DNA of 64,000 bases, from contig NZ_JADNQW010000005.1 of assembly GCF_015709455.1 (NCBI RefSeq), forward strand, positions 682,001-746,000, given 5' to 3'. The stretch is from Methylosinus sp. H3A. GTDB lineage: Bacteria; Pseudomonadota; Alphaproteobacteria; Rhizobiales; Beijerinckiaceae. Shown piece after piece: positions 1 through 64,000 of the stretch. The translations under genes were made by a program, and so were the position numbers. Every line of letters begins with the position of its first letter. The stretch's first letter is position 1. The notes beneath the pieces were generated by a model that saw nothing but the letters and a program-made list of their open reading frames with translations, had not been told where the DNA came from and ran no database searches.

Positions 1-773
1 TCCCAATATTGCGCGCCGCCGGTGGGCGGAGCGACCGCAGTGTCCTGCGGCGAGGTGGAGAAGATGCCGGTCTTCACCGACCAAGTCTTGTCGCCCACGG
101 TGACGGCCGCGCCCGTATGGCGGCTCGGCGCGAGGACGGTCGGCAGCGCGCGCTCGAGGAAGGTGATGTTGCTCGACGAGCTGTTCGTCTCCATGCTGAA
201 CGGCTCGAAGAAATTGCCGATCTGGAAGGTGACGGGCTGCTTGGAGATCGCCTCCGGCAGCAGCTTGGCGCGATAGGCCAGATAGGCGTCGCGAATTCCG
301 GTCACGCCGGTGTTGGTGAAATCATATTGGAACCGGTAGTACCAGTCTTTATAGGCCTTGCCTTCGATCCAGATCTGCGCGCGGCGGAAGCCGACATTGC
401 TGCGCGACATGGTGTCGGCCGAGCTCGAGAAGCCGCCATCCGTCTGGATGCGGCCGCCGATCTTGAAGCTGAACGCCTTGTCCTCGGTCTCGACGAAGAG
501 GCCGTTCTTGAAGCTGACGAACACCGGCGGCGGGGCGACGAGCCCGGGCAGGGTTTTGGCGGAATTCAGCGCATTCTTGACCTGGACATTGGTCTTGGCC
601 TGATCGGCGACCTTGGCCTCGAGCCGCTTGAGCTGCTCCTTCAGCGCCTTGATCTCGCTCGCCGTGTCGGCCAGCGCCGCGGCCGGAACGCCCAGCAGCC
701 CGCAAAAAGCGACGAACGCCACGCCGCCCGAGAGCCGCTGCGCCATTTTCGACTCGATTTTCTGTTCTTTCAT
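1..773 (-). CDS. O/P-type porin, N-terminal part (runs off the left edge)
   Basis: This outer-membrane channel gene begins at ATG 773 and runs leftwards out of the window, so only about 257 residues are visible. A signal peptide (hydrophobic stretch ending ALA-DT) is followed by a heptad-like helix (SEIKALKEQLKRLEAK) and then by a beta-barrel start (IGGRIQTDGGF, SNVGFRRAQIWIEG, YYRFQYDF). The visible part aligns closely with the porins at 1399 and 3294, including PPVFVSFKNGLFVETED and ISKQPVTFQIGNFFEP. The family is the phosphate-selective porin O/P superfamily; the family name does not prove the substrate. It is divergent from the next porin across a 625-bp spacer. The missing C-terminus cannot be judged. 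Confidence 0.85.
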   Translation of the reverse strand, partial: MKEQKIESKMAQRLSGGVAFVAFCGLLGVPAAALADTASEIKALKEQLKRLEAKVADQAKTNVQVKNALNSAKTLPGLVAPPPVFVSFKNGLFVETEDKAFSFKIGGRIQTDGGFSSSADTMSRSNVGFRRAQIWIEGKAYKDWYYRFQYDFTNTGVTGIRDAYLAYRAKLLPEAISKQPVTFQIGNFFEPFSMETNSSSSNITFLERALPTVLAPSRHTGAAVTVGDKTWSVKTGIFSTSPQDTAVAPPTGGAQYW

Positions 774-1398
774 CAAAGCCCCCTGCGCTCGTCGTTCGGC
801 GCTCGGCGTGAACGGTCCGGATTTCTGTTCGCCGGGCGGAATTTCATTCGATCGAATGAACATCTCGCATCGACGACAAGTCTCCCGGTCCGAAGCGGAC
901 ACGCGCAACGCTCGACAATTGCGCCATTTGCCTGTTAATCGACAGATGACGCCTAAATTCCCGCCAACTCCGCTCGTCTGATGAGCTTCGACAGGCGAAA
1001 TGTTCTTTAGACTCGCTACATGTAATTGTCTTACATTTCGATTGGCCGTTTGCGCAAGGCCCGAGTCGGCGTCACGTAAGGTTTTTCACGTAAGTGTTGC
1101 CGATCGGCCACGATCGGGGCGCGCAGAATATGTGGTGCGACGATATTACGGACCCGCCATCGCCGCGCGGATATCCATCGTCGAAGCATGGGAGACGGCA
1201 CAAAATTGTTGTGATTTAAATGGTTTATATCGAGCTTGCGGTCACAAGCGCTCGCCCCGCCCGCGTGGCATTTGGGCCACACCTTACGTACAAACCGCCG
1301 TCACAATTCGCCGCCCCAGTCTTTTGTGATGAATGTGTCACAAAACGCCTCTAGCGCTGCCATAGCGGTAATCAATTCAAGGCTAGAGGCTGACGAAC
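774..1398. other. Intergenic region between divergent porin genes
   Basis: No convincing gene is seen in these 625 bases, which are clearly more AT-rich than the flanking genes. The part nearest the right-hand porin carries several TTGTG/CACAA motifs (1202-1215, about 1242, about 1310, 1322-1345), so this is probably the control region of one or both porins. No confident -35/-10 pair can be assigned by eye. Confidence 0.6.
1322..1345. promoter_or_regulatory. Inverted repeat TTTTGTGA-N8-TCACAAAA upstream of porin
   Basis: Perfect 8-bp arms (1322-1329 and 1338-1345) flank an 8-bp spacer, 54 bp before the porin ATG at 1399. The half-sites resemble those of CRP/FNR-family regulators (TGTGA/TCACA), but the usual spacing there is 6, so the regulator is unknown. 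Further TCACAA or CACAA motifs lie within 150 bp upstream. Confidence 0.4.
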
Positions 1399-3069
1399 AT
1401 GACACAGGTACCGAACGTTCAGACGATCGCGAAAGGCGCGACGCCTTCGAAGCTGCTGGGAGGCGTGGCCGCCATCGCCCTCCTCGGCGCGTTCGGCGCG
1501 CCCACGGCGGCTCTCGCCGACACGTCGAGCGAGATCAAGGCGCTCAAGGCCGAGCTGAAGCGGCTCGAGCACAAGCTCGACGAGCAGGCCAAGACGACCC
1601 ATCAGGTCAAGAACGCGCTGAACTCGGCCAAGTCCGCCCCGGCGAGCAACGCCCCGCCGCCGGTGTTCGTCAGCTTCAAGAACGGCCTCTATGTCGAGAC
1701 CGAGGACAAGAGCTTCGACTTCAAGATCGGCGGCCGCATCCAGGTCGACGGCGGCTTCGGCGGTCGCGCCGACACCTTCTCCGCGAGCAATGTCGGCTTC
1801 CGCCGCGCTCGCCTCGAGGTGGAGGGCAAGGCCTATAAGAACTGGTATTACAAGTTCCAATACGACTTCACGGGCTCCGGCGCCGCCGGCATTCGCGACG
1901 CCTTCCTCGCCTATCGCGCCAAGCTGCTGCCCGAGCAGATCACCAAGCAGCCGGTCACCTTCCAGGTCGGCAATCAATACGAGCCCTTCGGCCTGGAGAC
2001 GCTCAACTCGTCGAAGCACATCGTGTTCATCGAGCGCGCCATGACCGAGGCGCTGACCCCCGCCCGCCATATCGGCGCGTCGGTCGGCGTCGGCGACAAG
2101 AACTGGGCCGTCAAGGGCGGCCTCTTCTCCACCAGCCCGCAGGACGCCACGACCGCGCCGCCCACCGGCGAAGCGCAATATTGGGACGCCTCGGTGCGCG
2201 CGATCTATGCGCCGATCCTCGAGGAAGACAAGCTGCTGCATGTCGGCGCGTCCTTCCTCTATCATAAGCCGAACAACACGACCGCCGCGACCGATGCGAA
2301 CTTCCTGCGCCCCGGTCAGGCGACCCGCGACGAGTTCGGCGTTCTCGGCGGCGGCGGCGCTCTGATTCGCGTGCCGACCGCTCAGGATCTGTCCTGCGCC
2401 GCCGGCGCTGGAAGTCTCAATACGGCCGTCCCGGCCGCGGCCCTCGCCTTCGCGCCCTTCTTCCGCCGCAGCAGCTGCTTGAAATACAGCTATAATTACG
2501 GCTTCGAAGCCGCCGCGGTCTACGGTCCCTTCTCGCTGCAGGGCGAATATGTCGCCGCCCAATATGAGCGTGATCCGGTCAACGGCCTGCTGCTCGGCAA
2601 TGGCGGCGGATCGAGCCTCTCCTACAGCAGCTATTACGTCTTCGGTTCGGTGTTCCTGACCGGCGAGACGCGCGCCGCCTCCTATCGCGGCTATGACAAG
2701 GATTGGAACACCCCCGGCACGTTCAGCGATGTCGTGATCAAGAATCCGCTCAGCAAGGGCGGCTTCGGCGCCTGGGAGTTCGCCGTTCGCTTCAGCGAGC
2801 TCAATCTGAACAATGGCGGCGTCACCGGCGACAATTATTCGGCGACGCTCGGCGCCGGCTCGGCCCTCCAGCAGGCTCTCAGCAAGACCGGCACGATCGG
2901 CGGCCGCGAGGAGAATCTGACGGTCGGCCTCAACTGGTATCCGGACAAGGGCGTTCGCCTGCAGGCGAATTGGACCCGCGCGATGACGCTCGTCGCTCCG
3001 TCCGACCGTCCCTATCTCAACGGCCAGCATCCGAACGCCTTCATCGCTCGCGCCCAGGTCTTCTGGTGA
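1399..3069 (+). CDS. O/P-type porin (paralogue 2)
   Basis: A 556-residue outer-membrane porin. The N-terminus has a signal peptide that ends at about residue 40 (AALADT). A charged coiled-coil helix follows (SSEIKALKAELKRLEHK, about residues 42-75), then an Ala/Pro-rich linker and a beta-barrel that ends in aromatic Phe-Trp, the usual C-terminal signal for the BAM complex. Typical family strings are FKIGGRIQVDGGF and NVGFRRARLEVEGK. It is closely related to the partial porin at 1-773 and to the one at 3294, so recent local duplication is likely. It is followed by a strong terminator at 3119. The substrate is not evident. The start is supported by alignment with its paralogues after the signal peptide. 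Confidence 0.88.
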   Translation: MTQVPNVQTIAKGATPSKLLGGVAAIALLGAFGAPTAALADTSSEIKALKAELKRLEHKLDEQAKTTHQVKNALNSAKSAPASNAPPPVFVSFKNGLYVETEDKSFDFKIGGRIQVDGGFGGRADTFSASNVGFRRARLEVEGKAYKNWYYKFQYDFTGSGAAGIRDAFLAYRAKLLPEQITKQPVTFQVGNQYEPFGLETLNSSKHIVFIERAMTEALTPARHIGASVGVGDKNWAVKGGLFSTSPQDATTAPPTGEAQYWDASVRAIYAPILEEDKLLHVGASFLYHKPNNTTAATDANFLRPGQATRDEFGVLGGGGALIRVPTAQDLSCAAGAGSLNTAVPAAALAFAPFFRRSSCLKYSYNYGFEAAAVYGPFSLQGEYVAAQYERDPVNGLLLGNGGGSSLSYSSYYVFGSVFLTGETRAASYRGYDKDWNTPGTFSDVVIKNPLSKGGFGAWEFAVRFSELNLNNGGVTGDNYSATLGAGSALQQALSKTGTIGGREENLTVGLNWYPDKGVRLQANWTRAMTLVAPSDRPYLNGQHPNAFIARAQVFW

Positions 3070-3118
3070 GCGAAAACGCCGGCCTTCGCAGGCCCGGCGA
3101 GACGTTTCGATCGAGAAG

Positions 3119-3145
3119 AGGCCGCCCTTCGGGGCGGCCTTTTTC
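3119..3145 (+). terminator. Rho-independent terminator after porin 2
   Basis: A hairpin with arms GGCCGCCC (3120-3127) and GGGCGGCC (3132-3139) and a TTCG tetraloop is followed by five T residues. It lies about 50 bp after the porin stop codon. Confidence 0.85.
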
Positions 3146-3169
3146 GTTATAGAACCGATGTCTATAACG
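3145..3169. repeat. Inverted repeat CGTTATAG-N9-CTATAACG
   Basis: Perfect 8-bp arms at 3145-3152 and 3162-3169 begin exactly where the terminator T-run ends, about 125 bp before the next porin start. It could be an operator for the porin at 3294. No regulator family can be named from the sequence. Confidence 0.35.
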
Positions 3170-3293
3170 TGACATTTCCGCCACAGAAGCGCGGGAATTG
3201 GGGAGACTGAGGCGACGCTCGCGCTATCTCTCTAGTCATCCCCTATAGTCTATGATTAAGGAATTTTACTGAGCCATTCATATGGGGACGATC

Positions 3294-4955
3294 ATGAAGA
3301 AACACGGCGACACAAGCGGCTTGGCCGCGCGCCTCTCGGGCGGCGTGGCGCTCGTCGCATTCTGCGGGCTGCTGGGCGTTCCCGCCTCGGCGCTAGCGGA
3401 TACGGCGAGCGAGATCAAGGCGTTGAAGGCGGAGCTCAAGCGGCTCGAGGCCAAGGTCGCCGATCAGGCCAAGTCCACCGCCCAGGTCAAGAACGCGCTG
3501 AACTCCGCCAAGGGCGCGCCGGCGACGAACGCGCCGCCGCCGGTCTTCATCTCCTTCCGCAACGGCCTCTTCGTCGAGACCGAGGATCAGGACTTCAATT
3601 TCAAGGTCGGCGGGCACCTCCAGGTCGACGGCGGCTTCGCCTCCTCGGCGGACACCATCTCCCGCTCCAATGTCGGCTTCCGCCGCGCCCGCCTCGAGGT
3701 CGAGGGCAAGGCCTTCAAGAATTGGTTCTACAAGATCCAATACGACTTCACCGGCGCCGGCGTCGCCGGCATTCGCGATTTCTATTTCGCTTATCGCGAC
3801 AAATTCCTGCCGCCGGAGATCAGCTCGCAGCCGGTCACCTTCCAGATCGGCAATTTCAGAGAGCCCTTCAGCCTCGAATCGACCGAATCGTCGAAATATT
3901 TCACCTTCATCGAGCGCTCGCTGCCCTCCGTCCTCTCGCCGAGCCGCCATATCGGCGCGGCGGTCGCCGTCGGCGACAAGCAATGGAGCGTCAAGGCCGG
4001 CATATTCTCGACCAGCCCGCAGGACACGGCCACCGCCCCGCCCACGGGCGGATCGCAATATTGGGATGCGGCGGTGCGCGGCGTCTATGCGCCGATCGTG
4101 GAAGAGGACAAGCTGCTCCATCTCGGCGCCTCGTTCAAATATCACAAGCCCAACAACACCACCGCGGCCACCGACGCCGCCAATCTGCGCCCCGGCCAAT
4201 CCTCCGAGCGCGAGGAGACCGACGTGCTCGGCGGCGGCGGCGCTCTGACCCGCGTCTCCGCGGCCCAGGATCTCTCCTGCGGCGCCTCGGCGGCCAGCCT
4301 CAACATAGCGACCACCGGCGTCGGCCTGCTCAGCGCGCCCTTCGCGCGGCGCTCGAGCTGCCTGAAATATTCGTATAATTACGGATTCGAAGCCGCCGCC
4401 GCCTATGGCCCGGTCTCGCTGCAGGGCGAATATATCGCCGCCCAATATGAGCGGGACACCACCAACGCCTTCCTCTTCGGCAATGGCGGCGGAAGCAGCC
4501 TGCGTTACAGCGGCTATTACGTCTTGGGCTCCTTGTTCCTGACCGGCGAGTCGCGCGCGGCCTCCTACAAGGGCTATGACAAGGACTTCAACACGCCGGG
4601 CAGCTTCGGCGAGGTTCAGATCAAGAACCCGCTGAACAAGGGCGGCTATGGCGCCTTCGAGCTGGCGGCGCGCTACAGCGAGATCAATCTCAACAATGGC
4701 GGTCTCGTCGACGGCGGCTTCGTCTATGCGGCGACCGTGGCCGGCAACGCCGCGCAGAAGGCGCTCGCCAGCACCGCGACGCTCGGCGGACGCCAGGACA
4801 ATTTCTCCGTCGCGTTGAACTGGTATCCGGTCAAAGGCGTGCGCTTCCAGGCCAATTGGACCAAGACGCTGACGCTGATCGCCCCGTCGGACCGCCCCTT
4901 CCTCAATGGCGACCACCCGAGCCTCTTCCTCGCCAGAGCCCAGATCTACTGGTGA
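3294..4955 (+). CDS. O/P-type porin (paralogue 3)
   Basis: A 553-residue outer-membrane porin of the same group as the two preceding genes. It has a signal peptide ending at ALA-DT, a coiled-coil segment (SEIKALKAELKRLEAK), a linker and a beta-barrel ending in Tyr-Trp. I chose ATG 3294 rather than the in-frame ATG at 3282, because GGGGA lies five bases before 3294 and the resulting N-terminus (MKKHGD) aligns with the MKEQK start of the first porin. It is most like the partial gene at 1-773 (AFCGLLGVPA in both). It is followed by a hairpin at 4999. The substrate is unknown; a general anion or phosphate role would be inference from the family name only. Confidence 0.88.
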   Translation: MKKHGDTSGLAARLSGGVALVAFCGLLGVPASALADTASEIKALKAELKRLEAKVADQAKSTAQVKNALNSAKGAPATNAPPPVFISFRNGLFVETEDQDFNFKVGGHLQVDGGFASSADTISRSNVGFRRARLEVEGKAFKNWFYKIQYDFTGAGVAGIRDFYFAYRDKFLPPEISSQPVTFQIGNFREPFSLESTESSKYFTFIERSLPSVLSPSRHIGAAVAVGDKQWSVKAGIFSTSPQDTATAPPTGGSQYWDAAVRGVYAPIVEEDKLLHLGASFKYHKPNNTTAATDAANLRPGQSSEREETDVLGGGGALTRVSAAQDLSCGASAASLNIATTGVGLLSAPFARRSSCLKYSYNYGFEAAAAYGPVSLQGEYIAAQYERDTTNAFLFGNGGGSSLRYSGYYVLGSLFLTGESRAASYKGYDKDFNTPGSFGEVQIKNPLNKGGYGAFELAARYSEINLNNGGLVDGGFVYAATVAGNAAQKALASTATLGGRQDNFSVALNWYPVKGVRFQANWTKTLTLIAPSDRPFLNGDHPSLFLARAQIYW

Positions 4956-4998
4956 GACCTTCGGTCCGGGCGTATTACAGAACGCTCCCCAATGCGCG

Positions 4999-5032
4999 CG
5001 GCCGCCCCTCACGGGCGGCCGTCGTCGTTTCA
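4999..5032 (+). terminator. Terminator-like hairpin after porin 3
   Basis: Nine-base arms CGGCCGCCC (4999-5007) and GGGCGGCCG (5013-5021) surround a five-base loop. The T-tract is imperfect (TCGTCGTTT), so termination may be less efficient than at 3119. Confidence 0.6.
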
Positions 5033-5132
5033 CGCGCCTCGATCCGGCCGAGACCATTTCCGTCATGCAGGAAATACAATAATAAATTAAGACGTTCCCA
5101 TCGCCGATTCGGCGAAGCGTCGGTAATCGATA

Positions 5133-5152
5133 CATTTACCTAGGTGTAAATG
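5133..5152. promoter_or_regulatory. Inverted repeat CATTTAC-N6-GTAAATG upstream of Porin_2 gene
   Basis: Perfect 7-bp arms (5133-5139, 5146-5152) lie 38 bp before the ATG at 5190 in AT-rich DNA, a position fitting an operator or leader element. A short GC hairpin (CGCCG-ATT-CGGCG) precedes it at 5103-5115. Confidence 0.35.
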
Positions 5153-5189
5153 CGTAATTCGATTGACGTTGCTTCGACGGATTCCAAAT

Positions 5190-6860
5190 ATGTCTAATAT
5201 AGCTCGATTTTCCGTCGGCCTTGCCGCAGTCGCGCACTGCGTCGCCGCGGCGCGCGCCGAAGAGCTCCCGAAACGACAGGCCGCGCCGGTCGAATATGTT
5301 CGCATCTGCGATCAATATGGCTCGGCGTTTTTCTACATCCCCGGCAACAACACCTGTCTGCGCATCGGCGGCGCCGCCGTCGCCGAATGGCGCTCGTGGA
5401 GCACCTCCTACCGCATGTCGCGCAACATTATCGCGACCGACAATCCTGTCGCCTTCGGCCCGGGCGTCAGCGCCAATCCGCTCGGCATACCGGGCCATGT
5501 GCCCAATCTCGGCTACTCCAATCCACGCAGCGGCGACAATAGCGGCTTCGTCGGCGTCGGCCGGCTGGAGATGGACGCCCGCGCGCCGACCGATTACGGC
5601 ACGATGCGCGCCTTCATTCGGCTCGAATCGCAGTTCGGCTCGGACAGCAGCGCGGCGACGGGCTCGATCAGCGGCTCGCAATATTTCGGCGCCGCCAATT
5701 TCTCCAACGGCAATGTGTTCCGCACGACGGCGCGCGAGACGACGATCCTCAACAAGGCGTTTGTGCAATTCGGCGGCCTGACCGCCGGCCGCGTGCAGTC
5801 CTTCTTCGATTTCTACACGGACAACATCGATTGGGAGGCGCTGCGCGGCTCCAACGCCACTGTCGGCGCCCTCGCCTACACCTATAGTTTCCGAGACGGC
5901 GTCTCCCTCACCTTTTCCCTGGAGGACAATGTCTCGCGGCGCGGCTTCATCGGCTCGACGATCGGCGCCTATAATTACATTGCGGCGGTCTACGGCCTCA
6001 CGGGGGCCGCTGCGAACGCCGCCGCCGCGGCCTGGGGCACGCGCTTCACGGGTGTGCCGGACGGCGTGCAGATCCCCGAGATCGTCACCGCCTTTCGCAT
6101 CGACCAGCCATGGGGCGCGGTGCAAATATCCGGCGCGGCGCATCAGCTGCGCACATCCACCTATACGCGCAACGCCTCGGTGGCGACTCCGGTCACCGGC
6201 GCGCCGCTCGGCACCGCCATCCCCGCCGTCTCGCAGGAAGACTATGGCTACGCCGCCCAGCTCGGCTGGCAGTTCAATCTCGACAAATTCGCCCCCGATA
6301 TTTTCCCCGAGGGCGACAAATTATGGGTGCAGGGAACCTACGCCCGCGGCGCGGTCGGCTATCTGATGGGCAATAATCTGAGCTTCAACGGCGGCCCTGT
6401 GAATGGCAACGCCTTCTATGGCTATGGCAATGGCGGCGTCAAAGCCAGCAATGGCTGGGAGTTTCTGAGCTTCGACTGCATCTGGACCGCCGCCGCCCAT
6501 TGCGACAAGTCGACCGGCTGGGTGGCGCTGGCGGCCTTCAAGCATTATTGGACGCCGACGCTCTCCTCGGGAGTCTTCGGCTCCTTGATGGAACTCTACT
6601 ACAGCCGCAACGCGATAGCCGATTTCGGCGGCGGCGTCGGCGCGGTCAATACGACCGAATATCGCGTCGGCTCCAATCTCATCTGGACGCCGATCAAGAA
6701 TTTCGATCTCGGCGGCGAGCTCATGTATCTGCGCGACAATCACCACAGCCGGCCGGTGGGCCTCGCGCCGGACATAGCGCTGTGGTCGGTGGGCCTTCCC
6801 TCCTACAAGGGCGCGAACGCCACCGTGGAGGGCCGTGTGCGCCTGCAACGCTCGTTCTGA
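5190..6860 (+). CDS. Alphaproteobacterial porin (Porin_2 family)
   Basis: A 556-residue outer-membrane porin. An N-terminal hydrophobic signal is followed by the family hallmark of a mature start rich in polar residues and the segment YVRICDQYGSAFFYIPG with a following Cys (NTCLRIGG), typical of alphaproteobacterial Porin_2 proteins, where the two cysteines form a disulfide. The barrel ends RVRLQRSF with a terminal Phe. ATG 5190 (MSNIARFS) gives a normal signal peptide; an upstream in-frame TTG at 5163 would add nine residues. It is unrelated in sequence to the three porins before it, so the cluster gathers two porin families. It converges with the phosphatase gene at 6865 with only four bases between. 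Confidence 0.88.
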   Translation: MSNIARFSVGLAAVAHCVAAARAEELPKRQAAPVEYVRICDQYGSAFFYIPGNNTCLRIGGAAVAEWRSWSTSYRMSRNIIATDNPVAFGPGVSANPLGIPGHVPNLGYSNPRSGDNSGFVGVGRLEMDARAPTDYGTMRAFIRLESQFGSDSSAATGSISGSQYFGAANFSNGNVFRTTARETTILNKAFVQFGGLTAGRVQSFFDFYTDNIDWEALRGSNATVGALAYTYSFRDGVSLTFSLEDNVSRRGFIGSTIGAYNYIAAVYGLTGAAANAAAAAWGTRFTGVPDGVQIPEIVTAFRIDQPWGAVQISGAAHQLRTSTYTRNASVATPVTGAPLGTAIPAVSQEDYGYAAQLGWQFNLDKFAPDIFPEGDKLWVQGTYARGAVGYLMGNNLSFNGGPVNGNAFYGYGNGGVKASNGWEFLSFDCIWTAAAHCDKSTGWVALAAFKHYWTPTLSSGVFGSLMELYYSRNAIADFGGGVGAVNTTEYRVGSNLIWTPIKNFDLGGELMYLRDNHHSRPVGLAPDIALWSVGLPSYKGANATVEGRVRLQRSF

Positions 6861-6864
6861 CGCC

Positions 6865-8013
6865 TCAGCTCTCGCGCGCGAAGGCGCCGTCGGCCTCCAT
6901 CATCTCGAGCAGCATGCCCTCGCGCAGACCACGATCGGCGATGCGCGTGCGGGTCGCCGGAAAGAAGTGGCGAATGGCCTCGAAAATCGCGCAGCCGGCG
7001 AGCACGAGATCGGCGCGCTGCGGACCGATGCAGCCATTGGCGGCGCGCTGGTCGAAATCCATGGCGCGCAGCGAATCGATCGCGCGCGTGGCGTCCTCGT
7101 CGGAGAGCCAGAGACCGTCGACGCGCCAGCGGTCGTAGCGCTCGAGGCCCAGATGCACGCCGGCCAGCGTCGTCACCGTGCCGGAGGTGCCGAGCAGGTG
7201 GAAACGCTCGCAGCGCCGTTCCGCCGCCGTGCGCTCGGCGAAGGCGGCGACGGCCTCGAGCGCGCGCGCGGTCATCGCCTCATAGACGGAAGCGCTCACG
7301 CTCCTGCCGCCGAAGCGCTCGGCGAGCGAGACGACGCCCAGCTCGAGCGATATCCAATGGCGCAATTGACAGCCGCGCGCGTCACGCGTCAGCCAGACGA
7401 GCTCGGTGGAGCCCCCGCCGATGTCGAAGAGCAATATGCTCTCGGCGCGGGGGTCGGCGAGCGAGCCGCAGCCGCGGGCGGCGAGGCGCGCCTCGGTCTC
7501 GCGGTCGATGACCTCGAGCAGGAGGCCGGTGCGCTCACGCACGCGCTCGACGAATTCGGCGCCGTTTTCCGCCGCGCGGCAGGCCTGTGTGGCGATGAGC
7601 CGGGCGCGGGAGACGCCGCGGCCGCTCATTTTCTCGCGGCAGACGTCAAGAGCGTCGAGCGTGCGCTCGATCGCCGGCTCGCTGATGCGGCGCGAAGCGC
7701 CCATGCCCTCGCCGAGCCGCACGATGCGCGAGAAGGCGTCGACGATGCGCAGCATGTCGGTCTTGCGCCGGGAGCGCTGCTCGGGCCGCGCGATCAACAA
7801 CCGGCAATTATTGGTGCCGAGATCGAGCGCGGCATAGACATGGTCGTCGCGGCGCTCGTCCGAGAGGGCGCGATTACCGCGCGCCTGCGGCGAGCCGCTG
7901 GCGCAATTGCGGGCGGGATCGCTCGATCCGTCGTCGGACGCGCGCGACCCGGCGCCCACGCGCGGCCCACCGCCGCCGCCGAGACCCCCGCCCCAATGTT
8001 CCGGTTTTTTCAA
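6865..8013 (-). CDS. Ppx/GppA-type phosphatase
   Basis: A member of the exopolyphosphatase / pppGpp phosphohydrolase family, cytoplasmic, of the actin-like ATPase fold. Motifs seen are ALDLGTNNCRLL (phosphate-binding loop 1, about residue 62), LFDIGGGSTELVW (loop 2) and GTSGTVTTLAG. At 382 residues it is of the short form without the long C-terminal HD region of E. coli Ppx, as is common in alphaproteobacteria, and may act on polyphosphate or pppGpp. The start at TTG 8013 has GGGAGG about five bases upstream, but the first roughly 60 residues are Gly/Arg-rich and not part of the fold, so a later start is possible. Confidence 0.85.
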   Translation of the reverse strand: MKKPEHWGGGLGGGGGPRVGAGSRASDDGSSDPARNCASGSPQARGNRALSDERRDDHVYAALDLGTNNCRLLIARPEQRSRRKTDMLRIVDAFSRIVRLGEGMGASRRISEPAIERTLDALDVCREKMSGRGVSRARLIATQACRAAENGAEFVERVRERTGLLLEVIDRETEARLAARGCGSLADPRAESILLFDIGGGSTELVWLTRDARGCQLRHWISLELGVVSLAERFGGRSVSASVYEAMTARALEAVAAFAERTAAERRCERFHLLGTSGTVTTLAGVHLGLERYDRWRVDGLWLSDEDATRAIDSLRAMDFDQRAANGCIGPQRADLVLAGCAIFEAIRHFFPATRTRIADRGLREGMLLEMMEADGAFARES

Positions 8014-8266
8014 CCCGCCTCCCGACCGACCTATTCCATTCGCGCCGCCGCGCCGCCGGTCTCCGTCTCACGAACGACGACTCTCATGGCCGATCGCCGG
8101 AAGTGTAGCAAGGCCGGCGCGAATGCCAAGGCGCGCGTTTTCCCAGCGTGAGCTCGGACATTAGGGAAGAACGCGGCGATCGGCGGCCGAACCGCAGCGA
8201 TCATGTTGACAGGCGCGAGCCCTCTCTTTAGATCAGCGCGACGCGCCGCTTCGCCGCGCGGACCGT

Positions 8267-8340
8267 TGGGGGATAGTTCAACGGTAGAACAGCGGACTCT
8301 GACTCCGTTAATCTTGGTTCGAATCCAGGTCCCCCAGCCA
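8267..8340 (+). tRNA. tRNA-Gln (anticodon CTG)
   Basis: The 74-nt cloverleaf has an acceptor stem TGGGGGA/TCCCCCA, an anticodon stem GCGGA/TCCGT with loop CTCTGAC (anticodon CTG), a T-arm with GGTTCGAATCC, a discriminator G and an encoded CCA end. It stands alone with no neighbouring tRNA. Confidence 0.97.
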
Positions 8341-8765
8341 CACTCGTTTAAATCCCCGTAGCGCCAAGCCCTTGCGAAAGGGCCTCGCGCTCTATCGTGA
8401 CGACGGCTCGCTCTGAGCGCGATGTTCGGCGAAAGCCGTTCGCTCTCATGGCGGATATCGGGAACCGCAGTTTCGCGACGCCCGGAAGATAGCCTCGGCC
8501 TGGCCTCGTCACCGAGATCATCTTGCGCTCCGACACGGCGAAAGGGCTCGGCTTCCGCGCGGAGTCGAAAGAAATTTTTCTTAGGCTCGGTCTTCACCGC
8601 AGGCGGGCCGAGGATTTCGAAAAGCTCGATCGAGAGGCGCCGGCGTTTCTTCGCCTCGGCTCTATTCGCCTCTCGCGGGACGTTCACGCCCCCTCTCTCG
8701 GAGCGCTTTCCACTCGAGCGGAATCCTTCTAGCGATCAGAATTCGCTCCAAAACGAAAATCTAGA

Positions 8766-8797
8766 CCTGTCTCCGATCCGATCAGATCGGAAACAGG
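8766..8797. repeat. Hairpin adjoining family A palindrome
   Basis: Arms 8766-8778 and 8785-8797 pair at 12 of 13 positions around the loop CGATCA. TCTAGA precedes it at 8760. A longer hairpin in the matching relative position follows the family A copy at 43652, so this looks like a variable partner module of that repeat. Confidence 0.5.
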
Positions 8798-8810
8798 CCG
8801 AGAGTCTTTC

Positions 8811-8859
8811 CGCGTTTCCAACGCCGAACCGGCGTCCACTTCGGCTGGAAAAGCTCTAG
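8811..8859 (-). repeat. Dispersed palindromic repeat, family A, copy 1
   Basis: Read on the minus strand this is an AGAGC-start element with GCCGAAGTGGACGCCGG, then TTCGGCGTTGGAAACGCG. It is nearly identical over about 45 bases to the copies at 43652, 44771 and 45044. Its ends (TTTCCAGCCGAA and TTCGGCGTTGGAAA) pair imperfectly to form a hairpin. Confidence 0.85.
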
Positions 8860-8870
8860 CGACGACCGTC

Positions 8871-9176
8871 TCACTCCACGGCCAACCGCTCCGCCAACTC
8901 CGTCACATCGTCCCAACTCAAATGATGGCGTCCATTCGCCGTTTCTACGTGAACGCCGTCTTTGGTGACTGCGGCCGAGAATTCGACGTCGCCTCCGACT
9001 GGGCTCAGATAGATGAAATCGGCGCGCCGCCAGTCATAGGCCAAGGCGGTGAAATTGCGGGACAATGTCCGGCCCTCTTCGAGGGTCAGGTCGAAATAGA
9101 CCTGCTCGCTCAACATCATCCGCAGCATATCGCCGAACAGCCGATGCGACACGCGCTCGACGAGGGGATAACTCAT
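8871..9176 (-). CDS. Hypothetical protein, 101 residues
   Basis: I do not recognise this protein. It starts at ATG 9176 (MSYPLVERVSH), is soluble, lacks a signal peptide or membrane segment, and is acidic in its C-terminal helix (DDVTELAERL). It lies 39 bp downstream of another unknown gene on the same strand (9216-9761), and the two are probably co-transcribed. Even amino-acid composition and a plausible start argue that it is real. Confidence 0.6.
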   Translation of the reverse strand: MSYPLVERVSHRLFGDMLRMMLSEQVYFDLTLEEGRTLSRNFTALAYDWRRADFIYLSPVGGDVEFSAAVTKDGVHVETANGRHHLSWDDVTELAERLAVE

Positions 9177-9215
9177 GCGTCCTCGCTCGACATGGGATGC
9201 CGGATCGCTCCGCGG

Positions 9216-9761
9216 TTAGACGACGCGAACCTCCTCGGGCTTCGCGACGAACTCCAAACGGTCGGCTCGATCGAAGTCCTCTGCCGGAACCTCGAACACG
9301 AAGCGGTTCGGATACCAAAAATTGGCGTAGGGCAGGAACAGGCTGCTCGACGACAGGCTGGCCAATTGCTGCGAGCCCGCAAAGAGCGCGGCCTCGAAAC
9401 CCACCCCATTCGTCGGCGCCGCCGTATTGTCGCCGAACACCTCGAATTGGACGAAGAATTTGGCGGAAGTGACCCCGCCTTCCTCTGTCTTGATCCCGAT
9501 GACGCGAAGATCCTGGAAGCGGCGACCGATTGCGCCATCCGCCAGAAGTTGCGGGAATTCGTGCGCGCGGCCCTTCTTGACCGCGATAGCGTCGACCAAT
9601 GGGGCGCCCAGATCGGCTAATCCGGTAGGCTTGGCGGGCGCCAATGTCACGACGGCGCGGGTTTCTTGCAATGACGGCAAGACGAGCTCCTTATAGCTTT
9701 CGACGTTGGAAACCCGACCAAAACACCGGGTCCGAGCCGGATCACGCACATTTCGCGCCAA
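9216..9761 (-). CDS. Hypothetical protein, about 180 residues
   Basis: I do not recognise this protein. The C-terminal two thirds look like a compact beta-rich domain (LRVIGIKTEEGG, KFFVQFEVFGDN, FLPYANFWYPNRFVFEVP). No in-frame ATG exists near the N-terminus. The longest form starts at TTG 9761, with GTG 9749 as an alternative, so the start is uncertain. It precedes the 101-residue unknown at 8871 and probably shares its transcript. Confidence 0.6.
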   Translation of the reverse strand: MARNVRDPARTRCFGRVSNVESYKELVLPSLQETRAVVTLAPAKPTGLADLGAPLVDAIAVKKGRAHEFPQLLADGAIGRRFQDLRVIGIKTEEGGVTSAKFFVQFEVFGDNTAAPTNGVGFEAALFAGSQQLASLSSSSLFLPYANFWYPNRFVFEVPAEDFDRADRLEFVAKPEEVRVV

Positions 9762-9894
9762 ATCGCCGCGCGCTCGCCCTCATGCTTTTGAGACTGCGGC
9801 TGCGCCGCCTCCTCGGGCGATGGCGATTGCGCCGAGACTACGCTCTGAGCCTATGCTCTTGACGGACGTCCCCCGATCGTGGACCCTTTCCGGC

Positions 9895-10311
9895 ATGGTG
9901 AAGATCTGGCCCCGTTTGCGGTGGATGGCGCGCGCGCTCGTGTCGAACGGGATCGCAGGGCTTTTTCTCACGCTGGCGCTCGCCATTGTCTTCTCGGCGA
10001 GCGGGCGCGCCGAATTTGCGAGCCCCGACGCCGGAGCGTCCCTCGCCAGCGCCGCCGAGCTCTGCCGATCCGTCGCGCATGACGGCGGACCGGCGCCGAC
10101 GCCCGCGGATGGGCGCCATCATTGCGACATGTGCCCCGCCGCTTGCGACGGCTCCGCGCAAAACGCCGCTGTCGCGCCAGCGCGGCGCGTCGACGCGCTG
10201 GCGCCCCGATCGGCGACCGCGCCATTGCTGCGGCTCGCCGAGGCCCCGGCGCTTTTCCCCTCGGGTTGGACCAGTTCCTGGTCCTCGCGCGCGCCGCCGC
10301 TGGCTCCCTGA
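9895..10311 (+). CDS. DUF2946-type small exported protein with HHCDMC motif
   Basis: A 138-residue protein with one hydrophobic N-terminal segment (NGIAGLFLTLALAIVF), a HHCDMCPAAC motif at about residue 82 and a C-terminal SSRAPP. This layout is characteristic of the DUF2946 family, small membrane-anchored or periplasmic proteins often found beside TonB-dependent metal receptors; the His/Cys cluster suggests metal binding. ATG 9895 was chosen because it places the hydrophobic segment near the N-terminus; ATG 9853 is an alternative. It immediately precedes the fecI-like sigma factor gene and may belong to the same iron unit. Confidence 0.65.
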   Translation: MVKIWPRLRWMARALVSNGIAGLFLTLALAIVFSASGRAEFASPDAGASLASAAELCRSVAHDGGPAPTPADGRHHCDMCPAACDGSAQNAAVAPARRVDALAPRSATAPLLRLAEAPALFPSGWTSSWSSRAPPLAP

Positions 10312-10457
10312 TCGCGCCGATCCCCGCGACGGAGCCGAGAAACGCCTCGCGCAGCTTTCGCGGCGCGGTCGTGATGGACCGCCGATTGGCCGGGCCGCGC
10401 TCCTCGCGCCGCCACTCTCCCCGTCGCCACCCTTCCCGCACGCATCGGACGCTGCGA

Positions 10458-10958
10458 ATGTCGGACATCAAATTCTTGTCGTTCCGCGAGCTTTTCCTTC
10501 GCAACAAACGGGGCCTGCTCACCTTTCTGGCGCGCCGGGTCGGACGCGAGGAGGCCCCCGATCTGCTTCAGGAGACCTTCGTGCGCGCGCTGCGCCACGA
10601 ACGCTTCGAAACCGTCGTCGATTCGACCGCCTTTCTGAAGCAGATCGCCGTCAATCTCACCAAGGATTTCGCGCGTCGCCGCAAGACCGAGACCCGCTAT
10701 CTCGATTTCGGCGACCCGCCCGAGCAGACGCCCTCGGAGGACGCGTCGCCGGAGGAGCTCGTCGATCATGGCCGCAAGGCCCGCATCGTGCTCGAGACGA
10801 TCGAGGCGCTGCCGCCGCGGTGTCGGGAGGTCTGCCTGCTCGTCATGCACGAGGGCGCGTCCTTGAACGAGGCGGCGCGGCGGCTCGGCATTTCCGAGAC
10901 GATGGCGCGCCGGCATCTGCGCCTCGCGCTGCTGCGCTGCCGGGCGGCGCTCGATTGA
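10458..10958 (+). CDS. ECF sigma factor, FecI-like
   Basis: A 166-residue extracytoplasmic-function sigma factor. Region 2 is seen in LTFLARRVGREEAPDLLQETFVRALR and region 4 in IEALPPRCREVCLLVMHEGASLNEAARRLGIS. The size is normal for FecI-type factors. The gene is followed by a fecR-like regulator and a TonB receptor carrying the N-terminal signalling domain, the standard cell-surface-signalling trio: ligand binding at the receptor is relayed through FecR to release the sigma factor, which then transcribes the receptor gene. ATG 10458 (MSDIKFLS) gives the usual N-terminus. Confidence 0.88.
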   Translation: MSDIKFLSFRELFLRNKRGLLTFLARRVGREEAPDLLQETFVRALRHERFETVVDSTAFLKQIAVNLTKDFARRRKTETRYLDFGDPPEQTPSEDASPEELVDHGRKARIVLETIEALPPRCREVCLLVMHEGASLNEAARRLGISETMARRHLRLALLRCRAALD

Positions 10959-11051
10959 TTTTATCTCGCCGCCTCGTTTCATTTTCGGCTTCGGCGCGTC
11001 CTATGAGATATGGATCTCCCGAGGCGCCGCGCCGATCGATGGCCGTGACGA

Positions 11052-11999
11052 ATGACTGACTATAACGACGGTTTCGAGCACGACAGTCCGCGCAGCGCCG
11101 CCGTCAACTGGTGGATACGGCTGCGAGCGGGCGCGCTTTCGGCGAGCGAGAAGGCCGCGTTCGAGGCGTGGCGGGCGGCCGACCCGGCCAATGCCGCGGC
11201 CTTCGACGATATGGCCGAAATGTGCGGCTTCGTGGAGAGTCTCGCGCCGAATCGGCCCGCGGAGCGCCGCCCTCCCACGACGAAGCGCCCGCTCCTGGCC
11301 GGCGCGATGACGATCGCCGCCGCCCTCGGCCTCGTCGCTTTCATCGGCCTCGATGATCTTTCCGCCTGGCTGCGCTCGGATATCTACGCCGGCGTGGGCG
11401 ATCGCAAGAGCGTGACGCTGGAGGACGGATCGCGCGTCGAGCTCGACGCGCGATCGGCCATTTCGCTGCATTTCGAGGCCGGCCGGCGGCGGCTGACGCT
11501 GCTCGAGGGCGAGGCCTGGTTTCAGGTCGCGCCGGACGCCGCGCGGCCCTTCGTCGTGGAGGCGGCCGGCGGCGCGGTGACCGCGCTCGGCACGGCTTTC
11601 GACGTCGCGGTGGACAAGAACGAGGCGCGCGTCACCGTCACCGAGCATCGCGTCGAGGTCGCGAGCGGCGGCGGCGCGGTGATCGTCGAGGAAGGCGCCC
11701 AGAGCGCTTTTGCCGCCGACCATGCCGCCCGGGCGCCCGAATCCGTCGACGTCAAGCGCGCCACCGCCTGGCGGCGCGGCAAGCTGATCTTCGAGAACAG
11801 GCCGCTCAGCGAAGTGCTCGCCGCGCTCGGGCGACACCGGCGCGGCTATGTCTATTGCCTCGGCGGCGCGAGCTGCGCGCGGCGCGTGACCGGCGTTTTC
11901 GACGCCGAGGATCCGGCCCAGACGCTGCGCGAGATCGAGGCCTTCCTCGGCCTGCGCGCATTCCATGTCACCGACTATCTGATCCTGCTTCACGGGTGA
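11052..11999 (+). CDS. FecR-like sigma-factor regulator
   Basis: A 315-residue inner-membrane protein. Residues 1-60 form the cytoplasmic anti-sigma-like domain (AAVNWWIRLRAG...EKAAFEAWRAADPANAAAFDDM). One membrane segment lies at about 82-100 (LLAGAMTIAAALGLVAFIG), then the periplasmic FecR domain (VTLEDGSRVELDARSAI, VTALGTAFDV) and a C-terminal short secretin-like domain (FENRPLSEVLAALGRH) that contacts the receptor signalling domain. Its partners would be the sigma factor at 10458 and the receptor at 12134. The start at ATG 11052 has a weak ribosome binding site. Confidence 0.88.
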   Translation: MTDYNDGFEHDSPRSAAVNWWIRLRAGALSASEKAAFEAWRAADPANAAAFDDMAEMCGFVESLAPNRPAERRPPTTKRPLLAGAMTIAAALGLVAFIGLDDLSAWLRSDIYAGVGDRKSVTLEDGSRVELDARSAISLHFEAGRRRLTLLEGEAWFQVAPDAARPFVVEAAGGAVTALGTAFDVAVDKNEARVTVTEHRVEVASGGGAVIVEEGAQSAFAADHAARAPESVDVKRATAWRRGKLIFENRPLSEVLAALGRHRRGYVYCLGGASCARRVTGVFDAEDPAQTLREIEAFLGLRAFHVTDYLILLHG

Positions 12000-12133
12000 G
12001 GATTTTTCGCCTCGCTCGGCCCTTCTCGAAAATAAATTTGCTCCGCGACGTTTCGTTTTCCTCATCGACCGCGTCCAGCAAGACAGGGGGCCTTTCGGGC
12101 GCCCCGGCGGACGATCGAGAGGGATGCGGGGAC

Positions 12134-14680
12134 ATGGCGAGCAAGTCGGCGCGCGGCGAGCGACAAGGCAGAGGGAATATGGGTTCGGCGGTCGCGACGG
12201 CGGCGCTCGGCGCCTTCATGACAGGAACGGGAGTCTCGGACTCGCCGGCCCAGGCGGCCATTGCGCCGCAGGAGAGATCGGGCGCGATCCAGACCTATCG
12301 TATTCCGGCCGGCTCGGTGGCCTCGGCGCTGAATGTCATCGCCGACGAGAACGATCTTCATGTTCTCTACGACGCGCGCATGACGCGTGGTCTGAGGACG
12401 GCGGGGCTCATCGGCGCTTATTCTGTGCGCGAGGCGCTCGGCGCGCTGCTGGCCGGCACTGGCCTCACTTATGAATTCTCGCGCGACGGGCAGGCCGTCT
12501 CGATCGTGCTGGCGCAGAACGACACCGGGACGCGGACCGACGCGAGCGCGGCGACGCCGCTGCCGGCGATCGACATTGGCGCGGCGACGAACGGACGTAG
12601 CGATGGCGCGCGCGGCCGTCCGGCGCCGGGGCCGGGCGATCGCTACACAGGCTATAACGCCGCGAGCGCGCCGGCGACATTGAAGGTGGACACGCCGCTC
12701 TTGAAGACGCCCATCGCCGTCGAGGTGGTGACGCGCCAGACGATGGACGATCAGCAGGCGATTTCCGTCAACGACGCGCTGCTCTCCAATGTCAGCGGCG
12801 TGACGCAGGGCATCAGCGGCATCGAGCTGTTCAAGGTGCGAGGCTTCTATAGCACCGTCGGCAACGTCTACAAGAACGGGCTGATGGAATACAGGCTGCG
12901 CAATCTCGACACGACCAACCTTCAATCAATCGAAGTGCTGAAAGGTCCGGCCGCCATGCTGTTCGGCAGAGGCGAGCCCGGCGGCATCATCAATCTGGTC
13001 GTCAAGCGTCCGCTCGAGACGCCCTATTTTTCATTGAACCAACAGGTGAAATCCTTCGGCGGGACACGAACGACGCTCGACGCCACCGGGCCGCTGAACG
13101 ACGAAAAGAGCGTTCTCTACCGTTTCAACGGCGAATTCTACAGCACCGATTCCTATCGCAATTTCGTGACCGATCGGAATCTCTTCATCGCGCCGACGAT
13201 CACAATTCGTCCGATCGAACAATTCAAGATGAACATCGACTTCGAATATCAGAACAAGACCTATGTCGACGATTATCCGATCTTCCCTGCGATCGGCGGC
13301 GCTCCGGCCAATATTCCGGTGAGCCGATATTTGGGCGAGCCGTCCATCATGAAATCGACTCCCAACCACTTCGAGCGCAAGCGCATCGCCTATGACGCGA
13401 CTTACGAATTCCTTCCCGGCTGGAGCCTGACGAACCGGCTCAGCTATTACCATATCGACACGAGAAACGAGAATCTCCAGATACTGGGCGTCAATCAGGC
13501 GACGGGCGTGATGAACCGCACCGTGAACTTCCTGCCCGGCTATGGCGAGGACAGCTTCGGCGCCAATGTCGATCTGAAGGGCCATTTCACGACCGGGCCG
13601 ATCGAGCATTCCGTGCTGCTCGGATACGACTATTTCGGAACCTACCTACCCGTGAACCTCACCTATTTCACGAGCCCGATCAGCGCGATCAATATTTATG
13701 CGCCCACCTATTGGCTGGCCGAGAACCCCTATCGAGGGATCGCCAGCTACGGCGTGGCGGGACAGAAATGGACCGGCGTCTACGGCCAGGACATGCTCTC
13801 CTTCTTCGACGATTCGGTGCATGTGCTGCTCGGCGGACGCTACGACTGGACGGAAACGGGCTCGAACAAGATCGGAACGTCCGACTATGCCGCACGCGCC
13901 TCTTACGTGAACGTCTACGCCAACGCCTTCAGCCCGCGCGTCGGCGTCGTCTACCAGCCGCTTCCATGGATTTCGCTGTTTGGCGATTTCACGCAGTCCT
14001 TCGGCGCGAACAATGGCACGACGCAAAATCTCGCGCCTCTGGCTCCACAGAAAGGCGAGCAATATGAAGCAGGCGTCAAAGCGGAGCTCCTGGACAAGCG
14101 CCTCTCGCTGACGATGGCCTATTTCGACATCGTCAAGTCCAACGTCCCCTATACCGATCCGACGAACACGCGAAATACGCTGCTGATCGGCAAGGCTCGC
14201 AGCCAGGGCTTCGAATTCGATCTGACCGGCCGCATCGACGACAATTGGAGCGTGATCGCCAATTATACGCATGACGATGTGCGTACGGTGGAGGGATCGC
14301 CCTCCTATAATCCGCTCACCCTCATCACGACCCAGCTCGCCGTCACGGGCAAGAAGCTGGCGGGGAGTCCGCGCAATTACGGAAATCTCTGGGTGAAATA
14401 TGATGCGGACGGCGATTTCCGCGGCCTTGGTCTCGGCGCCGGCGTGTCGGTCTCCGAGAGCTATCTCGGCGACAACGCCAATAGCTTCGTCGTGCCGGGC
14501 TATGCGGTCGTCAACGGCATGATCTCCTACACGACGCAGATCGCCGGCCTCACTGTCACGGGTCAGCTGAATGTGAAGAACATCGGCGATGCGCGGTATT
14601 TTCCGGCGTCTTACGACCGCTACACCATCCAGACCGGCGCCCCGCGCACATTCCTCGGCTCGCTGCGGGTGGAGTTCTGA
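12134..14680 (+). CDS. TonB-dependent siderophore receptor with signalling domain
   Basis: An 848-residue outer-membrane receptor for ferric siderophores. After a signal region it has the STN signalling domain (about residues 55-105, YRIPAGSVASALNVIADEN), a plug (TPIAVEVVTRQTMDDQQ; MLFGRGEPGGIINLVVKRP) and a 22-stranded barrel ending in RVEF. The STN domain marks it as a FecA/FpvA-type transducer matching the sigma factor and FecR just upstream. ATG 12134 was chosen for the GGGGA directly before it; ATG 12179 (MGSAVATAALG) is a possible shorter start giving a more typical signal peptide. The siderophore bound cannot be told; no biosynthesis gene is in the window. Confidence 0.9.
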   Translation: MASKSARGERQGRGNMGSAVATAALGAFMTGTGVSDSPAQAAIAPQERSGAIQTYRIPAGSVASALNVIADENDLHVLYDARMTRGLRTAGLIGAYSVREALGALLAGTGLTYEFSRDGQAVSIVLAQNDTGTRTDASAATPLPAIDIGAATNGRSDGARGRPAPGPGDRYTGYNAASAPATLKVDTPLLKTPIAVEVVTRQTMDDQQAISVNDALLSNVSGVTQGISGIELFKVRGFYSTVGNVYKNGLMEYRLRNLDTTNLQSIEVLKGPAAMLFGRGEPGGIINLVVKRPLETPYFSLNQQVKSFGGTRTTLDATGPLNDEKSVLYRFNGEFYSTDSYRNFVTDRNLFIAPTITIRPIEQFKMNIDFEYQNKTYVDDYPIFPAIGGAPANIPVSRYLGEPSIMKSTPNHFERKRIAYDATYEFLPGWSLTNRLSYYHIDTRNENLQILGVNQATGVMNRTVNFLPGYGEDSFGANVDLKGHFTTGPIEHSVLLGYDYFGTYLPVNLTYFTSPISAINIYAPTYWLAENPYRGIASYGVAGQKWTGVYGQDMLSFFDDSVHVLLGGRYDWTETGSNKIGTSDYAARASYVNVYANAFSPRVGVVYQPLPWISLFGDFTQSFGANNGTTQNLAPLAPQKGEQYEAGVKAELLDKRLSLTMAYFDIVKSNVPYTDPTNTRNTLLIGKARSQGFEFDLTGRIDDNWSVIANYTHDDVRTVEGSPSYNPLTLITTQLAVTGKKLAGSPRNYGNLWVKYDADGDFRGLGLGAGVSVSESYLGDNANSFVVPGYAVVNGMISYTTQIAGLTVTGQLNVKNIGDARYFPASYDRYTIQTGAPRTFLGSLRVEF

Positions 14681-14683
14681 CGC

Positions 14684-14947
14684 TCACTCGAACGTCACGC
14701 TGAGCCCGTGGCGTTCGAGCTCTTCCTCTATCGCCTCCAGAATGCTCTGCAGCTCGACGATGTCGATGACGACCTCCTCGTCGGGCGCGTCCCAATGGTC
14801 GATGTCGTCGAGGCGGATGAAGAAATCCGTGTCCTCGTCGGCGTCCGGCGGCGGCGCCGAATTGGCGATCGTCAGAACGCGCCCGCCGGAGAGGATGCGG
14901 ATCGCGCCCTCCGTCATCTCGATCTGGATCGCACTGCGTCGCGCCAT
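14684..14947 (-). CDS. Small acidic protein, possibly Imm74-like
   Basis: An 87-residue acidic protein (MARRSAIQIEMTEG...GGRVLTIANSA, then FFIRLDDIDHWDAPDEE and a C-terminal ILEAIEEELERHGLSVTFE). The arrangement of two beta strands, a D-x-HWD-P segment and a helix recalls small proteins grouped as Imm74, although no toxin gene is adjacent and an immunity role is not implied. It lies 22 bp downstream of mutY on the same strand and is probably co-transcribed with it. The ATG at 14947 is clear. Confidence 0.65.
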   Translation of the reverse strand: MARRSAIQIEMTEGAIRILSGGRVLTIANSAPPPDADEDTDFFIRLDDIDHWDAPDEEVVIDIVELQSILEAIEEELERHGLSVTFE

Positions 14948-14969
14948 GCCGATGCTCCCGCTTTCGCGC

Positions 14970-16052
14970 TCACTCTACAATCAAACCGGCCCGGACGGCC
15001 ACTTTTCGCATCAAGGTCGGAAGCCCCTCCTCGCAAAGGCGCGCGAGCGGCGTCCAACGGCCGTTCTCGATTTGGGGCGGCGCCGGAAGCGTCGCGGCAA
15101 ATATCGTCAGACGCAGCGAAAAATGCGTGAACACATGCTCGACCTCGCCGGGCAGCGCCCGCCAGCGCGCCGCGACAGGCGCATGAGCGCCCGCCCGCGA
15201 GGGGTCGAAATCGACGCGGAACGGCGTCGAAGGAAATTCGCTCATGCCGCCGAGCAGACCGCGCGCCGGCCGCGTGCGCAGCAATACGGCGCCGCCGCTC
15301 GTCAGCACGAAGGCGGCGCCGCGGCGCAGGGGCTTCTCCAGCTTCGGCGCCTTGACGGGGAAGCGCTCCGTCTCGCCGCGCCGCGCGGCCGCGCAGGCCG
15401 GAGCGAAGGGGCAGAGATCGCAGCGCGGCCCACGCGGCGTGCAGACCGTCGCGCCGAGGTCCATCAGCGCCTGGGTGAAATCGCCCGCGCGAGCGGGGGG
15501 AAGCAACGTCTGCGCCTTTTCGCGCAATTCGCGCTTGGCCTCGCGCGCCGGCTTGTCGATGGCGAAGAGACGGGCGACGACGCGCTCGACATTGCCGTCC
15601 ACGGCGACGCAGGGCGTATCGAAGGCGATGGCCGCCACCGCCGCCGCCGTATAGGGGCCGACGCCGGGCAGTGAGAGCAGCTCGGCCTCGTCCTGCGGGA
15701 AAATTCCCTGGCGCTCGAAAGCCACCTGCTGCGCGCAGGCGTGGAGATTGCGAGCGCGGGCGTAATAGCCGAGGCCGGCCCAGGCCTTCATCACCTCGTC
15801 GAGCGGGGCGGCGGCGAGCGCCGCGACGCTCGGCCAGCGCGCGAGAAAGGCGTGAAAATAGGGTTTGACCGCCTCCACCGTCGTCTGCTGCAGCATGATC
15901 TCCGACAGCCAGACGGCGTAAGGATCGGCGCGTTCGCCCGGCCCGGCGCGCCAGGGCAGATCGCGCCGGCGACGGTCGTACCAGAGGAGCAGCGCGCGCG
16001 GGTCGGGCCGCGGCGGCGTTTCGGCGGATGATTTGGCGGAAGCTCTCGACAT
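14970..16052 (-). CDS. mutY: A/G-specific adenine DNA glycosylase
   Basis: A 360-residue base-excision repair enzyme that removes adenine mispaired with 8-oxoguanine or guanine. The N-terminal half has the helix-hairpin-helix LPGVGPYTAAAVAAIAF followed by VDGNVERV, which holds the catalytic Asp region. The [4Fe-4S] motif is C-x6-C-x2-C-x5-C (CTPRGPRCDLCPFAPAC). The C-terminal NUDIX-like domain that reads 8-oxoG follows (GAAFVLTSGGAVLL). It is divergent from the dciA-like gene with about 50 bp between. Size and motifs are normal. Confidence 0.95.
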   Translation of the reverse strand: MSRASAKSSAETPPRPDPRALLLWYDRRRRDLPWRAGPGERADPYAVWLSEIMLQQTTVEAVKPYFHAFLARWPSVAALAAAPLDEVMKAWAGLGYYARARNLHACAQQVAFERQGIFPQDEAELLSLPGVGPYTAAAVAAIAFDTPCVAVDGNVERVVARLFAIDKPAREAKRELREKAQTLLPPARAGDFTQALMDLGATVCTPRGPRCDLCPFAPACAAARRGETERFPVKAPKLEKPLRRGAAFVLTSGGAVLLRTRPARGLLGGMSEFPSTPFRVDFDPSRAGAHAPVAARWRALPGEVEHVFTHFSLRLTIFAATLPAPPQIENGRWTPLARLCEEGLPTLMRKVAVRAGLIVE

Positions 16053-16102
16053 GGGCTAACCTGTCCTTAACGAGATCGGATGCGATCACGCAAGGAGAGA
16101 GC

Positions 16103-16618
16103 ATGGCCGGACCAGCCACGGGGCGCTCGAAATCCAGGCAGTCGCGCTCGCTCGGCGAATTCGTCGACAAGGCGCTCGACCCGCTGGCCGCGCGCCAGGG
16201 CTTCAGCGAGTCGTCGCTGCTGTTGCGCTGGGAGGCGATCGTCGGCGCGCGCGTCGCCGCCATATGCGAGCCGATGAAGCTGCAATGGCCCCCGCGCGCC
16301 AAGAACCGCCCGGCCGAGAAGAAAGACGAGCCGGCGACGCTGGCGCTGCGCGTCGAGCCGGGCTTTGGCCTCGACATTCAGCATATGAGCGCCGCCATCA
16401 TCGAGCGCGTGAACACCCATCTCGGCTGGCGCTGCGTCGCCAAGGTGACGATGAAGCAGGAGCCGCTGCTCCCCCGCCGGGTCCGGCCCGCGAAACCGCC
16501 CGTCGACCTCGCCGCGCGACGGCAGGCCGAAGCTGTGACCGAAGGGGTCGCCGACGAGCGGCTGAGGGCGGCGCTGGTCGCGCTGGGCGAGCGCGCTTTG
16601 GCCAAGCCCGCGTCGTGA
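16103..16618 (+). CDS. DUF721 / DciA-like protein
   Basis: A 171-residue protein with the DUF721 domain: LGEFVDKALDPLAARQGFSES, LLLRWEAIVGARVAAICEP, then a beta part (TLALRVEPGFGLDIQHM) and the helix IIERVNTHLGWRCVAKV. The family includes DciA, the ancestral bacterial replicative helicase loader or operator; an assignment to that role is family knowledge. The start ATG 16103 is preceded by AAGGAGAG, a strong ribosome binding site. In many alphaproteobacteria this gene sits between mutY and a dsbA-like gene; here the dsbA neighbour is missing. Confidence 0.8.
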   Translation: MAGPATGRSKSRQSRSLGEFVDKALDPLAARQGFSESSLLLRWEAIVGARVAAICEPMKLQWPPRAKNRPAEKKDEPATLALRVEPGFGLDIQHMSAAIIERVNTHLGWRCVAKVTMKQEPLLPRRVRPAKPPVDLAARRQAEAVTEGVADERLRAALVALGERALAKPAS

Positions 16619-16621
16619 CGC

Positions 16622-16942
16622 CTATTGGAGTATCCAATAAGCGTCCGGATCGCCCCTCATATGCACCTTGACCAGCCGGCTGAAGGGCGGGATGAGCTCG
16701 ACGATGATGTCGCCGCCGAGCACGCGGCAATCCTTGCTCTTCAAGCCGCGGCGGATGATCTCCCGCGCCGCCTCGAGATCATATTGCTCGGCGAGCTCGA
16801 TGACGCGCTGCATGTCGGCGCGCTCCTTGCAGCCGGCATAGCCCGGAAAACCTTCATAGATGACGGCGACCTCGACGGCCGCCGCGGGTTGCAGGAGAAA
16901 AGGCGCGAGCGCCGCGCCGAGAAAAAATGCCGAGAGCTTCAT
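16622..16942 (-). CDS. Exported hypothetical protein, 106 residues
   Basis: I do not recognise this protein. MKLSAFFLGAALAPFLL...AVEVAV is a clear signal peptide, so the mature part is periplasmic or outside, with two cysteines (GYAGCKERAD and SKDCRV) that could form a disulfide. It converges with the dciA-like gene with only three bases between stop codons. ATG 16942 was preferred over an upstream start that would bury the signal peptide. Confidence 0.65.
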   Translation of the reverse strand: MKLSAFFLGAALAPFLLQPAAAVEVAVIYEGFPGYAGCKERADMQRVIELAEQYDLEAAREIIRRGLKSKDCRVLGGDIIVELIPPFSRLVKVHMRGDPDAYWILQ

Positions 16943-17082
16943 AGTCGTCTCCGCTGAAAAAGATCGGCTCGCCCGCATGGGACGCGGACACTTTGAAAAA
17001 ATAGGCGGCGATCGATCATCGACGCATGGGCGAATCACTGCGCCTATGGTCGCTCATCCGGCGGGAAAATTCCGCAGCGAAT

Positions 17083-18333
17083 TTATCGAAATCGCTCGAC
17101 CGCGTAGGGGGCCGGATCGGTGAAGGGCGCCTCGCCGGTCATAATTTCGGCCAGCAGCCTCCCGCTCACGGGCCCCAGCGTGAAGCCATGATGCTGATGG
17201 CCGAAGTCGAACCAGAGCCCCTGATGGCGCGGCGCCTTGCCGATGATCGGCAGCATGTCCGGGAAACAGGGCCGGCAACCCATCCAGGGCTTGGGGTCGA
17301 GCCGCTCGCCGAGCGGGAACAGCGTGCGGGCGAGGATTTCGTCCTTGTCCACCTGCACGGGCGTCGGCGGCGCGTCGCGGCGGGCGAATTCGGCGCCGGT
17401 GGTGAGGCGCACGCCGCGCGTCATCGGCGCCAATACGTAGCCATTGTCGGCGTCGAGCACCGGATGGAAGAGCCGCGCGCCCTCCGCCGCTGCGTAATGC
17501 ATGTGATAGCCGCGCTTGACCGCGAAAGGCAGATCATAGCCGAGCGGGCGGAATATCTGGTCCGACCAGGGGCCGAGCGCGACGACGATGTCGCGGACGA
17601 TCAGCGCGCCATCGTGAGTCGGCACGCTCCAATGTCCGTCGCGCGTCTGCTCGAGGGCGCGCACGTCGCCGGCGAGGAAGCGCCCGCCGCGGCGCTGGAA
17701 CAGCGCGGCATAGGCCTGCGCCACCGCGCAAGGATCGGCGACCGAGGCCGTGTCGAGAAAATGCACGGCGCCGACGACAGGCGCGATATCGGGCTCCAGC
17801 GCCGAGAGGCCGGCGGCGTCCAGCTCCTCGACGCGCAGTGAGAAATCGCGCAGACGGGCGGCGTCGACGACGCCTTTGGCGAGGCTCTTCTCGCTGCGAT
17901 AGAGCTTGATCCAGCCGGTACGGCGCACGATGTCGCCCGCGCCCGAGAGCTGGATCAGCGCGTCATGCTCCTCGAGGCAGCGCTCGACCAGCGGCAGCGC
18001 GTCCAGAGCGTGGCGCTTGGCGCGTTCCGGCGCGCTCTCGCGGAAATAGCGCCACAGCCAGGGCGCGACGCTGGGCAGGGCCGAGAGATGATAATGCGCC
18101 TGCGGAGAGAGATTGAGCGCATAGCGCAGGAGATCGCCGAAGTCGCGCGGGAAGAGATAAGGGAAGATCGAGGCCCGCTCGATGAGCCCGGCGTTGCCGA
18201 AGCTCGTCTCCAGCCCGGCCGCGCCATGGCGGTCGACGAGGACCACCTCGCGCCCGCGCGCCTGCAGATGCAGGGCGGCCGAGACTCCGACCATTCCCGC
18301 GCCCAGCACGGCGACATCGGCGGTCTGCTGCAT
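17083..18333 (-). CDS. FAD-dependent D-amino-acid dehydrogenase-like oxidoreductase
   Basis: A 416-residue flavoprotein of the DAO/DadA family. The N-terminal Rossmann motif is VAVLGAGMVGVSAALHL, with the acidic residue ending strand 2 (VVLVDRH). The C-terminus has WMGCRPCFPDMLPIIGKAP and HQHHGFTLGPVSGRLLAE, as in the small subunit of D-amino acid dehydrogenase. It would oxidise D-amino acids and pass electrons to the respiratory chain; the exact substrate is not proven, and DadA paralogues act on other amines. GGAGGG precedes ATG 18333. No alanine racemase gene is adjacent. Confidence 0.8.
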   Translation of the reverse strand: MQQTADVAVLGAGMVGVSAALHLQARGREVVLVDRHGAAGLETSFGNAGLIERASIFPYLFPRDFGDLLRYALNLSPQAHYHLSALPSVAPWLWRYFRESAPERAKRHALDALPLVERCLEEHDALIQLSGAGDIVRRTGWIKLYRSEKSLAKGVVDAARLRDFSLRVEELDAAGLSALEPDIAPVVGAVHFLDTASVADPCAVAQAYAALFQRRGGRFLAGDVRALEQTRDGHWSVPTHDGALIVRDIVVALGPWSDQIFRPLGYDLPFAVKRGYHMHYAAAEGARLFHPVLDADNGYVLAPMTRGVRLTTGAEFARRDAPPTPVQVDKDEILARTLFPLGERLDPKPWMGCRPCFPDMLPIIGKAPRHQGLWFDFGHQHHGFTLGPVSGRLLAEIMTGEAPFTDPAPYAVERFR

Positions 18334-18688
18334 AAGGCCCTCCGAGAAAAACGCTTTCGAAAGCGGAATATGGCGGCGCGAGCCGGGAAACGCCAGCTCG
18401 GGCGTCGGTTCATCCGCAGCAATATTCCGGCCAGGGCGGGCTCGAATTCCAGCGGTCCGGCCGGCGAAGGCGGCTCAAATTACCTCGATGAGGCTTTGCC
18501 GCCACTCTCGAGCGCTTTCCGCTGCACAAAATCCTCGTCTTTGGACGATAACGACGGCGTCGGCTGCGAGGGATAGCTCCAGATCGAACTGTCGCTGGCG
18601 TCTCCGAGACCAACGTCCCGACATGCTCCTCATGCCCCGCCGCGGAGAGCCAGCGCGCAAGCGCCGACGGCAATTTGCACATCGGTCC
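18334..18688. other. Intergenic region, nothing recognised
   Basis: These 355 bases lie upstream of the DadA-like gene and downstream of the phosphodiester glycosidase-like gene, both on the minus strand. I see no coding sequence, repeat or clear terminator. Confidence 0.5.
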
Positions 18689-19657
18689 TCACCGAGGCGC
18701 CGCCGGGCGAATGGCGACGACGACCGGCAACCCCCACATGTCCCCGCCCGGGACGAGGGGCTGCAACAGGCGAATGTCGCCGCCTTTCGCCTGCACCTCC
18801 ATCGTTCCGCAGTGGCGGCGGCGAAAATCGCCGAGCGCAATCGCCTGGCAGGAGACGGGGCCGCCGTCGAGATTGAGCGCGAGCTTCAGATCGAGCGGCG
18901 TCGCATGCAGCAATGCTGCGAGCTTTTCCAGCGTGAGCAATGCATCCTCGCTCGTCCCGAGGACGATGCGGCCGGCGTGGTCCTCGGCGAGAAAGGTTCG
19001 GCTCGCGAGCCATTGCGACGGCTTGGCGCGCGTCGCTCCGCTCTCGTCGAGCAGCAGCGGATAGGAAACGAGCGCATTGTCGGCGCCGAGGAAAACGTCG
19101 CGCCAGTCCTTGTCCTTCAGATCGACGAGACGGGCTGAGTCGGGCGCGGCTACGAAAGCGCCGTGGGTCGCGACATAATCGGCTGGGCCAAGATCGACGC
19201 CTTCGCTGCGGAAGGGCGTGTCCGGCTCGCCCTTCGAGCCGAAATAGCTGCCATTGATGACGAGCGTCGCGTGAAGATCACGCATCCAATCGTCGAGGTG
19301 GCGATTGCCGGAAGGCTCATTATGAACGGAAATTCGCCAGAGCCGCGGGTCGACGCGGGCGAGAAGGAGCCTGTCTGCTTCTTTTCCCTCGACGAGGACC
19401 GGCATTTCGGCGGTCTCGAAGCCCGGCGCGCGCGTCATCCAATGGATTTCGCCCGACTCCGGTGTGAAATCATGCGCGAGGGCGTAGCGCACGCTCCGGG
19501 TGAGGCGAGAATCGATGGCGTCCACCGCGACCCAGATCGAGACACCCCGCCGCAGCACGGCGTTGAAGCCATAGCTTCCGTTCCGAAAATAGATGACGGC
19601 GAGGCCGACGGCTATCGACAGAGCAGCAAGAACGCTAGCCATCAAAATCTTGCGCAT
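18689..19657 (-). CDS. Phosphodiester glycosidase-like (NAGPA / DUF2233) exported protein
   Basis: A 322-residue protein with an N-terminal membrane anchor or signal (ILMASVLAALSIAVGLAVIYF). The body carries the pattern of the phosphodiester glycosidase family: LHATLVINGSYFGSKGEPDTP, SEGVDLGPAD, and ALNLDGGPVSCQAI with the conserved Asn-Leu-Asp-Gly-Gly. Related proteins include the NAGPA uncovering-enzyme domain and bacterial cell-surface glycosidases; the bacterial substrate is not known. The start ATG 19657 has GGAGGCG just upstream. It is divergent from purB. Confidence 0.72.
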   Translation of the reverse strand: MRKILMASVLAALSIAVGLAVIYFRNGSYGFNAVLRRGVSIWVAVDAIDSRLTRSVRYALAHDFTPESGEIHWMTRAPGFETAEMPVLVEGKEADRLLLARVDPRLWRISVHNEPSGNRHLDDWMRDLHATLVINGSYFGSKGEPDTPFRSEGVDLGPADYVATHGAFVAAPDSARLVDLKDKDWRDVFLGADNALVSYPLLLDESGATRAKPSQWLASRTFLAEDHAGRIVLGTSEDALLTLEKLAALLHATPLDLKLALNLDGGPVSCQAIALGDFRRRHCGTMEVQAKGGDIRLLQPLVPGGDMWGLPVVVAIRPAAPR

Positions 19658-19869
19658 GAGCGCCTCCTATACGAACCTCATGCTCGAGCTTTGCGGCTTT
19701 TTCGGCGCCTATTTTCGAGAGCTTCGTGTCTTTGCCGCTTGTTCACCACGAAGACAGGAAGAAGCCGAAGCGGCCCCGCCCCCTTCACTCCGCCGGCATA
19801 AGGGCCTAAACGAACCTCTTCCCGCCGCCCTGGCCGCGCGAAGACTTTTCCCAAAGGACGCCCAAGCCC

Positions 19870-21177
19870 ATGATCCCCCGCTATTCCCGCCCCGAGATGA
19901 CGAAGATTTGGGAGCCGCAGACGCGCTTTCGCATCTGGTTCGAGATCGAGGCCTATGCCTGCGACGCGCTCGCCGAGATCGGCGTCATCCCCAAGGAGAG
20001 CGCCAAGGCGATCTGGGACAAGGCCGATTTCGTCACTTTCGACGTCGCGCGCATCGACGAGATCGAGCGCGTGACCAAGCATGACGTCATCGCCTTTTTG
20101 ACCCATCTCGGCGAGTTCATCGGCCCGGATTCGCGCTTCGTGCATCAGGGCATGACCAGCTCCGACGTGCTCGACACCTGCCTCGCCGTGCAATTGGCGC
20201 GCGCCGCCGATCTTCTGATCGCCGATGTCGACGGATTGCTCGCCGCGATAAAGCGCCGTGCGCTGGAGCATAAATATACGCCGACGATCGGCCGCTCGCA
20301 TGGCATTCACGCCGAGCCGACGACCTTCGGCCTGAAGCTCGCGCAAGCCTACGCCGAATTCACCCGCTCGCGCGAGCGCCTCGTCGCCGCGCGCAAGGAG
20401 GTCGCAACCTGCGCCATCTCCGGCGCCGTCGGCACTTTCGCCAATGTCGATCCGCGCGTCGAGGAGCATGTCGCCAAGCAGCTCGGCCTCGCGGTGGAGC
20501 CTGTCTCGACGCAGGTCATTCCGCGCGATCGTCACGCCGCTTTTTTCGCGACGCTCGGCGTCGTGGCGTCATCGGTGGAGCGGCTGGCGATCGAGATTCG
20601 CCATCTGCAGCGCACGGAAGTGCTGGAGGCGGAGGAATATTTCTCGGCCGGGCAGAAGGGCTCCTCCGCAATGCCGCACAAGCGCAATCCGGTGCTGACC
20701 GAAAATCTCACCGGCCTCGCACGGCTGGTGCGCGGCATGGTGACGCCGGCGCTGGAGAATGTCGCGCTGTGGCATGAGCGCGATATCTCGCACTCCTCCG
20801 TCGAGCGCAATATCGGCCCCGACGCGACAGTGACGCTCGACTTCGCGCTCTCACGTCTGACCAGCGTCATCGATCAGCTCATGATCTATCCCGAGAATAT
20901 GCAGAAGAATCTCGACCGCCTCGGCGGGCTCGTGCATTCGCAGCGCGTGCTGCTGGCGCTGACGCAAAAGGGCGTCTCACGCGAGGATGCTTATTCGCTG
21001 GTGCAGCGCAACGCCATGCCGGTGTGGCGCGGCGAAGGCGAGTTCCGCAAGCTGCTCGGCGCCGACGCCGAGGTGAGCGCGAAGCTCTCGCCCGCGGAGC
21101 TCGATGAATTGTTCGATCTCGCCTATCACTTCAAGCATGTCGACACGATCTTCGATCGCGTGTTCGGCAAGGCGTGA
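19870..21177 (+). CDS. purB: Adenylosuccinate lyase
   Basis: A 435-residue fumarase/aspartase-superfamily enzyme that cleaves SAICAR to AICAR and adenylosuccinate to AMP in purine synthesis. The signature GSSAMPHKRNP lies at about residue 265, with VHQGMTSSDVLDT and the TIGRSHGIHAEPTTFG catalytic histidine region before it. The N-terminus MIPRYSRPEM is the usual start in this group. Length is normal. It is followed at once by the family B palindrome, which may serve as its transcription stop. A second purine gene (purD) begins at the other end of the window. Confidence 0.97.
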   Translation: MIPRYSRPEMTKIWEPQTRFRIWFEIEAYACDALAEIGVIPKESAKAIWDKADFVTFDVARIDEIERVTKHDVIAFLTHLGEFIGPDSRFVHQGMTSSDVLDTCLAVQLARAADLLIADVDGLLAAIKRRALEHKYTPTIGRSHGIHAEPTTFGLKLAQAYAEFTRSRERLVAARKEVATCAISGAVGTFANVDPRVEEHVAKQLGLAVEPVSTQVIPRDRHAAFFATLGVVASSVERLAIEIRHLQRTEVLEAEEYFSAGQKGSSAMPHKRNPVLTENLTGLARLVRGMVTPALENVALWHERDISHSSVERNIGPDATVTLDFALSRLTSVIDQLMIYPENMQKNLDRLGGLVHSQRVLLALTQKGVSREDAYSLVQRNAMPVWRGEGEFRKLLGADAEVSAKLSPAELDELFDLAYHFKHVDTIFDRVFGKA

Positions 21178-21185
21178 CATCCGCG

Positions 21186-21247
21186 ATGCGAGCCTGACGG
21201 CTCGCGGTCCAAGGAGCGCAAAGGACCGCGAGCCTTAAGGCTCGCAT
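21186..21247. repeat. Dispersed palindromic repeat, family B, intergenic copy
   Basis: Arms ATGCGAGCC + GGCTCGCGGTCC (21186-21194, 21199-21210) pair perfectly with 21223-21234 and 21239-21247, leaving a 4x4 internal loop and a 12-base apical loop. Each half is itself a small GCGAGCC/GGCTCGC hairpin. It lies nine bases after the purB stop codon. The same sequence occurs inside the coding region at 30748-30813. Confidence 0.85.
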
Positions 21248-21272
21248 TCGATGCGGCGCGAGTGCGCCGCCC

Positions 21273-21572
21273 TCACGCCATCGTCTGTTTGCCATTCTCG
21301 TCGAACAGAACCTCGGTCTCGTCCTCGCCCATCACGATGAGCGCCCGGGCGAGGCCGCCTTCGGCGCGATATTCGTACGTGTGGCTCAGCTCCACCTCGC
21401 CATAGACGAGCTTCTCGCAGACCAGCAGCCGCTCCTCGCCATCGAAGCGCGCGCGGAAATAAGTGTTGCGGTTGTTGAGATCATTGGGGTCGAGCTGCGA
21501 CATCAAATTGAGCGGCAACCCCACGCCGCTGTAGGTCAGAAAATAGCGATAATCCTCGGCTTCCGTGCTCAT
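21273..21572 (-). CDS. DUF6156-like hypothetical protein
   Basis: A 99-residue soluble protein (start MSTEAEDYRYFLTYSGV, then LPLNLMSQLDPNDLNNRNTYF, VYGEVELSHTYEY). The sequence fits a small family of unknown function that I associate with DUF6156; no activity is known. ATG 21572 was preferred over an upstream in-frame start because the conserved part begins right there. It converges on purB, with the family B palindrome between the two stops. Confidence 0.65.
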   Translation of the reverse strand: MSTEAEDYRYFLTYSGVGLPLNLMSQLDPNDLNNRNTYFRARFDGEERLLVCEKLVYGEVELSHTYEYRAEGGLARALIVMGEDETEVLFDENGKQTMA

Positions 21573-22206
21573 GCGTTTTTCTCCCCGCGGGCCGTCCGGC
21601 GCTCGCCCGGCCAGCCTCGTTGGAGCCATGGCCTAGCGCGATGCGCGGAAAAAGAAAACCGCCTCGCTGCGACGGATTTGTCCCTTGACGAATCCGAGAA
21701 TCGAGATCAACATTTCATCATCGCGTCACAGAAGCCGAGGGCCGCGGCGAAAACCCAGCCCGAAGGCGGACAGATCGAGCGGGACCTCGAAGGATGAGAG
21801 CGCGATAGGCGGGCCGGCGTGGCAACGCACGCAGGCCTAAGTCGAGCGATACATGCGAGAGGAGCATGACGCCACCGGGTCACACCCTCTGACCTCAGCC
21901 GAGGTCGATGGCGCGGCGGAGAAATCGAGCGCTGATTTCCTCGAGCGCCGACATTCGTGACATCCCGACGGGCGGCAGAACGCGAAGGCCAAGCGCGACG
22001 CCTCCCGTAACTCCGAATCTGGATCTTTCTGGACATTTCGCATTCTGCGAAAGCCAAGCGGCCCCGCCAGCCTCAGCGCTGCGGGGCCTTCTCTCGTCGG
22101 CTCCGCTACGAGGTCCACGCTCCCTGGCCCAGCGCCGAAATCATTTGAAATTCGTCCGCATATTCGCTAGCGCCTGCCTGCGGCGCAGCGTCGCGGAGGC
22201 GTCGAT
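21573..22206. other. Intergenic region upstream of nasT
   Basis: No gene is supported in these 634 bases. They contain a strong GC hairpin at 22060-22088 and a ribosome binding site GGAGG at 22195-22199 for the TTG start of nasT. No convincing promoter for nasT could be picked out by eye. Confidence 0.5.
22060..22088. repeat. GC-rich hairpin upstream of nasT
   Basis: Arms GGCCCCGC (22060-22067) and GCGGGGCC (22081-22088) enclose 13 bases and are followed by TTCTCT rather than a true T-run. It may be a weak terminator or part of a nasT leader; its loop does not fit the ANTAR target pattern. Confidence 0.4.
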
Positions 22207-22779
22207 TTGAAAATCGTCATCGTCGATGAGAGTCCCGTGCGGGCGGCGATCCTCGAGGACGGATTGCGCGAGGCCGGCTTCACCAATGTCGAGCGCATCG
22301 CGGAAATGCGCAGCCTGCTCGCGCGCATCTATGCGATCGATCCGGATGTCATCCTCATCGATCTCGAAAATCCGAGCCGCGACATATTGGAGCAGATGTT
22401 CCAAGTGAGCCGCGCCGTGCGCCGGCCCGTGGCCATGTTCGTCGATCAGAGCGACAGCGCCTCCATACAAGCGTCGGTCGACGCCGGCGTCTCGGCCTAT
22501 ATCGTCGATGGGCTGAAGAAAGAGCGCATCAAATCCATCCTCGATCTCTGCATATCGCGCTTCAACGCCTTCTCGCATCTGCAGGACGAATTGGCGCGCG
22601 CCAAATCTGAGATCGAGGAGCGCAAGACGATCGACCGCGCCAAGGGCCTGTTGATGAAGGCGAAAAATCTCAGTGAAGAGGACGCCTATCGGCTGATGCG
22701 CAGCACGGCCATGCGCGAGAAGAAGAAGATTTTCGAGATCGCCCAGGCGATCATCACCGCCTCGGAGTTGTTCAAATGA
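22207..22779 (+). CDS. nasT: ANTAR-domain antitermination regulator NasT
   Basis: A 190-residue regulator with an N-terminal receiver-like domain (MKIVIVDESPVRAAILEDGL, VILIDLENPS with the phospho-acceptor-equivalent Asp) and a C-terminal RNA-binding ANTAR domain (about 130-185: IEERKTIDRAKGLLMKAKNLSEEDAYRLMRSTAM). In Paracoccus, Azotobacter and Bradyrhizobium, NasT binds leader RNA of the nitrate assimilation operon and prevents termination, while NasS holds it inactive without nitrate. The gene starts at TTG 22207, supported by GGAGG seven bases upstream, and overlaps nasS by four bases (ATGA). Its likely RNA target is the hairpin pair at 24125-24156. Confidence 0.93.
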   Translation: MKIVIVDESPVRAAILEDGLREAGFTNVERIAEMRSLLARIYAIDPDVILIDLENPSRDILEQMFQVSRAVRRPVAMFVDQSDSASIQASVDAGVSAYIVDGLKKERIKSILDLCISRFNAFSHLQDELARAKSEIEERKTIDRAKGLLMKAKNLSEEDAYRLMRSTAMREKKKIFEIAQAIITASELFK

Positions 22780-23948
22780 CCGCGGAGCGCGAAACCTTGC
22801 GCATCGGCTTCATTCCGCTCGCGGACGCCGCGTCGCTCTTCGTCGCCGTCGACAAGGGATTCGCCGCTGAAGAGGGACTCGACGTCGAGCTCGTGCAAGA
22901 GGTCTCCTGGTCCAATGTGCGCGACAAGCTCAATATCGGCATGTTCGACGCCGCGCATCTTCTGGCGCCCATCACCGTCGCCTCGAGCCTCGGCGTCGGC
23001 CATGTGAAGACGCCGATCGTCGCTCCCTATAATCTCGCCATGAATGGCAACGCCATCACCGTATCGCCGTCGCTGCATGCGGCGATGGCGGCGCAGCTCG
23101 ACGGCGACGCGCTCGATCCGCTCGCCACCGCCAGAGCGCTGGCGCGCGTCGTCGCCGATCGCAAGGCCGCGCGAGCCGAGCCCTTGACCTTCGGCATGAC
23201 CTTCCCCTTCTCGGGACATAATTACCAATTGCGCTATTGGATGGCGGCCGGCGGCGTCGATCCGGACGAGGATGTACGGCTCGTCGTGCTGCCGCCGCCC
23301 TATATGGTCGGCAGTCTCGCGCAGGGCCATGTCGACGGCTTCTGCGTCGGCGCGCCATGGAATTCGGTCGCTGTCGATCTCGGCGTCGGACATATTCTGC
23401 ATTTTTCGGTCGAGCTGTTCTCGCGCTGCGCGGAAAAATCGCTGGCCATGCGCGAGCGCTTCGCGCTGGAGCATCCCCAAGTCGTCGCCGCGCTGCTGCG
23501 CGCCCTGCATCGCGCCGCGCGCTTCGTCTCCGAGGCCGATCCGCATGAGGTCGCCGCTCTGCTCGCGCGGCCCGACCGCGTCGGCGTCGATGCGCAAGTG
23601 ATAGTGCGGACGCTGCAGGGCCGTCTCAAAGTGACGCCGGACGGCGCGACGCGCGAGAATGCGCGCTATCTCCTGCTGGGCCAGGAAGGCGCCGAGCGAC
23701 CCGACCCGACGCAGGCCGCATGGCTCTATGCGCAAATGGCGCGCTGGGGACAGGCGCCGGTTTCACCCGCCCTTCTCGACGCGGCAAAAGCCGTGTTCCG
23801 CGCCGATCTCTTCGACGCCGCTCTGCCCTCGGTCGCCGTGCCGACGCCGCCATCCGGCGATGCGATCGGCGCCTTTTCGGGACCGGCCTTCGAGGATCGC
23901 GACATCGCCGCCTATCTGTCGGCTTTCCCCATTCGCCGCGCGCCATAG
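22776..23948 (+). CDS. nasS: Nitrate sensor NasS (NrtA/CmpA-like)
   Basis: A 390-residue protein homologous to the periplasmic nitrate-binding protein NrtA but without any signal peptide (MTAERETLRIGFIPLADAAS), so it is cytoplasmic. The binding fold is seen in VQEVSWSNVRDKLNIGMFDAAHLLAP, FGMTFPFSGHNYQLRYW and VDGFCVGAPWNSV. It is translationally coupled to nasT (4-bp overlap). In known systems NasS binds NasT and releases it when nitrate or nitrite binds. The similarity to NrtA at 24289 (same order of motifs) shows the two arose by duplication. Confidence 0.92.
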   Translation: MTAERETLRIGFIPLADAASLFVAVDKGFAAEEGLDVELVQEVSWSNVRDKLNIGMFDAAHLLAPITVASSLGVGHVKTPIVAPYNLAMNGNAITVSPSLHAAMAAQLDGDALDPLATARALARVVADRKAARAEPLTFGMTFPFSGHNYQLRYWMAAGGVDPDEDVRLVVLPPPYMVGSLAQGHVDGFCVGAPWNSVAVDLGVGHILHFSVELFSRCAEKSLAMRERFALEHPQVVAALLRALHRAARFVSEADPHEVAALLARPDRVGVDAQVIVRTLQGRLKVTPDGATRENARYLLLGQEGAERPDPTQAAWLYAQMARWGQAPVSPALLDAAKAVFRADLFDAALPSVAVPTPPSGDAIGAFSGPAFEDRDIAAYLSAFPIRRAP

Positions 23949-24070
23949 CCTGTTTTTTATCGGCTCGGCGCCCGCCGATTGTGCAAGGCGCCGGCTCACT
24001 CGTCGGCCTCCGCAGGCGCGCTTCGATCACACTTCGTTGATTTGTAAGCGATCTCGCCGATTTCGCCATT

Positions 24071-24086
24071 TGGCGCGCGACTTGCA
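24071..24086 (+). promoter_or_regulatory. Sigma-54 (-24/-12) promoter of the nrt-nas operon
   Basis: TGGCGCG-CGAC-TTGCA matches the sigma-54 consensus TGGCACG-N4-TTGCA at every fixed position but one, with GG and GC at the required spacing. It predicts a start of transcription near 24097, leaving a leader of about 190 bases before nrtA. This would place the operon under nitrogen control (NtrC-type activator), although no clear NtrC site was found upstream. Confidence 0.8.
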
Positions 24087-24124
24087 ATTATCTTCGCAAC
24101 GATGCGCCCTGCGCATCATTCTCA

Positions 24125-24207
24125 GTCCAACGACGGACGAACCAGCAACGCCGCTGTCCCGGGGAGCTAGCGCTACATGCGCCCTCTTCCAGGCAAGCGG
24201 CTTTTTT
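24125..24207 (+). promoter_or_regulatory. Predicted ANTAR (NasT) antitermination leader RNA
   Basis: Hairpin P1 is GTCC-AACGAC-GGAC (24125-24138) and P2 is CAGC-AACGCC-GCTG (24143-24156), four bases apart. Both six-base loops have A at position 1 and G at position 4, as in known ANTAR targets. The 3' side of P2 lies in GCCGCT (24150-24155), which can instead pair with AGCGGC (24196-24201) just before six Ts (24202-24207). P2 and the terminator are therefore mutually exclusive, and NasT binding would favour read-through into nrtA. The structure was worked out by hand and not folded by program. Confidence 0.72.
24150..24207 (+). terminator. Conditional terminator in the nrtA leader
   Basis: GCCGCT (24150-24155) pairs with AGCGGC (24196-24201). 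Inner partial pairing is possible (GGGGAG with CTCTTCC by G-U pairs; GCGC-TACAT-GCGC at 24169-24181). The T-run is 24202-24207. The 5' strand overlaps the second ANTAR hairpin. Confidence 0.6.
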
Positions 24208-24214
24208 GCGTTTC

Positions 24215-24238
24215 GCGCCGTCGACGAGAAGACGGCGC
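24215..24238. repeat. Hairpin between the leader terminator and nrtA
   Basis: GCGCCGTC (24215-24222) and GACGGCGC (24231-24238) form a perfect 8-bp stem with an 8-base loop. No T-run follows, so it is not a terminator; it may be a stabiliser or part of the leader fold. Confidence 0.4.
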
Positions 24239-24288
24239 CGACTCGCCCTAACCGAAGCGCTCCGAGCGCGAAGAGGACGACGGTGACG

Positions 24289-25614
24289 ATGACAGACGAA
24301 ACAAGCGAAACGAAGCTCCTATCCCCGACGGCATTGGATCGTCGTGCGCTGCTGCGCGGCGCGGCCGGCGCCGCGGCGAGCTTCGCCGCCATACGCACGG
24401 CCTTTCCCGGCGGCGCCTTCGCGGAAGGCTCGGGGCCGGAAACGACAAAAGCGATTCTCGGCTATATCGCGCTCATCGACGCCGCGCCGCTCATAATCGC
24501 AAAAGAAAAAGGCCTTTTCGCCAAGCATGGCATGCCCGACGTCGAAGTGACGAAACAAGCGTCCTGGGGCGCGACGCGCGACAATCTCGTGCTCGGCGGC
24601 GCCGCCAATGGCATAGACGGCGCGCATATTCTCACGCCCATGCCCTATCTCATCTCGACGGGAAAAGTGACGCAGAACAATGCGCCGACGCCGATGTACA
24701 TACTCGCGCGCCTCAATCTCGACGCGCAGGGAATTTCCGTCGCCAATGAATATAAGGATCTGAAGATCACCACCAACGCTTCCGCGCTGCGCGAGGCCTT
24801 CGCCAAGAAGAAAGCCGAAGGCAAAGAGGTGAAGGTCGCCATGACCTTCCCCGGCGGCACGCATGATCTGTGGCTGCGCTATTGGCTCGCCGCCGCCGGC
24901 GTCGATCCCGACAAGGATGTCTCGACGATCGTCGTGCCGCCGCCGCAGATGGTCGCGAATATGAAGGTCGGCAATATGGACGCCTTTTGCGTCGGCGAAC
25001 CCTGGAACGAGCAGCTCGCCAATCAGGGCATAGGCTACACCGCCTGCGCGACCGGCGAGATCTGGGCGAAGCATCCGGAGAAAGCGCTCGGCATGCGCGC
25101 CGATTGGGTGGACAAGAATCCGCGCGCCGCACGCGCGCTCACCGCCGCTGTGCTGGAAGCGCAGCAATGGTGCGACAAAATGGAGAACAAGGCGGAGCTC
25201 GCCGACATCGTCGGCAAGCGCCAATGGTTCAACGTGCCCGTCGCCGACATCCTCGGCCGCCTGAAAGGCGACCTCAATTACGGCAATGGCCGCATAGAGA
25301 AGGGCACGAAGCAATTTATGAAATTCTGGCGCGACTTTGCCTCCTATCCCTTCAAAAGCCATGACGCCTGGTTCGTGACCGAGGACATTCGCTGGGGCAA
25401 GCTCGAGTCGACGACGAATATCAAGGCGCTCGTCGACAAGGTGAATCGAGAAGACATTTGGCGCGAGGCGGCGAAGTCGATCAACGTCGCCGCGAAAGAG
25501 ATTCCTGCGTCGACGTCGCGCGGCAAGGAGACCTTCTTCGACGGCAAGGTTTTCGATCCGGAAAATCCGCAAGCCTATCTGAAAAGCCTGTCCATCAAGC
25601 GCGCGCAGGTGTGA
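24289..25614 (+). CDS. nrtA: Nitrate ABC transporter, periplasmic binding protein
   Basis: A 441-residue substrate-binding protein. The N-terminus has a twin-arginine signal (DRRALLRGAAGAAASFAA), so it is exported folded through Tat. The mature part has the NrtA/CmpA pattern: GYIALIDAAPLIIAKEKGLF, VTKQASWGATRDNLVLGGAANGIDGAH, VAMTFPGGTHDLWLRYWLAAAG and MDAFCVGEPWNEQ. It delivers nitrate (or nitrite) to the permease at 25629. ATG 24289 was chosen; GTG 24283 in frame has better spacing from AGGA at 24274 and could be the real start. First gene after the sigma-54 promoter and NasT leader. Confidence 0.92.
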   Translation: MTDETSETKLLSPTALDRRALLRGAAGAAASFAAIRTAFPGGAFAEGSGPETTKAILGYIALIDAAPLIIAKEKGLFAKHGMPDVEVTKQASWGATRDNLVLGGAANGIDGAHILTPMPYLISTGKVTQNNAPTPMYILARLNLDAQGISVANEYKDLKITTNASALREAFAKKKAEGKEVKVAMTFPGGTHDLWLRYWLAAAGVDPDKDVSTIVVPPPQMVANMKVGNMDAFCVGEPWNEQLANQGIGYTACATGEIWAKHPEKALGMRADWVDKNPRAARALTAAVLEAQQWCDKMENKAELADIVGKRQWFNVPVADILGRLKGDLNYGNGRIEKGTKQFMKFWRDFASYPFKSHDAWFVTEDIRWGKLESTTNIKALVDKVNREDIWREAAKSINVAAKEIPASTSRGKETFFDGKVFDPENPQAYLKSLSIKRAQV

Positions 25615-25628
25615 CCGAAGAGGCCGAA

Positions 25629-26525
25629 ATGACGATGCACATCACCAAGAATGATCTCGTCGACGTAACGCCCGGCGACGATCGTTCGATCGACGAGCTC
25701 TATGCGCGCCGACGCATTCCGCTCATCGAGAAACATCGCGCGCATATCCACGCCTTCTTCGCTGCGGTTCTGCCGCCGTTGATCGTGCTCGCGATCCTGC
25801 TCGGCCTATGGCAGCTCATCTGCATCAAGCCGACATCTGCATTGCCGTCGCCCTCGCGCATATGGAGCGAGGCGAATGATCTCATCCTGCATCCCTTCTT
25901 CGTCGCGGGGCCACAGGACATCGGCCTCGGCTGGCGTGTTCTCACCTCTCTGCAACGCGTCGGCATCGGCTTCGGACTCGCCAGCGTCGCTGGCGTGCTG
26001 CTCGGCGTCATCGTCGGACAGTCGCGTTGGGCGATGCGCGGCCTCGATCCGCTGTTCCAGATTCTACGCACCGTGCCGCCGCTCGCCTGGCTGCCGATCT
26101 CGCTCGCCGCATTTCGAGACAGCTATCCATCCGCGATCTTCGTGATCTTCATCACCTCCATCTGGCCGATCATCATCAACACTGCTGTCGGCGTGCGCAA
26201 TATTCCGCAGGACTATCGCAATGTCGCCGCCGTGCTGCGGCTCAATCAATTCGAGTTCTTCTGGAAGATCATGATTCCTTCGGCCGCGCCCTACATCTTC
26301 ACGGGCCTGCGCATCGGCGTCGGCCTGTCCTGGCTCGCCATTGTCGCAGCGGAAATGCTGACCGGCGGCGTCGGCGTCGGCTTCTTCATCTGGGACGCCT
26401 GGAACTCCTCGCGTCTGCCCGACATATTCGTCGCGCTCGCCTATATCGGCGTGACCGGCTTCGTGCTCGACCGCATCGTCGCAGCGATCGGCGCCATCGC
26501 CACGCGCGGCGCGCAGGCTTCCTGA
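25629..26525 (+). CDS. nrtB: Nitrate ABC transporter permease
   Basis: A 298-residue inner-membrane permease of the binding-protein-dependent family. Membrane segments include VLPPLIVLAILLGLWQLI, FGLASVAGVLLGVIVG and AIFVIFITSIWPIIINTAVG, and the ABC-contact loop is in NVAAVLRLNQFEFFWKIMIPSAAPYIFTG (the EAA-like region). It forms a channel with the ATPase at 26539. AAGAGG precedes ATG 25629. It follows nrtA by 14 bases in the same operon. Confidence 0.93.
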   Translation: MTMHITKNDLVDVTPGDDRSIDELYARRRIPLIEKHRAHIHAFFAAVLPPLIVLAILLGLWQLICIKPTSALPSPSRIWSEANDLILHPFFVAGPQDIGLGWRVLTSLQRVGIGFGLASVAGVLLGVIVGQSRWAMRGLDPLFQILRTVPPLAWLPISLAAFRDSYPSAIFVIFITSIWPIIINTAVGVRNIPQDYRNVAAVLRLNQFEFFWKIMIPSAAPYIFTGLRIGVGLSWLAIVAAEMLTGGVGVGFFIWDAWNSSRLPDIFVALAYIGVTGFVLDRIVAAIGAIATRGAQAS

Positions 26526-26538
26526 GAAAGGAATTTCG

Positions 26539-27330
26539 ATGAGCTATCTTCGCATCGATCACGTCGACAAAGTTTTCACGACCGGCGCCCGCGCGACAAA
26601 AGTGCTCGAGGCTGTCGATCTCTCGGTCGAGAAGGGACAATATGTCTCGATCATCGGCCATTCCGGCTGCGGCAAATCCACTCTGCTCAATATCGTCGCC
26701 GGCCTCGTGACCGCCACCGCCGGCGGCGTCGTGCTGGAAAATCGTCAGGTCGACACGCCTGGGCCGGATCGCGCCGTCGTGTTCCAGAATCATTCGCTGC
26801 TGCCCTGGCTCTCCGTCTATGACAATGTGCGCCTCGGCGTCGACAAGATCTTTGCGGGCAAAAAGAACCGCGCCGAGCGACATGATTGGACGATGCACAA
26901 TCTCGAGCTCGTGCAGATGACGCATGCGAAGGACAAGCGTCCGAGCGAGATTTCCGGCGGCATGAAGCAGCGCGTCGGCATCGCCCGCGCGCTCGCCATG
27001 GAGCCGAAGGTGCTTTTGCTCGACGAGCCCTTCGGCGCGCTCGATGCGCTGACGCGCGCGCATCTACAAGATCGAGTGATGGCGCTGCATCGCACGCTCG
27101 GCAATACGGTGATGATGATCACCCATGACGTCGACGAGGCCGTGCTGCTGTCGGACCGCATCGTGATGATGACGAACGGCCCTTGCGCCACGATCGGCGA
27201 GACGCTCGACGTCGCGCTGTCGCGCCCGCGCAACCGGCTAGAGCTCGCCGCCGATCCCGTCTATCTCGAATGCCGACGCCGCGTGCTGCAATTCCTCTAT
27301 GAGCGTCATCATTATGTCGAAGCGGCGTGA
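26539..27330 (+). CDS. nrtC: Nitrate ABC transporter ATP-binding protein
   Basis: A 263-residue ABC ATPase of the nitrate/sulfonate/taurine group. Walker A GHSGCGKST lies at residues 40-48, the signature SGGMKQR follows at about 140, and Walker B is VLLLDEPFGALDALTR with the switch His in MMITHDVDEAV. It powers NrtAB uptake. Unlike the cyanobacterial NrtC it has no fused binding-protein domain, so it corresponds to NrtD in domain content. AAAGGAA precedes ATG 26539. Confidence 0.93.
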   Translation: MSYLRIDHVDKVFTTGARATKVLEAVDLSVEKGQYVSIIGHSGCGKSTLLNIVAGLVTATAGGVVLENRQVDTPGPDRAVVFQNHSLLPWLSVYDNVRLGVDKIFAGKKNRAERHDWTMHNLELVQMTHAKDKRPSEISGGMKQRVGIARALAMEPKVLLLDEPFGALDALTRAHLQDRVMALHRTLGNTVMMITHDVDEAVLLSDRIVMMTNGPCATIGETLDVALSRPRNRLELAADPVYLECRRRVLQFLYERHHYVEAA

Positions 27331-27342
27331 GGCGAGCGGACG

Positions 27343-28557
27343 ATGAGCGAGCCTCTGGTCATCATCGGCAATGGCATGGCGGCCGCGCGCCTCGTCGACG
27401 AATTGTCGAAACGCGCGCTCGGCCGATACGCCATCGCCGTCATCGGCGCGGAGCCGCGCCTCGCCTATAATCGCGTGCTGCTCTCTTCAGTGCTGGCCGG
27501 CGAAACGGAGATGGCGGAAATCGAGTTGAAGCCCACGAGCTGGTGGCGCGACCACGGCGTCACACTGCTCTATGGCCGCAAGGCCCGCGCTATCGACCTT
27601 TCGACAAAGCGCGTGTCGCTCGAAAGCGGTGAGAACATCGGCTTTTCGAAGCTCGTTTTCGCCACCGGCTCGCGCGCGCTGCGTCTCACCCTGCCCGGCG
27701 CGCAGCTCCCCGGCGTTTGCGTGTTTCGTGACGGCGCCGATGTCGACGCGCTGAAGCGCATGGCCGCGCAGCGCAAGCGGATCGTCGTCATCGGCGGCGG
27801 CCTGCTCGGTCTCGAAGCCGCCTATGGCCTCACAAAGTCCGGCGCCGTGGTGACGCTCGCGCATGTCGCGGAGCGGCTGATGGAGCGACAGCTCGACGCG
27901 CCTGCGGCCGAGTTGTTGAAGCAGTCGATCGAGAGCAAAGGCATAAAGACGCTGCTGGAAGCGAATACGATCCGCATAATCGGCGACGATCATGTTCGTG
28001 GCGTCGAATTCGCCGACGGCCGCCGGCTCGAGGCGGAGGGCGTCGTCTTCGCGGCGGGGATTGCGCCCAATATGGAGCTCGCGCGAAGCGCCGGCGTCGA
28101 GACGCAAAGAGGCGTCATCATCAACGATCATATGGAGACGAATATAGACAGCGTATTCGCGCTCGGCGAATGCGCGCAGCACAGAGGCGTCTGCTACGGC
28201 CTCGTCGAGCCCGCCTATGAGCAGGCCCGCATCCTCGCCGCGCGGCTCTGCGGCGAAAATGACATCTATGAGGGAAGCATCGTCGCCACCAATCTGAAAG
28301 TCTCCGGCGTCAGTGTCTTTTCCGCCGGCGATTTTCTCGGACGCGACGGCGGCGAAACTGTCTCCTGGCGGGACATCGGCCTCGGTCTCTACAAGAAGCT
28401 CGTCATCGACGATGGCCGCCTCGTCGGCGCCGTGCTCGTCGGCGACGCCAGCGCAGCGCTTTCGTGCCTCGAGCTCATTCGCTCGCAGGCCGACATAGCG
28501 CAATGGCGCGACGCTTTGATCTTCGGCCGCGCGCTCTGCGACAGAAAGGCGGCGTGA
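27343..28557 (+). CDS. NAD(P)H/FAD-dependent oxidoreductase of nitrate assimilation
   Basis: A 404-residue pyridine nucleotide-disulfide-type oxidoreductase. The FAD motif is VIIGNGMAAARLVDEL (residues 6-21), the NAD(P)H motif is RIVVIGGGLLGLEAAYG, and the second FAD motif is DSVFALGECAQHRG. It resembles the N-terminal third of NADH-nitrite reductase (NirB/NasB) but lacks the BFD-like and sirohaem parts. Lying between nrtC and nirA (12 and 2 bp spacings), it is a likely electron donor to nitrate or nitrite reductase, inferred from position. The C-terminus ends KAA just before nirA. Confidence 0.82.
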   Translation: MSEPLVIIGNGMAAARLVDELSKRALGRYAIAVIGAEPRLAYNRVLLSSVLAGETEMAEIELKPTSWWRDHGVTLLYGRKARAIDLSTKRVSLESGENIGFSKLVFATGSRALRLTLPGAQLPGVCVFRDGADVDALKRMAAQRKRIVVIGGGLLGLEAAYGLTKSGAVVTLAHVAERLMERQLDAPAAELLKQSIESKGIKTLLEANTIRIIGDDHVRGVEFADGRRLEAEGVVFAAGIAPNMELARSAGVETQRGVIINDHMETNIDSVFALGECAQHRGVCYGLVEPAYEQARILAARLCGENDIYEGSIVATNLKVSGVSVFSAGDFLGRDGGETVSWRDIGLGLYKKLVIDDGRLVGAVLVGDASAALSCLELIRSQADIAQWRDALIFGRALCDRKAA

Positions 28558-28559
28558 GC

Positions 28560-30314
28560 ATGGCCGGCGACTTCACAGCGGAACAAAAGCGCTATCTCGA
28601 AGGCTTCGCCTCCGGCTTTCAGGCCTCGCGCGCGACGCGCGGCCCGGCGCCGACGAAAGACACGCCTATCGGCCCGGACGCTATCCATTTGGAGGCGCAG
28701 GATCGCGCTGTCGCGCGCGGCGGCAAGCTCAACGATCAAGAAAAAATCAAACGCGAAGAGCATCCTTTCGACGCCTATGCGCGTCTCGCCACTCGAGCGA
28801 AGCGCAACGAGCCGCCGAAGGTCGCCGATAATTTCCGATGGCGCTATCATGGGCTGTTCTACGTCGCGCCGACGCAGAGCTCCTACATGTGTCGCTTGCG
28901 GATTCCCAATGGCTGCCTCACTCATTGGCAGTTCACCGGCCTCGCCGATCTCGCCGATCGTCATGGCGGCGGCTATTTGCATGTCACCACGCGCGCGAAC
29001 CTCCAGATTCGCGAGATCGAGCCGAAGAACGCCGTCGCCATGATCGAGGGCGTGCAGAGTCTCGGCCTGTGGACGCGCGGCGCCGGCGCCGACAATATTC
29101 GCAATATCACCGGAACTCCGACCGCCGGAATCGATCGCCAAGAGCTCATCGACACGCGTCCCCTGGCGCGCGCGCTGCATTTCCACATTCTCAACGATCG
29201 CTCTCTCTTCGGCCTGCCGCGGAAATTCAACATCGCTTTCGACGGCGCCGGCTGCATCGCCGTGCTCGAGGACACCAATGACGTCGCCTTTCGAGCGGTC
29301 GAGATCGTCGACGGACATGGCCTCGAGCCGGGAATCTATTTCCGTCTCGCGCTCGGCGGAATTACGGGGCACAAAGATCTCGCGCGCGAGACCGGCGTCA
29401 TCGCGCGGCCGGACGAAGCCATCGAAATTGCAGACGCCATAGTGCGCGTCTTCATCGCGACCGGCGACCGCGTCAATCGCGCCGAGGCGCGATTGAAATA
29501 TGTGCTCGATCGCTTGGGCTTCGAAAAATTCCTGACGCTCGTCGAAGAGCGGCTCGGCCGCGCCCTTCTGCGCGCGCCCGCGGCGGCGATCGCGCCGCGG
29601 CCCGGCTTCGACCGGCACGCCCATATCGGCGTGCATGCGCAAAAGCAGGTGGAAAAGAACTGGCTCGGCGTCGCGCTGAAGCTCGGCCGGCTGACCAGCG
29701 ACAATGTCCGCGGCCTGGCGAACATCGCGCGCGCCTTTGGCGACGGCGACATAAGGCTCACCGTCTGGCAAAATCTGCTGATCTCCGGCGTTCCCGACTC
29801 CCGCGTGGACGAGGCGGTCGCGCAGATCGAAGCGCTCGGCCTTTCGACAAAGGCCTCGCCGATCCGCGCCGGCCTCGTCGCTTGCACCGGCAATGTGGGC
29901 TGCCGCTTCGCCGCCGCCGACACGAAGCGGCACGCCGACGAAATCGCCGCTCATTGCGAGAAGCAAATCGCGATCGACACACCGATCAACTTACATCTGA
30001 CCGGCTGCCGTCACTCCTGCGCGCAGCACTATATCGGCGACATCGGCCTCATCGGCGCGCGCGTCGCGATCAATGACGAAGGCGACACAGTCGAAGGCTA
30101 TCACATGGTCGTCGGCGGCGGTTTCGGCGCCGAAGGCGCGATCGCCCGCGAATTATTCGAGAATGTCGCAGCGGAAGACGCGCCGCGCAAGGTCGAGGGC
30201 ATTTTGCGCGCCTATCTCGCGCATCGCGCGACGGCTGAGGAGAGCTTCGCCGCCTTCACGCGGCGCCACGATTTAGAGACGTTGAAACGACTCTTCGCGG
30301 AGACCGAAAAATGA
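28560..30314 (+). CDS. nirA: Assimilatory nitrite reductase (ferredoxin-type, sirohaem)
   Basis: A 584-residue enzyme that reduces nitrite to ammonia with six electrons. Two sulfite/nitrite reductase repeats are present. The [4Fe-4S]-sirohaem cysteines are Cys442 and Cys448 (CTGNVGC) and Cys483 and Cys487 (TGCRHSCAQH). Sirohaem-binding Arg/Lys residues lie in YLHVTTRANLQIREI and NIRNITGTPTAG. ATG 28560 follows the preceding stop by two bases; longer in-frame starts would overlap that gene. Its electron source may be ferredoxin or the flavin reductase encoded immediately downstream, with which it overlaps by four bases. Confidence 0.92.
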   Translation: MAGDFTAEQKRYLEGFASGFQASRATRGPAPTKDTPIGPDAIHLEAQDRAVARGGKLNDQEKIKREEHPFDAYARLATRAKRNEPPKVADNFRWRYHGLFYVAPTQSSYMCRLRIPNGCLTHWQFTGLADLADRHGGGYLHVTTRANLQIREIEPKNAVAMIEGVQSLGLWTRGAGADNIRNITGTPTAGIDRQELIDTRPLARALHFHILNDRSLFGLPRKFNIAFDGAGCIAVLEDTNDVAFRAVEIVDGHGLEPGIYFRLALGGITGHKDLARETGVIARPDEAIEIADAIVRVFIATGDRVNRAEARLKYVLDRLGFEKFLTLVEERLGRALLRAPAAAIAPRPGFDRHAHIGVHAQKQVEKNWLGVALKLGRLTSDNVRGLANIARAFGDGDIRLTVWQNLLISGVPDSRVDEAVAQIEALGLSTKASPIRAGLVACTGNVGCRFAAADTKRHADEIAAHCEKQIAIDTPINLHLTGCRHSCAQHYIGDIGLIGARVAINDEGDTVEGYHMVVGGGFGAEGAIARELFENVAAEDAPRKVEGILRAYLAHRATAEESFAAFTRRHDLETLKRLFAETEK

Positions 30315-31936
30315 ACGAGATCACGCGGCCGCAACGGCTCGAGCTCATTCCGCCTTCCGCGCCTTTCTCCGATGAGCAGCGCGTCTGGCTCAACGGATTC
30401 TTCGCCGAGTTGATATCGATGAACGACGCGGGCGTCGTCACTTTGTCGCCGGCGGAGAATACGGCGATCGCGGGCAATGGCGACGACGGCGCCGCGCCTT
30501 GGCATGATCAGACGATGCGATTGCAGGAGCGCATGACGCTCGCGCAAGGGCATCCGCTGCGACGACGCATAATGGCCGCCATGGCGCAGCAAGACTGCGG
30601 CCAATGCGGCTATGACTGCCACAATTATGCGGAAGCGCTGTTCGCCCACAAGGAGCAGCGGCTCAATCTCTGCGCGCCGGGCGGCAAGGAAACCGCGCGC
30701 ATGTTGAGGACGCTCGCCGAAGAGCTCTATTCCGCGCCGTCCGCCGAGGATGCGAGCCTGAAGGCTCGCGGTCCAGAGCCGGGACTGGGCAGCGAGCCTT
30801 CAGACTCGCATCCGACGTCCGCGCCCGGCCATTCGCGCGACAATCCCGTCGACGCTCACTTCTTGTCGCGGCGGCGACTGAACAAGCCTGCGTCTGAAAA
30901 AGAAACATGGCATGTCGAATTCGATCTTTCCGTCAGCGGTCTCGATTACGCTGTCGGCGATTCGCTCGGCGTGTTCGCGCAGAATGATCTCGGCCTCGTC
31001 GATCAGATCATCGCCATGATCGGCGCCTCGCCGCTCGCGCCGGTAAACGGCAAAAGCCTGCGTGACGCGCTGCGCGACGATTGCTCGCTCGCGCCGGCGC
31101 CGGATCGTCTCTTCGAGCTCGTCTCCTTCCTCACCGGAGGCGAGACGCGCGCCAAAGCGCGCGCGCTGGCGCAGGGCGAAGATCCGGACAAGGACGCAGC
31201 CGATCTCGATGTGTTGGCGGCGCTGATGAAATTTCCGGGCGTGCGGCCACATGCGGAAGCCTTTGTCGAATCGCTCGAGCCTTTGCAGCCGCGCCTCTAT
31301 TCCATCTCCTCCTCGCCGAAGACGGCGCCGGGACGCGTGTCGCTCACCGTCGATGCGGTACGCTATACGATCGGCAAGCGCAAACGCAAAGGCGTGGCCT
31401 CGACCTTCCTCGCCGAACGCATCGACAGCGGCGCGCCGGCGCGAGTTTATGTTCAGCCATCGCACGGCTTCTCGCTGCCGAATGATCCCGACACGCCGAT
31501 CGTCATGATCGGCCCCGGCACGGGCGTCGCGCCATTCCACGCCTTTTTGCAGGAACGCGCGGCGATCGGCGCGCGCGGCGCCAATTGGCTGTTCTTCGGC
31601 CATCAGCGCAGCGATTGCGATTTCTTCTATGCGGAGGAGCTCAATGCGATGAAATCTTGTGGCCTGCTCACACGCCTGTCGCTCGCCTGGTCGCGCGACG
31701 GCGCCGAGAAATTCTATGTGCAGGATCGCATGCGCGAAGTCGGCCGCGATCTCTTCGCCTGGATCGCCGAGGGCGCGCATATCTATGTCTGCGGCGACGC
31801 CAAGCGCATGGCCAAGGATGTCGAACGCGCGCTCGTCGACATTGTCGCGCAATATGGCGCACGCTCGACCGACGAGGCCGTCGCTTTCGTCGCGGAATTG
31901 AAGAAGAACGGCCGCTATCGACAGGATGTCTATTGA
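30311..31936 (+). CDS. Fused Fe-S / flavin NADPH reductase (CysJ-like) with in-frame palindromic repeat
   Basis: A 541-residue protein with an unusual make-up. Residues 96-121 form a Fe-S motif of the type in RnfB and CO dehydrogenase gamma (DCGQCGYDCHNYAEAL...LCAPGG; Cys96, 99, 103, 121). Residues about 180-541 are the FAD/NADPH part of sulfite reductase CysJ: RLYSISSSPK for FAD, MIGPGTGVAPFHAFLQER and VCGDAKRMAKDVE for NADPH, ending GRYRQDVY. The FMN flavodoxin domain of CysJ is absent. Residues 146-168 between the two parts are encoded by a copy of repeat family B. It overlaps nirA by four bases and nasA by one, and is probably the NADPH-linked donor for nitrate or nitrite reductase. Confidence 0.85.
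   Translation: MNEITRPQRLELIPPSAPFSDEQRVWLNGFFAELISMNDAGVVTLSPAENTAIAGNGDDGAAPWHDQTMRLQERMTLAQGHPLRRRIMAAMAQQDCGQCGYDCHNYAEALFAHKEQRLNLCAPGGKETARMLRTLAEELYSAPSAEDASLKARGPEPGLGSEPSDSHPTSAPGHSRDNPVDAHFLSRRRLNKPASEKETWHVEFDLSVSGLDYAVGDSLGVFAQNDLGLVDQIIAMIGASPLAPVNGKSLRDALRDDCSLAPAPDRLFELVSFLTGGETRAKARALAQGEDPDKDAADLDVLAALMKFPGVRPHAEAFVESLEPLQPRLYSISSSPKTAPGRVSLTVDAVRYTIGKRKRKGVASTFLAERIDSGAPARVYVQPSHGFSLPNDPDTPIVMIGPGTGVAPFHAFLQERAAIGARGANWLFFGHQRSDCDFFYAEELNAMKSCGLLTRLSLAWSRDGAEKFYVQDRMREVGRDLFAWIAEGAHIYVCGDAKRMAKDVERALVDIVAQYGARSTDEAVAFVAELKKNGRYRQDVY
30748..30813 (+). repeat. Dispersed palindromic repeat, family B, in-frame copy inside a gene
   Basis: The left arm GGATGCGAGCCTGAAGGCTC... (30748-30769) pairs with 30792-30813 with one mismatch over 22 bp. 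The element is 66 bp, exactly 22 codons, so it keeps the reading frame. It matches the intergenic copy at 21186 in its core (ATGCGAGCCTGA, GGCTCGCGGTCC). Confidence 0.85.
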
Positions 31937-34620
31937 TGCAGAGAGTCGATCCGAGCAGCGTTTCCGTCGCGACCGCCTGTCCTTATTGCGGCGTCGGCTG
32001 CGGCGTGCTGGCGACGCCGGACGGGCGCGGCGGCGCGACGGTCGCCGGCGACCCGGAGCATCCCGCGAATTTCGGACGGCTGTGCTCCAAAGGTTCGGCC
32101 TTGCAGGAGACGCTATCGCTCGAAGGGCGATTGCTGCATCCGATGATCCGCTCCGGCGCGGAGCTACGTCGCGCGAGCTGGGACGAAGCGCTCGACCATG
32201 TCGCGCGAGGCTTTCAGCGCGTGATCGACGCGCATGGGCCACAGGCGATCGCCTTCTATCTCTCCGGCCAATTGTTGACCGAGGATTATTACGCGGCCAA
32301 CAAGCTCATCAAGGGCTTCATCGGCTCGCCCAATGTCGACACCAATTCGCGGCTCTGCATGGCTTCGACGGTCGCCGGACACAAGCGCGCCTTCGGCGCC
32401 GATGTCGTGCCGGGATGCTATGAGGATCTCGACTGCGCCGATCTCATCGTGCTGGTCGGCTCCAACGCGGCCTGGTGTCATCCGATTTTGTTCCAGCGCA
32501 TATTGCGCAACAAGCAGGAGCGCGGCGCGAAGCTCGTCGTCATCGATCCGCGTCGCACGGCGACGGCGGAAGAGGCCGATCTGTTTCTGCCTATCGCGCC
32601 CGGCGGCGATGTCGCGCTGTTTTGCGGCCTGCTCGCGCATCTCGTCGCCAACGGCGCGACTTGCGACGATTACATAGCGCGTCACACAGTGGGCTTCACG
32701 GAAGCGCTCGCGGCCGCGCGCGAGATCGCGCCGACAATCGCGGCGACAGCCGCGGCCGCCGGCCTTCGCGAAGTGGACGTCGCGTCCTTCTTCGAGCTTT
32801 TCGCCGCGACGCCGAAGGTCGTCACCGCCTTTTCGCAAGGCGTCAATCAATCCGCGCAGGGAACGGACAAAGTCGACGCCATCATTCATTGTCATCTCGC
32901 GACCGGGCGCATCGGCAAGCCGGGCGCCGCGCCCTTCTCGCTCACCGGGCAGCCCAACGCCATGGGCGGGCGCGAGGTCGGCGGCCTCGCCAATCAGCTC
33001 GCCGCGCATATGGGGTTTTCCGACGCCGAGATCGATCGCGTGCGGCGCTTTTGGAACGCGCCGCGCATTGCGACGCGCGAAGGTTTCAAGGCCGTGCAGA
33101 TGTTCGAGGCCATAGCGCGCGGAAAGATCAAGGCGCTATGGGTGATGGGAACAAATCCCGCGGTCTCGCTTCCGCAGGCGGACGAAGCGCGCGCCGCGCT
33201 CGCAAAGCTCGATCTCTTCGTCGTCTCGGACAATGTGCTGTCGAACGACACGATCGGCGCCGGCGCGCATGTGCTGCTGCCGGCGCAGGCCTGGGGCGAG
33301 AAATCGGGAACAGTCACCAATTCGGAGCGGCGCATCTCACGCCAGCGCGCCTTTCTGCCTTCGCCCGGCGAGGCCGAGCCGGACTGGCGCATCGTCAGCG
33401 CGCTCGCGGAGCGCATGGGCTTCGGCGAGGCTTTCGGCTTTCGCTCGGCGGCGGATGTGTTTCGCGAGCATGCGGCGCTCTCAGCTTTCGAGAATGACGG
33501 CGCACGCAGCTTCGACATAGGCGGACTCGCGGAACTCTCCGACGAGGCCTTCGATGCGCTGCCCCCGACGCTGTGGCCGATCCGCGCCGGCGAGACGAAA
33601 GGACGCGAGCGATTTTTCGCAGCGGGCGGTTACTTCACCGCCGACGGCAAGGCGCGCTTCGTCGCGCCGGAGCGTCCCGCGCTGAAAACCTCGACCTCGG
33701 CGGCCTTTCCCTTTCGGCTCAACACCGGGCGCATCCGCGACCAGTGGCACACGATGACGCGCACGGGAAAGAGTCCGCGCCTCGCGCGACATTTGCCCTT
33801 TCCCTTCGTCGAGATTCATCCGGCGGACGCCGCGCCGCTCGGCCTCGTCGACGGCGGCTTCGCGCGCGTCTCCACGCGTCACGGCGAATGTATGCTCGCG
33901 GTCGCCGTCACCGATCGGCAGCGGCGCGGGCAGTTGTTCGCGCCGATTCATTGGAGCGACGAGACATCGTCCTTCGCGCGCGTCGGCGCGCTCGTCGCGG
34001 CGATCACCGATCCGCATTCGGGACAGCCGGAGGCGAAGGCGACGCCGGCGCGCATAGACGCGGTCGCGTTCAAATCGCGCGGCTTCCTGCTCTCGCGCGC
34101 ACCGCTTCGGCCGGCTTTCGCAGAGCTCGGAACCAAGGTCGCCGTCGCCGACGGCCATGGCCTTTTGTTCGCCTCGGACACCGGGCTCGGCGTGTGGCGC
34201 GATTATGTCGCGTCGCTCGGCGACGGGGCGAATGCGGCCGATTATCTCGACGAAGCGCGCGGCGTCTATCGCGCGGCGCGCTTTCGCGAGCAGCGCGTCG
34301 ATCTGTGCCTCTTCGTCGGGAGGCAGGACGCGCGGGCCGCCTTCGACGTGGCGAGCGCGCTGTTCGAGAAAGAACGGCTCACCATCGAGCAACGCAAAGC
34401 GCTGCTCTCGGGACGCGCGGCCGATGGGGCGCAGGAGGAGGGCGCGACCGTCTGCGCTTGCTTCGGGGTCGGCGCAAAGACGATCGACAGAGCGATCGCG
34501 CAAGGCGCCCGCAGCGTCGCCGAGATCGGCGCGAAACTGCGCGCCGGCACGAATTGCGGCTCCTGCATTCCAGAATTGAAACGCGCCATCGCGGCGGCGC
34601 GCGCATGCTGCGAGGAGTAG
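31936..34620 (+). CDS. nasA: Assimilatory nitrate reductase, catalytic subunit
   Basis: An 894-residue molybdenum bis-MGD enzyme that reduces nitrate to nitrite in the cytoplasm. The N-terminal [4Fe-4S] ligands are Cys15, 18, 22 and 50 (CPYCGVGC...RLCSKG). The molybdenum ligand is the Cys in NSRLCMAST. Molybdopterin motifs such as VMGTNPAVSLPQAD and the dinucleotide-binding domain (RLNTGRIRDQWHTMTRTG) follow. The last 60 residues are a BFD-like [2Fe-2S] domain (VCACFGVGAKTI...NCGSCIPELKRAI), as in NasA forms receiving electrons from a NAD(P)H reductase. Its start codon overlaps the preceding stop (TGATG). It is the last gene of the operon; no narK-type transporter follows. Confidence 0.95.
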   Translation: MQRVDPSSVSVATACPYCGVGCGVLATPDGRGGATVAGDPEHPANFGRLCSKGSALQETLSLEGRLLHPMIRSGAELRRASWDEALDHVARGFQRVIDAHGPQAIAFYLSGQLLTEDYYAANKLIKGFIGSPNVDTNSRLCMASTVAGHKRAFGADVVPGCYEDLDCADLIVLVGSNAAWCHPILFQRILRNKQERGAKLVVIDPRRTATAEEADLFLPIAPGGDVALFCGLLAHLVANGATCDDYIARHTVGFTEALAAAREIAPTIAATAAAAGLREVDVASFFELFAATPKVVTAFSQGVNQSAQGTDKVDAIIHCHLATGRIGKPGAAPFSLTGQPNAMGGREVGGLANQLAAHMGFSDAEIDRVRRFWNAPRIATREGFKAVQMFEAIARGKIKALWVMGTNPAVSLPQADEARAALAKLDLFVVSDNVLSNDTIGAGAHVLLPAQAWGEKSGTVTNSERRISRQRAFLPSPGEAEPDWRIVSALAERMGFGEAFGFRSAADVFREHAALSAFENDGARSFDIGGLAELSDEAFDALPPTLWPIRAGETKGRERFFAAGGYFTADGKARFVAPERPALKTSTSAAFPFRLNTGRIRDQWHTMTRTGKSPRLARHLPFPFVEIHPADAAPLGLVDGGFARVSTRHGECMLAVAVTDRQRRGQLFAPIHWSDETSSFARVGALVAAITDPHSGQPEAKATPARIDAVAFKSRGFLLSRAPLRPAFAELGTKVAVADGHGLLFASDTGLGVWRDYVASLGDGANAADYLDEARGVYRAARFREQRVDLCLFVGRQDARAAFDVASALFEKERLTIEQRKALLSGRAADGAQEEGATVCACFGVGAKTIDRAIAQGARSVAEIGAKLRAGTNCGSCIPELKRAIAAARACCEE

Positions 34621-34718
34621 CGCGCCGTCAACGGAGTAACATAGCGACGAAGCGATCCACGGGCCCGCCCGCGACACCTGGATTGCTTCGCCTCCGGCTC
34701 GCAACGATGACGACGGCG

Positions 34719-35912
34719 CTACTTCAGCAGCGCGGCGACTCCCGGCAGCTCCTTGCCCTCGAGCCATTCGAGAAAGGCGCCGCCCGCGGTCGAGAGATAG
34801 CTGAACTCCTGCGCCGCATGGGCCTGATTGAGCGCCGCGACCGTATCGCCGCCGCCTGCGACGGAGAGCAGCTCGCCTTCCACCGTCAGTCGCGCCGCCG
34901 TCTGCGCGACGGCGTTGGTGCCCTCGTCGAAGGGCGGCAGCTCGAAGGCGCCGAGCGGTCCGTTCCAGACGAGCGTCTTGGTCTTGGCGAGCAGGCTCTC
35001 GATATGAGCGATGCTCTTGGGCCCGACGTCGAGGATCATGTCGCTCTCGCCGACATGCTCGATCGCGACGATATGGGAGGGCGCATGGGCCTCGAATTTC
35101 TGCGCGACCGTCGCGTCGATCGGCAGCACGATTTCGCATTTCGATGTTTGCGCCTCGGCGAGAATGGCGCGCGCCTTGTCGAGCAGATCATGCTCGCAGA
35201 GCGATTTGCCGACAGGCTTGCCCTGCGCGGCGAGGAAAGTATTGGCCATGCCGCCGCCGATGACGAGGATATCGACCTTGCGGATCAGATTGCCGAGCAG
35301 CTCCAATTTGGTGGAGATTTTGGCGCCGCCGACGATCGCCATGACGGGATGAGCGGGATGCTCCAGCGCCTCGGAGAGCGCCTGCAGCTCGGCCTGCATG
35401 GTGCGGCCGGCATAGGCGGGCAGAAGATGCGCGAGCGCTTCCGTCGAAGCATGCGCGCGATGCGCGGCCGAGAAGGCGTCATTGACATAGACGTCGCCGA
35501 GCTTGGCGAGCTCGGCGGCGAAGGCCGGATCGTTCTTCTCCTCGCCCTTGTGGAAGCGCGTGTTCTCGAGCAGCAGAATATCGCCGTTCTTCAATTGCGC
35601 GATCGCCGCGCGCGCGACATCGCCGATGCAATCATCAGCGAAGGCGATTTTGCGCTTTGCCGTCTCCTCGATCGCGGCGACGACGACTTTCAGCGAATCC
35701 TCGTCCTTGCGCTCGCCCTTCGGCCGTCCGAAATGGGCGAGAAGAATCACCTTGCCGCCCTTTTTCGAAATATCCTCGATCGTCGGCAACACGCGCTCGA
35801 TGCGCGTCTTGTCGGTGACCACGCCGTTCTCGGTCGGCACATTGAGGTCCACGCGCAACAGGACGCGCTTGCCCTCGAGATCGGCGGAATCGAGCGTGTT
35901 GAAAGACGGCAT
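34719..35912 (-). CDS. pgk: Phosphoglycerate kinase
   Basis: A 397-residue glycolytic/gluconeogenic and Calvin-cycle kinase that interconverts 1,3-bisphosphoglycerate + ADP and 3-phosphoglycerate + ATP. Motifs include [12 protein letters not shown] near the N-terminus, [20 protein letters not shown] and [10 protein letters not shown] in the nucleotide domain. It lies 34 bp downstream of gap on the same strand, a common alphaproteobacterial pair. ATG 35912 is the standard start. Confidence 0.97.
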
Positions 35913-35946
35913 GGCTGTGCTTCCCGGTTAACGAGGAAAAATCGTC

Positions 35947-36954
35947 TCAGATGAGCTTTCCGATCGTCGCGGCGACATCCGTCATGCGGCCGGAGAAGCC
36001 CCATTCATTGTCGTACCAGGAGAGGATGCGAACGAGCTCGCCCTCGATCACCTTGGTCTGATCGAGATGGAAGATGGACGAGCGAGGGTCGTGGTTGAAA
36101 TCGATGGAGACATTCTTGTCGGCGGTGTAGCCGAGAATGCCCTTCAGCGGCCCGTCGGCGGCGGCGATGATGGCGGCGTTGATCTCCTCCTTGCTCGTCT
36201 TGCGCCCCGGCACGAATTTGAGATCGACGGCCGAGACATTGGGCGTCGGCACGCGGATCGCGGCGCCGTCGAGCTTGCCTTTCAGCTCCGGCAGCACGAG
36301 GCCCACGGCCTTGGCCGCGCCGGTGGAGGTCGGGATCATCGACAGCGCCGCGGCGCGGCCGCGATAGAGATCCTTGTGGAACGTGTCCAGCGTCGGCTGG
36401 TCGCCCGTGTAGGAGTGGATCGTCGTCATGAAGCCGCGCTCTATGCCGACCGCCTCATTCAGCACTTTGGCGACGGGGGCGAGGCAATTGGTCGTGCAGG
36501 AGGCGTTGGAGACGACGAGATCGTCTTTCGTGATCTTGTCCTGATTGACGCCATAGACGACGGTGATGTCGGCGCCCTCGGAGGGAGCGGAGACCAGCAC
36601 GCGCTTCGCGCCGGCGTCGAGCAGCGCCTTCGCCTTGTCTCGCGCGGTGAAGAGCCCCGTGCATTCGAGCGCTATGTCGATTCCGAGCGCCTCATAGGGC
36701 AGCTCGGCCGGATTTTTGATCGCCGTCGCCTTGATCGGCCCAAAGCCCACGTCGATCGAATCGCCATCGACCTTCACCTCGCGCGGAAAGCGGCCATGCA
36801 CGGAATCATAGCGCAAGAGATGGGCGTTGGTCTCGACCGAGCCGAGATCGTTGATCGTCACCACCTCGAGGTCGGTGCGGCCAGTCTCGACGATATAGCG
36901 AAGAATATTGCGTCCGATGCGTCCGAACCCGTTGATCGCCACTCTCACGGCCAT
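35947..36954 (-). CDS. gap: Glyceraldehyde-3-phosphate dehydrogenase
   Basis: A 335-residue NAD(P)-dependent enzyme. Rossmann motif INGFGRIGRNILRY is at the N-terminus, the active-site Cys lies in VSNASCTTNCLAP, and the conserved SWYDNEWGFS lies near the C-terminus. It is transcribed before pgk and diverges from the DUF4164/zapA pair. A transketolase gene that often precedes gap in relatives is not here. Confidence 0.97.
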   Translation of the reverse strand: MAVRVAINGFGRIGRNILRYIVETGRTDLEVVTINDLGSVETNAHLLRYDSVHGRFPREVKVDGDSIDVGFGPIKATAIKNPAELPYEALGIDIALECTGLFTARDKAKALLDAGAKRVLVSAPSEGADITVVYGVNQDKITKDDLVVSNASCTTNCLAPVAKVLNEAVGIERGFMTTIHSYTGDQPTLDTFHKDLYRGRAAALSMIPTSTGAAKAVGLVLPELKGKLDGAAIRVPTPNVSAVDLKFVPGRKTSKEEINAAIIAAADGPLKGILGYTADKNVSIDFNHDPRSSIFHLDQTKVIEGELVRILSWYDNEWGFSGRMTDVAATIGKLI

Positions 36955-37295
36955 AGCGGTGCTCCTTCTCGTCTGCTCTCCCGGGCGGGCCTCGGGCGGC
37001 CGGCAAATCGCCCCGAATCGGGGCTATGCCCGTTCTGCTGCGGATTTGGCGCCTATTCCGGCGGCGAGCGCCTGCTCGAATGAGCGGCTTGATAACAGGT
37101 CGCGCCCCCCTGTCAACGCGGCCGCCGGTCGCTTCCGGGCCGGCTTTTCATTTGCAGCGAGTTCTCGTCGATCGAACGATTCCAATCGGGCGGAAAGCGC
37201 TCGCAGCCCCGCCGCGCGGATTGGGATTTGCGCGATTCATGCTAGGAGAAGACGATTCGTAAGGGGTATCTAATCGTGATCGGTCCGGTTTCCAT
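36955..37295. other. Divergent promoter region between gap and the DUF4164 gene
   Basis: No gene is supported in these 341 bases. A short hairpin GCCCCGA-A-TCGGGGC lies at 37010-37024. The region should hold the promoters for gap-pgk and DUF4164-zapA, but none was clear enough to place. Confidence 0.5.
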
Positions 37296-37589
37296 ATGAC
37301 GCAAGTCCCGCACAGGCTCGACGACGCGCTGCAGCGGCTCTCCGGCGCGCTGGAGCGCCTGGAGGAGACTGTCACGCGCCGTATCGAGGCCGAGCTGTCG
37401 CATGCCGATCTCGAGGAGGAGCTCGCCGTCATGCAGGACGACCGCAGCCGGCTGGGCCTCGAGCTCGACGCCGCCCTCGCCCAGAACAGCGCGCTGGAAA
37501 AAGCGCGCGACGAGGTGCTGACGCGTCTCGACCGCACGAGCCTCGGCATTCGCGCCGTGCTCGGCGATGACGACCAGACGGAGACGTAG
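37296..37589 (+). CDS. DUF4164 coiled-coil protein
   Basis: A 97-residue, almost wholly helical protein with heptads (LDDALQRLSGALERLEETVTR, LSHADLEEELAVMQDD). It fits DUF4164, a small alphaproteobacterial family encoded directly before zapA. It stands nine bases before zapA and may act with it in division, as inferred from context only. Confidence 0.8.
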   Translation: MTQVPHRLDDALQRLSGALERLEETVTRRIEAELSHADLEEELAVMQDDRSRLGLELDAALAQNSALEKARDEVLTRLDRTSLGIRAVLGDDDQTET

Positions 37590-37598
37590 AGGCGGCGA

Positions 37599-37982
37599 AT
37601 GGCGCATGTGGTGGTGACGATCGCGGGCCGGACCTATCGCATGGCCTGCGAGGATGGCGAGGAAGCGCATATCGACGAGCTCGCCAAGCTCGTCGAAGCC
37701 AAGATACTGTCATTGCGCGAGGGTTTCGGCGACATTGGCGAGCAGCGCATCACCGTGATGGCGGCGCTCACCCTCGCCGACGAGGCGTCGATCGCGACGC
37801 GCAAGCTCGAGGCGGCGCAGGCGGAGCTCGCGGCGCTGCGGGAGAAAGAGGCTGCGGCGAAAGACGCCGAGGCCGCTCTCGAGGAAAAAATCGCCGCTGC
37901 GCTCGAGGATGCGACGACACGCGTCGAGCGCCTCTCCCGAGAGCTGCAGTCCGGCGGCGGCGACGCGCCCCCCGATCTCTGA
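37599..37982 (+). CDS. zapA: Cell division protein ZapA
   Basis: A 127-residue FtsZ-associated protein. The N-terminal domain VVVTIAGRTYRMACEDGEEAHIDELAKLVEAK is typical of ZapA, followed by RITVMAALTLADE and a long C-terminal coiled coil. It bundles FtsZ filaments at midcell. It forms an operon with the DUF4164 gene. The 6S RNA that often follows zapA in this group was not recognised in the short space downstream. Confidence 0.92.
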   Translation: MAHVVVTIAGRTYRMACEDGEEAHIDELAKLVEAKILSLREGFGDIGEQRITVMAALTLADEASIATRKLEAAQAELAALREKEAAAKDAEAALEEKIAAALEDATTRVERLSRELQSGGGDAPPDL

Positions 37983-38025
37983 CGGCCCGAGCCTTCGGCG
38001 GCCCGGGACATTCAGCGACCTACCT

Positions 38026-38538
38026 TCAGCGACCCCAGGCCTCGAAGGCGGGATCGTGCTTGACCTTCTCCAGATCGTCCGCCTGCTGGGACAATTGGAT
38101 GTGCCGGCGTTCCGCCGCGTCGCGCTCCGCCCCGTCCTTGAGGATGGCGATCTTGAGCTGCTCGGTCGCCTTGCGGGCGAGCGCATTGATCCAGCGGTTG
38201 AGATTGGTGACGACGAGATTCTTCCGCGCGAGCTCGACATCGCGCCCGCCCGCGTCGCCCTTCAATATATCGCGCTCCTTGACCGCCGCGGCGAGCTGCG
38301 CGTCGAGCTCGGCGAGCTTCTCCGGGGCGGTGGTCCCGGCGCGGGCTTTCTCGATCGCGGCGATGCCGTCGTCCAGCCAGGAAATCTGCTGCGCGAGCAC
38401 GCCGTCTTTGATCGGCCCCTTGACGTCGAAGGAATTGGGCAGAGGGAAGAAGGGGCTGATCTCCACCGCTCGCGCCGGAGCGGCGGCGAAGGGCGCCGAG
38501 ATCAGGACGGCCAGAGCCAGTGTGGCGAATTTCGACAT
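38026..38538 (-). CDS. Exported hypothetical protein, helical
   Basis: A 170-residue protein with a clear signal peptide (MSKFATLALAVLISAPFAAAPARA) and a mature part that is mainly charged helix (KLAELDAQLAAAVKERDILKGD, RDAAERRHIQLSQQADDLEKV). I do not recognise a family. ATG 38538 has GGGAGA nine bases upstream; longer frames would precede the signal peptide with arginine-rich sequence. It converges with zapA. Confidence 0.7.
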   Translation of the reverse strand: MSKFATLALAVLISAPFAAAPARAVEISPFFPLPNSFDVKGPIKDGVLAQQISWLDDGIAAIEKARAGTTAPEKLAELDAQLAAAVKERDILKGDAGGRDVELARKNLVVTNLNRWINALARKATEQLKIAILKDGAERDAAERRHIQLSQQADDLEKVKHDPAFEAWGR

Positions 38539-38969
38539 GTTTTTCTCCCATGCCGACGGGTCGTTGTCTCGTGACGGCGCGCCCGTCTCCGTGGGTCGGC
38601 CGCCGCCCGCGGCTGCGCAAGACTGAGGCATCGACGTAGCTAAGGCAAGTCTCGCGATCTCGCCTCGCGATCTCGCCTCACGAGGCTCGCACATATTTTT
38701 CGCGGGCTCGCCGCCGAGCGTGAACGAAGCTGGCGCGAGACGCCGGCCCTTGGGCGATCTTATTGATCCAACAGAAAGAAATTGCGCTCTAGCTCTGCGC
38801 TACACATCAGGGCGCGGACATGCAATAATACCCTTCGGCCGAAGCGGATGCTTTGCACGACATTCGCCCAGAGGGCGTCGGCGCGTTATTTTCATTCCCG
38901 CAACTATCGTCGAGACGTGAATTATCGAAGGAGATCACTTCAAAATCTTATAGATACGGTCGAGATGCG
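38539..38969. other. Intergenic region before the GGDEF/EAL gene
   Basis: No gene is supported in these 431 bases between divergent genes. The right half is AT-richer (38810-38960) and probably holds the promoter of the cyclic-di-GMP gene. Confidence 0.5.
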
Positions 38970-40868
38970 ATGAAAAAGGATAAGAATTCTTCAAGGGCGA
39001 GGCCAATGCTCGAACTCGACTGTGAGAATTGCTGCTCTAACGTCACGATGCAGGGTCTTCGCGCGCTTCAACACGAGGTGCTCGAGAGTCTGGCGCGCAG
39101 CAGGCCGTTGCGAGACGCGATGAATGAGCTCTGTCGACGCGCCGAGCGGCTCGCGCCCGATGTCATCTGCTCCGTGCTGACCGTCGACCGCGAGGGCCGG
39201 CTGCATCCTCTGGCGGGGCCGAGCCTACCGGATCATTATTCGAGCTCGCTCGACGGCATGCGCGCGGGGCCGGACGCCGGCTCCTGCGGCGCCGCGGCCT
39301 ATTTCGGCGAGCCCATCGAGGTCACCGACATAGAGAACGATCCCCGCTGGGTCGCCTTCCGAGCCTTGGCGCTTCCGCTCGGGCTGCGCGCCTGCTGGTC
39401 CTCGCCCATTCGCGCCTCCGACGATCGCGTCGTCGGCACTTTCGCCTTTTATTATCGGTCCTGCCGGGGGGCGAGCTCGCTCGACCGCACCATCGTCTCG
39501 ACCTGCGTGCATCTTTGCGCCATCGCGCTGGAGCAGCAGGAGCGCAAGGAGCACATCCATCGGCTCGCCTATTTCGACGCCGTCACCGGCGCCGCCAACC
39601 GCGCCTCTATGGAGCAGCATGGCGAGACCGCGATAGCAGCCGCGGTCGCGAATGGCTTCGGCGCGGCCATCCACTGCATCGACCTCGACAGTTTCAAGGA
39701 GATCAACGACACGCTCGGGCATCGCGCCGGCGACATTCTGCTCAAATCGGTCGCCGAGCGCATTTCCTCGATCGTGAACAAGGGCGACATCGTCGCCCGC
39801 ATCGGCGGCGATGAATTCGCCGTGGTTCAGTCTCACGCCGCCTCCCCCGCGGATATCGGCGGCTTCGCCATGCGGCTGATGGATGCGATGGCCGCCCCTT
39901 TCGACCTCGACGAGGCGATGGCGACGGTCGGCGTCAGCGTCGGCATCGCGCGGGCGCCGGAGGACGGCTATGATCTGCGGACGCTGATGCGGAAGGCGGA
40001 TTTCGCTCTTTACGAGGCCAAGTCGACCGGCCGCGGCCATTTTCGCTTCTTCGATCCCGAGATCGAGTCGCGGATCGCGGCCAATCGGCGAATTTGGCAG
40101 GATTTGAAGCAGGCCGTCGCCAACGGCGAGTTCGAGCTGCATTTTCAGCCGATCGTCGCGCTCGACGTCACGCGCGTCTGCGGATATGAAGCGCTGCTTC
40201 GATGGCGGCATCCGCGCGACGGCCTCCGCACGCCGGAGGACTTCCTCCCCGTCGCGACGAAGGCCGGCCTCTTATACGAAATCGGCGCCTGGATATTGAA
40301 CGAGGCCTGCGCCTCCGCGGCCACGCTATCCCCAGACGCGCGAGTCAGCGTCAATGTCGGCCAAGTCCAGCTGGAGAAGGCCGGCTTCGCGCAAGACGTC
40401 GCCGAGGCGCTCGCCGTTTCCGGAATGGACCCGAGCCGGCTGGAGATCGAGATCGCCGGATCGGTCCGGCTCGTCGACAATGAGGACGCTCTGGAGTGTC
40501 TGACGGCGATCCGCGCGCTCGGCGTCTCCGTCGCGCTCGATGATTTCGGCGTCGGCGGCTCGGCCCTCGCGCATCTTCACGCTCTTCCGGCGGATCGCAT
40601 CAAGATCGGCCGGCCCCTGGCGCAGGACGCGGAGACCAGTCCGCGCGCCGCGACGATCGTGAAGACGATCATCGCTCTCGCGCATGATCTCGGGATAACG
40701 ACGACGGCCGAGGGCGTCGAGACCGACGCGCAGCTACGCATGCTCCGCCAATTCGGCTGCGATGAGATTCAAGGCTTCGTGATCAGCTCGCCGAAACCGC
40801 TGAACGCCTTTCTCGGAGGCGTCGAAGCAATCGGCGGCGACGCGCATCCGCCCTTGTCGCTCGCGTGA
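38970..40868 (+). CDS. GAF-GGDEF-EAL cyclic-di-GMP protein with degenerate EAL
   Basis: A 632-residue cytoplasmic signalling protein. A GAF domain (about 30-180, AERLAPDVICSVLTVD...AGSCGAAAYFGEP) is followed by a GGDEF domain with an intact GGDEF at 279-283 and by an EAL domain with EAL at 407-409. The inhibitory-site Arg is replaced (NKGD before GGDEF). In the EAL domain VNVGQVQL, LDDFGVG and AEGVET are kept, but the ELTE-type motif reads EIAG and the IKID-type motif reads KIG. The synthase part is probably active, the phosphodiesterase part doubtful. ATG 38970 was chosen; an in-frame TTG at 38853 would add 39 residues. Confidence 0.88.
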   Translation: MKKDKNSSRARPMLELDCENCCSNVTMQGLRALQHEVLESLARSRPLRDAMNELCRRAERLAPDVICSVLTVDREGRLHPLAGPSLPDHYSSSLDGMRAGPDAGSCGAAAYFGEPIEVTDIENDPRWVAFRALALPLGLRACWSSPIRASDDRVVGTFAFYYRSCRGASSLDRTIVSTCVHLCAIALEQQERKEHIHRLAYFDAVTGAANRASMEQHGETAIAAAVANGFGAAIHCIDLDSFKEINDTLGHRAGDILLKSVAERISSIVNKGDIVARIGGDEFAVVQSHAASPADIGGFAMRLMDAMAAPFDLDEAMATVGVSVGIARAPEDGYDLRTLMRKADFALYEAKSTGRGHFRFFDPEIESRIAANRRIWQDLKQAVANGEFELHFQPIVALDVTRVCGYEALLRWRHPRDGLRTPEDFLPVATKAGLLYEIGAWILNEACASAATLSPDARVSVNVGQVQLEKAGFAQDVAEALAVSGMDPSRLEIEIAGSVRLVDNEDALECLTAIRALGVSVALDDFGVGGSALAHLHALPADRIKIGRPLAQDAETSPRAATIVKTIIALAHDLGITTTAEGVETDAQLRMLRQFGCDEIQGFVISSPKPLNAFLGGVEAIGGDAHPPLSLA

Positions 40869-41024
40869 GCGGGCGACAAGGGTCGCGCAGACGTCGCCGA
40901 AGAGCGCGCTATATGCAGGCGAGAACGACCGAGCAGAGACATTTCCCTCGCTGCCGAAAAGCTATTCGGGACATTTCGGCAAAAATTGCGTTTCCTCTGT
41001 CCGCGGCGCGTCGGAGTTCGAACC

Positions 41025-43103
41025 ATGTATCGTATTGGGCGCGGTTCGCGTTCCGAAGAGCAAGAAATCTTGGATCCGGAGACCCTCGGCGCCTCGATCC
41101 GAGCGGATCAGGCGCAGATGCTCGCCGAGGGCCAGTCCGTTCTCGTCTTCAATGCGGTGAACGCCGTAATCGTCGCGGGTATTTTCCATGAGTTCTACTC
41201 GGGCGCGCAGATCGCCGCCTGGCTTCTCGCCTTCGTCGCAGTGGTGACGGCGCGCGTCGCGCATGCGCGACACTTTCGCGCCTCACAGTCTTCCCCGGAC
41301 GAGGTGCGGCGCTTTCTGTCGCTCTGGGCGCTCGGCTCGACGCTCACGGGCTGCCTTTGGGGAGCCGCTTCGTCGGTGCTATGGCTGACGCCCGACGCGG
41401 GTTACCACGCCTTCGTCGTCTTCGCCGCCGGCGGCATGGCGGCCGGCGCCGTCCTCACCAATTCGTCCTATCTGCCGGCGATGTTCGGTTTCATCGCGCC
41501 GGATGTCGCGCCGCCGATCATCGCGCTCTTCACGCGGGGAGAACCCACGGCTGCGGCGATGGGCGCGCTGCTCACCGCCTTCACCGCCGTGCTGATCATC
41601 CTCGGCTTGCGCGCCAATGGCTGGCTGGTGTCCGTGTCGCGACGCAGACTGCTGCAGGAAGCGCTGTCAGAGGCGCTCCATCAGCGAAACGCCCTGCTTC
41701 ACGCCGTTTCGACCGCGGCGACCGAGCTGACCACCGCGACCCCCAGCGCTGCCGCGATCCCCGACCTGCTCGAATCCGTCGGAGCGGCGATCGGCGCCGA
41801 CCGCATTCTCGTCTTCGAATCCGGCTCGGCGCTGACCGGCCCCCCTTCCCTGCTCCATTTCTGGCAGAGGCCCGAGTCTCCGCTCACCCTGGACGCGACG
41901 TTTTTCGAGGTCGACAAGACGCGCAGCGCCTTTTTGTCCGATCCGCTACTCGCCGCGCTGACGGAGCGCCGGCCGGTGTCGGCCGCGACGCGCGCGCTCG
42001 ACCCCGGCCCCGCCAAGGCCTTTCTCGAGCGCGCCGGCGTGCGCTCCGCGCTGTTCGCGCCAATCGTCGTCGACGACGCCGCATGGGGATGGGTCGAGGT
42101 CGAAGACTGCCGGACCGAACGCCAGTGGAAAGCGGCCGAGATCGACGCGCTGCGCATACTCGGCGACATCATCGGCGGCTCGGTCGCGCGTCAGCGCTAT
42201 GTCGACAGGCTCCGCGACGCCAATGAGGTGGTCGAGCGCAGCCCGACGCTGCTGTTCCGTCTGCGAATGGACGGCCGCACGCCGCGCCTGGTCTATGTGT
42301 CCCACAACATCGCGCTGTTCGGCTACGACCCTTGGGAGCTCACCGACCCCGCGAGCAGCCTCGCCAATTGCGTTCATCCCGACGATCTCGAAAAGGTCGG
42401 CGCCTCGCTGGCGCGGGCGGCCGCGGACGGAAAACGCGGCGGAATGGTGGAATTTCGCTTTCGGCGACGCGACGGCGGTTATAGATGGCTCGACGCCCGC
42501 TATGCCGCGCGCGACCGCTCCGGGCGATCGCAACTGATCGAAGGCGTGGCGCTCGACGTGACCGAGCGCAAGGAAGTCGCGGACCAGATCGCGATTCTCG
42601 CGCAGACCGACGCTCTGACCGGCCTCGCCAATCGCAGAAGCTTCATCGACGCGCTTCGCCGCGCCTTCGCGAACGCCGAGGCCGGCGGCAAGCCCTTCGC
42701 GCTGCACTACATCGACGTCGACCATTTCAAGGAGGTCAACGACCGGCTGGGCCATGCGAGCGGCGACGCGCTGCTCGAAGCGCTCGCCGGGCGGCTGAAA
42801 GGGCGTTGTCGCGCCGGCGACGTCGTCGCGCGGCTCGGCGGCGACGAATTCGCTATCCTCCAATCCAAAGCGCGCGACGAAGCGAGCGCGGCCGCCATGG
42901 CTGCGAAAATCTGCGCGCTCGCGGCCACCCCCTACGCTCTGCCGGGCGGAGAGCTGCGCGCCACGGTCAGCGTCGGCGTCGCTCTGTTCACATCGAAGAT
43001 GGAGGGGCCAGACCCGATGCTGGCGCGCGCCGACCGCGCGCTCTATCACGCCAAGGAGAGCGGCAGAAACCAATATCGCATCGTCTCCGGCCCGGGAACA
43101 TGA
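41025..43103 (+). CDS. Membrane-bound GAF-PAS-GGDEF diguanylate cyclase
   Basis: A 692-residue protein that would make cyclic-di-GMP. The N-terminal third is a membrane sensor with about five or six segments (VLVFNAVNAVIVAGIF, AWLLAFVAVVTARVA, FVVFAAGGMAAGAVL, AAAMGALLTAFTAVLIIL). A GAF domain (about 235-385), a PAS domain with PAC (YVSHNIALFGYDPWELTD...EGVALDVTERK) and a GGDEF domain follow. GGDEF is at 605-609 and an inhibitory site RAGD lies five residues before it (596-599), so product inhibition is expected. ATG 41025 is preceded by CGGAG. It follows the GGDEF/EAL gene on the same strand by 156 bp. Confidence 0.9.
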   Translation: MYRIGRGSRSEEQEILDPETLGASIRADQAQMLAEGQSVLVFNAVNAVIVAGIFHEFYSGAQIAAWLLAFVAVVTARVAHARHFRASQSSPDEVRRFLSLWALGSTLTGCLWGAASSVLWLTPDAGYHAFVVFAAGGMAAGAVLTNSSYLPAMFGFIAPDVAPPIIALFTRGEPTAAAMGALLTAFTAVLIILGLRANGWLVSVSRRRLLQEALSEALHQRNALLHAVSTAATELTTATPSAAAIPDLLESVGAAIGADRILVFESGSALTGPPSLLHFWQRPESPLTLDATFFEVDKTRSAFLSDPLLAALTERRPVSAATRALDPGPAKAFLERAGVRSALFAPIVVDDAAWGWVEVEDCRTERQWKAAEIDALRILGDIIGGSVARQRYVDRLRDANEVVERSPTLLFRLRMDGRTPRLVYVSHNIALFGYDPWELTDPASSLANCVHPDDLEKVGASLARAAADGKRGGMVEFRFRRRDGGYRWLDARYAARDRSGRSQLIEGVALDVTERKEVADQIAILAQTDALTGLANRRSFIDALRRAFANAEAGGKPFALHYIDVDHFKEVNDRLGHASGDALLEALAGRLKGRCRAGDVVARLGGDEFAILQSKARDEASAAAMAAKICALAATPYALPGGELRATVSVGVALFTSKMEGPDPMLARADRALYHAKESGRNQYRIVSGPGT

Positions 43104-43121
43104 GGCCGAGGTAGGACATAT

Positions 43122-43604
43122 ATGTCGCACTTCGATCTTTTGTCGGAGCTGTCACCGCTCGGCCTCGGTCACAGGCTAGAGCTCGGATTCGGGGAAATAG
43201 CAAAAAACATCTGGAATGCGCAGGCGGCGGCGCTCGCGATCGGTTTCGTCATCGCGGCGGTTGCGCCGATCGAAGCGCTTGGACAAACCGACATCGGCGC
43301 TCTGACGGTGGTTTCGCGCCAGGCGAAACCGAAAAAGACAAAAACGGCCCACGCCCGCGCGCCGCAGCGGCCGCCCGCACGACGAGCGGAACGGCGGACG
43401 GCTCCCGCGGGGCGGCCCGCATCGCCGCGACGGCGCTCGCTCCGTCACAGGCCCCCGCTCGACGCCATCGAGCCGACCGCCGCCGAGGGCAAGGTCCAGC
43501 GGCAGGCGACAGCGGCGGCGGAAGCCTCGGAGGCCTCCTCCTCGGCCGATCAAGTCGGCGCGACCGACGGCCGCACGCCGATCAAATTCGACATCCGCCA
43601 CTGA
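43122..43604 (+). CDS. Basic, Ala/Pro/Arg-rich hypothetical protein
   Basis: A 160-residue frame starting 18 bases after the diguanylate cyclase, with AGGAC before ATG 43122. It has one hydrophobic segment (AAALAIGFVIAAVAPI, about 35-50) and then a long Arg/Pro/Lys-rich low-complexity tail. No family is recognised. The low complexity leaves some doubt that it is expressed. Confidence 0.45.
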   Translation: MSHFDLLSELSPLGLGHRLELGFGEIAKNIWNAQAAALAIGFVIAAVAPIEALGQTDIGALTVVSRQAKPKKTKTAHARAPQRPPARRAERRTAPAGRPASPRRRSLRHRPPLDAIEPTAAEGKVQRQATAAAEASEASSSADQVGATDGRTPIKFDIRH

Positions 43605-43651
43605 GGCGGCGGGGCGGCGAGGATATTTTACGTTCTCGCCGTCCTCGGGTC

Positions 43652-43710
43652 AGAGCGTTTCCGGCCGCAGTGGACGCCGGTTCGGCGTGGGAAACGCGTC
43701 AAAGCAAAAA
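43652..43710 (+). repeat. Dispersed palindromic repeat, family A, copy 2
   Basis: AGAGCGTTTCC...TGGACGCCGG, then TTCGGCGTGGGAAACGCG and TCAAAGCAAAAA. The ends GTTTCC and GGAAAC pair, forming an imperfect hairpin. It is followed at once by the 21-bp hairpin at 43711. Confidence 0.85.
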
Positions 43711-43755
43711 TCTAGCGTCTTTCCATGTTTCAATGAAACATGGAAAGACGCTAGA
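43711..43755 (+). repeat. Perfect 21-bp hairpin before the radical SAM gene
   Basis: TCTAGCGTCTTTCCATGTTT... (43711-43731) is the exact reverse complement of 43735-43755, with the loop AAT. The element ends eight bases before ATG 43764, so it covers the place where a ribosome binding site would lie (GGAAAG within the right arm). Confidence 0.85.
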
Positions 43756-43763
43756 CTTGCGCG

Positions 43764-44660
43764 ATGACCGACGCCCCCATCCGCTATGTCGAGCCCGTCT
43801 TTCGCCCGCCGAGCGAAGCGGAATCGCTGATCCTCCCGGTGACCGACGGCTGCTCGTGGAACCGCTGCGCTTTCTGCGAGATGTACACCGCGCCGCAGAA
43901 GCGCTTCCGTCCCCGCGACGAAGCGGAGGTGATGGAGAGCATCAAGCGCTGCGGCGAGATCTACGGCGCCTCGGTGGCGCGCGTGTTTCTGGCGGATGGC
44001 GACGCCATGACATTGTCCACGCGTCGTCTCGCGGCCATTCTCGAGGCGATCCGCCGCGAGCTGCCCGGCGTGCGCCGCGTGTCGAGCTATTGCCTGCCGC
44101 GCAATGTGAGCCGCAAATCCGTCGCCGAGCTGCGCCAACTCGCCGAGCTCGGCCTGTCGCTCGTCTATGTGGGCGCGGAATCGGGCGATGACGACGTGCT
44201 CGCCCGGGTCGACAAGGGCGAGACCTTCGCCTCGACGAAAGAGGCGCTGGAGAAGCTCGGCGAGGCCGGAATCAAGCGCTCGGTGATGATTCTCAACGGC
44301 CTCGGCGGCGCGTCGCTCAGCGAACAGCACGCTGTCAATTCGGCAGCTCTGCTCAATGCCGCCCAGCCGGAGTTCCTCGCCACGCTCGTCGTCAGCTTCC
44401 CCGCGGGCGAAGCGCGGTTTCGCGGCAAATTCCCCGATTTCGCGCCTCTCGACGTGGCGGGCCTACTGCGCGAGATAGAAATTCTCCTCTCGCGGCTGGA
44501 ATTGAAGCGGACTGTCTTCCGCAGCGACCACGCCTCCAATTGGCTGGTCCTGCGCGGCACGCTCGGCGCCGACAAGCCGCGCCTGCTCGAGCAATTGCGC
44601 GCCGCCATCGCAGCGCCGGAGACGGCGCCGCTGCGGCCGGCCTGGGCGCGCGGTCTCTGA
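43764..44660 (+). CDS. Radical SAM protein (CX4CX2C type)
   Basis: A 298-residue radical SAM enzyme of unassigned function. The cluster motif is GCSWNRCAFC (about residues 29-38), a CX4CX2C variant seen in a COG1032-like group. GDAMTL, YVGAESGDDDVL and GIKRSVMILNGLGG mark the SAM-binding barrel. No cobalamin-binding domain is present and no partner gene is adjacent. The start ATG 43764 has no free ribosome binding site because a 45-bp hairpin ends just upstream. Confidence 0.85.
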   Translation: MTDAPIRYVEPVFRPPSEAESLILPVTDGCSWNRCAFCEMYTAPQKRFRPRDEAEVMESIKRCGEIYGASVARVFLADGDAMTLSTRRLAAILEAIRRELPGVRRVSSYCLPRNVSRKSVAELRQLAELGLSLVYVGAESGDDDVLARVDKGETFASTKEALEKLGEAGIKRSVMILNGLGGASLSEQHAVNSAALLNAAQPEFLATLVVSFPAGEARFRGKFPDFAPLDVAGLLREIEILLSRLELKRTVFRSDHASNWLVLRGTLGADKPRLLEQLRAAIAAPETAPLRPAWARGL

Positions 44661-44770
44661 AGCTTCGCAATATGCGCTGGCGCACAGCGTCCCCCGACGA
44701 TCGCCGTCATGATGCGCTCGGTCGACCAGAATCGAGACGCGAAAGCCCTCGGCGCGGCGAGTCGACCATT

Positions 44771-44829
44771 AGAGCGTTTCCAGCCGAAGTGGACACCGGT
44801 TCGGCGTTGGAAACGCGTCAAAGCAAAAG
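44771..44829 (+). repeat. Dispersed palindromic repeat, family A, copy 3
   Basis: AGAGCGTTTCCAGCCGAAGT, then GGACACCGGTTCGGCGTTGG and AAACGCGTCAAAGCAAAAG. GTTTCCAGCCGAA pairs with TTCGGCGTTGGAAAC with a small bulge. It lies 22 bp before the 64-residue ORF. Confidence 0.85.
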
Positions 44830-44850
44830 CCGAGAGGGGAAGATGCGCGC

Positions 44851-45045
44851 ATGATCAAGATCGAGCTCGAGCCGCAGATCGCGAAGGAGCTCTTGATTGT
44901 CCTGGAGCGGCGCCTGTTCACTATCCACGAGGTCGAGCAGAGGCTGCAATCCGCCCAATTCGGCACGATCGAGCAGGAGAAGGAAGCGATCATTCCGATG
45001 ATCATCGCGCTCGAGACGGCGCTGAAGATTCCGCCCCACCAATAG
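44851..45045 (+). CDS. Small hypothetical protein, 64 residues
   Basis: I do not recognise this protein. It is a helical, charged small protein (MIKIELEPQIAKELLIVLERR, EVEQRLQSAQFGTIEQEKEAIIPM) with no membrane segment. GAGGGGAAG lies before ATG 44851. It is bracketed by two family A repeats, and the downstream copy overlaps its stop codon. The even composition suggests a real gene. Confidence 0.55.
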   Translation: MIKIELEPQIAKELLIVLERRLFTIHEVEQRLQSAQFGTIEQEKEAIIPMIIALETALKIPPHQ

Positions 45046-45102
45046 AGCGTCTCCAGCCGAAGCAGACGCCCGTTCGGCGTTGGAAACGCGTCGAAACAAA
45101 AG
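45044..45102 (+). repeat. Dispersed palindromic repeat, family A, copy 4
   Basis: AGAGCGTCTCCAGCCGAAGC, then AGACGCCCGTTCGGCGTTGG and AAACGCGTCGAAACAAAA, a more diverged copy. Its first bases overlap the TAG stop of the 64-residue ORF. TTCTAGA follows at 45103-45109. Confidence 0.8.
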
Positions 45103-45186
45103 ATTCTAGATCGCCGATCGGCGCGTGCGTCGGGGCGGCGGGGAGGCTATGCTCGCCTCCTCCCACCGCACCAAAGGCGCGCAAAC

Positions 45187-45627
45187 ATGCAATTTCTCCA
45201 CACCATGATCCGCGTCGGCGATCTCGACAGCTCGCTGGACTTCTTCTGCGGCAAGCTCGGACTCGTCGAGGTGCGTCGCGCCGAGAGCGAGAAGGGCCGC
45301 TACACGCTCGTCTATCTCGCCGCGCCGGACGATCTTCCGCAGGCGAAGGGCGCGGGCGCGCCGCTGATCGAGCTCACCTATAATTGGGACGAGCATGATT
45401 ATGCGGGCGGCCGCAATTTCGGCCATCTCGCCTTCGCCGTCGACGATATCTACGCCGTCTGCGCGCGGCTCCAGGCCGCCGGCGTCACCATCAACCGCCC
45501 GCCGCGCGACGGCTTTATGGCCTTCGTCCGCTCGCCCGATCAGATTTCGATCGAGCTGCTGCAGAAGGGCGCGCCGCTGCCGCCGGCCGAGCCCTGGAGC
45601 TCCATGCCGAACACCGGCTCCTGGTGA
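45187..45627 (+). CDS. gloA: Lactoylglutathione lyase (glyoxalase I)
   Basis: A 146-residue VOC-fold enzyme that converts the methylglyoxal-glutathione hemithioacetal to S-lactoylglutathione. [20 protein letters not shown] begins with the metal-ligand His, and [29 protein letters not shown] and [14 protein letters not shown] carry the other metal ligands and family motifs. Size is normal. It has no operon partner. Confidence 0.93.
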
Positions 45628-45696
45628 TCGCCGAGCGAGGCTTCGATCGAGCAGGCGTTCGTCGACCAAGCGACGAACGCCTGCTCGGGCGCGCGC

Positions 45697-45984
45697 TCAG
45701 TAATAATAGTAACGGCGGCGACGCCAGAAGCGCGGCCGGTAATAGCGCCGGTAGAAGCGGCGACGCCAGCGCGGCCGCCAGACACGGCGGCGGTAATACC
45801 AATAGGTCTTTTCGACCTGCGCCCGATCGATATCCTCCTGCGTGGCCACGGCGGCCTGCGGGGCTGGCTCCTGCGCCCGCGGAGCGTCGAGCGGCGCGAC
45901 CGAGGTGAGCGCCTGCGAGGGGCCGGCGGCGAGCGCCGCCGCCGCGCCGGCGACAAAAAATTTCATAAAAGCGCGACGTTCCAT
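45697..45984 (-). CDS. Small exported protein with Arg/Tyr/Trp-rich tail
   Basis: A 95-residue protein with an N-terminal signal of Tat-like form (MERRAFMKFFVAGAAAALAAG) and a mature C-terminal third made almost only of Arg, Tyr, Trp and Phe (YWYYRRRVWRPRW... ending RRRRYYYY). ATG 45984 lies seven bases after GGAGG; ATG 45990 is an alternative. No known family is recognised. Such basic aromatic tails occur in small envelope proteins of Hyphomicrobiales, but the function is unknown. Confidence 0.6.
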   Translation of the reverse strand: MERRAFMKFFVAGAAAALAAGPSQALTSVAPLDAPRAQEPAPQAAVATQEDIDRAQVEKTYWYYRRRVWRPRWRRRFYRRYYRPRFWRRRRYYYY

Positions 45985-46434
45985 CGACATTCCTCCTCGA
46001 GAGCCGACGTGACGGGCGCAGGGCGCGCCCCATCCGCGCGGACTCTCTCCTCAGAAATTGCGCCGCTTCGACGGCCGGCAAGGCCTTCGCCGCCACTTCA
46101 TCCGTCTCGCGCGGGCGGAGCGCGATGAAACCTTTTCACTTCTACGACGTTTTGCTTACGCGGCGAGGCGTAGGACGCCGGAATGACCGAACAGATTCAA
46201 ATGAAATCCAGTTTTGCGACGATATAACGGCGAGGAACGATGCGGAGAAAGACGTCGAAAAATATCGGAAAATTTGGTCCGGCTTTTGCGTCGGCGCCTG
46301 AGGATATGCGGCGGGACGGCGTTTCGAAGGGAAGCCGACAATACGACGCACAGATTCCGCATAAAGAGACGGGAATTCCGAAGATGCATTCCGACGGAGC
46401 AGGAGAGTTTCGTTCGCAGGACGGAGAAAAGGTC
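45985..46434. other. Intergenic region or untranslated leader
   Basis: No certain gene is seen. The frame of the protein at 46435 stays open upstream to 46240, so its start could lie within this stretch. Confidence 0.4.
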
Positions 46435-46824
46435 ATGCTCGTCACCGATCTCATCCATTCATGCTCGAACGACAAGGTCGCGCAGGCCGCGACATTCTGC
46501 ATCGGAGGCGTTTTCGCCGAGAGAGTCCGCGCCGTTGCGCTGGAGAATGGGGTCAGCGAAGGGCGCTTGGTGGCCGTGGTGGTGCGCGACTTCGCGCTGC
46601 GGGCCGATGAGATGGAGCGCGCGCAGCTCGCCCGCGAGATGATCGGCTCCGATCAGCCGATCCTGAGCGGATTGCGCCGGGTCGTCGAAAAGGCGCTGGA
46701 AGGCGGCGCGCAATTCGCCGACGCCGTGAAGGGCTTCGAGCTGCCTTTCGTTCGGCGCGACGGCGGCCTCTCCTTCGACGGGGTCGCCCGCCTGCAGCGC
46801 GCCGCGCGTCTCGACGCGCGCTGA
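46435..46824 (+). CDS. Hypothetical protein, about 129 residues
   Basis: I do not recognise this protein. It is soluble and helical (ATFCIGGVFAERVRAVALENGV, GRLVAVVVRDFALRADEMERAQLAREMIGSD). ATG 46435 has GGAG eight bases upstream. In-frame ATG 46384 and 46240 would give longer forms, whose extra residues are polar and low in predicted structure. The second helix pair resembles ribbon-helix-helix-like helices, which is only an impression. Confidence 0.5.
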   Translation: MLVTDLIHSCSNDKVAQAATFCIGGVFAERVRAVALENGVSEGRLVAVVVRDFALRADEMERAQLAREMIGSDQPILSGLRRVVEKALEGGAQFADAVKGFELPFVRRDGGLSFDGVARLQRAARLDAR

Positions 46825-46953
46825 CGGCGGCCCCCGGCCCTCGCCCCACCCCCCGCGTGTATCGCCCCGCGCGCTCTTGCTCCGCGCGCTCTTGCCCGGG
46901 GCCCCTTCGGCAGCGACAATGCCGCCCCTGCGCGGGAGAGACAGAGGCGGCGG

Positions 46954-47604
46954 ATGTCAGGACTGATCGACGAAGCTCAGATTGTCTCGATTCTGACGAC
47001 CTATGGCTATTGGGCCATATTCATCGTCGTCGCGCTCGAGAGCTCCGGCATTCCCCTCCCCGGCGAGACCACGCTCGTCGGCGCTGCGATCTACGCCGGC
47101 CACTCGGGCAATATAGATATTTGGCTCGTCATAGCGGCCGCGGCGGCGGGCGCCATACTCGGCGACAATGTCGGCTTTTGGATCGGCCGTGAATTCGGCG
47201 TGAAGCTGCTGATGCGCTACGGCTCCCATATCGGCGTCGGGCCGCCGCAATTGCGGCTCGGGCAATATCTCTTCATGCGCTGGGGCGGCTCCATTGTGTT
47301 TTTCGGCCGCTTCATCGCGCTTTTGCGCATATTGGCGGCCGTGCTCGCCGGCGCCAATCGCTTCGATCCGTTGAAGTTCCTGTTCTACAACGCCGCGGGC
47401 GGCATATGCTGGTCGCTGGTCTTCGGCCTCGGCGGCTATGTTTTCGGCGCCGCCATCCACCGGATCGCCGGGCCCGTCGGCTGGATCGGCCTCGGCGGGG
47501 CCGTCATCGGCGCCTTCGTGCTGTGGCGCTATTGGAAAATCCACGAGGAGCGGCTGACCAGAGAGGCGGAGGCGCATTTCGCGCGCATAGACCGGCGCGC
47601 GTGA
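46954..47604 (+). CDS. DedA-family membrane protein
   Basis: A 216-residue inner-membrane protein of the DedA/SNARE-associated (VTT) family, members of which act in lipid flipping, proton-motive-force upkeep and drug resistance. Family motifs are ESSGIPLPGETTLVGAAIYAG near the N-terminus, GDNVGFWIGREFG, and FGRFIALLRILAAVLAGANR with the conserved arginines, then FLFYNAAGGICW. About five membrane segments are visible. It has no operon partner; it converges on the alkyltransferase gene. Confidence 0.9.
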   Translation: MSGLIDEAQIVSILTTYGYWAIFIVVALESSGIPLPGETTLVGAAIYAGHSGNIDIWLVIAAAAAGAILGDNVGFWIGREFGVKLLMRYGSHIGVGPPQLRLGQYLFMRWGGSIVFFGRFIALLRILAAVLAGANRFDPLKFLFYNAAGGICWSLVFGLGGYVFGAAIHRIAGPVGWIGLGGAVIGAFVLWRYWKIHEERLTREAEAHFARIDRRA

Positions 47605-47606
47605 CG

Positions 47607-48467
47607 CTATCCTGCGGGGAGTCCCGCCTCCCAGGCGATGATCGCCTGCTTTCGCGTGAGCCCCCAATGATAGCCGGTGAGCGCGCCGCTCGCCCCGAAG
47701 ACGCGATGGCAGGGCGCGACGAAGGAGACGGGATTGCGCCCGACGGCGGCCCCCACCGCCCGCGCGGCGCGGGGCTTGCCGAGCTGCGCCGCGATGGCCC
47801 CATAAGTGGTCGCCCGGCGCATCTCGATCGACAGCAGGGCCTCCCATACGGCCACGTCGAAGGCCGAGCCGAGGAAGGCGAGGCGCAGGGGACGCTCCGG
47901 CCGCCATTGCGCCGGATCGAAGACCCGAAGCGCGAAAGGCGCGGTCGCCTCCTGGTCTTGCGAGAATCCCGCTTTCGGCCAGCGGCGGCGGAAATCCTCG
48001 AGCACGGCCTCGCGCGCGCCCTCGACGAAGCCGAGGCCCATCAGGCCCAGCTCCGTCGCGATCAGCACCGCCTCGCCGAAGGGCGAGGGATGGAAGCCAT
48101 AACCCATTGCGAGCCCCGCCCCACCCCGCTCGAACGCCCCGACGGGAGGCGCCTCGCAGGCGATGAAGAGATCGGACGCCCGCGCGGCGCCGAGCGCGGG
48201 GGAGGCGTCGAGCAGCGCGCGAATGTGGCCCGGCGTCGACGCCTCGAGAAAGGCCTCGGGCGAGAGCCCGGCCCAGCGCCGGAGCAGAACGCGCAATTGC
48301 GGTTCTGCGAGGCCCACGGCCCGCGCCGTCTCTGCGACCGAGGGCGGCCGGCCCCCGGTCTCGCCGAGGAAGCGGATCGTCTCCACGACCGTCGCATAAT
48401 CCTCCTCCGGCCATCTATCGGCGGGAGCGGGAAGCGTCGGGGAGTAGGATGCGGAGCGCAGAGTCAT
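47607..48467 (-). CDS. Methylated-DNA--protein-cysteine methyltransferase with AraC-like N-terminus
   Basis: A 286-residue protein joining an AraC-type helix-turn-helix (GGRPPSVAETARAVGLAEPQLRVLLRRW, about 35-65) to an Ogt/Ada suicide methyltransferase domain. The acceptor Cys is in NPVSFVAPCHRVFGASGALTGYH, and ATTYGAIAAQLGKPRAARAVG is the DNA-binding wing. It lacks the N-terminal zinc-type phosphotriester domain of full Ada. It removes O6-methylguanine and may also regulate. ATG 48467 was chosen; the frame is open further upstream with no homology. Confidence 0.87.
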   Translation of the reverse strand: MTLRSASYSPTLPAPADRWPEEDYATVVETIRFLGETGGRPPSVAETARAVGLAEPQLRVLLRRWAGLSPEAFLEASTPGHIRALLDASPALGAARASDLFIACEAPPVGAFERGGAGLAMGYGFHPSPFGEAVLIATELGLMGLGFVEGAREAVLEDFRRRWPKAGFSQDQEATAPFALRVFDPAQWRPERPLRLAFLGSAFDVAVWEALLSIEMRRATTYGAIAAQLGKPRAARAVGAAVGRNPVSFVAPCHRVFGASGALTGYHWGLTRKQAIIAWEAGLPAG

Positions 48468-48514
48468 GCGCGCATCATGGCGCGCGCGGGCGGACGCCGC
48501 CACCCGAAAAGGTT

Positions 48515-49027
48515 TCAAGAATAGACCGGCCCCCGCCTCGCCGTCGCCAAGGCGCGGGACAGCTCCCCAGCGAGCGCCGCCTTCTGCTCCGGCGCGAGAA
48601 AAGCGCCGATCTCGACGCGCTCGCCGCGCGAGACGATGAGCACGCGCTGCATGCCGAACTCCTCGTCCTCCTCCGTCTCGAGCCGCAGCCAATAAGTGTC
48701 GAAGCGCCGCTCCTGCCGCAGTCCATAGGCGCTCTTCTTGACGATGACGAGCTCGAAGGGGGTGAGGCTGAGGCTTTCGAAGGCTTTGGCCGAACGAAAG
48801 CTCACGCGAAGCGCGACATAGAGCGCCAGCACGTCGAGCCCCATGAAGCCGACCACCGGCCAGGCGCCGAGAATATAAAAGGGAACCGACAGCACGCATG
48901 TCCCCGCGCCGAACAGCAGGATGAACACATGCGCCTGTCGCAGCGTCATCGAGCGATGCGGGATCAGCCGCGTCTGATAAATGGCTTCCGCCGCAATGAC
49001 TTCCGCCGAAGGAGCGCTCGCCGTCAC
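48515..49027 (-). CDS. DUF2244 membrane protein
   Basis: A 170-residue integral membrane protein of DUF2244. YQTRLIPHRSMTLRQAHVFILLF leads into the first hydrophobic segment, followed by a second (VVGFMGLDVLALYVALRVSFR), then a soluble domain (LSLTPFELVIVKKS, RLETEEDEEFGMQRVLIVSRG). Function unknown. It is divergent from nth with about 45 bp between, an arrangement common in Hyphomicrobiales. Confidence 0.85.
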   Translation of the reverse strand: MTASAPSAEVIAAEAIYQTRLIPHRSMTLRQAHVFILLFGAGTCVLSVPFYILGAWPVVGFMGLDVLALYVALRVSFRSAKAFESLSLTPFELVIVKKSAYGLRQERRFDTYWLRLETEEDEEFGMQRVLIVSRGERVEIGAFLAPEQKAALAGELSRALATARRGPVYS

Positions 49028-49071
49028 GCCGCCGCCTTTCGTTCTCCGGTTCGTCGAGTTATAACGCCTTT

Positions 49072-49761
49072 ATGCCGAACGAAAAGAGCCCGCTCGCCAA
49101 GGCGCGGCGCCCCGCATCGCCGCGCAGCCGCGACGCCGCCCGTATCGAGGAGATTTTCGCGCGTCTCGAGGCGGCCGATCCGCATCCCAAAGGCGAGCTC
49201 GAGCATGTGAATATCTTCACCCTGCTCGTCGCCGTGGTGCTGTCCGCGCAGGCCACCGACGTCGGCGTCAACAAGGCGACGCGCGCTCTGTTCGCGATCG
49301 CCGACACGCCGCAGAAGATGCTCGCGCTCGGCGTCGAAGGGCTCCGCGGCTACATCAAGACGATCGGCCTCTATCCCACCAAGGCGAAGAATGTCATCGC
49401 CCTCTGCGCGCAGCTGATCGAGAAGCACGGCGGCGAGGTTCCTTGCGACCGGGAGGCGCTGCAGACGCTGCCGGGCGTCGGCCGCAAGACCGCCAATGTC
49501 GTGCTCAACATCGCCTTTCATGTGCCGGTGATCGCGGTCGACACGCATATTTTCCGCGTCTCCAACCGCCTGCCGCTCGTCAAGGGCAAGACGGTCGAGC
49601 AGGTGGAGACGGGTCTCGAGAAAATCGTGCCCGAGCGCTTCAAGCTGCATGCCCATCACTGGCTGATCCTGCACGGGCGCTATGTGTGCAAGGCGCGCCG
49701 GCCGGAATGCGCGCGCTGCATCATCGCCGATCTCTGCCGCTTCGAGGGCAAGACGATCTGA
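49072..49761 (+). CDS. nth: Endonuclease III
   Basis: A 229-residue DNA glycosylase/AP lyase acting on oxidised pyrimidines. The helix-hairpin-helix LPGVGRKTANVVLN is followed by VDTHIFRVSNRLPL with the catalytic Asp; the catalytic Lys lies in YIKTIGLYPTKAKN upstream. The C-terminal [4Fe-4S] cysteines are C-x6-C-x2-C-x5-C (CKARRPECARCIIADLC). Length is normal. Confidence 0.96.
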   Translation: MPNEKSPLAKARRPASPRSRDAARIEEIFARLEAADPHPKGELEHVNIFTLLVAVVLSAQATDVGVNKATRALFAIADTPQKMLALGVEGLRGYIKTIGLYPTKAKNVIALCAQLIEKHGGEVPCDREALQTLPGVGRKTANVVLNIAFHVPVIAVDTHIFRVSNRLPLVKGKTVEQVETGLEKIVPERFKLHAHHWLILHGRYVCKARRPECARCIIADLCRFEGKTI

Positions 49762-49779
49762 GCCGGGCCCTGGCGCGGC

Positions 49780-50826
49780 CTATTTCGTCTTGTTGATCGC
49801 GTCCGACAGCGTCTTCTCCGTCGAGGCGAGGACATTGGGAACGAGCCGCTCCGAGAAGCCGGCGAGGAAGCTCCAGACGACGAGCAGAGCGAGCTGCTGA
49901 TTCGGCAAGATCAGCAGCCAGTGAAAGCCGTCGACCGGCTGGCCATTGGCGGTCGCATGCGGCCATTTGGTGATGGCGAGGCCGAGCTCGGCGAAATCTG
50001 GAAACAAAGTGCCGCCAAGAAGCTTCGACTGCAGGAAGAAGAAAACGATGAGCGCGCCGCACATGCCGACGACGCCGCGCGAGAGGATCGAGCTCCAGTT
50101 CCGCGCATCCTTCAGCACGCCGAGCGTGAGATTATTGCCGCTCGACTGCAAGGACATCAGCCGGCTGAAAAAGGCCCCGAACAGACCCGCGGTCAAAGCC
50201 GTATAGGCCGGGAACCAGGAGAAAGGCAGGAAGGGGCCGTCGTTCTTCTCCGGCAGCACATGATAGAAATAGATGTAGAGATAAGGCGCGAGGAACAGGA
50301 AGAACGTCAGAATGCCGACATTGATCGTGCGCGACGTCGCCGCCTTTTGCAGCGGCCGGCCATAGAATTTGCGCTGCGCCGACCAGTGAATCTCCTCCAA
50401 TGCGTCGAGCAGCAGCAGGCGCGCGGCGGCGACGGCGTCGCCTCTCAGCTTCGGAGGCTGCGCCGTATCCACGAGGGTTCTCTTCGCATCCTCGAGGGTC
50501 TCCTTCAATCGGACCGCTGTCGGCACGCCTTCCTCAATCGCCTCCTGCGTGCGGCGCGTCAGCTCCGCGAACAAGCGGCTCGGCGGCTCGATCAGAGCGA
50601 GGAGCCGCTCGAGCCGATAGGCCTCGTTCCATGTGGAGTGCTCGGAGCCGATGATCGGAAAATTGGCGAGCCGATCGCGCACCTCGTCGAGAATGGGCTG
50701 GCCGCGCTCGTCGATCTCGAAGTCGAGAGATTTGATCCGTACATCGAGCGCGCTCAAGAAATGCGCGAGCATCGGATCGGGATAGTCCAAGGGTTCATTG
50801 CCCTTGGGAGCGGGCGTATCGAGCAT
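49780..50826 (-). CDS. Hypothetical membrane protein, 348 residues
   Basis: I do not recognise this protein. Residues 1-165 are soluble and helical (DVRIKSLDFEIDERGQPILDEV, EAYRLERLLALIEPPSRLF). Residues 170-330 hold about four membrane segments (VGILTFFLFLAPYLYIYFY, AYTALTAGLFGAFFSRL, GVVGMCGALIVFFFL, LALLVVWSFLAGFSERLVPN). The segment FLAGFSERLVPNVL occurs in other unknown membrane proteins of this size. ATG 50826 is the first Met in front of the conserved part. It converges with nth and diverges from the L,D-transpeptidase. Confidence 0.7.
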   Translation of the reverse strand: MLDTPAPKGNEPLDYPDPMLAHFLSALDVRIKSLDFEIDERGQPILDEVRDRLANFPIIGSEHSTWNEAYRLERLLALIEPPSRLFAELTRRTQEAIEEGVPTAVRLKETLEDAKRTLVDTAQPPKLRGDAVAAARLLLLDALEEIHWSAQRKFYGRPLQKAATSRTINVGILTFFLFLAPYLYIYFYHVLPEKNDGPFLPFSWFPAYTALTAGLFGAFFSRLMSLQSSGNNLTLGVLKDARNWSSILSRGVVGMCGALIVFFFLQSKLLGGTLFPDFAELGLAITKWPHATANGQPVDGFHWLLILPNQQLALLVVWSFLAGFSERLVPNVLASTEKTLSDAINKTK

Positions 50827-51009
50827 AATTTTGCTCCTGAAAACAAAATAACAGATATCGTCACCGTAGTACGCGACGCCCACGCACGCAAGATTCGCGC
50901 ACTCGCCGCGGTCACGCGGCGCGCCGCAATGTGCGCGGCCGCACGTCTCAGCGGCCAGGCTCCGGCTACATCGAAGCCATCGAACATCCGAACGAAACGG
51001 GAGGACGTG

Positions 51010-51636
51010 ATGAGCTTCGCATTCTCGACCCGCGGCGCCGCGGCCGCTTGTTTCGCCGCCGTCGCCGCGACGGCGATCGTCGTCGCTCCGGCCGCCCGCG
51101 CCGAGAGCAATCCTTTCCTCGCGCTCTTCGAGGGCCGCTCCGTCGCAGCGCCGACGCAGGACGCTCGCGTCGCCCGCGAATATCCGACCTCGACCCGCGC
51201 TCTGGTCGAGGATCCGACCGGCCAGCCGGCGGGAACCATCACCGTCGACACCAAGAATCGCCAGCTCTATCTCTCGCTGCCGGACGGCCGCGCGATGCGC
51301 TATGGCGTCGGCGTCGCCCGCGAGGGCTTCGCCTGGAACGGCCAGACCCGCATCGGCCGCATGGCGCAATGGCCCGATTGGACGCCGCCCGCCGCCATGA
51401 TGAAGCGACGCCCCGACCTGCCCCGCCACATGGAGGGCGGCGAGAACAATCCGCTCGGCGCCCGCGCGCTCTATCTCTATTCGGGCGAGCGCGACACCAT
51501 GTTCCGCATCCACGGCTCCAACGAGCCCTGGTCGATCGGACAGGCGGTCTCCTCGGGCTGCATCCGCATGCTCAACGAGGATGTGAGCGATCTCTTCGAC
51601 CGCGTGAAGCTCGGCGCGCAGGTGATCGTCCTGTGA
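51010..51636 (+). CDS. L,D-transpeptidase (YkuD family)
   Basis: A 208-residue exported enzyme that forms 3-3 peptidoglycan cross-links or attaches proteins to the wall. The signal peptide ends at about residue 31 (APAARAES). ITVDTKNRQLYLSLPDGRAM opens the YkuD domain, and the catalytic motif is FRIHGSNEPWSIGQAVSSGCIRM with the His and Cys. GGGAGG precedes ATG 51010. Such small YkuD proteins are present in many copies in Hyphomicrobiales. Confidence 0.92.
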   Translation: MSFAFSTRGAAAACFAAVAATAIVVAPAARAESNPFLALFEGRSVAAPTQDARVAREYPTSTRALVEDPTGQPAGTITVDTKNRQLYLSLPDGRAMRYGVGVAREGFAWNGQTRIGRMAQWPDWTPPAAMMKRRPDLPRHMEGGENNPLGARALYLYSGERDTMFRIHGSNEPWSIGQAVSSGCIRMLNEDVSDLFDRVKLGAQVIVL

Positions 51637-51888
51637 GCGCGCCGGCGGCCATGGAACAGAAACGTTTCATTAACACCGCCCATAAAAAAGGCGGATTGCG
51701 GAAGACGGCGGAGGCGCCCCGGCAGGCCGGCGCAAAGCGGATCATTTTCAACCAATTGGAGCAAAATCCGACGCGTGCGGCGCACAATCTCCGCGCTTGT
51801 CGCGCCGCGCGCGCCGACATATACGGACGGCTCCGCTTCGGCGCGGCCCGTCCCATGTTCCGGCGTTTCGCCGTCACCTCACGGCTCC

Positions 51889-52581
51889 ATGCCCACACTC
51901 TATCATCATCCGCTCTGCCCCCATTCGCGTTTCGTGAGGCTGATTCTCGCCGAATACGGAATCGAGACGACGCTGATCGAGGAGAGAGCGGCGGAGCGGC
52001 GGCGGGAGTTTTTGACGCTCGATCCGGCCGGCCGAACGCCGGTCCTCGTCGACGACGACGGAACCGTGGTTCCGGGCGCGAGCGTCATCGTCGAATATCT
52101 CGAGGATTGCCTGCCGCCGGATTTCTCCGGCCTGCGGCTGATGCCGCACGGATTGCGCGAGCGCATCGAGACGCGCCGGCTGATCGACTGGTTCAACGGC
52201 AAATTCTTCGAAGAGGTGACGAATTATCTGGTCACGGAGAAAGTCTACAAACGCTTTCTCGCCGCGGAGATCGGCGGCGGCGCGCCGGATATGGACCTGC
52301 TGCGGGTCGCGCGGGCCAATCTGCGTCCCCATATCCGCTATATCGGCTATCTGACCGAGGCGCGGCGCTGGCTGGCGGGCGAATCCCTGACCTATGCGGA
52401 TTTCGCGGCGGCGGCCCATCTCTCCTGCGTCGACTATCTGGGCGACGTGCCATGGGACGAAGACGAGACGGTCAAGCACTGGTATCAGCGCATCAAGTCG
52501 CGGCCGGCCTTCCGTCCCCTGCTGGCCGATCGCACGCCGGGCATGACGCCGGGGCCGGTCTACGCCGAGCTGGACTTCTGA
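51889..52581 (+). CDS. Glutathione S-transferase family protein
   Basis: A 230-residue protein with the N-terminal thioredoxin-like domain (MPTLYHHPLCPHSRFVRLIL, then TPVLVDDDGTVVPGASVIVEYLE with the glutathione-binding Ser region) and an all-helical C-terminal domain (GESLTYADFAAAAHLSCVDYLGD). Cys-Pro-His-Ser at the active-site position suggests a catalytic Cys rather than Tyr. ATG 51889 fits the usual start. The queG frame begins inside its stop region, so the two genes are translationally coupled. Confidence 0.88.
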   Translation: MPTLYHHPLCPHSRFVRLILAEYGIETTLIEERAAERRREFLTLDPAGRTPVLVDDDGTVVPGASVIVEYLEDCLPPDFSGLRLMPHGLRERIETRRLIDWFNGKFFEEVTNYLVTEKVYKRFLAAEIGGGAPDMDLLRVARANLRPHIRYIGYLTEARRWLAGESLTYADFAAAAHLSCVDYLGDVPWDEDETVKHWYQRIKSRPAFRPLLADRTPGMTPGPVYAELDF

Positions 52582-53708
52582 CCCTCGAGGAGGCGCTGCG
52601 CCGCCGCTCGCTCGAGCTCGGCTTCGATCTTTGCGCCATCACGCCCGCCGACGCTCCGGCGAAGGCCGGCGAGCGTCTCGCCGAATGGCTCGCCGTCGGC
52701 GCCCATGGCGATATGAGCTGGATGGAGGAGACCGCCGATCGGCGCGCTTCGCCCGAAGCGCTGTGGCCGCAGGCCCGCTCCATCGTCATGCTCGGCGTCG
52801 ATTATGGCGCGCGAGGCGATCCGCTGGCGACTCTGGCGAAGCCCGATCGCGGCGCGATCTCTCTCTACGCCCGCCGGCGCGATTATCACGAGGTCATCAA
52901 GGGCCGGCTGAAGCAGCTCGCCTCCTTCCTGCTGGCGCGGGCGGGCGGCGGCGAGGTCAAGGTCTTCGTCGACACCGCGCCGGTGATGGAGAAGCCGCTG
53001 GCCCAGGCCGCCGGGCTCGGCTGGCAGGGCAAGCACACAAATCTCGTCTCGCGGCGCTTCGGCTCCTGGCTGCTGCTCGGCGCGATCTTCACCGACCTCG
53101 CGCTGGAGCCGGACACGCCGGAGCAGGACCATTGCGGCTCCTGCCGCAAATGCCTCGACATCTGTCCGACCAAGGCCTTTCCGGCGCCCTATCGGCTCGA
53201 TGCGCGACGCTGCGTCGCCTATCTCACCATCGAGCACAAGGGCCAGATTCCGCGCGAGTTTCGCGAGGCCGTCGGCAATCGCGTGTTCGGCTGCGACGAT
53301 TGTCTCGCCGTCTGCCCCTGGAACAAATTCGCGCAAGCGACGCGCGACGCCAAGCTCGCTCTGCGCGAGGAGCTATCCGAGCCCGCCCTCGCCGATCTCG
53401 CCGCGCTCGACGATCCGGGCTTTCGCGCATTATTCGCGGGAACGCCGGTCAAGCGCCTCGGCCACGCCCGTTTTCGGCGCAATGTGGCGATCGCGATCGG
53501 CAATTCGAAAATTCCGGCGCTCGCTGCCGCGGTCGAGCCGCTGCTCGGTGACCCGTCGCCGCTGGCGCGCGGGGCGGCCGTCTGGGCGCTCGCGCGCCTC
53601 TTGCCGGCGGGAGATTTTTCCTCCATCGCCGGGAAGACTCTCCCCGGCGAGGACGACGGCTCCGTACGCGAGGAGTGGGCAAAAGAGACACACTTCTCGA
53701 AAAAGTGA
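52578..53708 (+). CDS. queG: Epoxyqueuosine reductase, apparently with CTG start
   Basis: A 376-residue cobalamin-dependent enzyme that makes the last step of queuosine in tRNA. Cofactor region FVDTAPVMEKPLAQAAGLGWQGK, two [4Fe-4S] motifs (CGSCRKCLDICPTKAF and CDDCLAVCPWNKF) and C-terminal HEAT-like helices (SKIPALAAAVEPLLGDP) are complete. The homologous part begins LTLEEALRRRSLELGFD, but no ATG, GTG or TTG lies close by in frame. CTG 52578 overlaps the TGA of the GST gene (CTGA), which suggests coupled initiation at CTG. A sequence error upstream is an alternative. Confidence 0.85.
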   Translation: MTLEEALRRRSLELGFDLCAITPADAPAKAGERLAEWLAVGAHGDMSWMEETADRRASPEALWPQARSIVMLGVDYGARGDPLATLAKPDRGAISLYARRRDYHEVIKGRLKQLASFLLARAGGGEVKVFVDTAPVMEKPLAQAAGLGWQGKHTNLVSRRFGSWLLLGAIFTDLALEPDTPEQDHCGSCRKCLDICPTKAFPAPYRLDARRCVAYLTIEHKGQIPREFREAVGNRVFGCDDCLAVCPWNKFAQATRDAKLALREELSEPALADLAALDDPGFRALFAGTPVKRLGHARFRRNVAIAIGNSKIPALAAAVEPLLGDPSPLARGAAVWALARLLPAGDFSSIAGKTLPGEDDGSVREEWAKETHFSKK

Positions 53709-53809
53709 CGTCGCGACGCAGATTGCCGCGGCGCAACGCCGGCGAATCCATGGATTCGCCGAACCACAAACAGTAGAGTTCTCCGCGCCGCCTTTCAGGC
53801 TCGCGCCCT

Positions 53810-55060
53810 ATGCCGAACGCCGCCGCCATGTCCAATGTATCGCGACGCACAATTGACGATCCGGCCGCCGAGGCGGCGCGCCTCTTGGCGCGCCTCAGCA
53901 TCATGCTGCTGTTCATCATCTCCCAGCTCGCGCCGATCCTGACGCGGCAGACGATCTATATCCTGCTGCCGATCGGCGCCGCTCTGCTGCTGCTCTCCGC
54001 GAGTCTCGCGCCGGGGACGCGCCGGTTGCGGGAGATCGCCGTGCTGGCGCTGACGCCGACCGCCCTCGCCGCCTTCTTCTTCGTCGGCTGGACCGGGCTG
54101 TCCCTCGCCTGGACGCCCTTCAGCGCCGGACCGGCCGAGCGATTCGCCAAGAGCGCCGCCACTCTGGCGCTCGTCGCGGCCGCTTGCGCGCTGCTGCCCA
54201 CGCGCACAAAAACCTCCAATCTCAATCTGCTGCCGATCGGCACCGGAGCCGCCGCGGCGGCGCTCGCGGCGGTCGCTCTTCTCTCGGCGGGGGGCGGCGA
54301 TCAGCCGGTCGATCTCGACAGCAACGCCTTGCAGCGCGCCGGTCTCGGCCTCGCTTTGGCGATCTGGCCGGCGCTCGGCGCGCTGGCGCTGCGCGGCCGC
54401 TGGGTTTCCGCCGCCGTCGTCGCTCTCGTCAGCGTCGCGGCCTGCCTGCTGGCGCGGGCGCCCAATGCGCTGCCGGCGCTCATCGTCGGCGCGCTCGTGC
54501 TGGCGCTGTCCTTCGGCAAGGCGCGGCGCGCCGGCTCTATTCTGGCGATCCTCTCGGCGGCGTTGATCCTGCTCGCGCCGCTCGCGCCGATGCTGCTGCA
54601 TCTCGCCGCGCCCGAGCGTCTGCCGGCCTTCGCCGCGCCGCTCGAGACCTGGGGCCGGATCATCGCCAATGACGGGCCGCGACTGCTCATCGGCCATGGC
54701 TTCGGCGCGGCCGTGTTCGGCGTGGCCGGCCATTATCTCTATCCGGACACGCCGCGCAGCCTGTTGTTCCAGGTTTGGTTCGATCTCGGCGTTCTCGGCG
54801 CGCTCGGCCTCGCGGCCATCGTCGCCCGCGCCTTTTATGTCATCGGGCGGACGCGGCCGGTGCTCGCGCCCTTCCTGCTCGGCGGATTGGCGACGGGGCT
54901 GACGATCAGCGTGCTGGGTCCGGCGGCCGAGCAGCTCTGGTGGCTGACGCTCGCCGGCCTCGACGCCATCGCCTTCGCTCTGGTGCTGAAAGGGCAGTTC
55001 CGCACGCGGCGTCCGCGCGTCGAGCCCAATTGGGGCATGGGCCGCATCGTCGTGCGGTGA
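53810..55060 (+). CDS. O-antigen ligase-like membrane protein
   Basis: A 416-residue protein with 10 or more hydrophobic segments (LARLSIMLLFIISQLAPIL, IYILLPIGAALLLLSASL, AAVVALVSVAACLLA, GLAAIVARAFYVIG). The periplasmic loop ETWGRIIANDGPRLLIGHGFG fits the Wzy/WaaL pattern (Arg near a Trp, followed by a G-x-G). It may join or polymerise surface glycans; no other polysaccharide gene is close. ATG 53810 or ATG 53828 are both possible starts. Confidence 0.7.
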   Translation: MPNAAAMSNVSRRTIDDPAAEAARLLARLSIMLLFIISQLAPILTRQTIYILLPIGAALLLLSASLAPGTRRLREIAVLALTPTALAAFFFVGWTGLSLAWTPFSAGPAERFAKSAATLALVAAACALLPTRTKTSNLNLLPIGTGAAAAALAAVALLSAGGGDQPVDLDSNALQRAGLGLALAIWPALGALALRGRWVSAAVVALVSVAACLLARAPNALPALIVGALVLALSFGKARRAGSILAILSAALILLAPLAPMLLHLAAPERLPAFAAPLETWGRIIANDGPRLLIGHGFGAAVFGVAGHYLYPDTPRSLLFQVWFDLGVLGALGLAAIVARAFYVIGRTRPVLAPFLLGGLATGLTISVLGPAAEQLWWLTLAGLDAIAFALVLKGQFRTRRPRVEPNWGMGRIVVR

Positions 55061-55067
55061 CGCCCGC

Positions 55068-55388
55068 TCACTGCGGACAGGCGATTCCGCGGGCGACGCT
55101 GACCTGACCGTCCGAACCTTCGACGCGCGTGACCGCGAGCACGCAATCCTCGTCATCGGCGCCATAGGCGCGGCCGACCAGAATGGCCGGCCCTTCGCCG
55201 AAGGGACGCAGCGCCGTCGCGCTGTCGCCGAAAGCTGCTTTCTCGATCGGGGCCGGGACGGCGGGAGCTTCGGAGCGCGCCCCGAGCGAGGGAGTGGCGG
55301 CGACGGCCGCGCCGAGGTTGACGGCGATGGTCACGCCGAGAAGGATTCGCGACGTGAGGGTCGTGGAGGGATTGCTCGATACGGCCAT
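55068..55388 (-). CDS. Exported hypothetical protein, 106 residues
   Basis: I do not recognise this protein. An N-terminal hydrophobic stretch (RILLGVTIAVNLGAAVAA) suggests a signal peptide or anchor. The mature part holds two Cys (DEDCVLAV and GIACPQ at the C-terminus) that may pair. It is probably periplasmic. It converges with the O-antigen ligase-like gene. Confidence 0.6.
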   Translation of the reverse strand: MAVSSNPSTTLTSRILLGVTIAVNLGAAVAATPSLGARSEAPAVPAPIEKAAFGDSATALRPFGEGPAILVGRAYGADDEDCVLAVTRVEGSDGQVSVARGIACPQ

Positions 55389-55538
55389 GATTCGACGCTC
55401 CCGGCGATGAGCCGACGGGAGCGAAGAAATCTCCCCGAAGCGTCGGCCGCGCCTCTCATGGGCTGTAACGCGGCGACGTCGGCATTGGTTGCAGGAGCCG
55501 TAGAATCCGAAAGGCGAGAGCGGAGCCTCGCCCCGGCC

Positions 55539-55865
55539 TCACTCGCAGACGCGGGTCGGGCGATAGCCGACGACGACGCCATATTCGTCGAACAACGGGC
55601 GACGCTCGCGCCAGCAGCGATAGGGCGGCGGCGCTTCATAGACGGGCGCCGGATAATAGGCGGGCGCGCCATAATAGGGCGGCGGCGGCGGAACCGGACG
55701 CGCGGCGCCGCCGGCGAGCGCGCCGAGCGCAAAGCCGCCGATGCCCGCTGCAATGGCCGCGCCGGGATCTCCCGCTGCGGCCGGCGCGGCCGTCACGATC
55801 GGCGCCGCGGCGAGGCCGAGCGCGACGAAGGCGCCCGCGATTTTCCGTGCCGAAATCTCCTTCAT
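55539..55865 (-). CDS. Exported Pro/Tyr-rich protein with C-terminal Cys pair
   Basis: A 108-residue protein. MKEISARKIAGAFVALGLAAA is a signal peptide; a Gly/Ala-rich hydrophobic segment (AAIAAGIGGFALGALAGG) follows, then a Pro/Tyr run (PVPPPPPYYGAPAYYP) and a C-terminal RCWRERRPLFDEYGVVVGYR with RVCE. This pattern is frequent in small envelope proteins of Hyphomicrobiales with no known function. ATG 55865 has GGAG six bases upstream; ATG 55877 is an alternative. It lies 148 bp after kdpD on the same strand, where kdpE would often stand. Confidence 0.65.
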   Translation of the reverse strand: MKEISARKIAGAFVALGLAAAPIVTAAPAAAGDPGAAIAAGIGGFALGALAGGAARPVPPPPPYYGAPAYYPAPVYEAPPPYRCWRERRPLFDEYGVVVGYRPTRVCE

Positions 55866-56025
55866 CACTTTCTCCATGACCTCCGGGGCTTCGCTCGGAC
55901 GGCTGTGTCCCCGAGTCGCTCCCTTGCGCGCGCCGAGCGCGTCGATGAAAACCAGAAAACGTAAATGAACGGCGAAAACGTGGCCGTGCCGCTCACGCCC
56001 GTGCGATTTTCGCCGGGCGATGCGC

Positions 56026-58728
56026 TCACGCCACAGCGCCGCGACGCGGCTGCTCGGGAACGGGAAAACGCAGCACGATGCGCGTGCCTTTGCGGCGGAT
56101 CGCCGGGCTCTGCGCGACGATCGTTCCGCCCATCGCCTCGACGAGGCCGCGGCAGATGGAGAGGCCGAGGCCAGTGCCCGCCTTGCGGCCGTCGACGCGC
56201 CCGCCGCGGTAGAATTTCTCGAATATGCGCTCGAGATCGCCCGGCTTCACGCCCGGCCCTTCGTCGGTCACGGTGACCAGCAGATCGGCGCCCTCGCGGC
56301 GCGCATAGACGGAGGCCGCGCCCCCTCCGTATTTATTCGCATTGTCGAGCAGGTTGAACAAAATCTGCCCGAGCAGGCCGGCGTCGCCCCGAATCGCCGG
56401 CAAGTCCGGCGCGAGACTCACCGAGACTTTCAGCTGCGGAAATTCCTTCCGGCTGCGCTCGACCGCCGCGCGCGCCGCATCGCCGACGTCGACGAGTTCC
56501 CGGCGGGGCGCGAGCGCGCCCGATTCGATGCGCGACATGTCGAGGAGATTGACGACGAAGCGGGACAGACGCGCCGCCTCTTCCTCGATCGAGGCGAGGA
56601 GGTCGAGCCGATCCGCATCCGCGAGCCGATCGCCGAGCTGGCGCAGGCTGGTGACGGCTCCGGTGATGGAGGCGAGCGGCGTGCGCAAATCATGCGAGAG
56701 CGAGGCGAGGAGCGTCGTGCGCAGCTTCTCATTCTCCTCGAGCGCGGCGGCGCGCACCGATTCCCCGACGAGAAGCGAGCGATCCACGGCGATCGCCGTC
56801 TGCTCGAGAATGGCGGTCAGCATTCTCTCGCTCTGCGCCGAGGGCGTCTCCTCCGCATTCTTCGGCTCGAGCCCGATCACCGCCACCACGCCGCGCGTCG
56901 TCGCCAGCGGGCGAAACGCGAAGCGTATGTTGGGCAGCGTGCCGCTGCGCAATCCCGCGGGCTCGGCGCGCTCGAAGGCCCAACGCGCGGCGCCGGCCTC
57001 CTTGGCGTCCAATTGGTCGATGGGCGGCCAGGCGGCGGAGATCGTCAATTCCCCTTCGTCTGGAACGAGCAGAACCACGCATTTCGCGTCGAGCGCCTTT
57101 TGCGCCTGCACGGCCGCGGCCCATAGCACATCGTCGAGCGAGGCCGCGCTCGACAGTTTGCGCGAGAATTCGAACAAGGATTGCGCCGCCTCCGCCCGCG
57201 CGCGCATGGCGCGCGACTGCTCGCGCACACGGCCGGCGAGCGTGCCCGTCACTATGGCGACCAAAGTGTAGACCAGCAGCGACAGGAATTCGTGCGGCTG
57301 CGAAATGGTCAGCTCATAGCGCGGATCGACGAAGAAGAAATCAAAGGCGAAAAAAGACAGGATCGAGGCCGCGACCGCGGACCACACGCCCGCCGCCAGC
57401 GCACAGAACACGACCGAGGCGAGAAAGATCATCCCGAGATTGGGAAGACGCAACCAAGCATCGAGCGGCCATGCGACGAGAGTGGCGAAAGCGACGGAGG
57501 CGAGCGTCGCGCCGACGCCGCGCCAGAACTCGCCATGCGCAGGATGCGACGCTGGCCGCCGCGACTGCTCGGCCGCTTTTTCGTGGCCGTCGGTGATCAC
57601 TTGCACGGCGATGTCGGCGGAGCGTCGCACGATCTCGTCGGTCAAAGATTTGCGTCTCAGCCGCGCGAAAAGCCCCGCGCGCGAGCGGCCGACGACGATC
57701 TGCGTGATGTTCTCTCGCCGCGCGAAACGCAGCGCCTCGCCGGCGAGATCGCGCCCGGCGACGCGCTCGACCTCTCCGCCGAGACGCTCGGCGAGACGTA
57801 GCGCCTCGTCGATGCGTCGCGTGCGCTCTGCATCCTGCTCCTCCTCCCCGATACGCTCGACATGCAGCGCGATCCAGGGCGCATTGAGTCCCGTCGCGAG
57901 GCGCGCGCCGGCGCGCACGACAGGCTCCGCCAGACTGTCGCCGCCGACGCAGACGAGCAGCCGCTCCGACGTCGCCCAAGGGCCCTCTATGGCGTTCTGC
58001 CGCAGATAGTCGACCATTTGATCGTCGACGCGCTCGGCCGTGCGGCGCAGCGCCAGCTCGCGCAACGCCGTGAGATTGCGCGGCGTGAAAAAATGCTGCA
58101 CGGCGCGCCGCGCCATATCGGGCACATAGACCTTGCCCTCTTTCAATCGCTGCAGCAGCTCGTCCGGCGTCACATCGACGAGCACGACCTCGGCCGCATC
58201 CTGCAAAACGCGATCGGGAACCGTCTCGCGCACGGCGACGCCCGTGATGCGTGAAACCACATCGGCGAGACTCTCGAGATGCTGAATGTTGAGCGCGGTC
58301 CAGACGTCCACGCCCAAATCGAGCAGCTCCTCCACATCCTGCCAGCGCTTGGGGTGGCGGCTGTCCGGCGCATTGCTGTGCGCGAGCTCGTCGACGACGA
58401 TGAGCGCCGGATGACGCGCGAGCGCCGCGTCCACGTCGAATTCCTCGAGCGTGCGGCCGCGATAGTCGATCTTGCGGCGCGGCAAGGTCTCGAGGCCTTC
58501 CGCCAACGCCTCCGTCTCGCGCCGCCCATGCGTCTCGACGAGGCCGATGACGACATCGACGCCATCGGCCTTCAGCGCGCGGGCGCGGGCCAGCATGGCG
58601 TAGGTCTTGCCGACGCCCGGCGCCGCGCCGACAAAGACGCGCAGCTTGCCGCGCTTCTCCCGATCCGCGAGCGCGAGCAGCGCATCCGGGTCCGGCCGGC
58701 GTTCGAAATCGTTTCCCGCCTCCGCCAT
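56026..58728 (-). CDS. kdpD: Potassium sensor histidine kinase KdpD
   Basis: A 900-residue membrane sensor kinase. The N-terminal KdpD domain has Walker A GAAPGVGKT at residues 34-42 and a universal-stress-like domain follows (LLVCVGGDSLAEPVVRAGARLA). Four membrane segments lie at about 400-495, then a GAF-like domain, the HisKA box SLSHDLRTPLA with phospho-acceptor His679 and an ATPase domain (NLLDNANKYGGG, DEGPGVKPGDLERIFEKFYRG, GTGLGLSICRGLVEAMGG). ATG 58728 was chosen over TTG 58746. It is divergent from kdpFABC. No kdpE response-regulator gene is adjacent or elsewhere in the window. Confidence 0.95.
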   Translation of the reverse strand: MAEAGNDFERRPDPDALLALADREKRGKLRVFVGAAPGVGKTYAMLARARALKADGVDVVIGLVETHGRRETEALAEGLETLPRRKIDYRGRTLEEFDVDAALARHPALIVVDELAHSNAPDSRHPKRWQDVEELLDLGVDVWTALNIQHLESLADVVSRITGVAVRETVPDRVLQDAAEVVLVDVTPDELLQRLKEGKVYVPDMARRAVQHFFTPRNLTALRELALRRTAERVDDQMVDYLRQNAIEGPWATSERLLVCVGGDSLAEPVVRAGARLATGLNAPWIALHVERIGEEEQDAERTRRIDEALRLAERLGGEVERVAGRDLAGEALRFARRENITQIVVGRSRAGLFARLRRKSLTDEIVRRSADIAVQVITDGHEKAAEQSRRPASHPAHGEFWRGVGATLASVAFATLVAWPLDAWLRLPNLGMIFLASVVFCALAAGVWSAVAASILSFFAFDFFFVDPRYELTISQPHEFLSLLVYTLVAIVTGTLAGRVREQSRAMRARAEAAQSLFEFSRKLSSAASLDDVLWAAAVQAQKALDAKCVVLLVPDEGELTISAAWPPIDQLDAKEAGAARWAFERAEPAGLRSGTLPNIRFAFRPLATTRGVVAVIGLEPKNAEETPSAQSERMLTAILEQTAIAVDRSLLVGESVRAAALEENEKLRTTLLASLSHDLRTPLASITGAVTSLRQLGDRLADADRLDLLASIEEEAARLSRFVVNLLDMSRIESGALAPRRELVDVGDAARAAVERSRKEFPQLKVSVSLAPDLPAIRGDAGLLGQILFNLLDNANKYGGGAASVYARREGADLLVTVTDEGPGVKPGDLERIFEKFYRGGRVDGRKAGTGLGLSICRGLVEAMGGTIVAQSPAIRRKGTRIVLRFPVPEQPRRGAVA

Positions 58729-58928
58729 ATTCCCCCGCTCTCGCAACGCTCGTGCTCCAACGAAACAAGATGCGCAACGCGCGCCGGCCGCGCAAGCGCG
58801 CGAGCTCGAAATTTCCCCGCTTACGCCCAGTCTTTATGAAGCCCTTATACGATCGGTCGAATCGCGAATGGCTCCCTTACGGCTTTGCGGCGCATGCTGG
58901 CGCCGTCGACCCTTCAGGAGACGCGAGA

Positions 58929-59159
58929 ATGTTCCAAATCATCAGCGCGGCGATCGCCGCCCTGTCGCTCGTCGCAGCCTATGCCGCAGCTTGGCGCATC
59001 TATCGAAGCGCCTGGGACCGAACGCCGACGGCAGAGCCAGGCAGACCGAAAATGACGCGCGCGCGAGCCCTCGTTCTGCTTTTGCGCCGTCGCCGCCAGA
59101 TGAGGGCGCGATACGCCGGCATGGGGCGGACAGCAAACAGGAATCTCGCGAAGGCGTAA
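58929..59159 (+). CDS. Small membrane protein upstream of kdpF
   Basis: A 76-residue protein with one N-terminal membrane segment (MFQIISAAIAALSLVAAYAAA) and a basic tail rich in Arg (RALVLLLRRRRQMRARYAG). AGGAGA lies eight bases before ATG 58929. It is not a known Kdp subunit. Position at the head of the kdp operon and the good ribosome site favour a real, possibly accessory, gene. Confidence 0.6.
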   Translation: MFQIISAAIAALSLVAAYAAAWRIYRSAWDRTPTAEPGRPKMTRARALVLLLRRRRQMRARYAGMGRTANRNLAKA

Positions 59160-59187
59160 CTCTCGAACCTCACACAGGAGCCGATCC

Positions 59188-59271
59188 ATGCTCGATCTCG
59201 CCTATCTCGGCCTCAGCGCCATTTTCTTCGCGCTGATGGGAGCCTATGCGCGTTTCTGCGGAAGATTGTGA
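59188..59271 (+). CDS. Tiny membrane protein, 27 residues, next to kdpF
   Basis: [18 protein letters not shown] followed by AYARFCGRL is a single membrane helix with a short basic tail. CAGGAG lies seven bases before ATG 59188, as strong as that of kdpF. Its gene ends 12 bp before kdpF. Peptides of this look are found beside kdpF in other proteobacteria, as I recall, and a role in stabilising the Kdp complex would be inference. Confidence 0.65.
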
Positions 59272-59283
59272 AAGGACAAACCC

Positions 59284-59370
59284 ATGTTCGAACCCGCGCT
59301 CGGCTTGGGCGTCGCCGTCTTGCTCGGCGCCTATCTCCTCTACACGCTTCTTCATCCCGAAAAATTCTGA
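59284..59370 (+). CDS. kdpF: K+-transporting ATPase small subunit KdpF
   Basis: A 28-residue single-helix subunit ([19 protein letters not shown]...LHPEKF) that stabilises the KdpFABC complex in the inner membrane. The C-terminal HPEKF is the family hallmark. AAGGAC precedes ATG 59284. It lies between the 27-residue ORF and kdpA. Confidence 0.9.
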
Positions 59371-59407
59371 CGAGCCTTCGTCACGAACTTTGTCAGAGGA
59401 TCCTCAA

Positions 59408-61117
59408 ATGAACGCCATCGGTCTGGCGCAAATCGCGATCGTGCTCGCAGCCGTGCTGGCCGCAGCCGTTCCGCTCGGCGCCTATGTCGCGCGCGTGCTC
59501 TCCGGCCAGCGCAATTTTCTCTCGCCGATACTCTCGCCGGTCGAGAGGCTTTTCTACAAATTGTCGGGCGTCGATCCGGCGCGCGAGCAGAGCTGGCTCT
59601 CCTATGCGATCGCCATGCTCGCCTTCAGCGTGGCCGGCTTCGCCTCGCTCTATGCGTTGCAGCGCTTTCAGCATCTGCTGCCGCTCGATCCGCAGGGATT
59701 CGATCCGGTTCCGCCCGATCTCGCCTTCAACACCTCGATCAGCTTCGTCACCAACACCAATTGGCAGAATTACGCCGGCGAGACGACGATGAGCCATCTC
59801 ACGCAGATGCTCGGGCTGACCGTGCATAATTTCGTCTCGGCCGCGACCGGCCTCGCAATGGCTTTCGCGCTGGCGCGCGGATTCGCGCGCGTGGAATCGC
59901 CGACGGTCGGCAATTTCTGGGTCGATCTCACGCGCTCCATTCTCTATCTGCTGCTGCCTCTCGCAATCGTCTTCGCGCTCGCCCTCGCCGCGCTCGGCGT
60001 TCCGCAGACGCTCGCAGGCTCGCTCGAGGCGACGACGCTCGAGGGCGCCAAGCAGATCATCTCGATCGGCCCGGTCGCCAGCCAGGAGGCGATCAAGGAG
60101 CTCGGCACCAATGGCGGCGGCTTCTTCAACGCCAATTCCGCGCATCCTTTCGAGAGCCCCGACGCCATCACCAATTCGCTCGAGATTTTCGCGCTGCTCG
60201 TCATTCCCTTCTCGCTCGCTTTCGCCTTCGGCCGCGTCGTCGGCGACATTCGCCAGGGGCGCGCGATCGCGATCACCATGCTGATCGTGCTCGTCGCCGG
60301 CGTCGCCGTCGCCTATTGGGCCGAGGCTGGCGGCAATCCGTTGCTCACCGAGATCGGCGTCGATCCGTCGCCCGGCAATATGGAGGGCAAGGAAGTGCGC
60401 TTCGGCGTCGCCACCAGCGCGCTCTTCGCCGCCGCGACGACCGGCACAAGCACGGGCGCGGTCAATTCCATGCATGATTCCTTCATGCCGCTCGGCGGAC
60501 TCGTGCCGCTATTCAACATGCTGATGGGCTCGATCGCGCCCGGCGGCGTCGGCGCGGGTCTCTATGGCTTCCTCGTTCTCGTCATCGTCGCCGTCTTCGT
60601 CGCCGGCCTCATGGTCGGCCGCACGCCGGAATATCTCGGCAAGAAGATCGAGACGCGCGAGATGAAGCTCGCCATGCTCGCCGTGCTCGTCTATCCGCTC
60701 TGCGTGCTGGGCTTTTCGGCGGCCTCGGTGATGCTGAAGACAGCGCTCGACAGCCTGAGCAACGCCGGCCCGCACGGGCTCTCGGAGATTCTCTACGCCT
60801 TCGCCTCGACGACCGACAATAATGGCTCGGCCTTCGCGGGGCTCTCCGGCAACACGCTCTGGTACAATACGACGCTCGGCCTCGCCATGGCGTTTGGCCG
60901 CTTCGCCTATGTGATCCCCGTGCTCGCCATCGCCGGCGCGCTCGCCCAGAAGAAACGGGCGCCGGCGTCGAGCGGCGCCTTCCCGACGCATGGTCCGCTG
61001 TTCGTCGGATTGCTGATCGGCGTCATCATCATCCTCTATCTGCTGCAATATTTCCCTGCGCTCGCGCTCGGCCCGATCGTCGAGCATTTCCTGCTGCAGG
61101 CCGGCAAGCTCTTCTGA
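59408..61117 (+). CDS. kdpA: K+-transporting ATPase subunit A (ion channel)
   Basis: A 569-residue membrane protein that selects and binds potassium. Four selectivity-filter repeats are seen: [41 protein letters not shown] and [11 protein letters not shown]. About ten membrane segments are present. ATG 59408 (MNAIGLAQI) is the normal start, 37 bp after kdpF. Size is normal. Confidence 0.96.
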
Positions 61118-61131
61118 ACGGAGTTCGCACA

Positions 61132-63243
61132 ATGTCTTCGAAAATATCGGCTCCCGGCCTATTCGATCGGGCCATACTGCGCCGCGCCGCGATCGACGCG
61201 TTCCGCAAGCTCGATCCGCGCGCGCTCGCGCGCAATCCGGTGATCTTCGTCACGGAGGTCGTCTCCGCCGTGGTGACGATCCTCTTCATTCGCGATCTCG
61301 TCGCGAAGGATGGAGATACGCTCTTCTCCGGCCAGATCGCCGCTTGGCTATGGTTCACCGTGCTCTTCGCCAATTTCGCGGAAGCGGTGGCGGAAGGGCG
61401 CGGCAAGGCGCAGGCCGACGCGCTTCGCCGCACGCGCAGCGACACCAAGGCGAAGCTGCGCAAAGGCGGCGCTGTCGAGACGGTCTCGGCGCTCGATTTG
61501 CGAATCGGCGACGTCGTGCTCGTCGAAGCGGGCGATCTCGTCCCCGGCGACGGCGAGATCGTCGCCGGCGTCGCTTCCGTCAACGAATCCGCCATCACCG
61601 GCGAATCCGCGCCAGTCATTCGCGAGGCCGGCGGCGACCGCTCGGCCGTCACGGGCGGCACGAGCGTGCTCTCCGATTGGATCGAAGTGAAGATCACAGC
61701 GGCGCCAGGCGCGACCTTCATCGACCGCATGATCGCGCTCGTCGAGGGCGCCGAGCGGCAGAAGACGCCCAACGAGCTCGCTCTGTCGATCCTTCTGTCG
61801 GGACTGACGATCATCTTCCTCATCGTCTGCGTGACGCTGTGGCCGCTCGCCAATTACTCGGGAACGGTGCTGTCGCTCACCGTGCTCGCGGCGCTACTCG
61901 TCTGCCTCATTCCGACGACGATCGGCGGCTTGCTGTCGGCGATCGGCATCGCCGGCATGGATCGGCTCATCCGCTTCAATGTCATCGCCACATCGGGACG
62001 CGCGGTGGAGGCGGCGGGCGATGTCGACACGCTGCTGCTCGACAAGACCGGAACCATCACATTCGGCAATCGCATGGCGGATGAATTCATCGCAGTCGGC
62101 GGCGTCGGCGAGCACGAGCTCGCCGAGGCGACCTTGTTGGCGTCGCTCGCCGACGAGACGCCGGAGGGACGTTCCATCGTCGCGCTGGCGCGCAGCCGCT
62201 ACGGCCTCGCGGCGCCGGAGCTCGGGACCGACGCGCGCGTCGTGCCCTTCACCGCGCATCTGCGCATGTCCGGCGTCGATCTGCCGGGCCGCTCCCTGCG
62301 CAAAGGCGCCGTCGACGCCATACTCGCGCAGACCGATGCGAGCGGCGAACGCGACGCCCCCGCGGCCGCGCGCATGAGCGGCGCCGTCGCGGAAATTCTG
62401 GAGCGCGCCGGACATTCGCAAACCCGCGCGCCCGAAGATTTCACCCGCGCCGTGGAGCGCATCTCGCGCGCCGGCGGCACGCCGCTCGCCGTCAGCGAAA
62501 ATGGAAGGCTGCTCGGCGTCGTGCATTTGAAGGACATCATCAAGCCCGACATAAAGGCGCGCTTCGCGGAGCTGCGCGCCATGGGCATAAAGACGGTGAT
62601 GGTGACGGGCGACAATCCCATCACCGCGGCGGCCATCGCCTCGGAAGCCGGCGTCGATGATTTCATCGCCCAAGCGACTCCAGAGGACAAGCTCACTTAT
62701 ATACGCAAGGAGCAGCAGGGCGGCCGCCTCATCGCGATGTGCGGCGACGGCACCAATGACGCGCCGGCGCTGGCGCAGGCCGATGTCGGCGTCGCCATGC
62801 AGACCGGCACCCAGGCGGCGCGCGAAGCGGGCAATATGGTCGATCTCGACAGCGATCCGACCAAGCTCATCGAGATCGTCGCCATCGGCAAGCAGCTGTT
62901 GATGACGCGCGGCTCGCTGACGACCTTCTCCATCGCCAATGACGTCGCCAAATATTTCGCTATCATCCCGGCGCTGTTCGTCGTGACCTATCCAGAGCTC
63001 GACGCGCTCAATGTGATGAAGCTCGCCTCGCCGCAATCGGCGATCCTGTCGGCGGTGGTGTTCAACGCGCTGATCATCGTCGCGCTCATTCCGCTCGCGC
63101 TGAAAGGCGTCGCCTATCGGCCCGTCGGCGCCGCGGCGCTGCTGCGGCGAAACCTGCTGATCTATGGGCTCGGCGGAGTCATCATCCCCTTCGTCGGCAT
63201 AAAGATCATCGATCTCATCGTCACCGCTCTTCATCTCGCTTGA
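61132..63243 (+). CDS. kdpB: K+-transporting ATPase subunit B (P-type ATPase)
   Basis: A 703-residue P-type ATPase that drives potassium uptake. The phosphorylation site is Asp304 in [10 protein letters not shown]; the actuator loop is [27 protein letters not shown] and [21 protein letters not shown] complete the hinge and P-domain. About seven membrane segments. It starts 14 bp after kdpA and ends 11 bp before kdpC. Confidence 0.97.
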
Positions 63244-63254
63244 GGAAACCTCCC

Positions 63255-63872
63255 ATGTCGTCGCATATTCGTCCGGCGATCGTGATGATCGTCCTATTCA
63301 CCCTGCTCACCGGCGTCGCTTATCCGCTGGCGATAACCGGCATAGCGCAGCTCGCCTTTCCGGAGCGGGCCAATGGCAGCCTCGTCGAGCGCGAGGGCAT
63401 CGTCGTCGGCTCCGCGCTGATCGGCCAGAATTTCGCGTCCGACCGCTATTTCCACGGCCGCCCTTCGGCGACCACGGCGCCGGACCCCAATGATTCGAGC
63501 AAGACCGTCGACGCGCCCTATAACGCCGCCAATTCCGGCGGCTCCAATCTGGGCCCGACGTCGAAAAAGCTCATCGATCGCGTCGACGCCGCGATAGAGG
63601 CGGAATTCGCGGCGGGACGCATAGATGTCGTCGCGGCCGACGCGGTGACGACCTCCGCCTCGGGTCTCGATCCGCATATCTCGCCGCGCTTCGCGCTGGC
63701 GCAAGCCGCGGCCGTGGCGGCGGCGCGCGGCCTGCCGGAGGCGCGGGTGCGCGCGCTCGTCGAAGCGAATGTCGAGGCGCGGCTCATGGGCTTCATCGGC
63801 GAGCCGCGCGTCAATGTGCTCGCGCTCAATCTGGCGCTGGACACGCTCGCGCGAGCGCAGGCGTCGCGGTGA
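63255..63872 (+). CDS. kdpC: K+-transporting ATPase subunit C
   Basis: A 205-residue periplasmic subunit with one N-terminal anchor (IVMIVLFTLLTGVAYPLAITG). Family motifs are LIGQNFASDRYFHGRPSA, SNLGPTSKKLIDRV and a C-terminal LDPHISPRFALAQAAAVA. TGAGGAA before ATG 63255 overlaps the kdpB stop codon, so the genes are coupled. No kdpD or kdpE follows; purD is next. Confidence 0.95.
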   Translation: MSSHIRPAIVMIVLFTLLTGVAYPLAITGIAQLAFPERANGSLVEREGIVVGSALIGQNFASDRYFHGRPSATTAPDPNDSSKTVDAPYNAANSGGSNLGPTSKKLIDRVDAAIEAEFAAGRIDVVAADAVTTSASGLDPHISPRFALAQAAAVAAARGLPEARVRALVEANVEARLMGFIGEPRVNVLALNLALDTLARAQASR

Positions 63873-63941
63873 GCCGCCCTCTTCCGTCCGGAGGCGCGAA
63901 GCCCTATTGAAGGGGCGACGTCACCTTATCCGGATCATGCG

Positions 63942-64000
63942 ATGAATGTCCTGCTCATCGGCTCCGGCGGCCGCGAACATGCGATCGCCCGAGCTCTCTC
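63942..64000 (+). CDS. purD: Phosphoribosylamine--glycine ligase, N-terminal fragment
   Basis: Only the first 19 full codons are inside the window: MNVLLIGSGGREHAIARAL. This is the classic PurD N-terminus with the G-S-G-G-R-E-H-A motif. The enzyme makes glycinamide ribonucleotide in purine synthesis. The gene continues beyond the right edge. Confidence 0.9.
   Translation, partial: MNVLLIGSGGREHAIARAL

Follow-up and report, generated by a model that had tools for sequence, protein, structure and literature searches.

Both the growth of methanotrophs on nitrate and their use in biotechnology depend on nrt/nir/nas genes, and a locus of Methylosinus sp. H3A raises the question of how nitrate controls the transcription of such genes. 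The locus lies in a stretch of 64,000 nucleotides (contig NZ_JADNQW010000005.1, positions 682,001 to 746,000; hereafter the window), in which the genes for a regulator and its sensor precede nitrate transport and reduction genes that would be transcribed as a single operon:

22207..22779, plus strand: nasT, a receiver and ANTAR RNA-binding domain protein, read here from a TTG start (PF00072 and PF03861 above cut-off)
22776..23948, plus strand: nasS, an NrtA-like nitrate/nitrite sensor (NMT1_2; PF13379, E 8e-72)
24289..25614, plus strand: nrtA, a nitrate-binding protein with a Tat-like signal, predicted to be the first controlled gene (PF13379, E 1.6e-106)
25629..26525, plus strand: nrtB, a nitrate ABC permease (TIGR01183 over cut-off)
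26539..27330, plus strand: nrtC/D, a nitrate ABC ATPase (TIGR01184 over cut-off)
27343..28557, plus strand: a NirB-like FAD oxidoreductase (below the NirB cut-off)
28464..30314, plus strand: a NirA-type nitrite reductase, open reading frame as listed, start uncertain (NF007126 over cut-off)
30311..31936, plus strand: a CysJ-like flavoprotein reductase (NF004859 over cut-off)
31933..34620, plus strand: an assimilatory nitrate reductase-like molybdoprotein (matches to NasC and Fdh-alpha models, each below cut-off)

The start of nrtA is conserved in four of five aligned relatives. According to the accessible part of a transcriptome study of M. trichosporium OB3b, nrtA, nasA and nasB/D are highly expressed on nitrate (PMC3615186).

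An earlier note on this DNA had placed the genes for NasT, an ANTAR protein, and NasS directly upstream of the nrtA leader, a claim with which both the domain matches and the RNA-contact residues of NasT agree. The nasS gene overlaps nasT by 4 bases. NasS, an NrtA-like ligand-binding protein, matches the NrtC regulatory domain and NrtA (2g29) in the PDB, and a signal peptide, looked for in its sequence alone, was not seen. NasT combines a receiver with a C-terminal ANTAR domain, and no other PF03861 match turned up in the genome, in a search in which the control genomes gave no match. In EutV, the hexaloop is contacted by R142, K143, K147, K149, E160, Y164, R168, M172, N173, R175 and R177, as stated in the available portion of the structural report (PMC8934654). 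The NasT counterparts are, in the same order, R139, K140, R144, K146, E157, Y161, R165, M169, R170, K172 and K174; seven of these 11 residues are identical to those of EutV (6wsh), with R or K at the remaining four. The receiver of NasT keeps Asp52 and carries Asp101 where EutV has a lysine. Lysine at this position is typical of receivers, and the aspartate would fit a NasT that is controlled by NasS rather than by phosphorylation. In Paracoccus, NasS is reported to free NasT on nitrate or nitrite (PMC3795266, available in part).

The region between nasS and nrtA contains a promoter-like sequence and a series of hairpins:

24071..24086, plus strand: predicted sigma-54 promoter TGGCGCG-CGAC-TTGCA (from the sequence; pattern in 33 of 37 leaders)
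24101..24117, plus strand: 5' leader hairpin GATGCGC-CCT-GCGCATC (z -4.48 for 24097-24124; similar in five aligned relatives)
24125..24138, plus strand: P1, first NasT-type hairpin, hexaloop AACGAC (sequence, script scan and fold)
24143..24156, plus strand: P2, second NasT-type hairpin and putative antiterminator, hexaloop AACGCC (sequence, script scan and fold)
24150..24207, plus strand: intrinsic terminator, exclusive with P2 (fold; overlap kept in 30 of 31 leaders)
24215..24238, plus strand: 8-bp hairpin GCGCCGTC-GACGAGAA-GACGGCGC (from the sequence; conserved in five aligned relatives)

P1 is made up of GTCC (24125-24128), the loop AACGAC (24129-24134) and GGAC (24135-24138), and P2 of CAGC (24143-24146), the loop AACGCC (24147-24152) and GCTG (24153-24156), with the linker GAAC (24139-24142) between them. 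Direct reading and the script confirm to the base the earlier description of two 4-bp hairpins, four bases apart, with A1/G4 hexaloops, i.e., the tandem stem-loops of at least three pairs each and the loop positions that characterize ANTAR targets. The terminator consists of a 5' strand (24150-24158), a 3' strand (24192-24201) and the run TTTTTT (24202-24207). It shares with P2 the segment GCCGCT (24150-24155), which comprises positions 4-6 of the P2 loop and the first three bases of the P2 3' strand, and whose pairing partner AGCGGC (24196-24201) immediately precedes the six T; the mutual exclusion of P2 and terminator proposed on these grounds is borne out by the sequence and by the fold switch described below. 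The linker, 4 nt in the window and 3 nt in the Methylosinus relatives L003-L006, lies within the range of 2-25 nt accepted for ANTAR targets of Actinobacteria (PMC8164766) and just below the 5-12 nt of the Enterococcus faecalis eut leaders, in which a 3-nt linker impaired induction (PMC3369931, PMC8934654; all three sources available in part). The two outer hairpins sit between the predicted transcription start and P1 (24101-24117) and between the terminator and the ribosome-binding site (24215-24238).

When 24097-24160 is folded alone, P1 and P2 form; in 24097-24209, P1 stays and the terminator replaces P2 (z -3.47, 0 of 200 shuffles as stable), and the terminator piece by itself reaches z -2.96, again with 0 of 200 shuffles as stable. 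P1 and P2 first, and then the terminator with P1 kept, is the order of events expected during transcription. The fold of 24097-24288, which the earlier note had proposed as a check (z -2.74, 1 of 200 shuffles), gave a divided answer: the terminator forms and the centroid keeps P1, but the minimum-energy fold loses P1, whose region is there paired with a stretch 3' of the terminator. The short piece with P1 and P2 is energetically unremarkable (z -1.67, 13 of 200 shuffles as good); hence, the energy of these mini-hairpins is no evidence, and the evidence lies in their sequence, arrangement and conservation. By themselves, tandem A1/G4 hairpins are frequent (2.1 per shuffled window, compared with 2 in the real window, both strands), and the overlap with the terminator is therefore the informative part. 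The composite motif of two A1/G4 hexaloop hairpins with 4-bp stems, at most 12 nt apart, with an overlapping six-pair terminator and five or more T, is found a single time in the window and never in 200 dinucleotide shuffles (both strands).

A simple promoter and terminator scan, limited to sigma-70 hexamers and loops of 3-8, found no promoter and missed the terminator of the nrtA leader. At the gathering threshold, Rfam gave a single match in the window, a tRNA gene at 8267-8337 (RF00005, 66.1 bits), and none at the leader, where two matches at E 1.3 and 6.3, found when E values up to 10 were allowed, were taken as chance. Since no Rfam family matched at the leader, we built a model of our own, R1, from 14 leaders, including that of the window, which had been chosen for having the motif and whose scores, among them the 48.1 bits at 24123-24157 of the window, are high by construction. 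The leaders of the outer-membrane gene, the Methylocystis matches and the named loci discussed below are all outside this training set.

nasS was sought in 120 related genomes and gave a match of some kind in 72; the nearest named nasS loci are those of Methylosinus sp. Ce-a6 and M. sporium DSM 17706. At the expected place, R1 scores above 38 bits in 18 of 29 nasS loci from other genomes (13 of these 18 are training sequences) and 17.6-24.8 bits in another four, and seven (L008-L011, L018, L020, L021) are without a convincing R1 match. Within the genus Methylosinus, seven of ten genomes have the nrtA form of the element (46-49 bits); in G003 and G009 the element occurs in the second form alone (see below), and in G006, which likewise is without the nrtA form, the best R1 match has an E value of 0.28. 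Among 80 named nasS loci, mostly from Bradyrhizobium, an R1 match at E 0.2 or better lies behind nasS in 16. Across the genus and the order, many leaders linked to nasTS have conserved the predicted element; the switch is not universal next to nasS, nor in the genus.

A comparison with relatives, called for by the earlier note, showed hairpins and terminator to be conserved, with covariation in the stems and shuffle controls that are mixed. In 14 leaders, 98.2% of the cells are paired and three of the eight pairs carry changes on both sides; the corresponding values for 32 leaders (27 distinct rows) are 97.7% and two of eight. The covariation score lies above all 500 shuffles in both sets, as many pairs altered on both sides as in the real leaders arose in 15 of 500 (14 leaders) and 67 of 500 shuffles (32 leaders), and the number of further pair types was reached by all 500 in both sets; as the leader sequences are related, these counts are not probabilities.

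The overlap between P2 and the terminator, counted as six or more contiguous pairs of P2 with the strand beside the T-run, is present in 30 of 31 leaders, a set (with L001 and L002 representing the window itself) that left out the nasS loci without a recognisable element (L008-L011, L018, L020, L021, L031), compared with 71 of 6200 shuffles of the downstream stretch and none of 27 weak R1 matches. The latter, 13 from the own genome and 14 from congeners, also have no promoter pattern, and the third and further R1 matches in the own genome (E 0.27 and up) were taken as chance. In a set of 37 leaders (the 31, L031 and the five named loci L035, L047, L052, L108 and L109), all six pairs of the basal terminator helix are found in 33, five in L160, L035 and L109, and four in L108. 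In the four leaders with G-C in place of A-T as the third P2 pair, the terminator strand has G throughout; in the 30 leaders with A-T, it has A in 14, G in 13 (as a G-U pair) and a mismatch in three. One base therefore mostly satisfies both helices. Position 1 of the P2 loop is G rather than A in L013, L022 and L030, and P1 is non-canonical by eye in L017, L019 and L031.

With a probability of roughly 93%, we read the nrtA leader, with its tandem hairpins, their conservation and covariation, the exclusive folds and the single ANTAR protein found in the genome, as a transcription antitermination switch controlled by NasT. Transcription would begin near 24097 from the sigma-54-type promoter. Without nitrate, NasS would hold NasT, the terminator would capture P2 through the pairing of GCCGCT with AGCGGC followed by U6, and transcription would stop at about 24207. 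On nitrate or nitrite, NasS would release NasT, which, recruited via P1, would stabilise P2 and thereby block the terminator, so that polymerase could continue into nrtABC and the genes of the nitrite and nitrate reductases. We infer this course of events from the work on Paracoccus, Bradyrhizobium and Enterococcus; the interpretation in the earlier note that the NasT/ANTAR mechanism works here is supported in this sense, its observation being right and its mechanism very probably right. For methanotrophs, this amounts to a model of nitrate control that is specified to the base and can be tested.

NasT-type ANTAR antitermination with release by NasS is, as a kind of system, already known from Paracoccus and Bradyrhizobium. 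The nasTS-nasABGHC locus of Paracoccus denitrificans, as described in the accessible parts of two reports (PMC3795266, PMC5424462), resembles the Methylosinus locus in having nasT-nasS directly upstream, hairpins in a gap of about 200 bp, an ANTAR NasT (which there binds the leader), a NasS sensor and an assimilatory operon. Its first gene, however, is nasA, whereas nrtABC comes first in Methylosinus, and its hairpins, HI and HII, are named in these parts without a description of two hexaloops, whereas P1, P2 and terminator are explicit here. The E. faecalis eut leaders share the tandem A1/G4 hexaloops and a P2 that overlaps an intrinsic terminator, but EutV is phosphorylated by EutW (PMC3369931, PMC8934654; available in part), whereas the Methylosinus NasT would be released by NasS. 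In Bradyrhizobium diazoefficiens, an alphaproteobacterial NasT acts by antitermination on more than one target operon, as in the regulon proposed below; the targets named in the accessible text are nos, nap and others (PMC6759348), in contrast to the nrt/nir/nas operon and the predicted outer-membrane channel of Methylosinus. Among the titles and beginnings of abstracts of open-licence papers listed in a literature search, there was no NasT leader switch in methanotrophs, with the proviso that the genome-wide hits in Table S2 of Ramesh 2012 may include the nrtA element.

How NasT handles its two hairpins is a matter on which the revised EutV model bears: a NasT dimer would take one hexaloop at a time, P1 and then P2, with no bridging. 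We give this an even chance, as the EutV-RNA structure has one hexaloop per dimer (PMC8934654, available in part) and linkers of 3-4 nt would suit a hand-over from P1 to P2; it would refine the explanation by NasT antitermination and not stand as an alternative to it.

A true alternative, which we consider unlikely, would have nrtA controlled mainly at its promoter by sigma-54 together with NtrC or another activator, with a leaky terminator and a minor role for NasT. The segment 24071-24086 fits the sigma-54 promoter consensus, and 33 of 37 leaders are preceded, at a distance of up to 140 nt, by the pattern TGG[CT]-N8-TG[CA], which occurs in 2.9% of random 140-nt stretches of the window. Its conservation speaks for promoter control, as does the ammonium control of the Paracoccus system, which runs through NtrBC acting on nasT expression (PMC5424462, available in part); the exclusive pairing of P2 and terminator, kept through sequence changes, argues against a minor role for NasT. 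The two layers are compatible, and most likely both act. If antitermination by NasT is thus combined with a sigma-54-type promoter, expression would need nitrogen limitation as well as nitrate, a double gate in which the promoter answers to the former and the terminator to the latter. The earlier note had pointed out that a transcription start downstream of 24156 would count against the switch; the predicted promoter, with a predicted start near 24097, lies upstream of P1. A palindrome like TTTGTGC-NN(N)-GCACAAA recurs, by eye, well upstream of the sigma-54-type promoter in L035, L036, L063, L109 and others, and is perhaps the site of the activator; the window has only a weak half-site of this type near 23980.

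Very improbable, and here rejected, is the notion of attenuation at the terminator, either ribosome-coupled (leader-peptide) or by a small molecule, with a merely incidental likeness to NasT hairpins: a 24-codon reading frame does begin at ATG 24177 inside the terminator, but arginine is the only regulatory amino acid with a run in its peptide MRPLPGKRLFCVSRRRREDGADSP, the ATG is missing in L012, where hairpins and terminator are kept, and the conservation of hexaloop positions and P2 stems spans the order, with nasT next door.

What is new here is the regulon, to which another, independently conserved copy of the switch would add an unstudied outer-membrane protein. This second complete NasT-type switch of the genome (L113:1501-1537, minus strand; G000:C5:2543188-2543224) has a sigma-54-type promoter and a seven-T terminator, precedes an outer-membrane barrel gene (L113:266-1396, minus strand), and is present in nine of the nine close orthologues found. 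The homologues P0011, P0013, P0022 and P0037 are called alpha-amylase by NCBI, a label that, judging by the predicted fold, is probably a misannotation; alpha-amylase activity of the second target was rejected, the fold predicted being that of an outer-membrane channel.

The barrel protein has no Pfam match, nor have 44 members of its family, and neither an NCBIfam model nor, by sequence profile, a PDB chain matched it. Its predicted fold is a COG4313-like outer-membrane barrel (12 strands in 4rl8). The fold agrees with that of the COG4313 channel Pput2725 (PDB 4rl8), but identity is 13% and there is no Pfam match; membership in COG4313/Phenol_MetA_deg was not assigned, as the fold agrees and the sequence models do not. 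A search of the genome with PF13557 gave 0 matches, and the controls gave none either. In the accessible text of its structural report, Pput2725, the best structural relative of the barrel protein, is thought to carry hydrophobic molecules and judged unlikely to pass hydrophilic ones, and COG4313 channels are implicated in taking up hydrophobic compounds (PMC4493636); this counts against reading the barrel as a nitrate channel; nitrate as its substrate is a guess.

The association extends beyond Methylosinus. Among 39 Methylocystis genomes, 31 have a full NasT match and 33 an R1 match at E 0.05 or better; a count covering 47 of the 55 R1 matches shows that 26 of the 31 genomes with full NasT have a match on the nasT strand, 1.3-2.3 kb upstream of that gene. 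When 30 of the 55 matches, one per genome, were inspected, 22 preceded a barrel-gene homologue (51-73% identity, orthology not implied), with the start of nasT visible right behind it in nine; three lay before nrtA, two between nasS and nirA, and in three the contig ends 110-224 bases behind the match. The link between NasT element and barrel gene therefore belongs to two methanotroph genera and not to one genome.

The predicted NasT regulon consists of the nrt/nir/nas operon and an outer-membrane channel. We suggest, tentatively and as the less probable case, that NasT of Methylosinus and Methylocystis runs a small nitrate regulon in which a dedicated outer-membrane channel serves as an entry route for nitrate or as an accessory of growth on nitrate. 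If so, the barrel would supply the membrane step that the usual drawings of NasST-type assimilation systems lack. The switch also serves as a genome-wide marker, and as such it directs attention to an outer-membrane family, labelled 'alpha-amylase' in databases, as a likely contributor to nitrate nutrition. No NasT-controlled outer-membrane protein was found in the titles and abstract beginnings of the open-licence papers searched, and the words amylase, porin and outer membrane do not occur in the available main text of the OB3b transcriptome paper (PMC3615186).

Other nasS loci carry variant elements. Among 78 Bradyrhizobium-type loci (L034-L111; the 80 named loci without the two from Methylosinus, L032 and L033), 37 have, at most 560 bases downstream of nasS, a P2-like hairpin AGC-A.CGA[AG]-GCT that is complementary, in its loop and 3' strand, to GGAGCTTCG, the likely ribosome-binding site just before the next ATG. 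None of the 37 has a run of four T behind the hairpin, the minimum-energy fold pairs the GGAGCTTCG site in 28, and P1 at the Bradyrhizobium-type loci is non-canonical by eye. NasT may free the ribosome-binding site at these loci and so act as a translational on-switch; the ANTAR regulation described for Actinobacteria in the accessible part of PMC8164766 is repression, opposite in sign. No report of a translational NasT on-switch was found among the matches listed in a literature search.

In L010 and L011 (G009 and G003), where no nrtA lies behind nasS, the gap between nasS and the next gene contains, by eye, the hairpins GCGGTC-AACGAC-GACCGC and GAGCCC-A.AGCC-GGGCTC, with A1/G4 loops, 14 nt apart and with a small hairpin between them. 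A competing helix GGCTCTGTCACAG:CTGTGACGGAGCC is seen there by eye, with no T-run behind it, and R1 scores 14.2 bits in L010. In the window, a perfect inverted repeat, GGCCCCGC..GCGGGGCC, lies upstream of nasT at 22060-22088 and is followed by TTCTCTC; it is possibly a terminator or a leader element of nasT.
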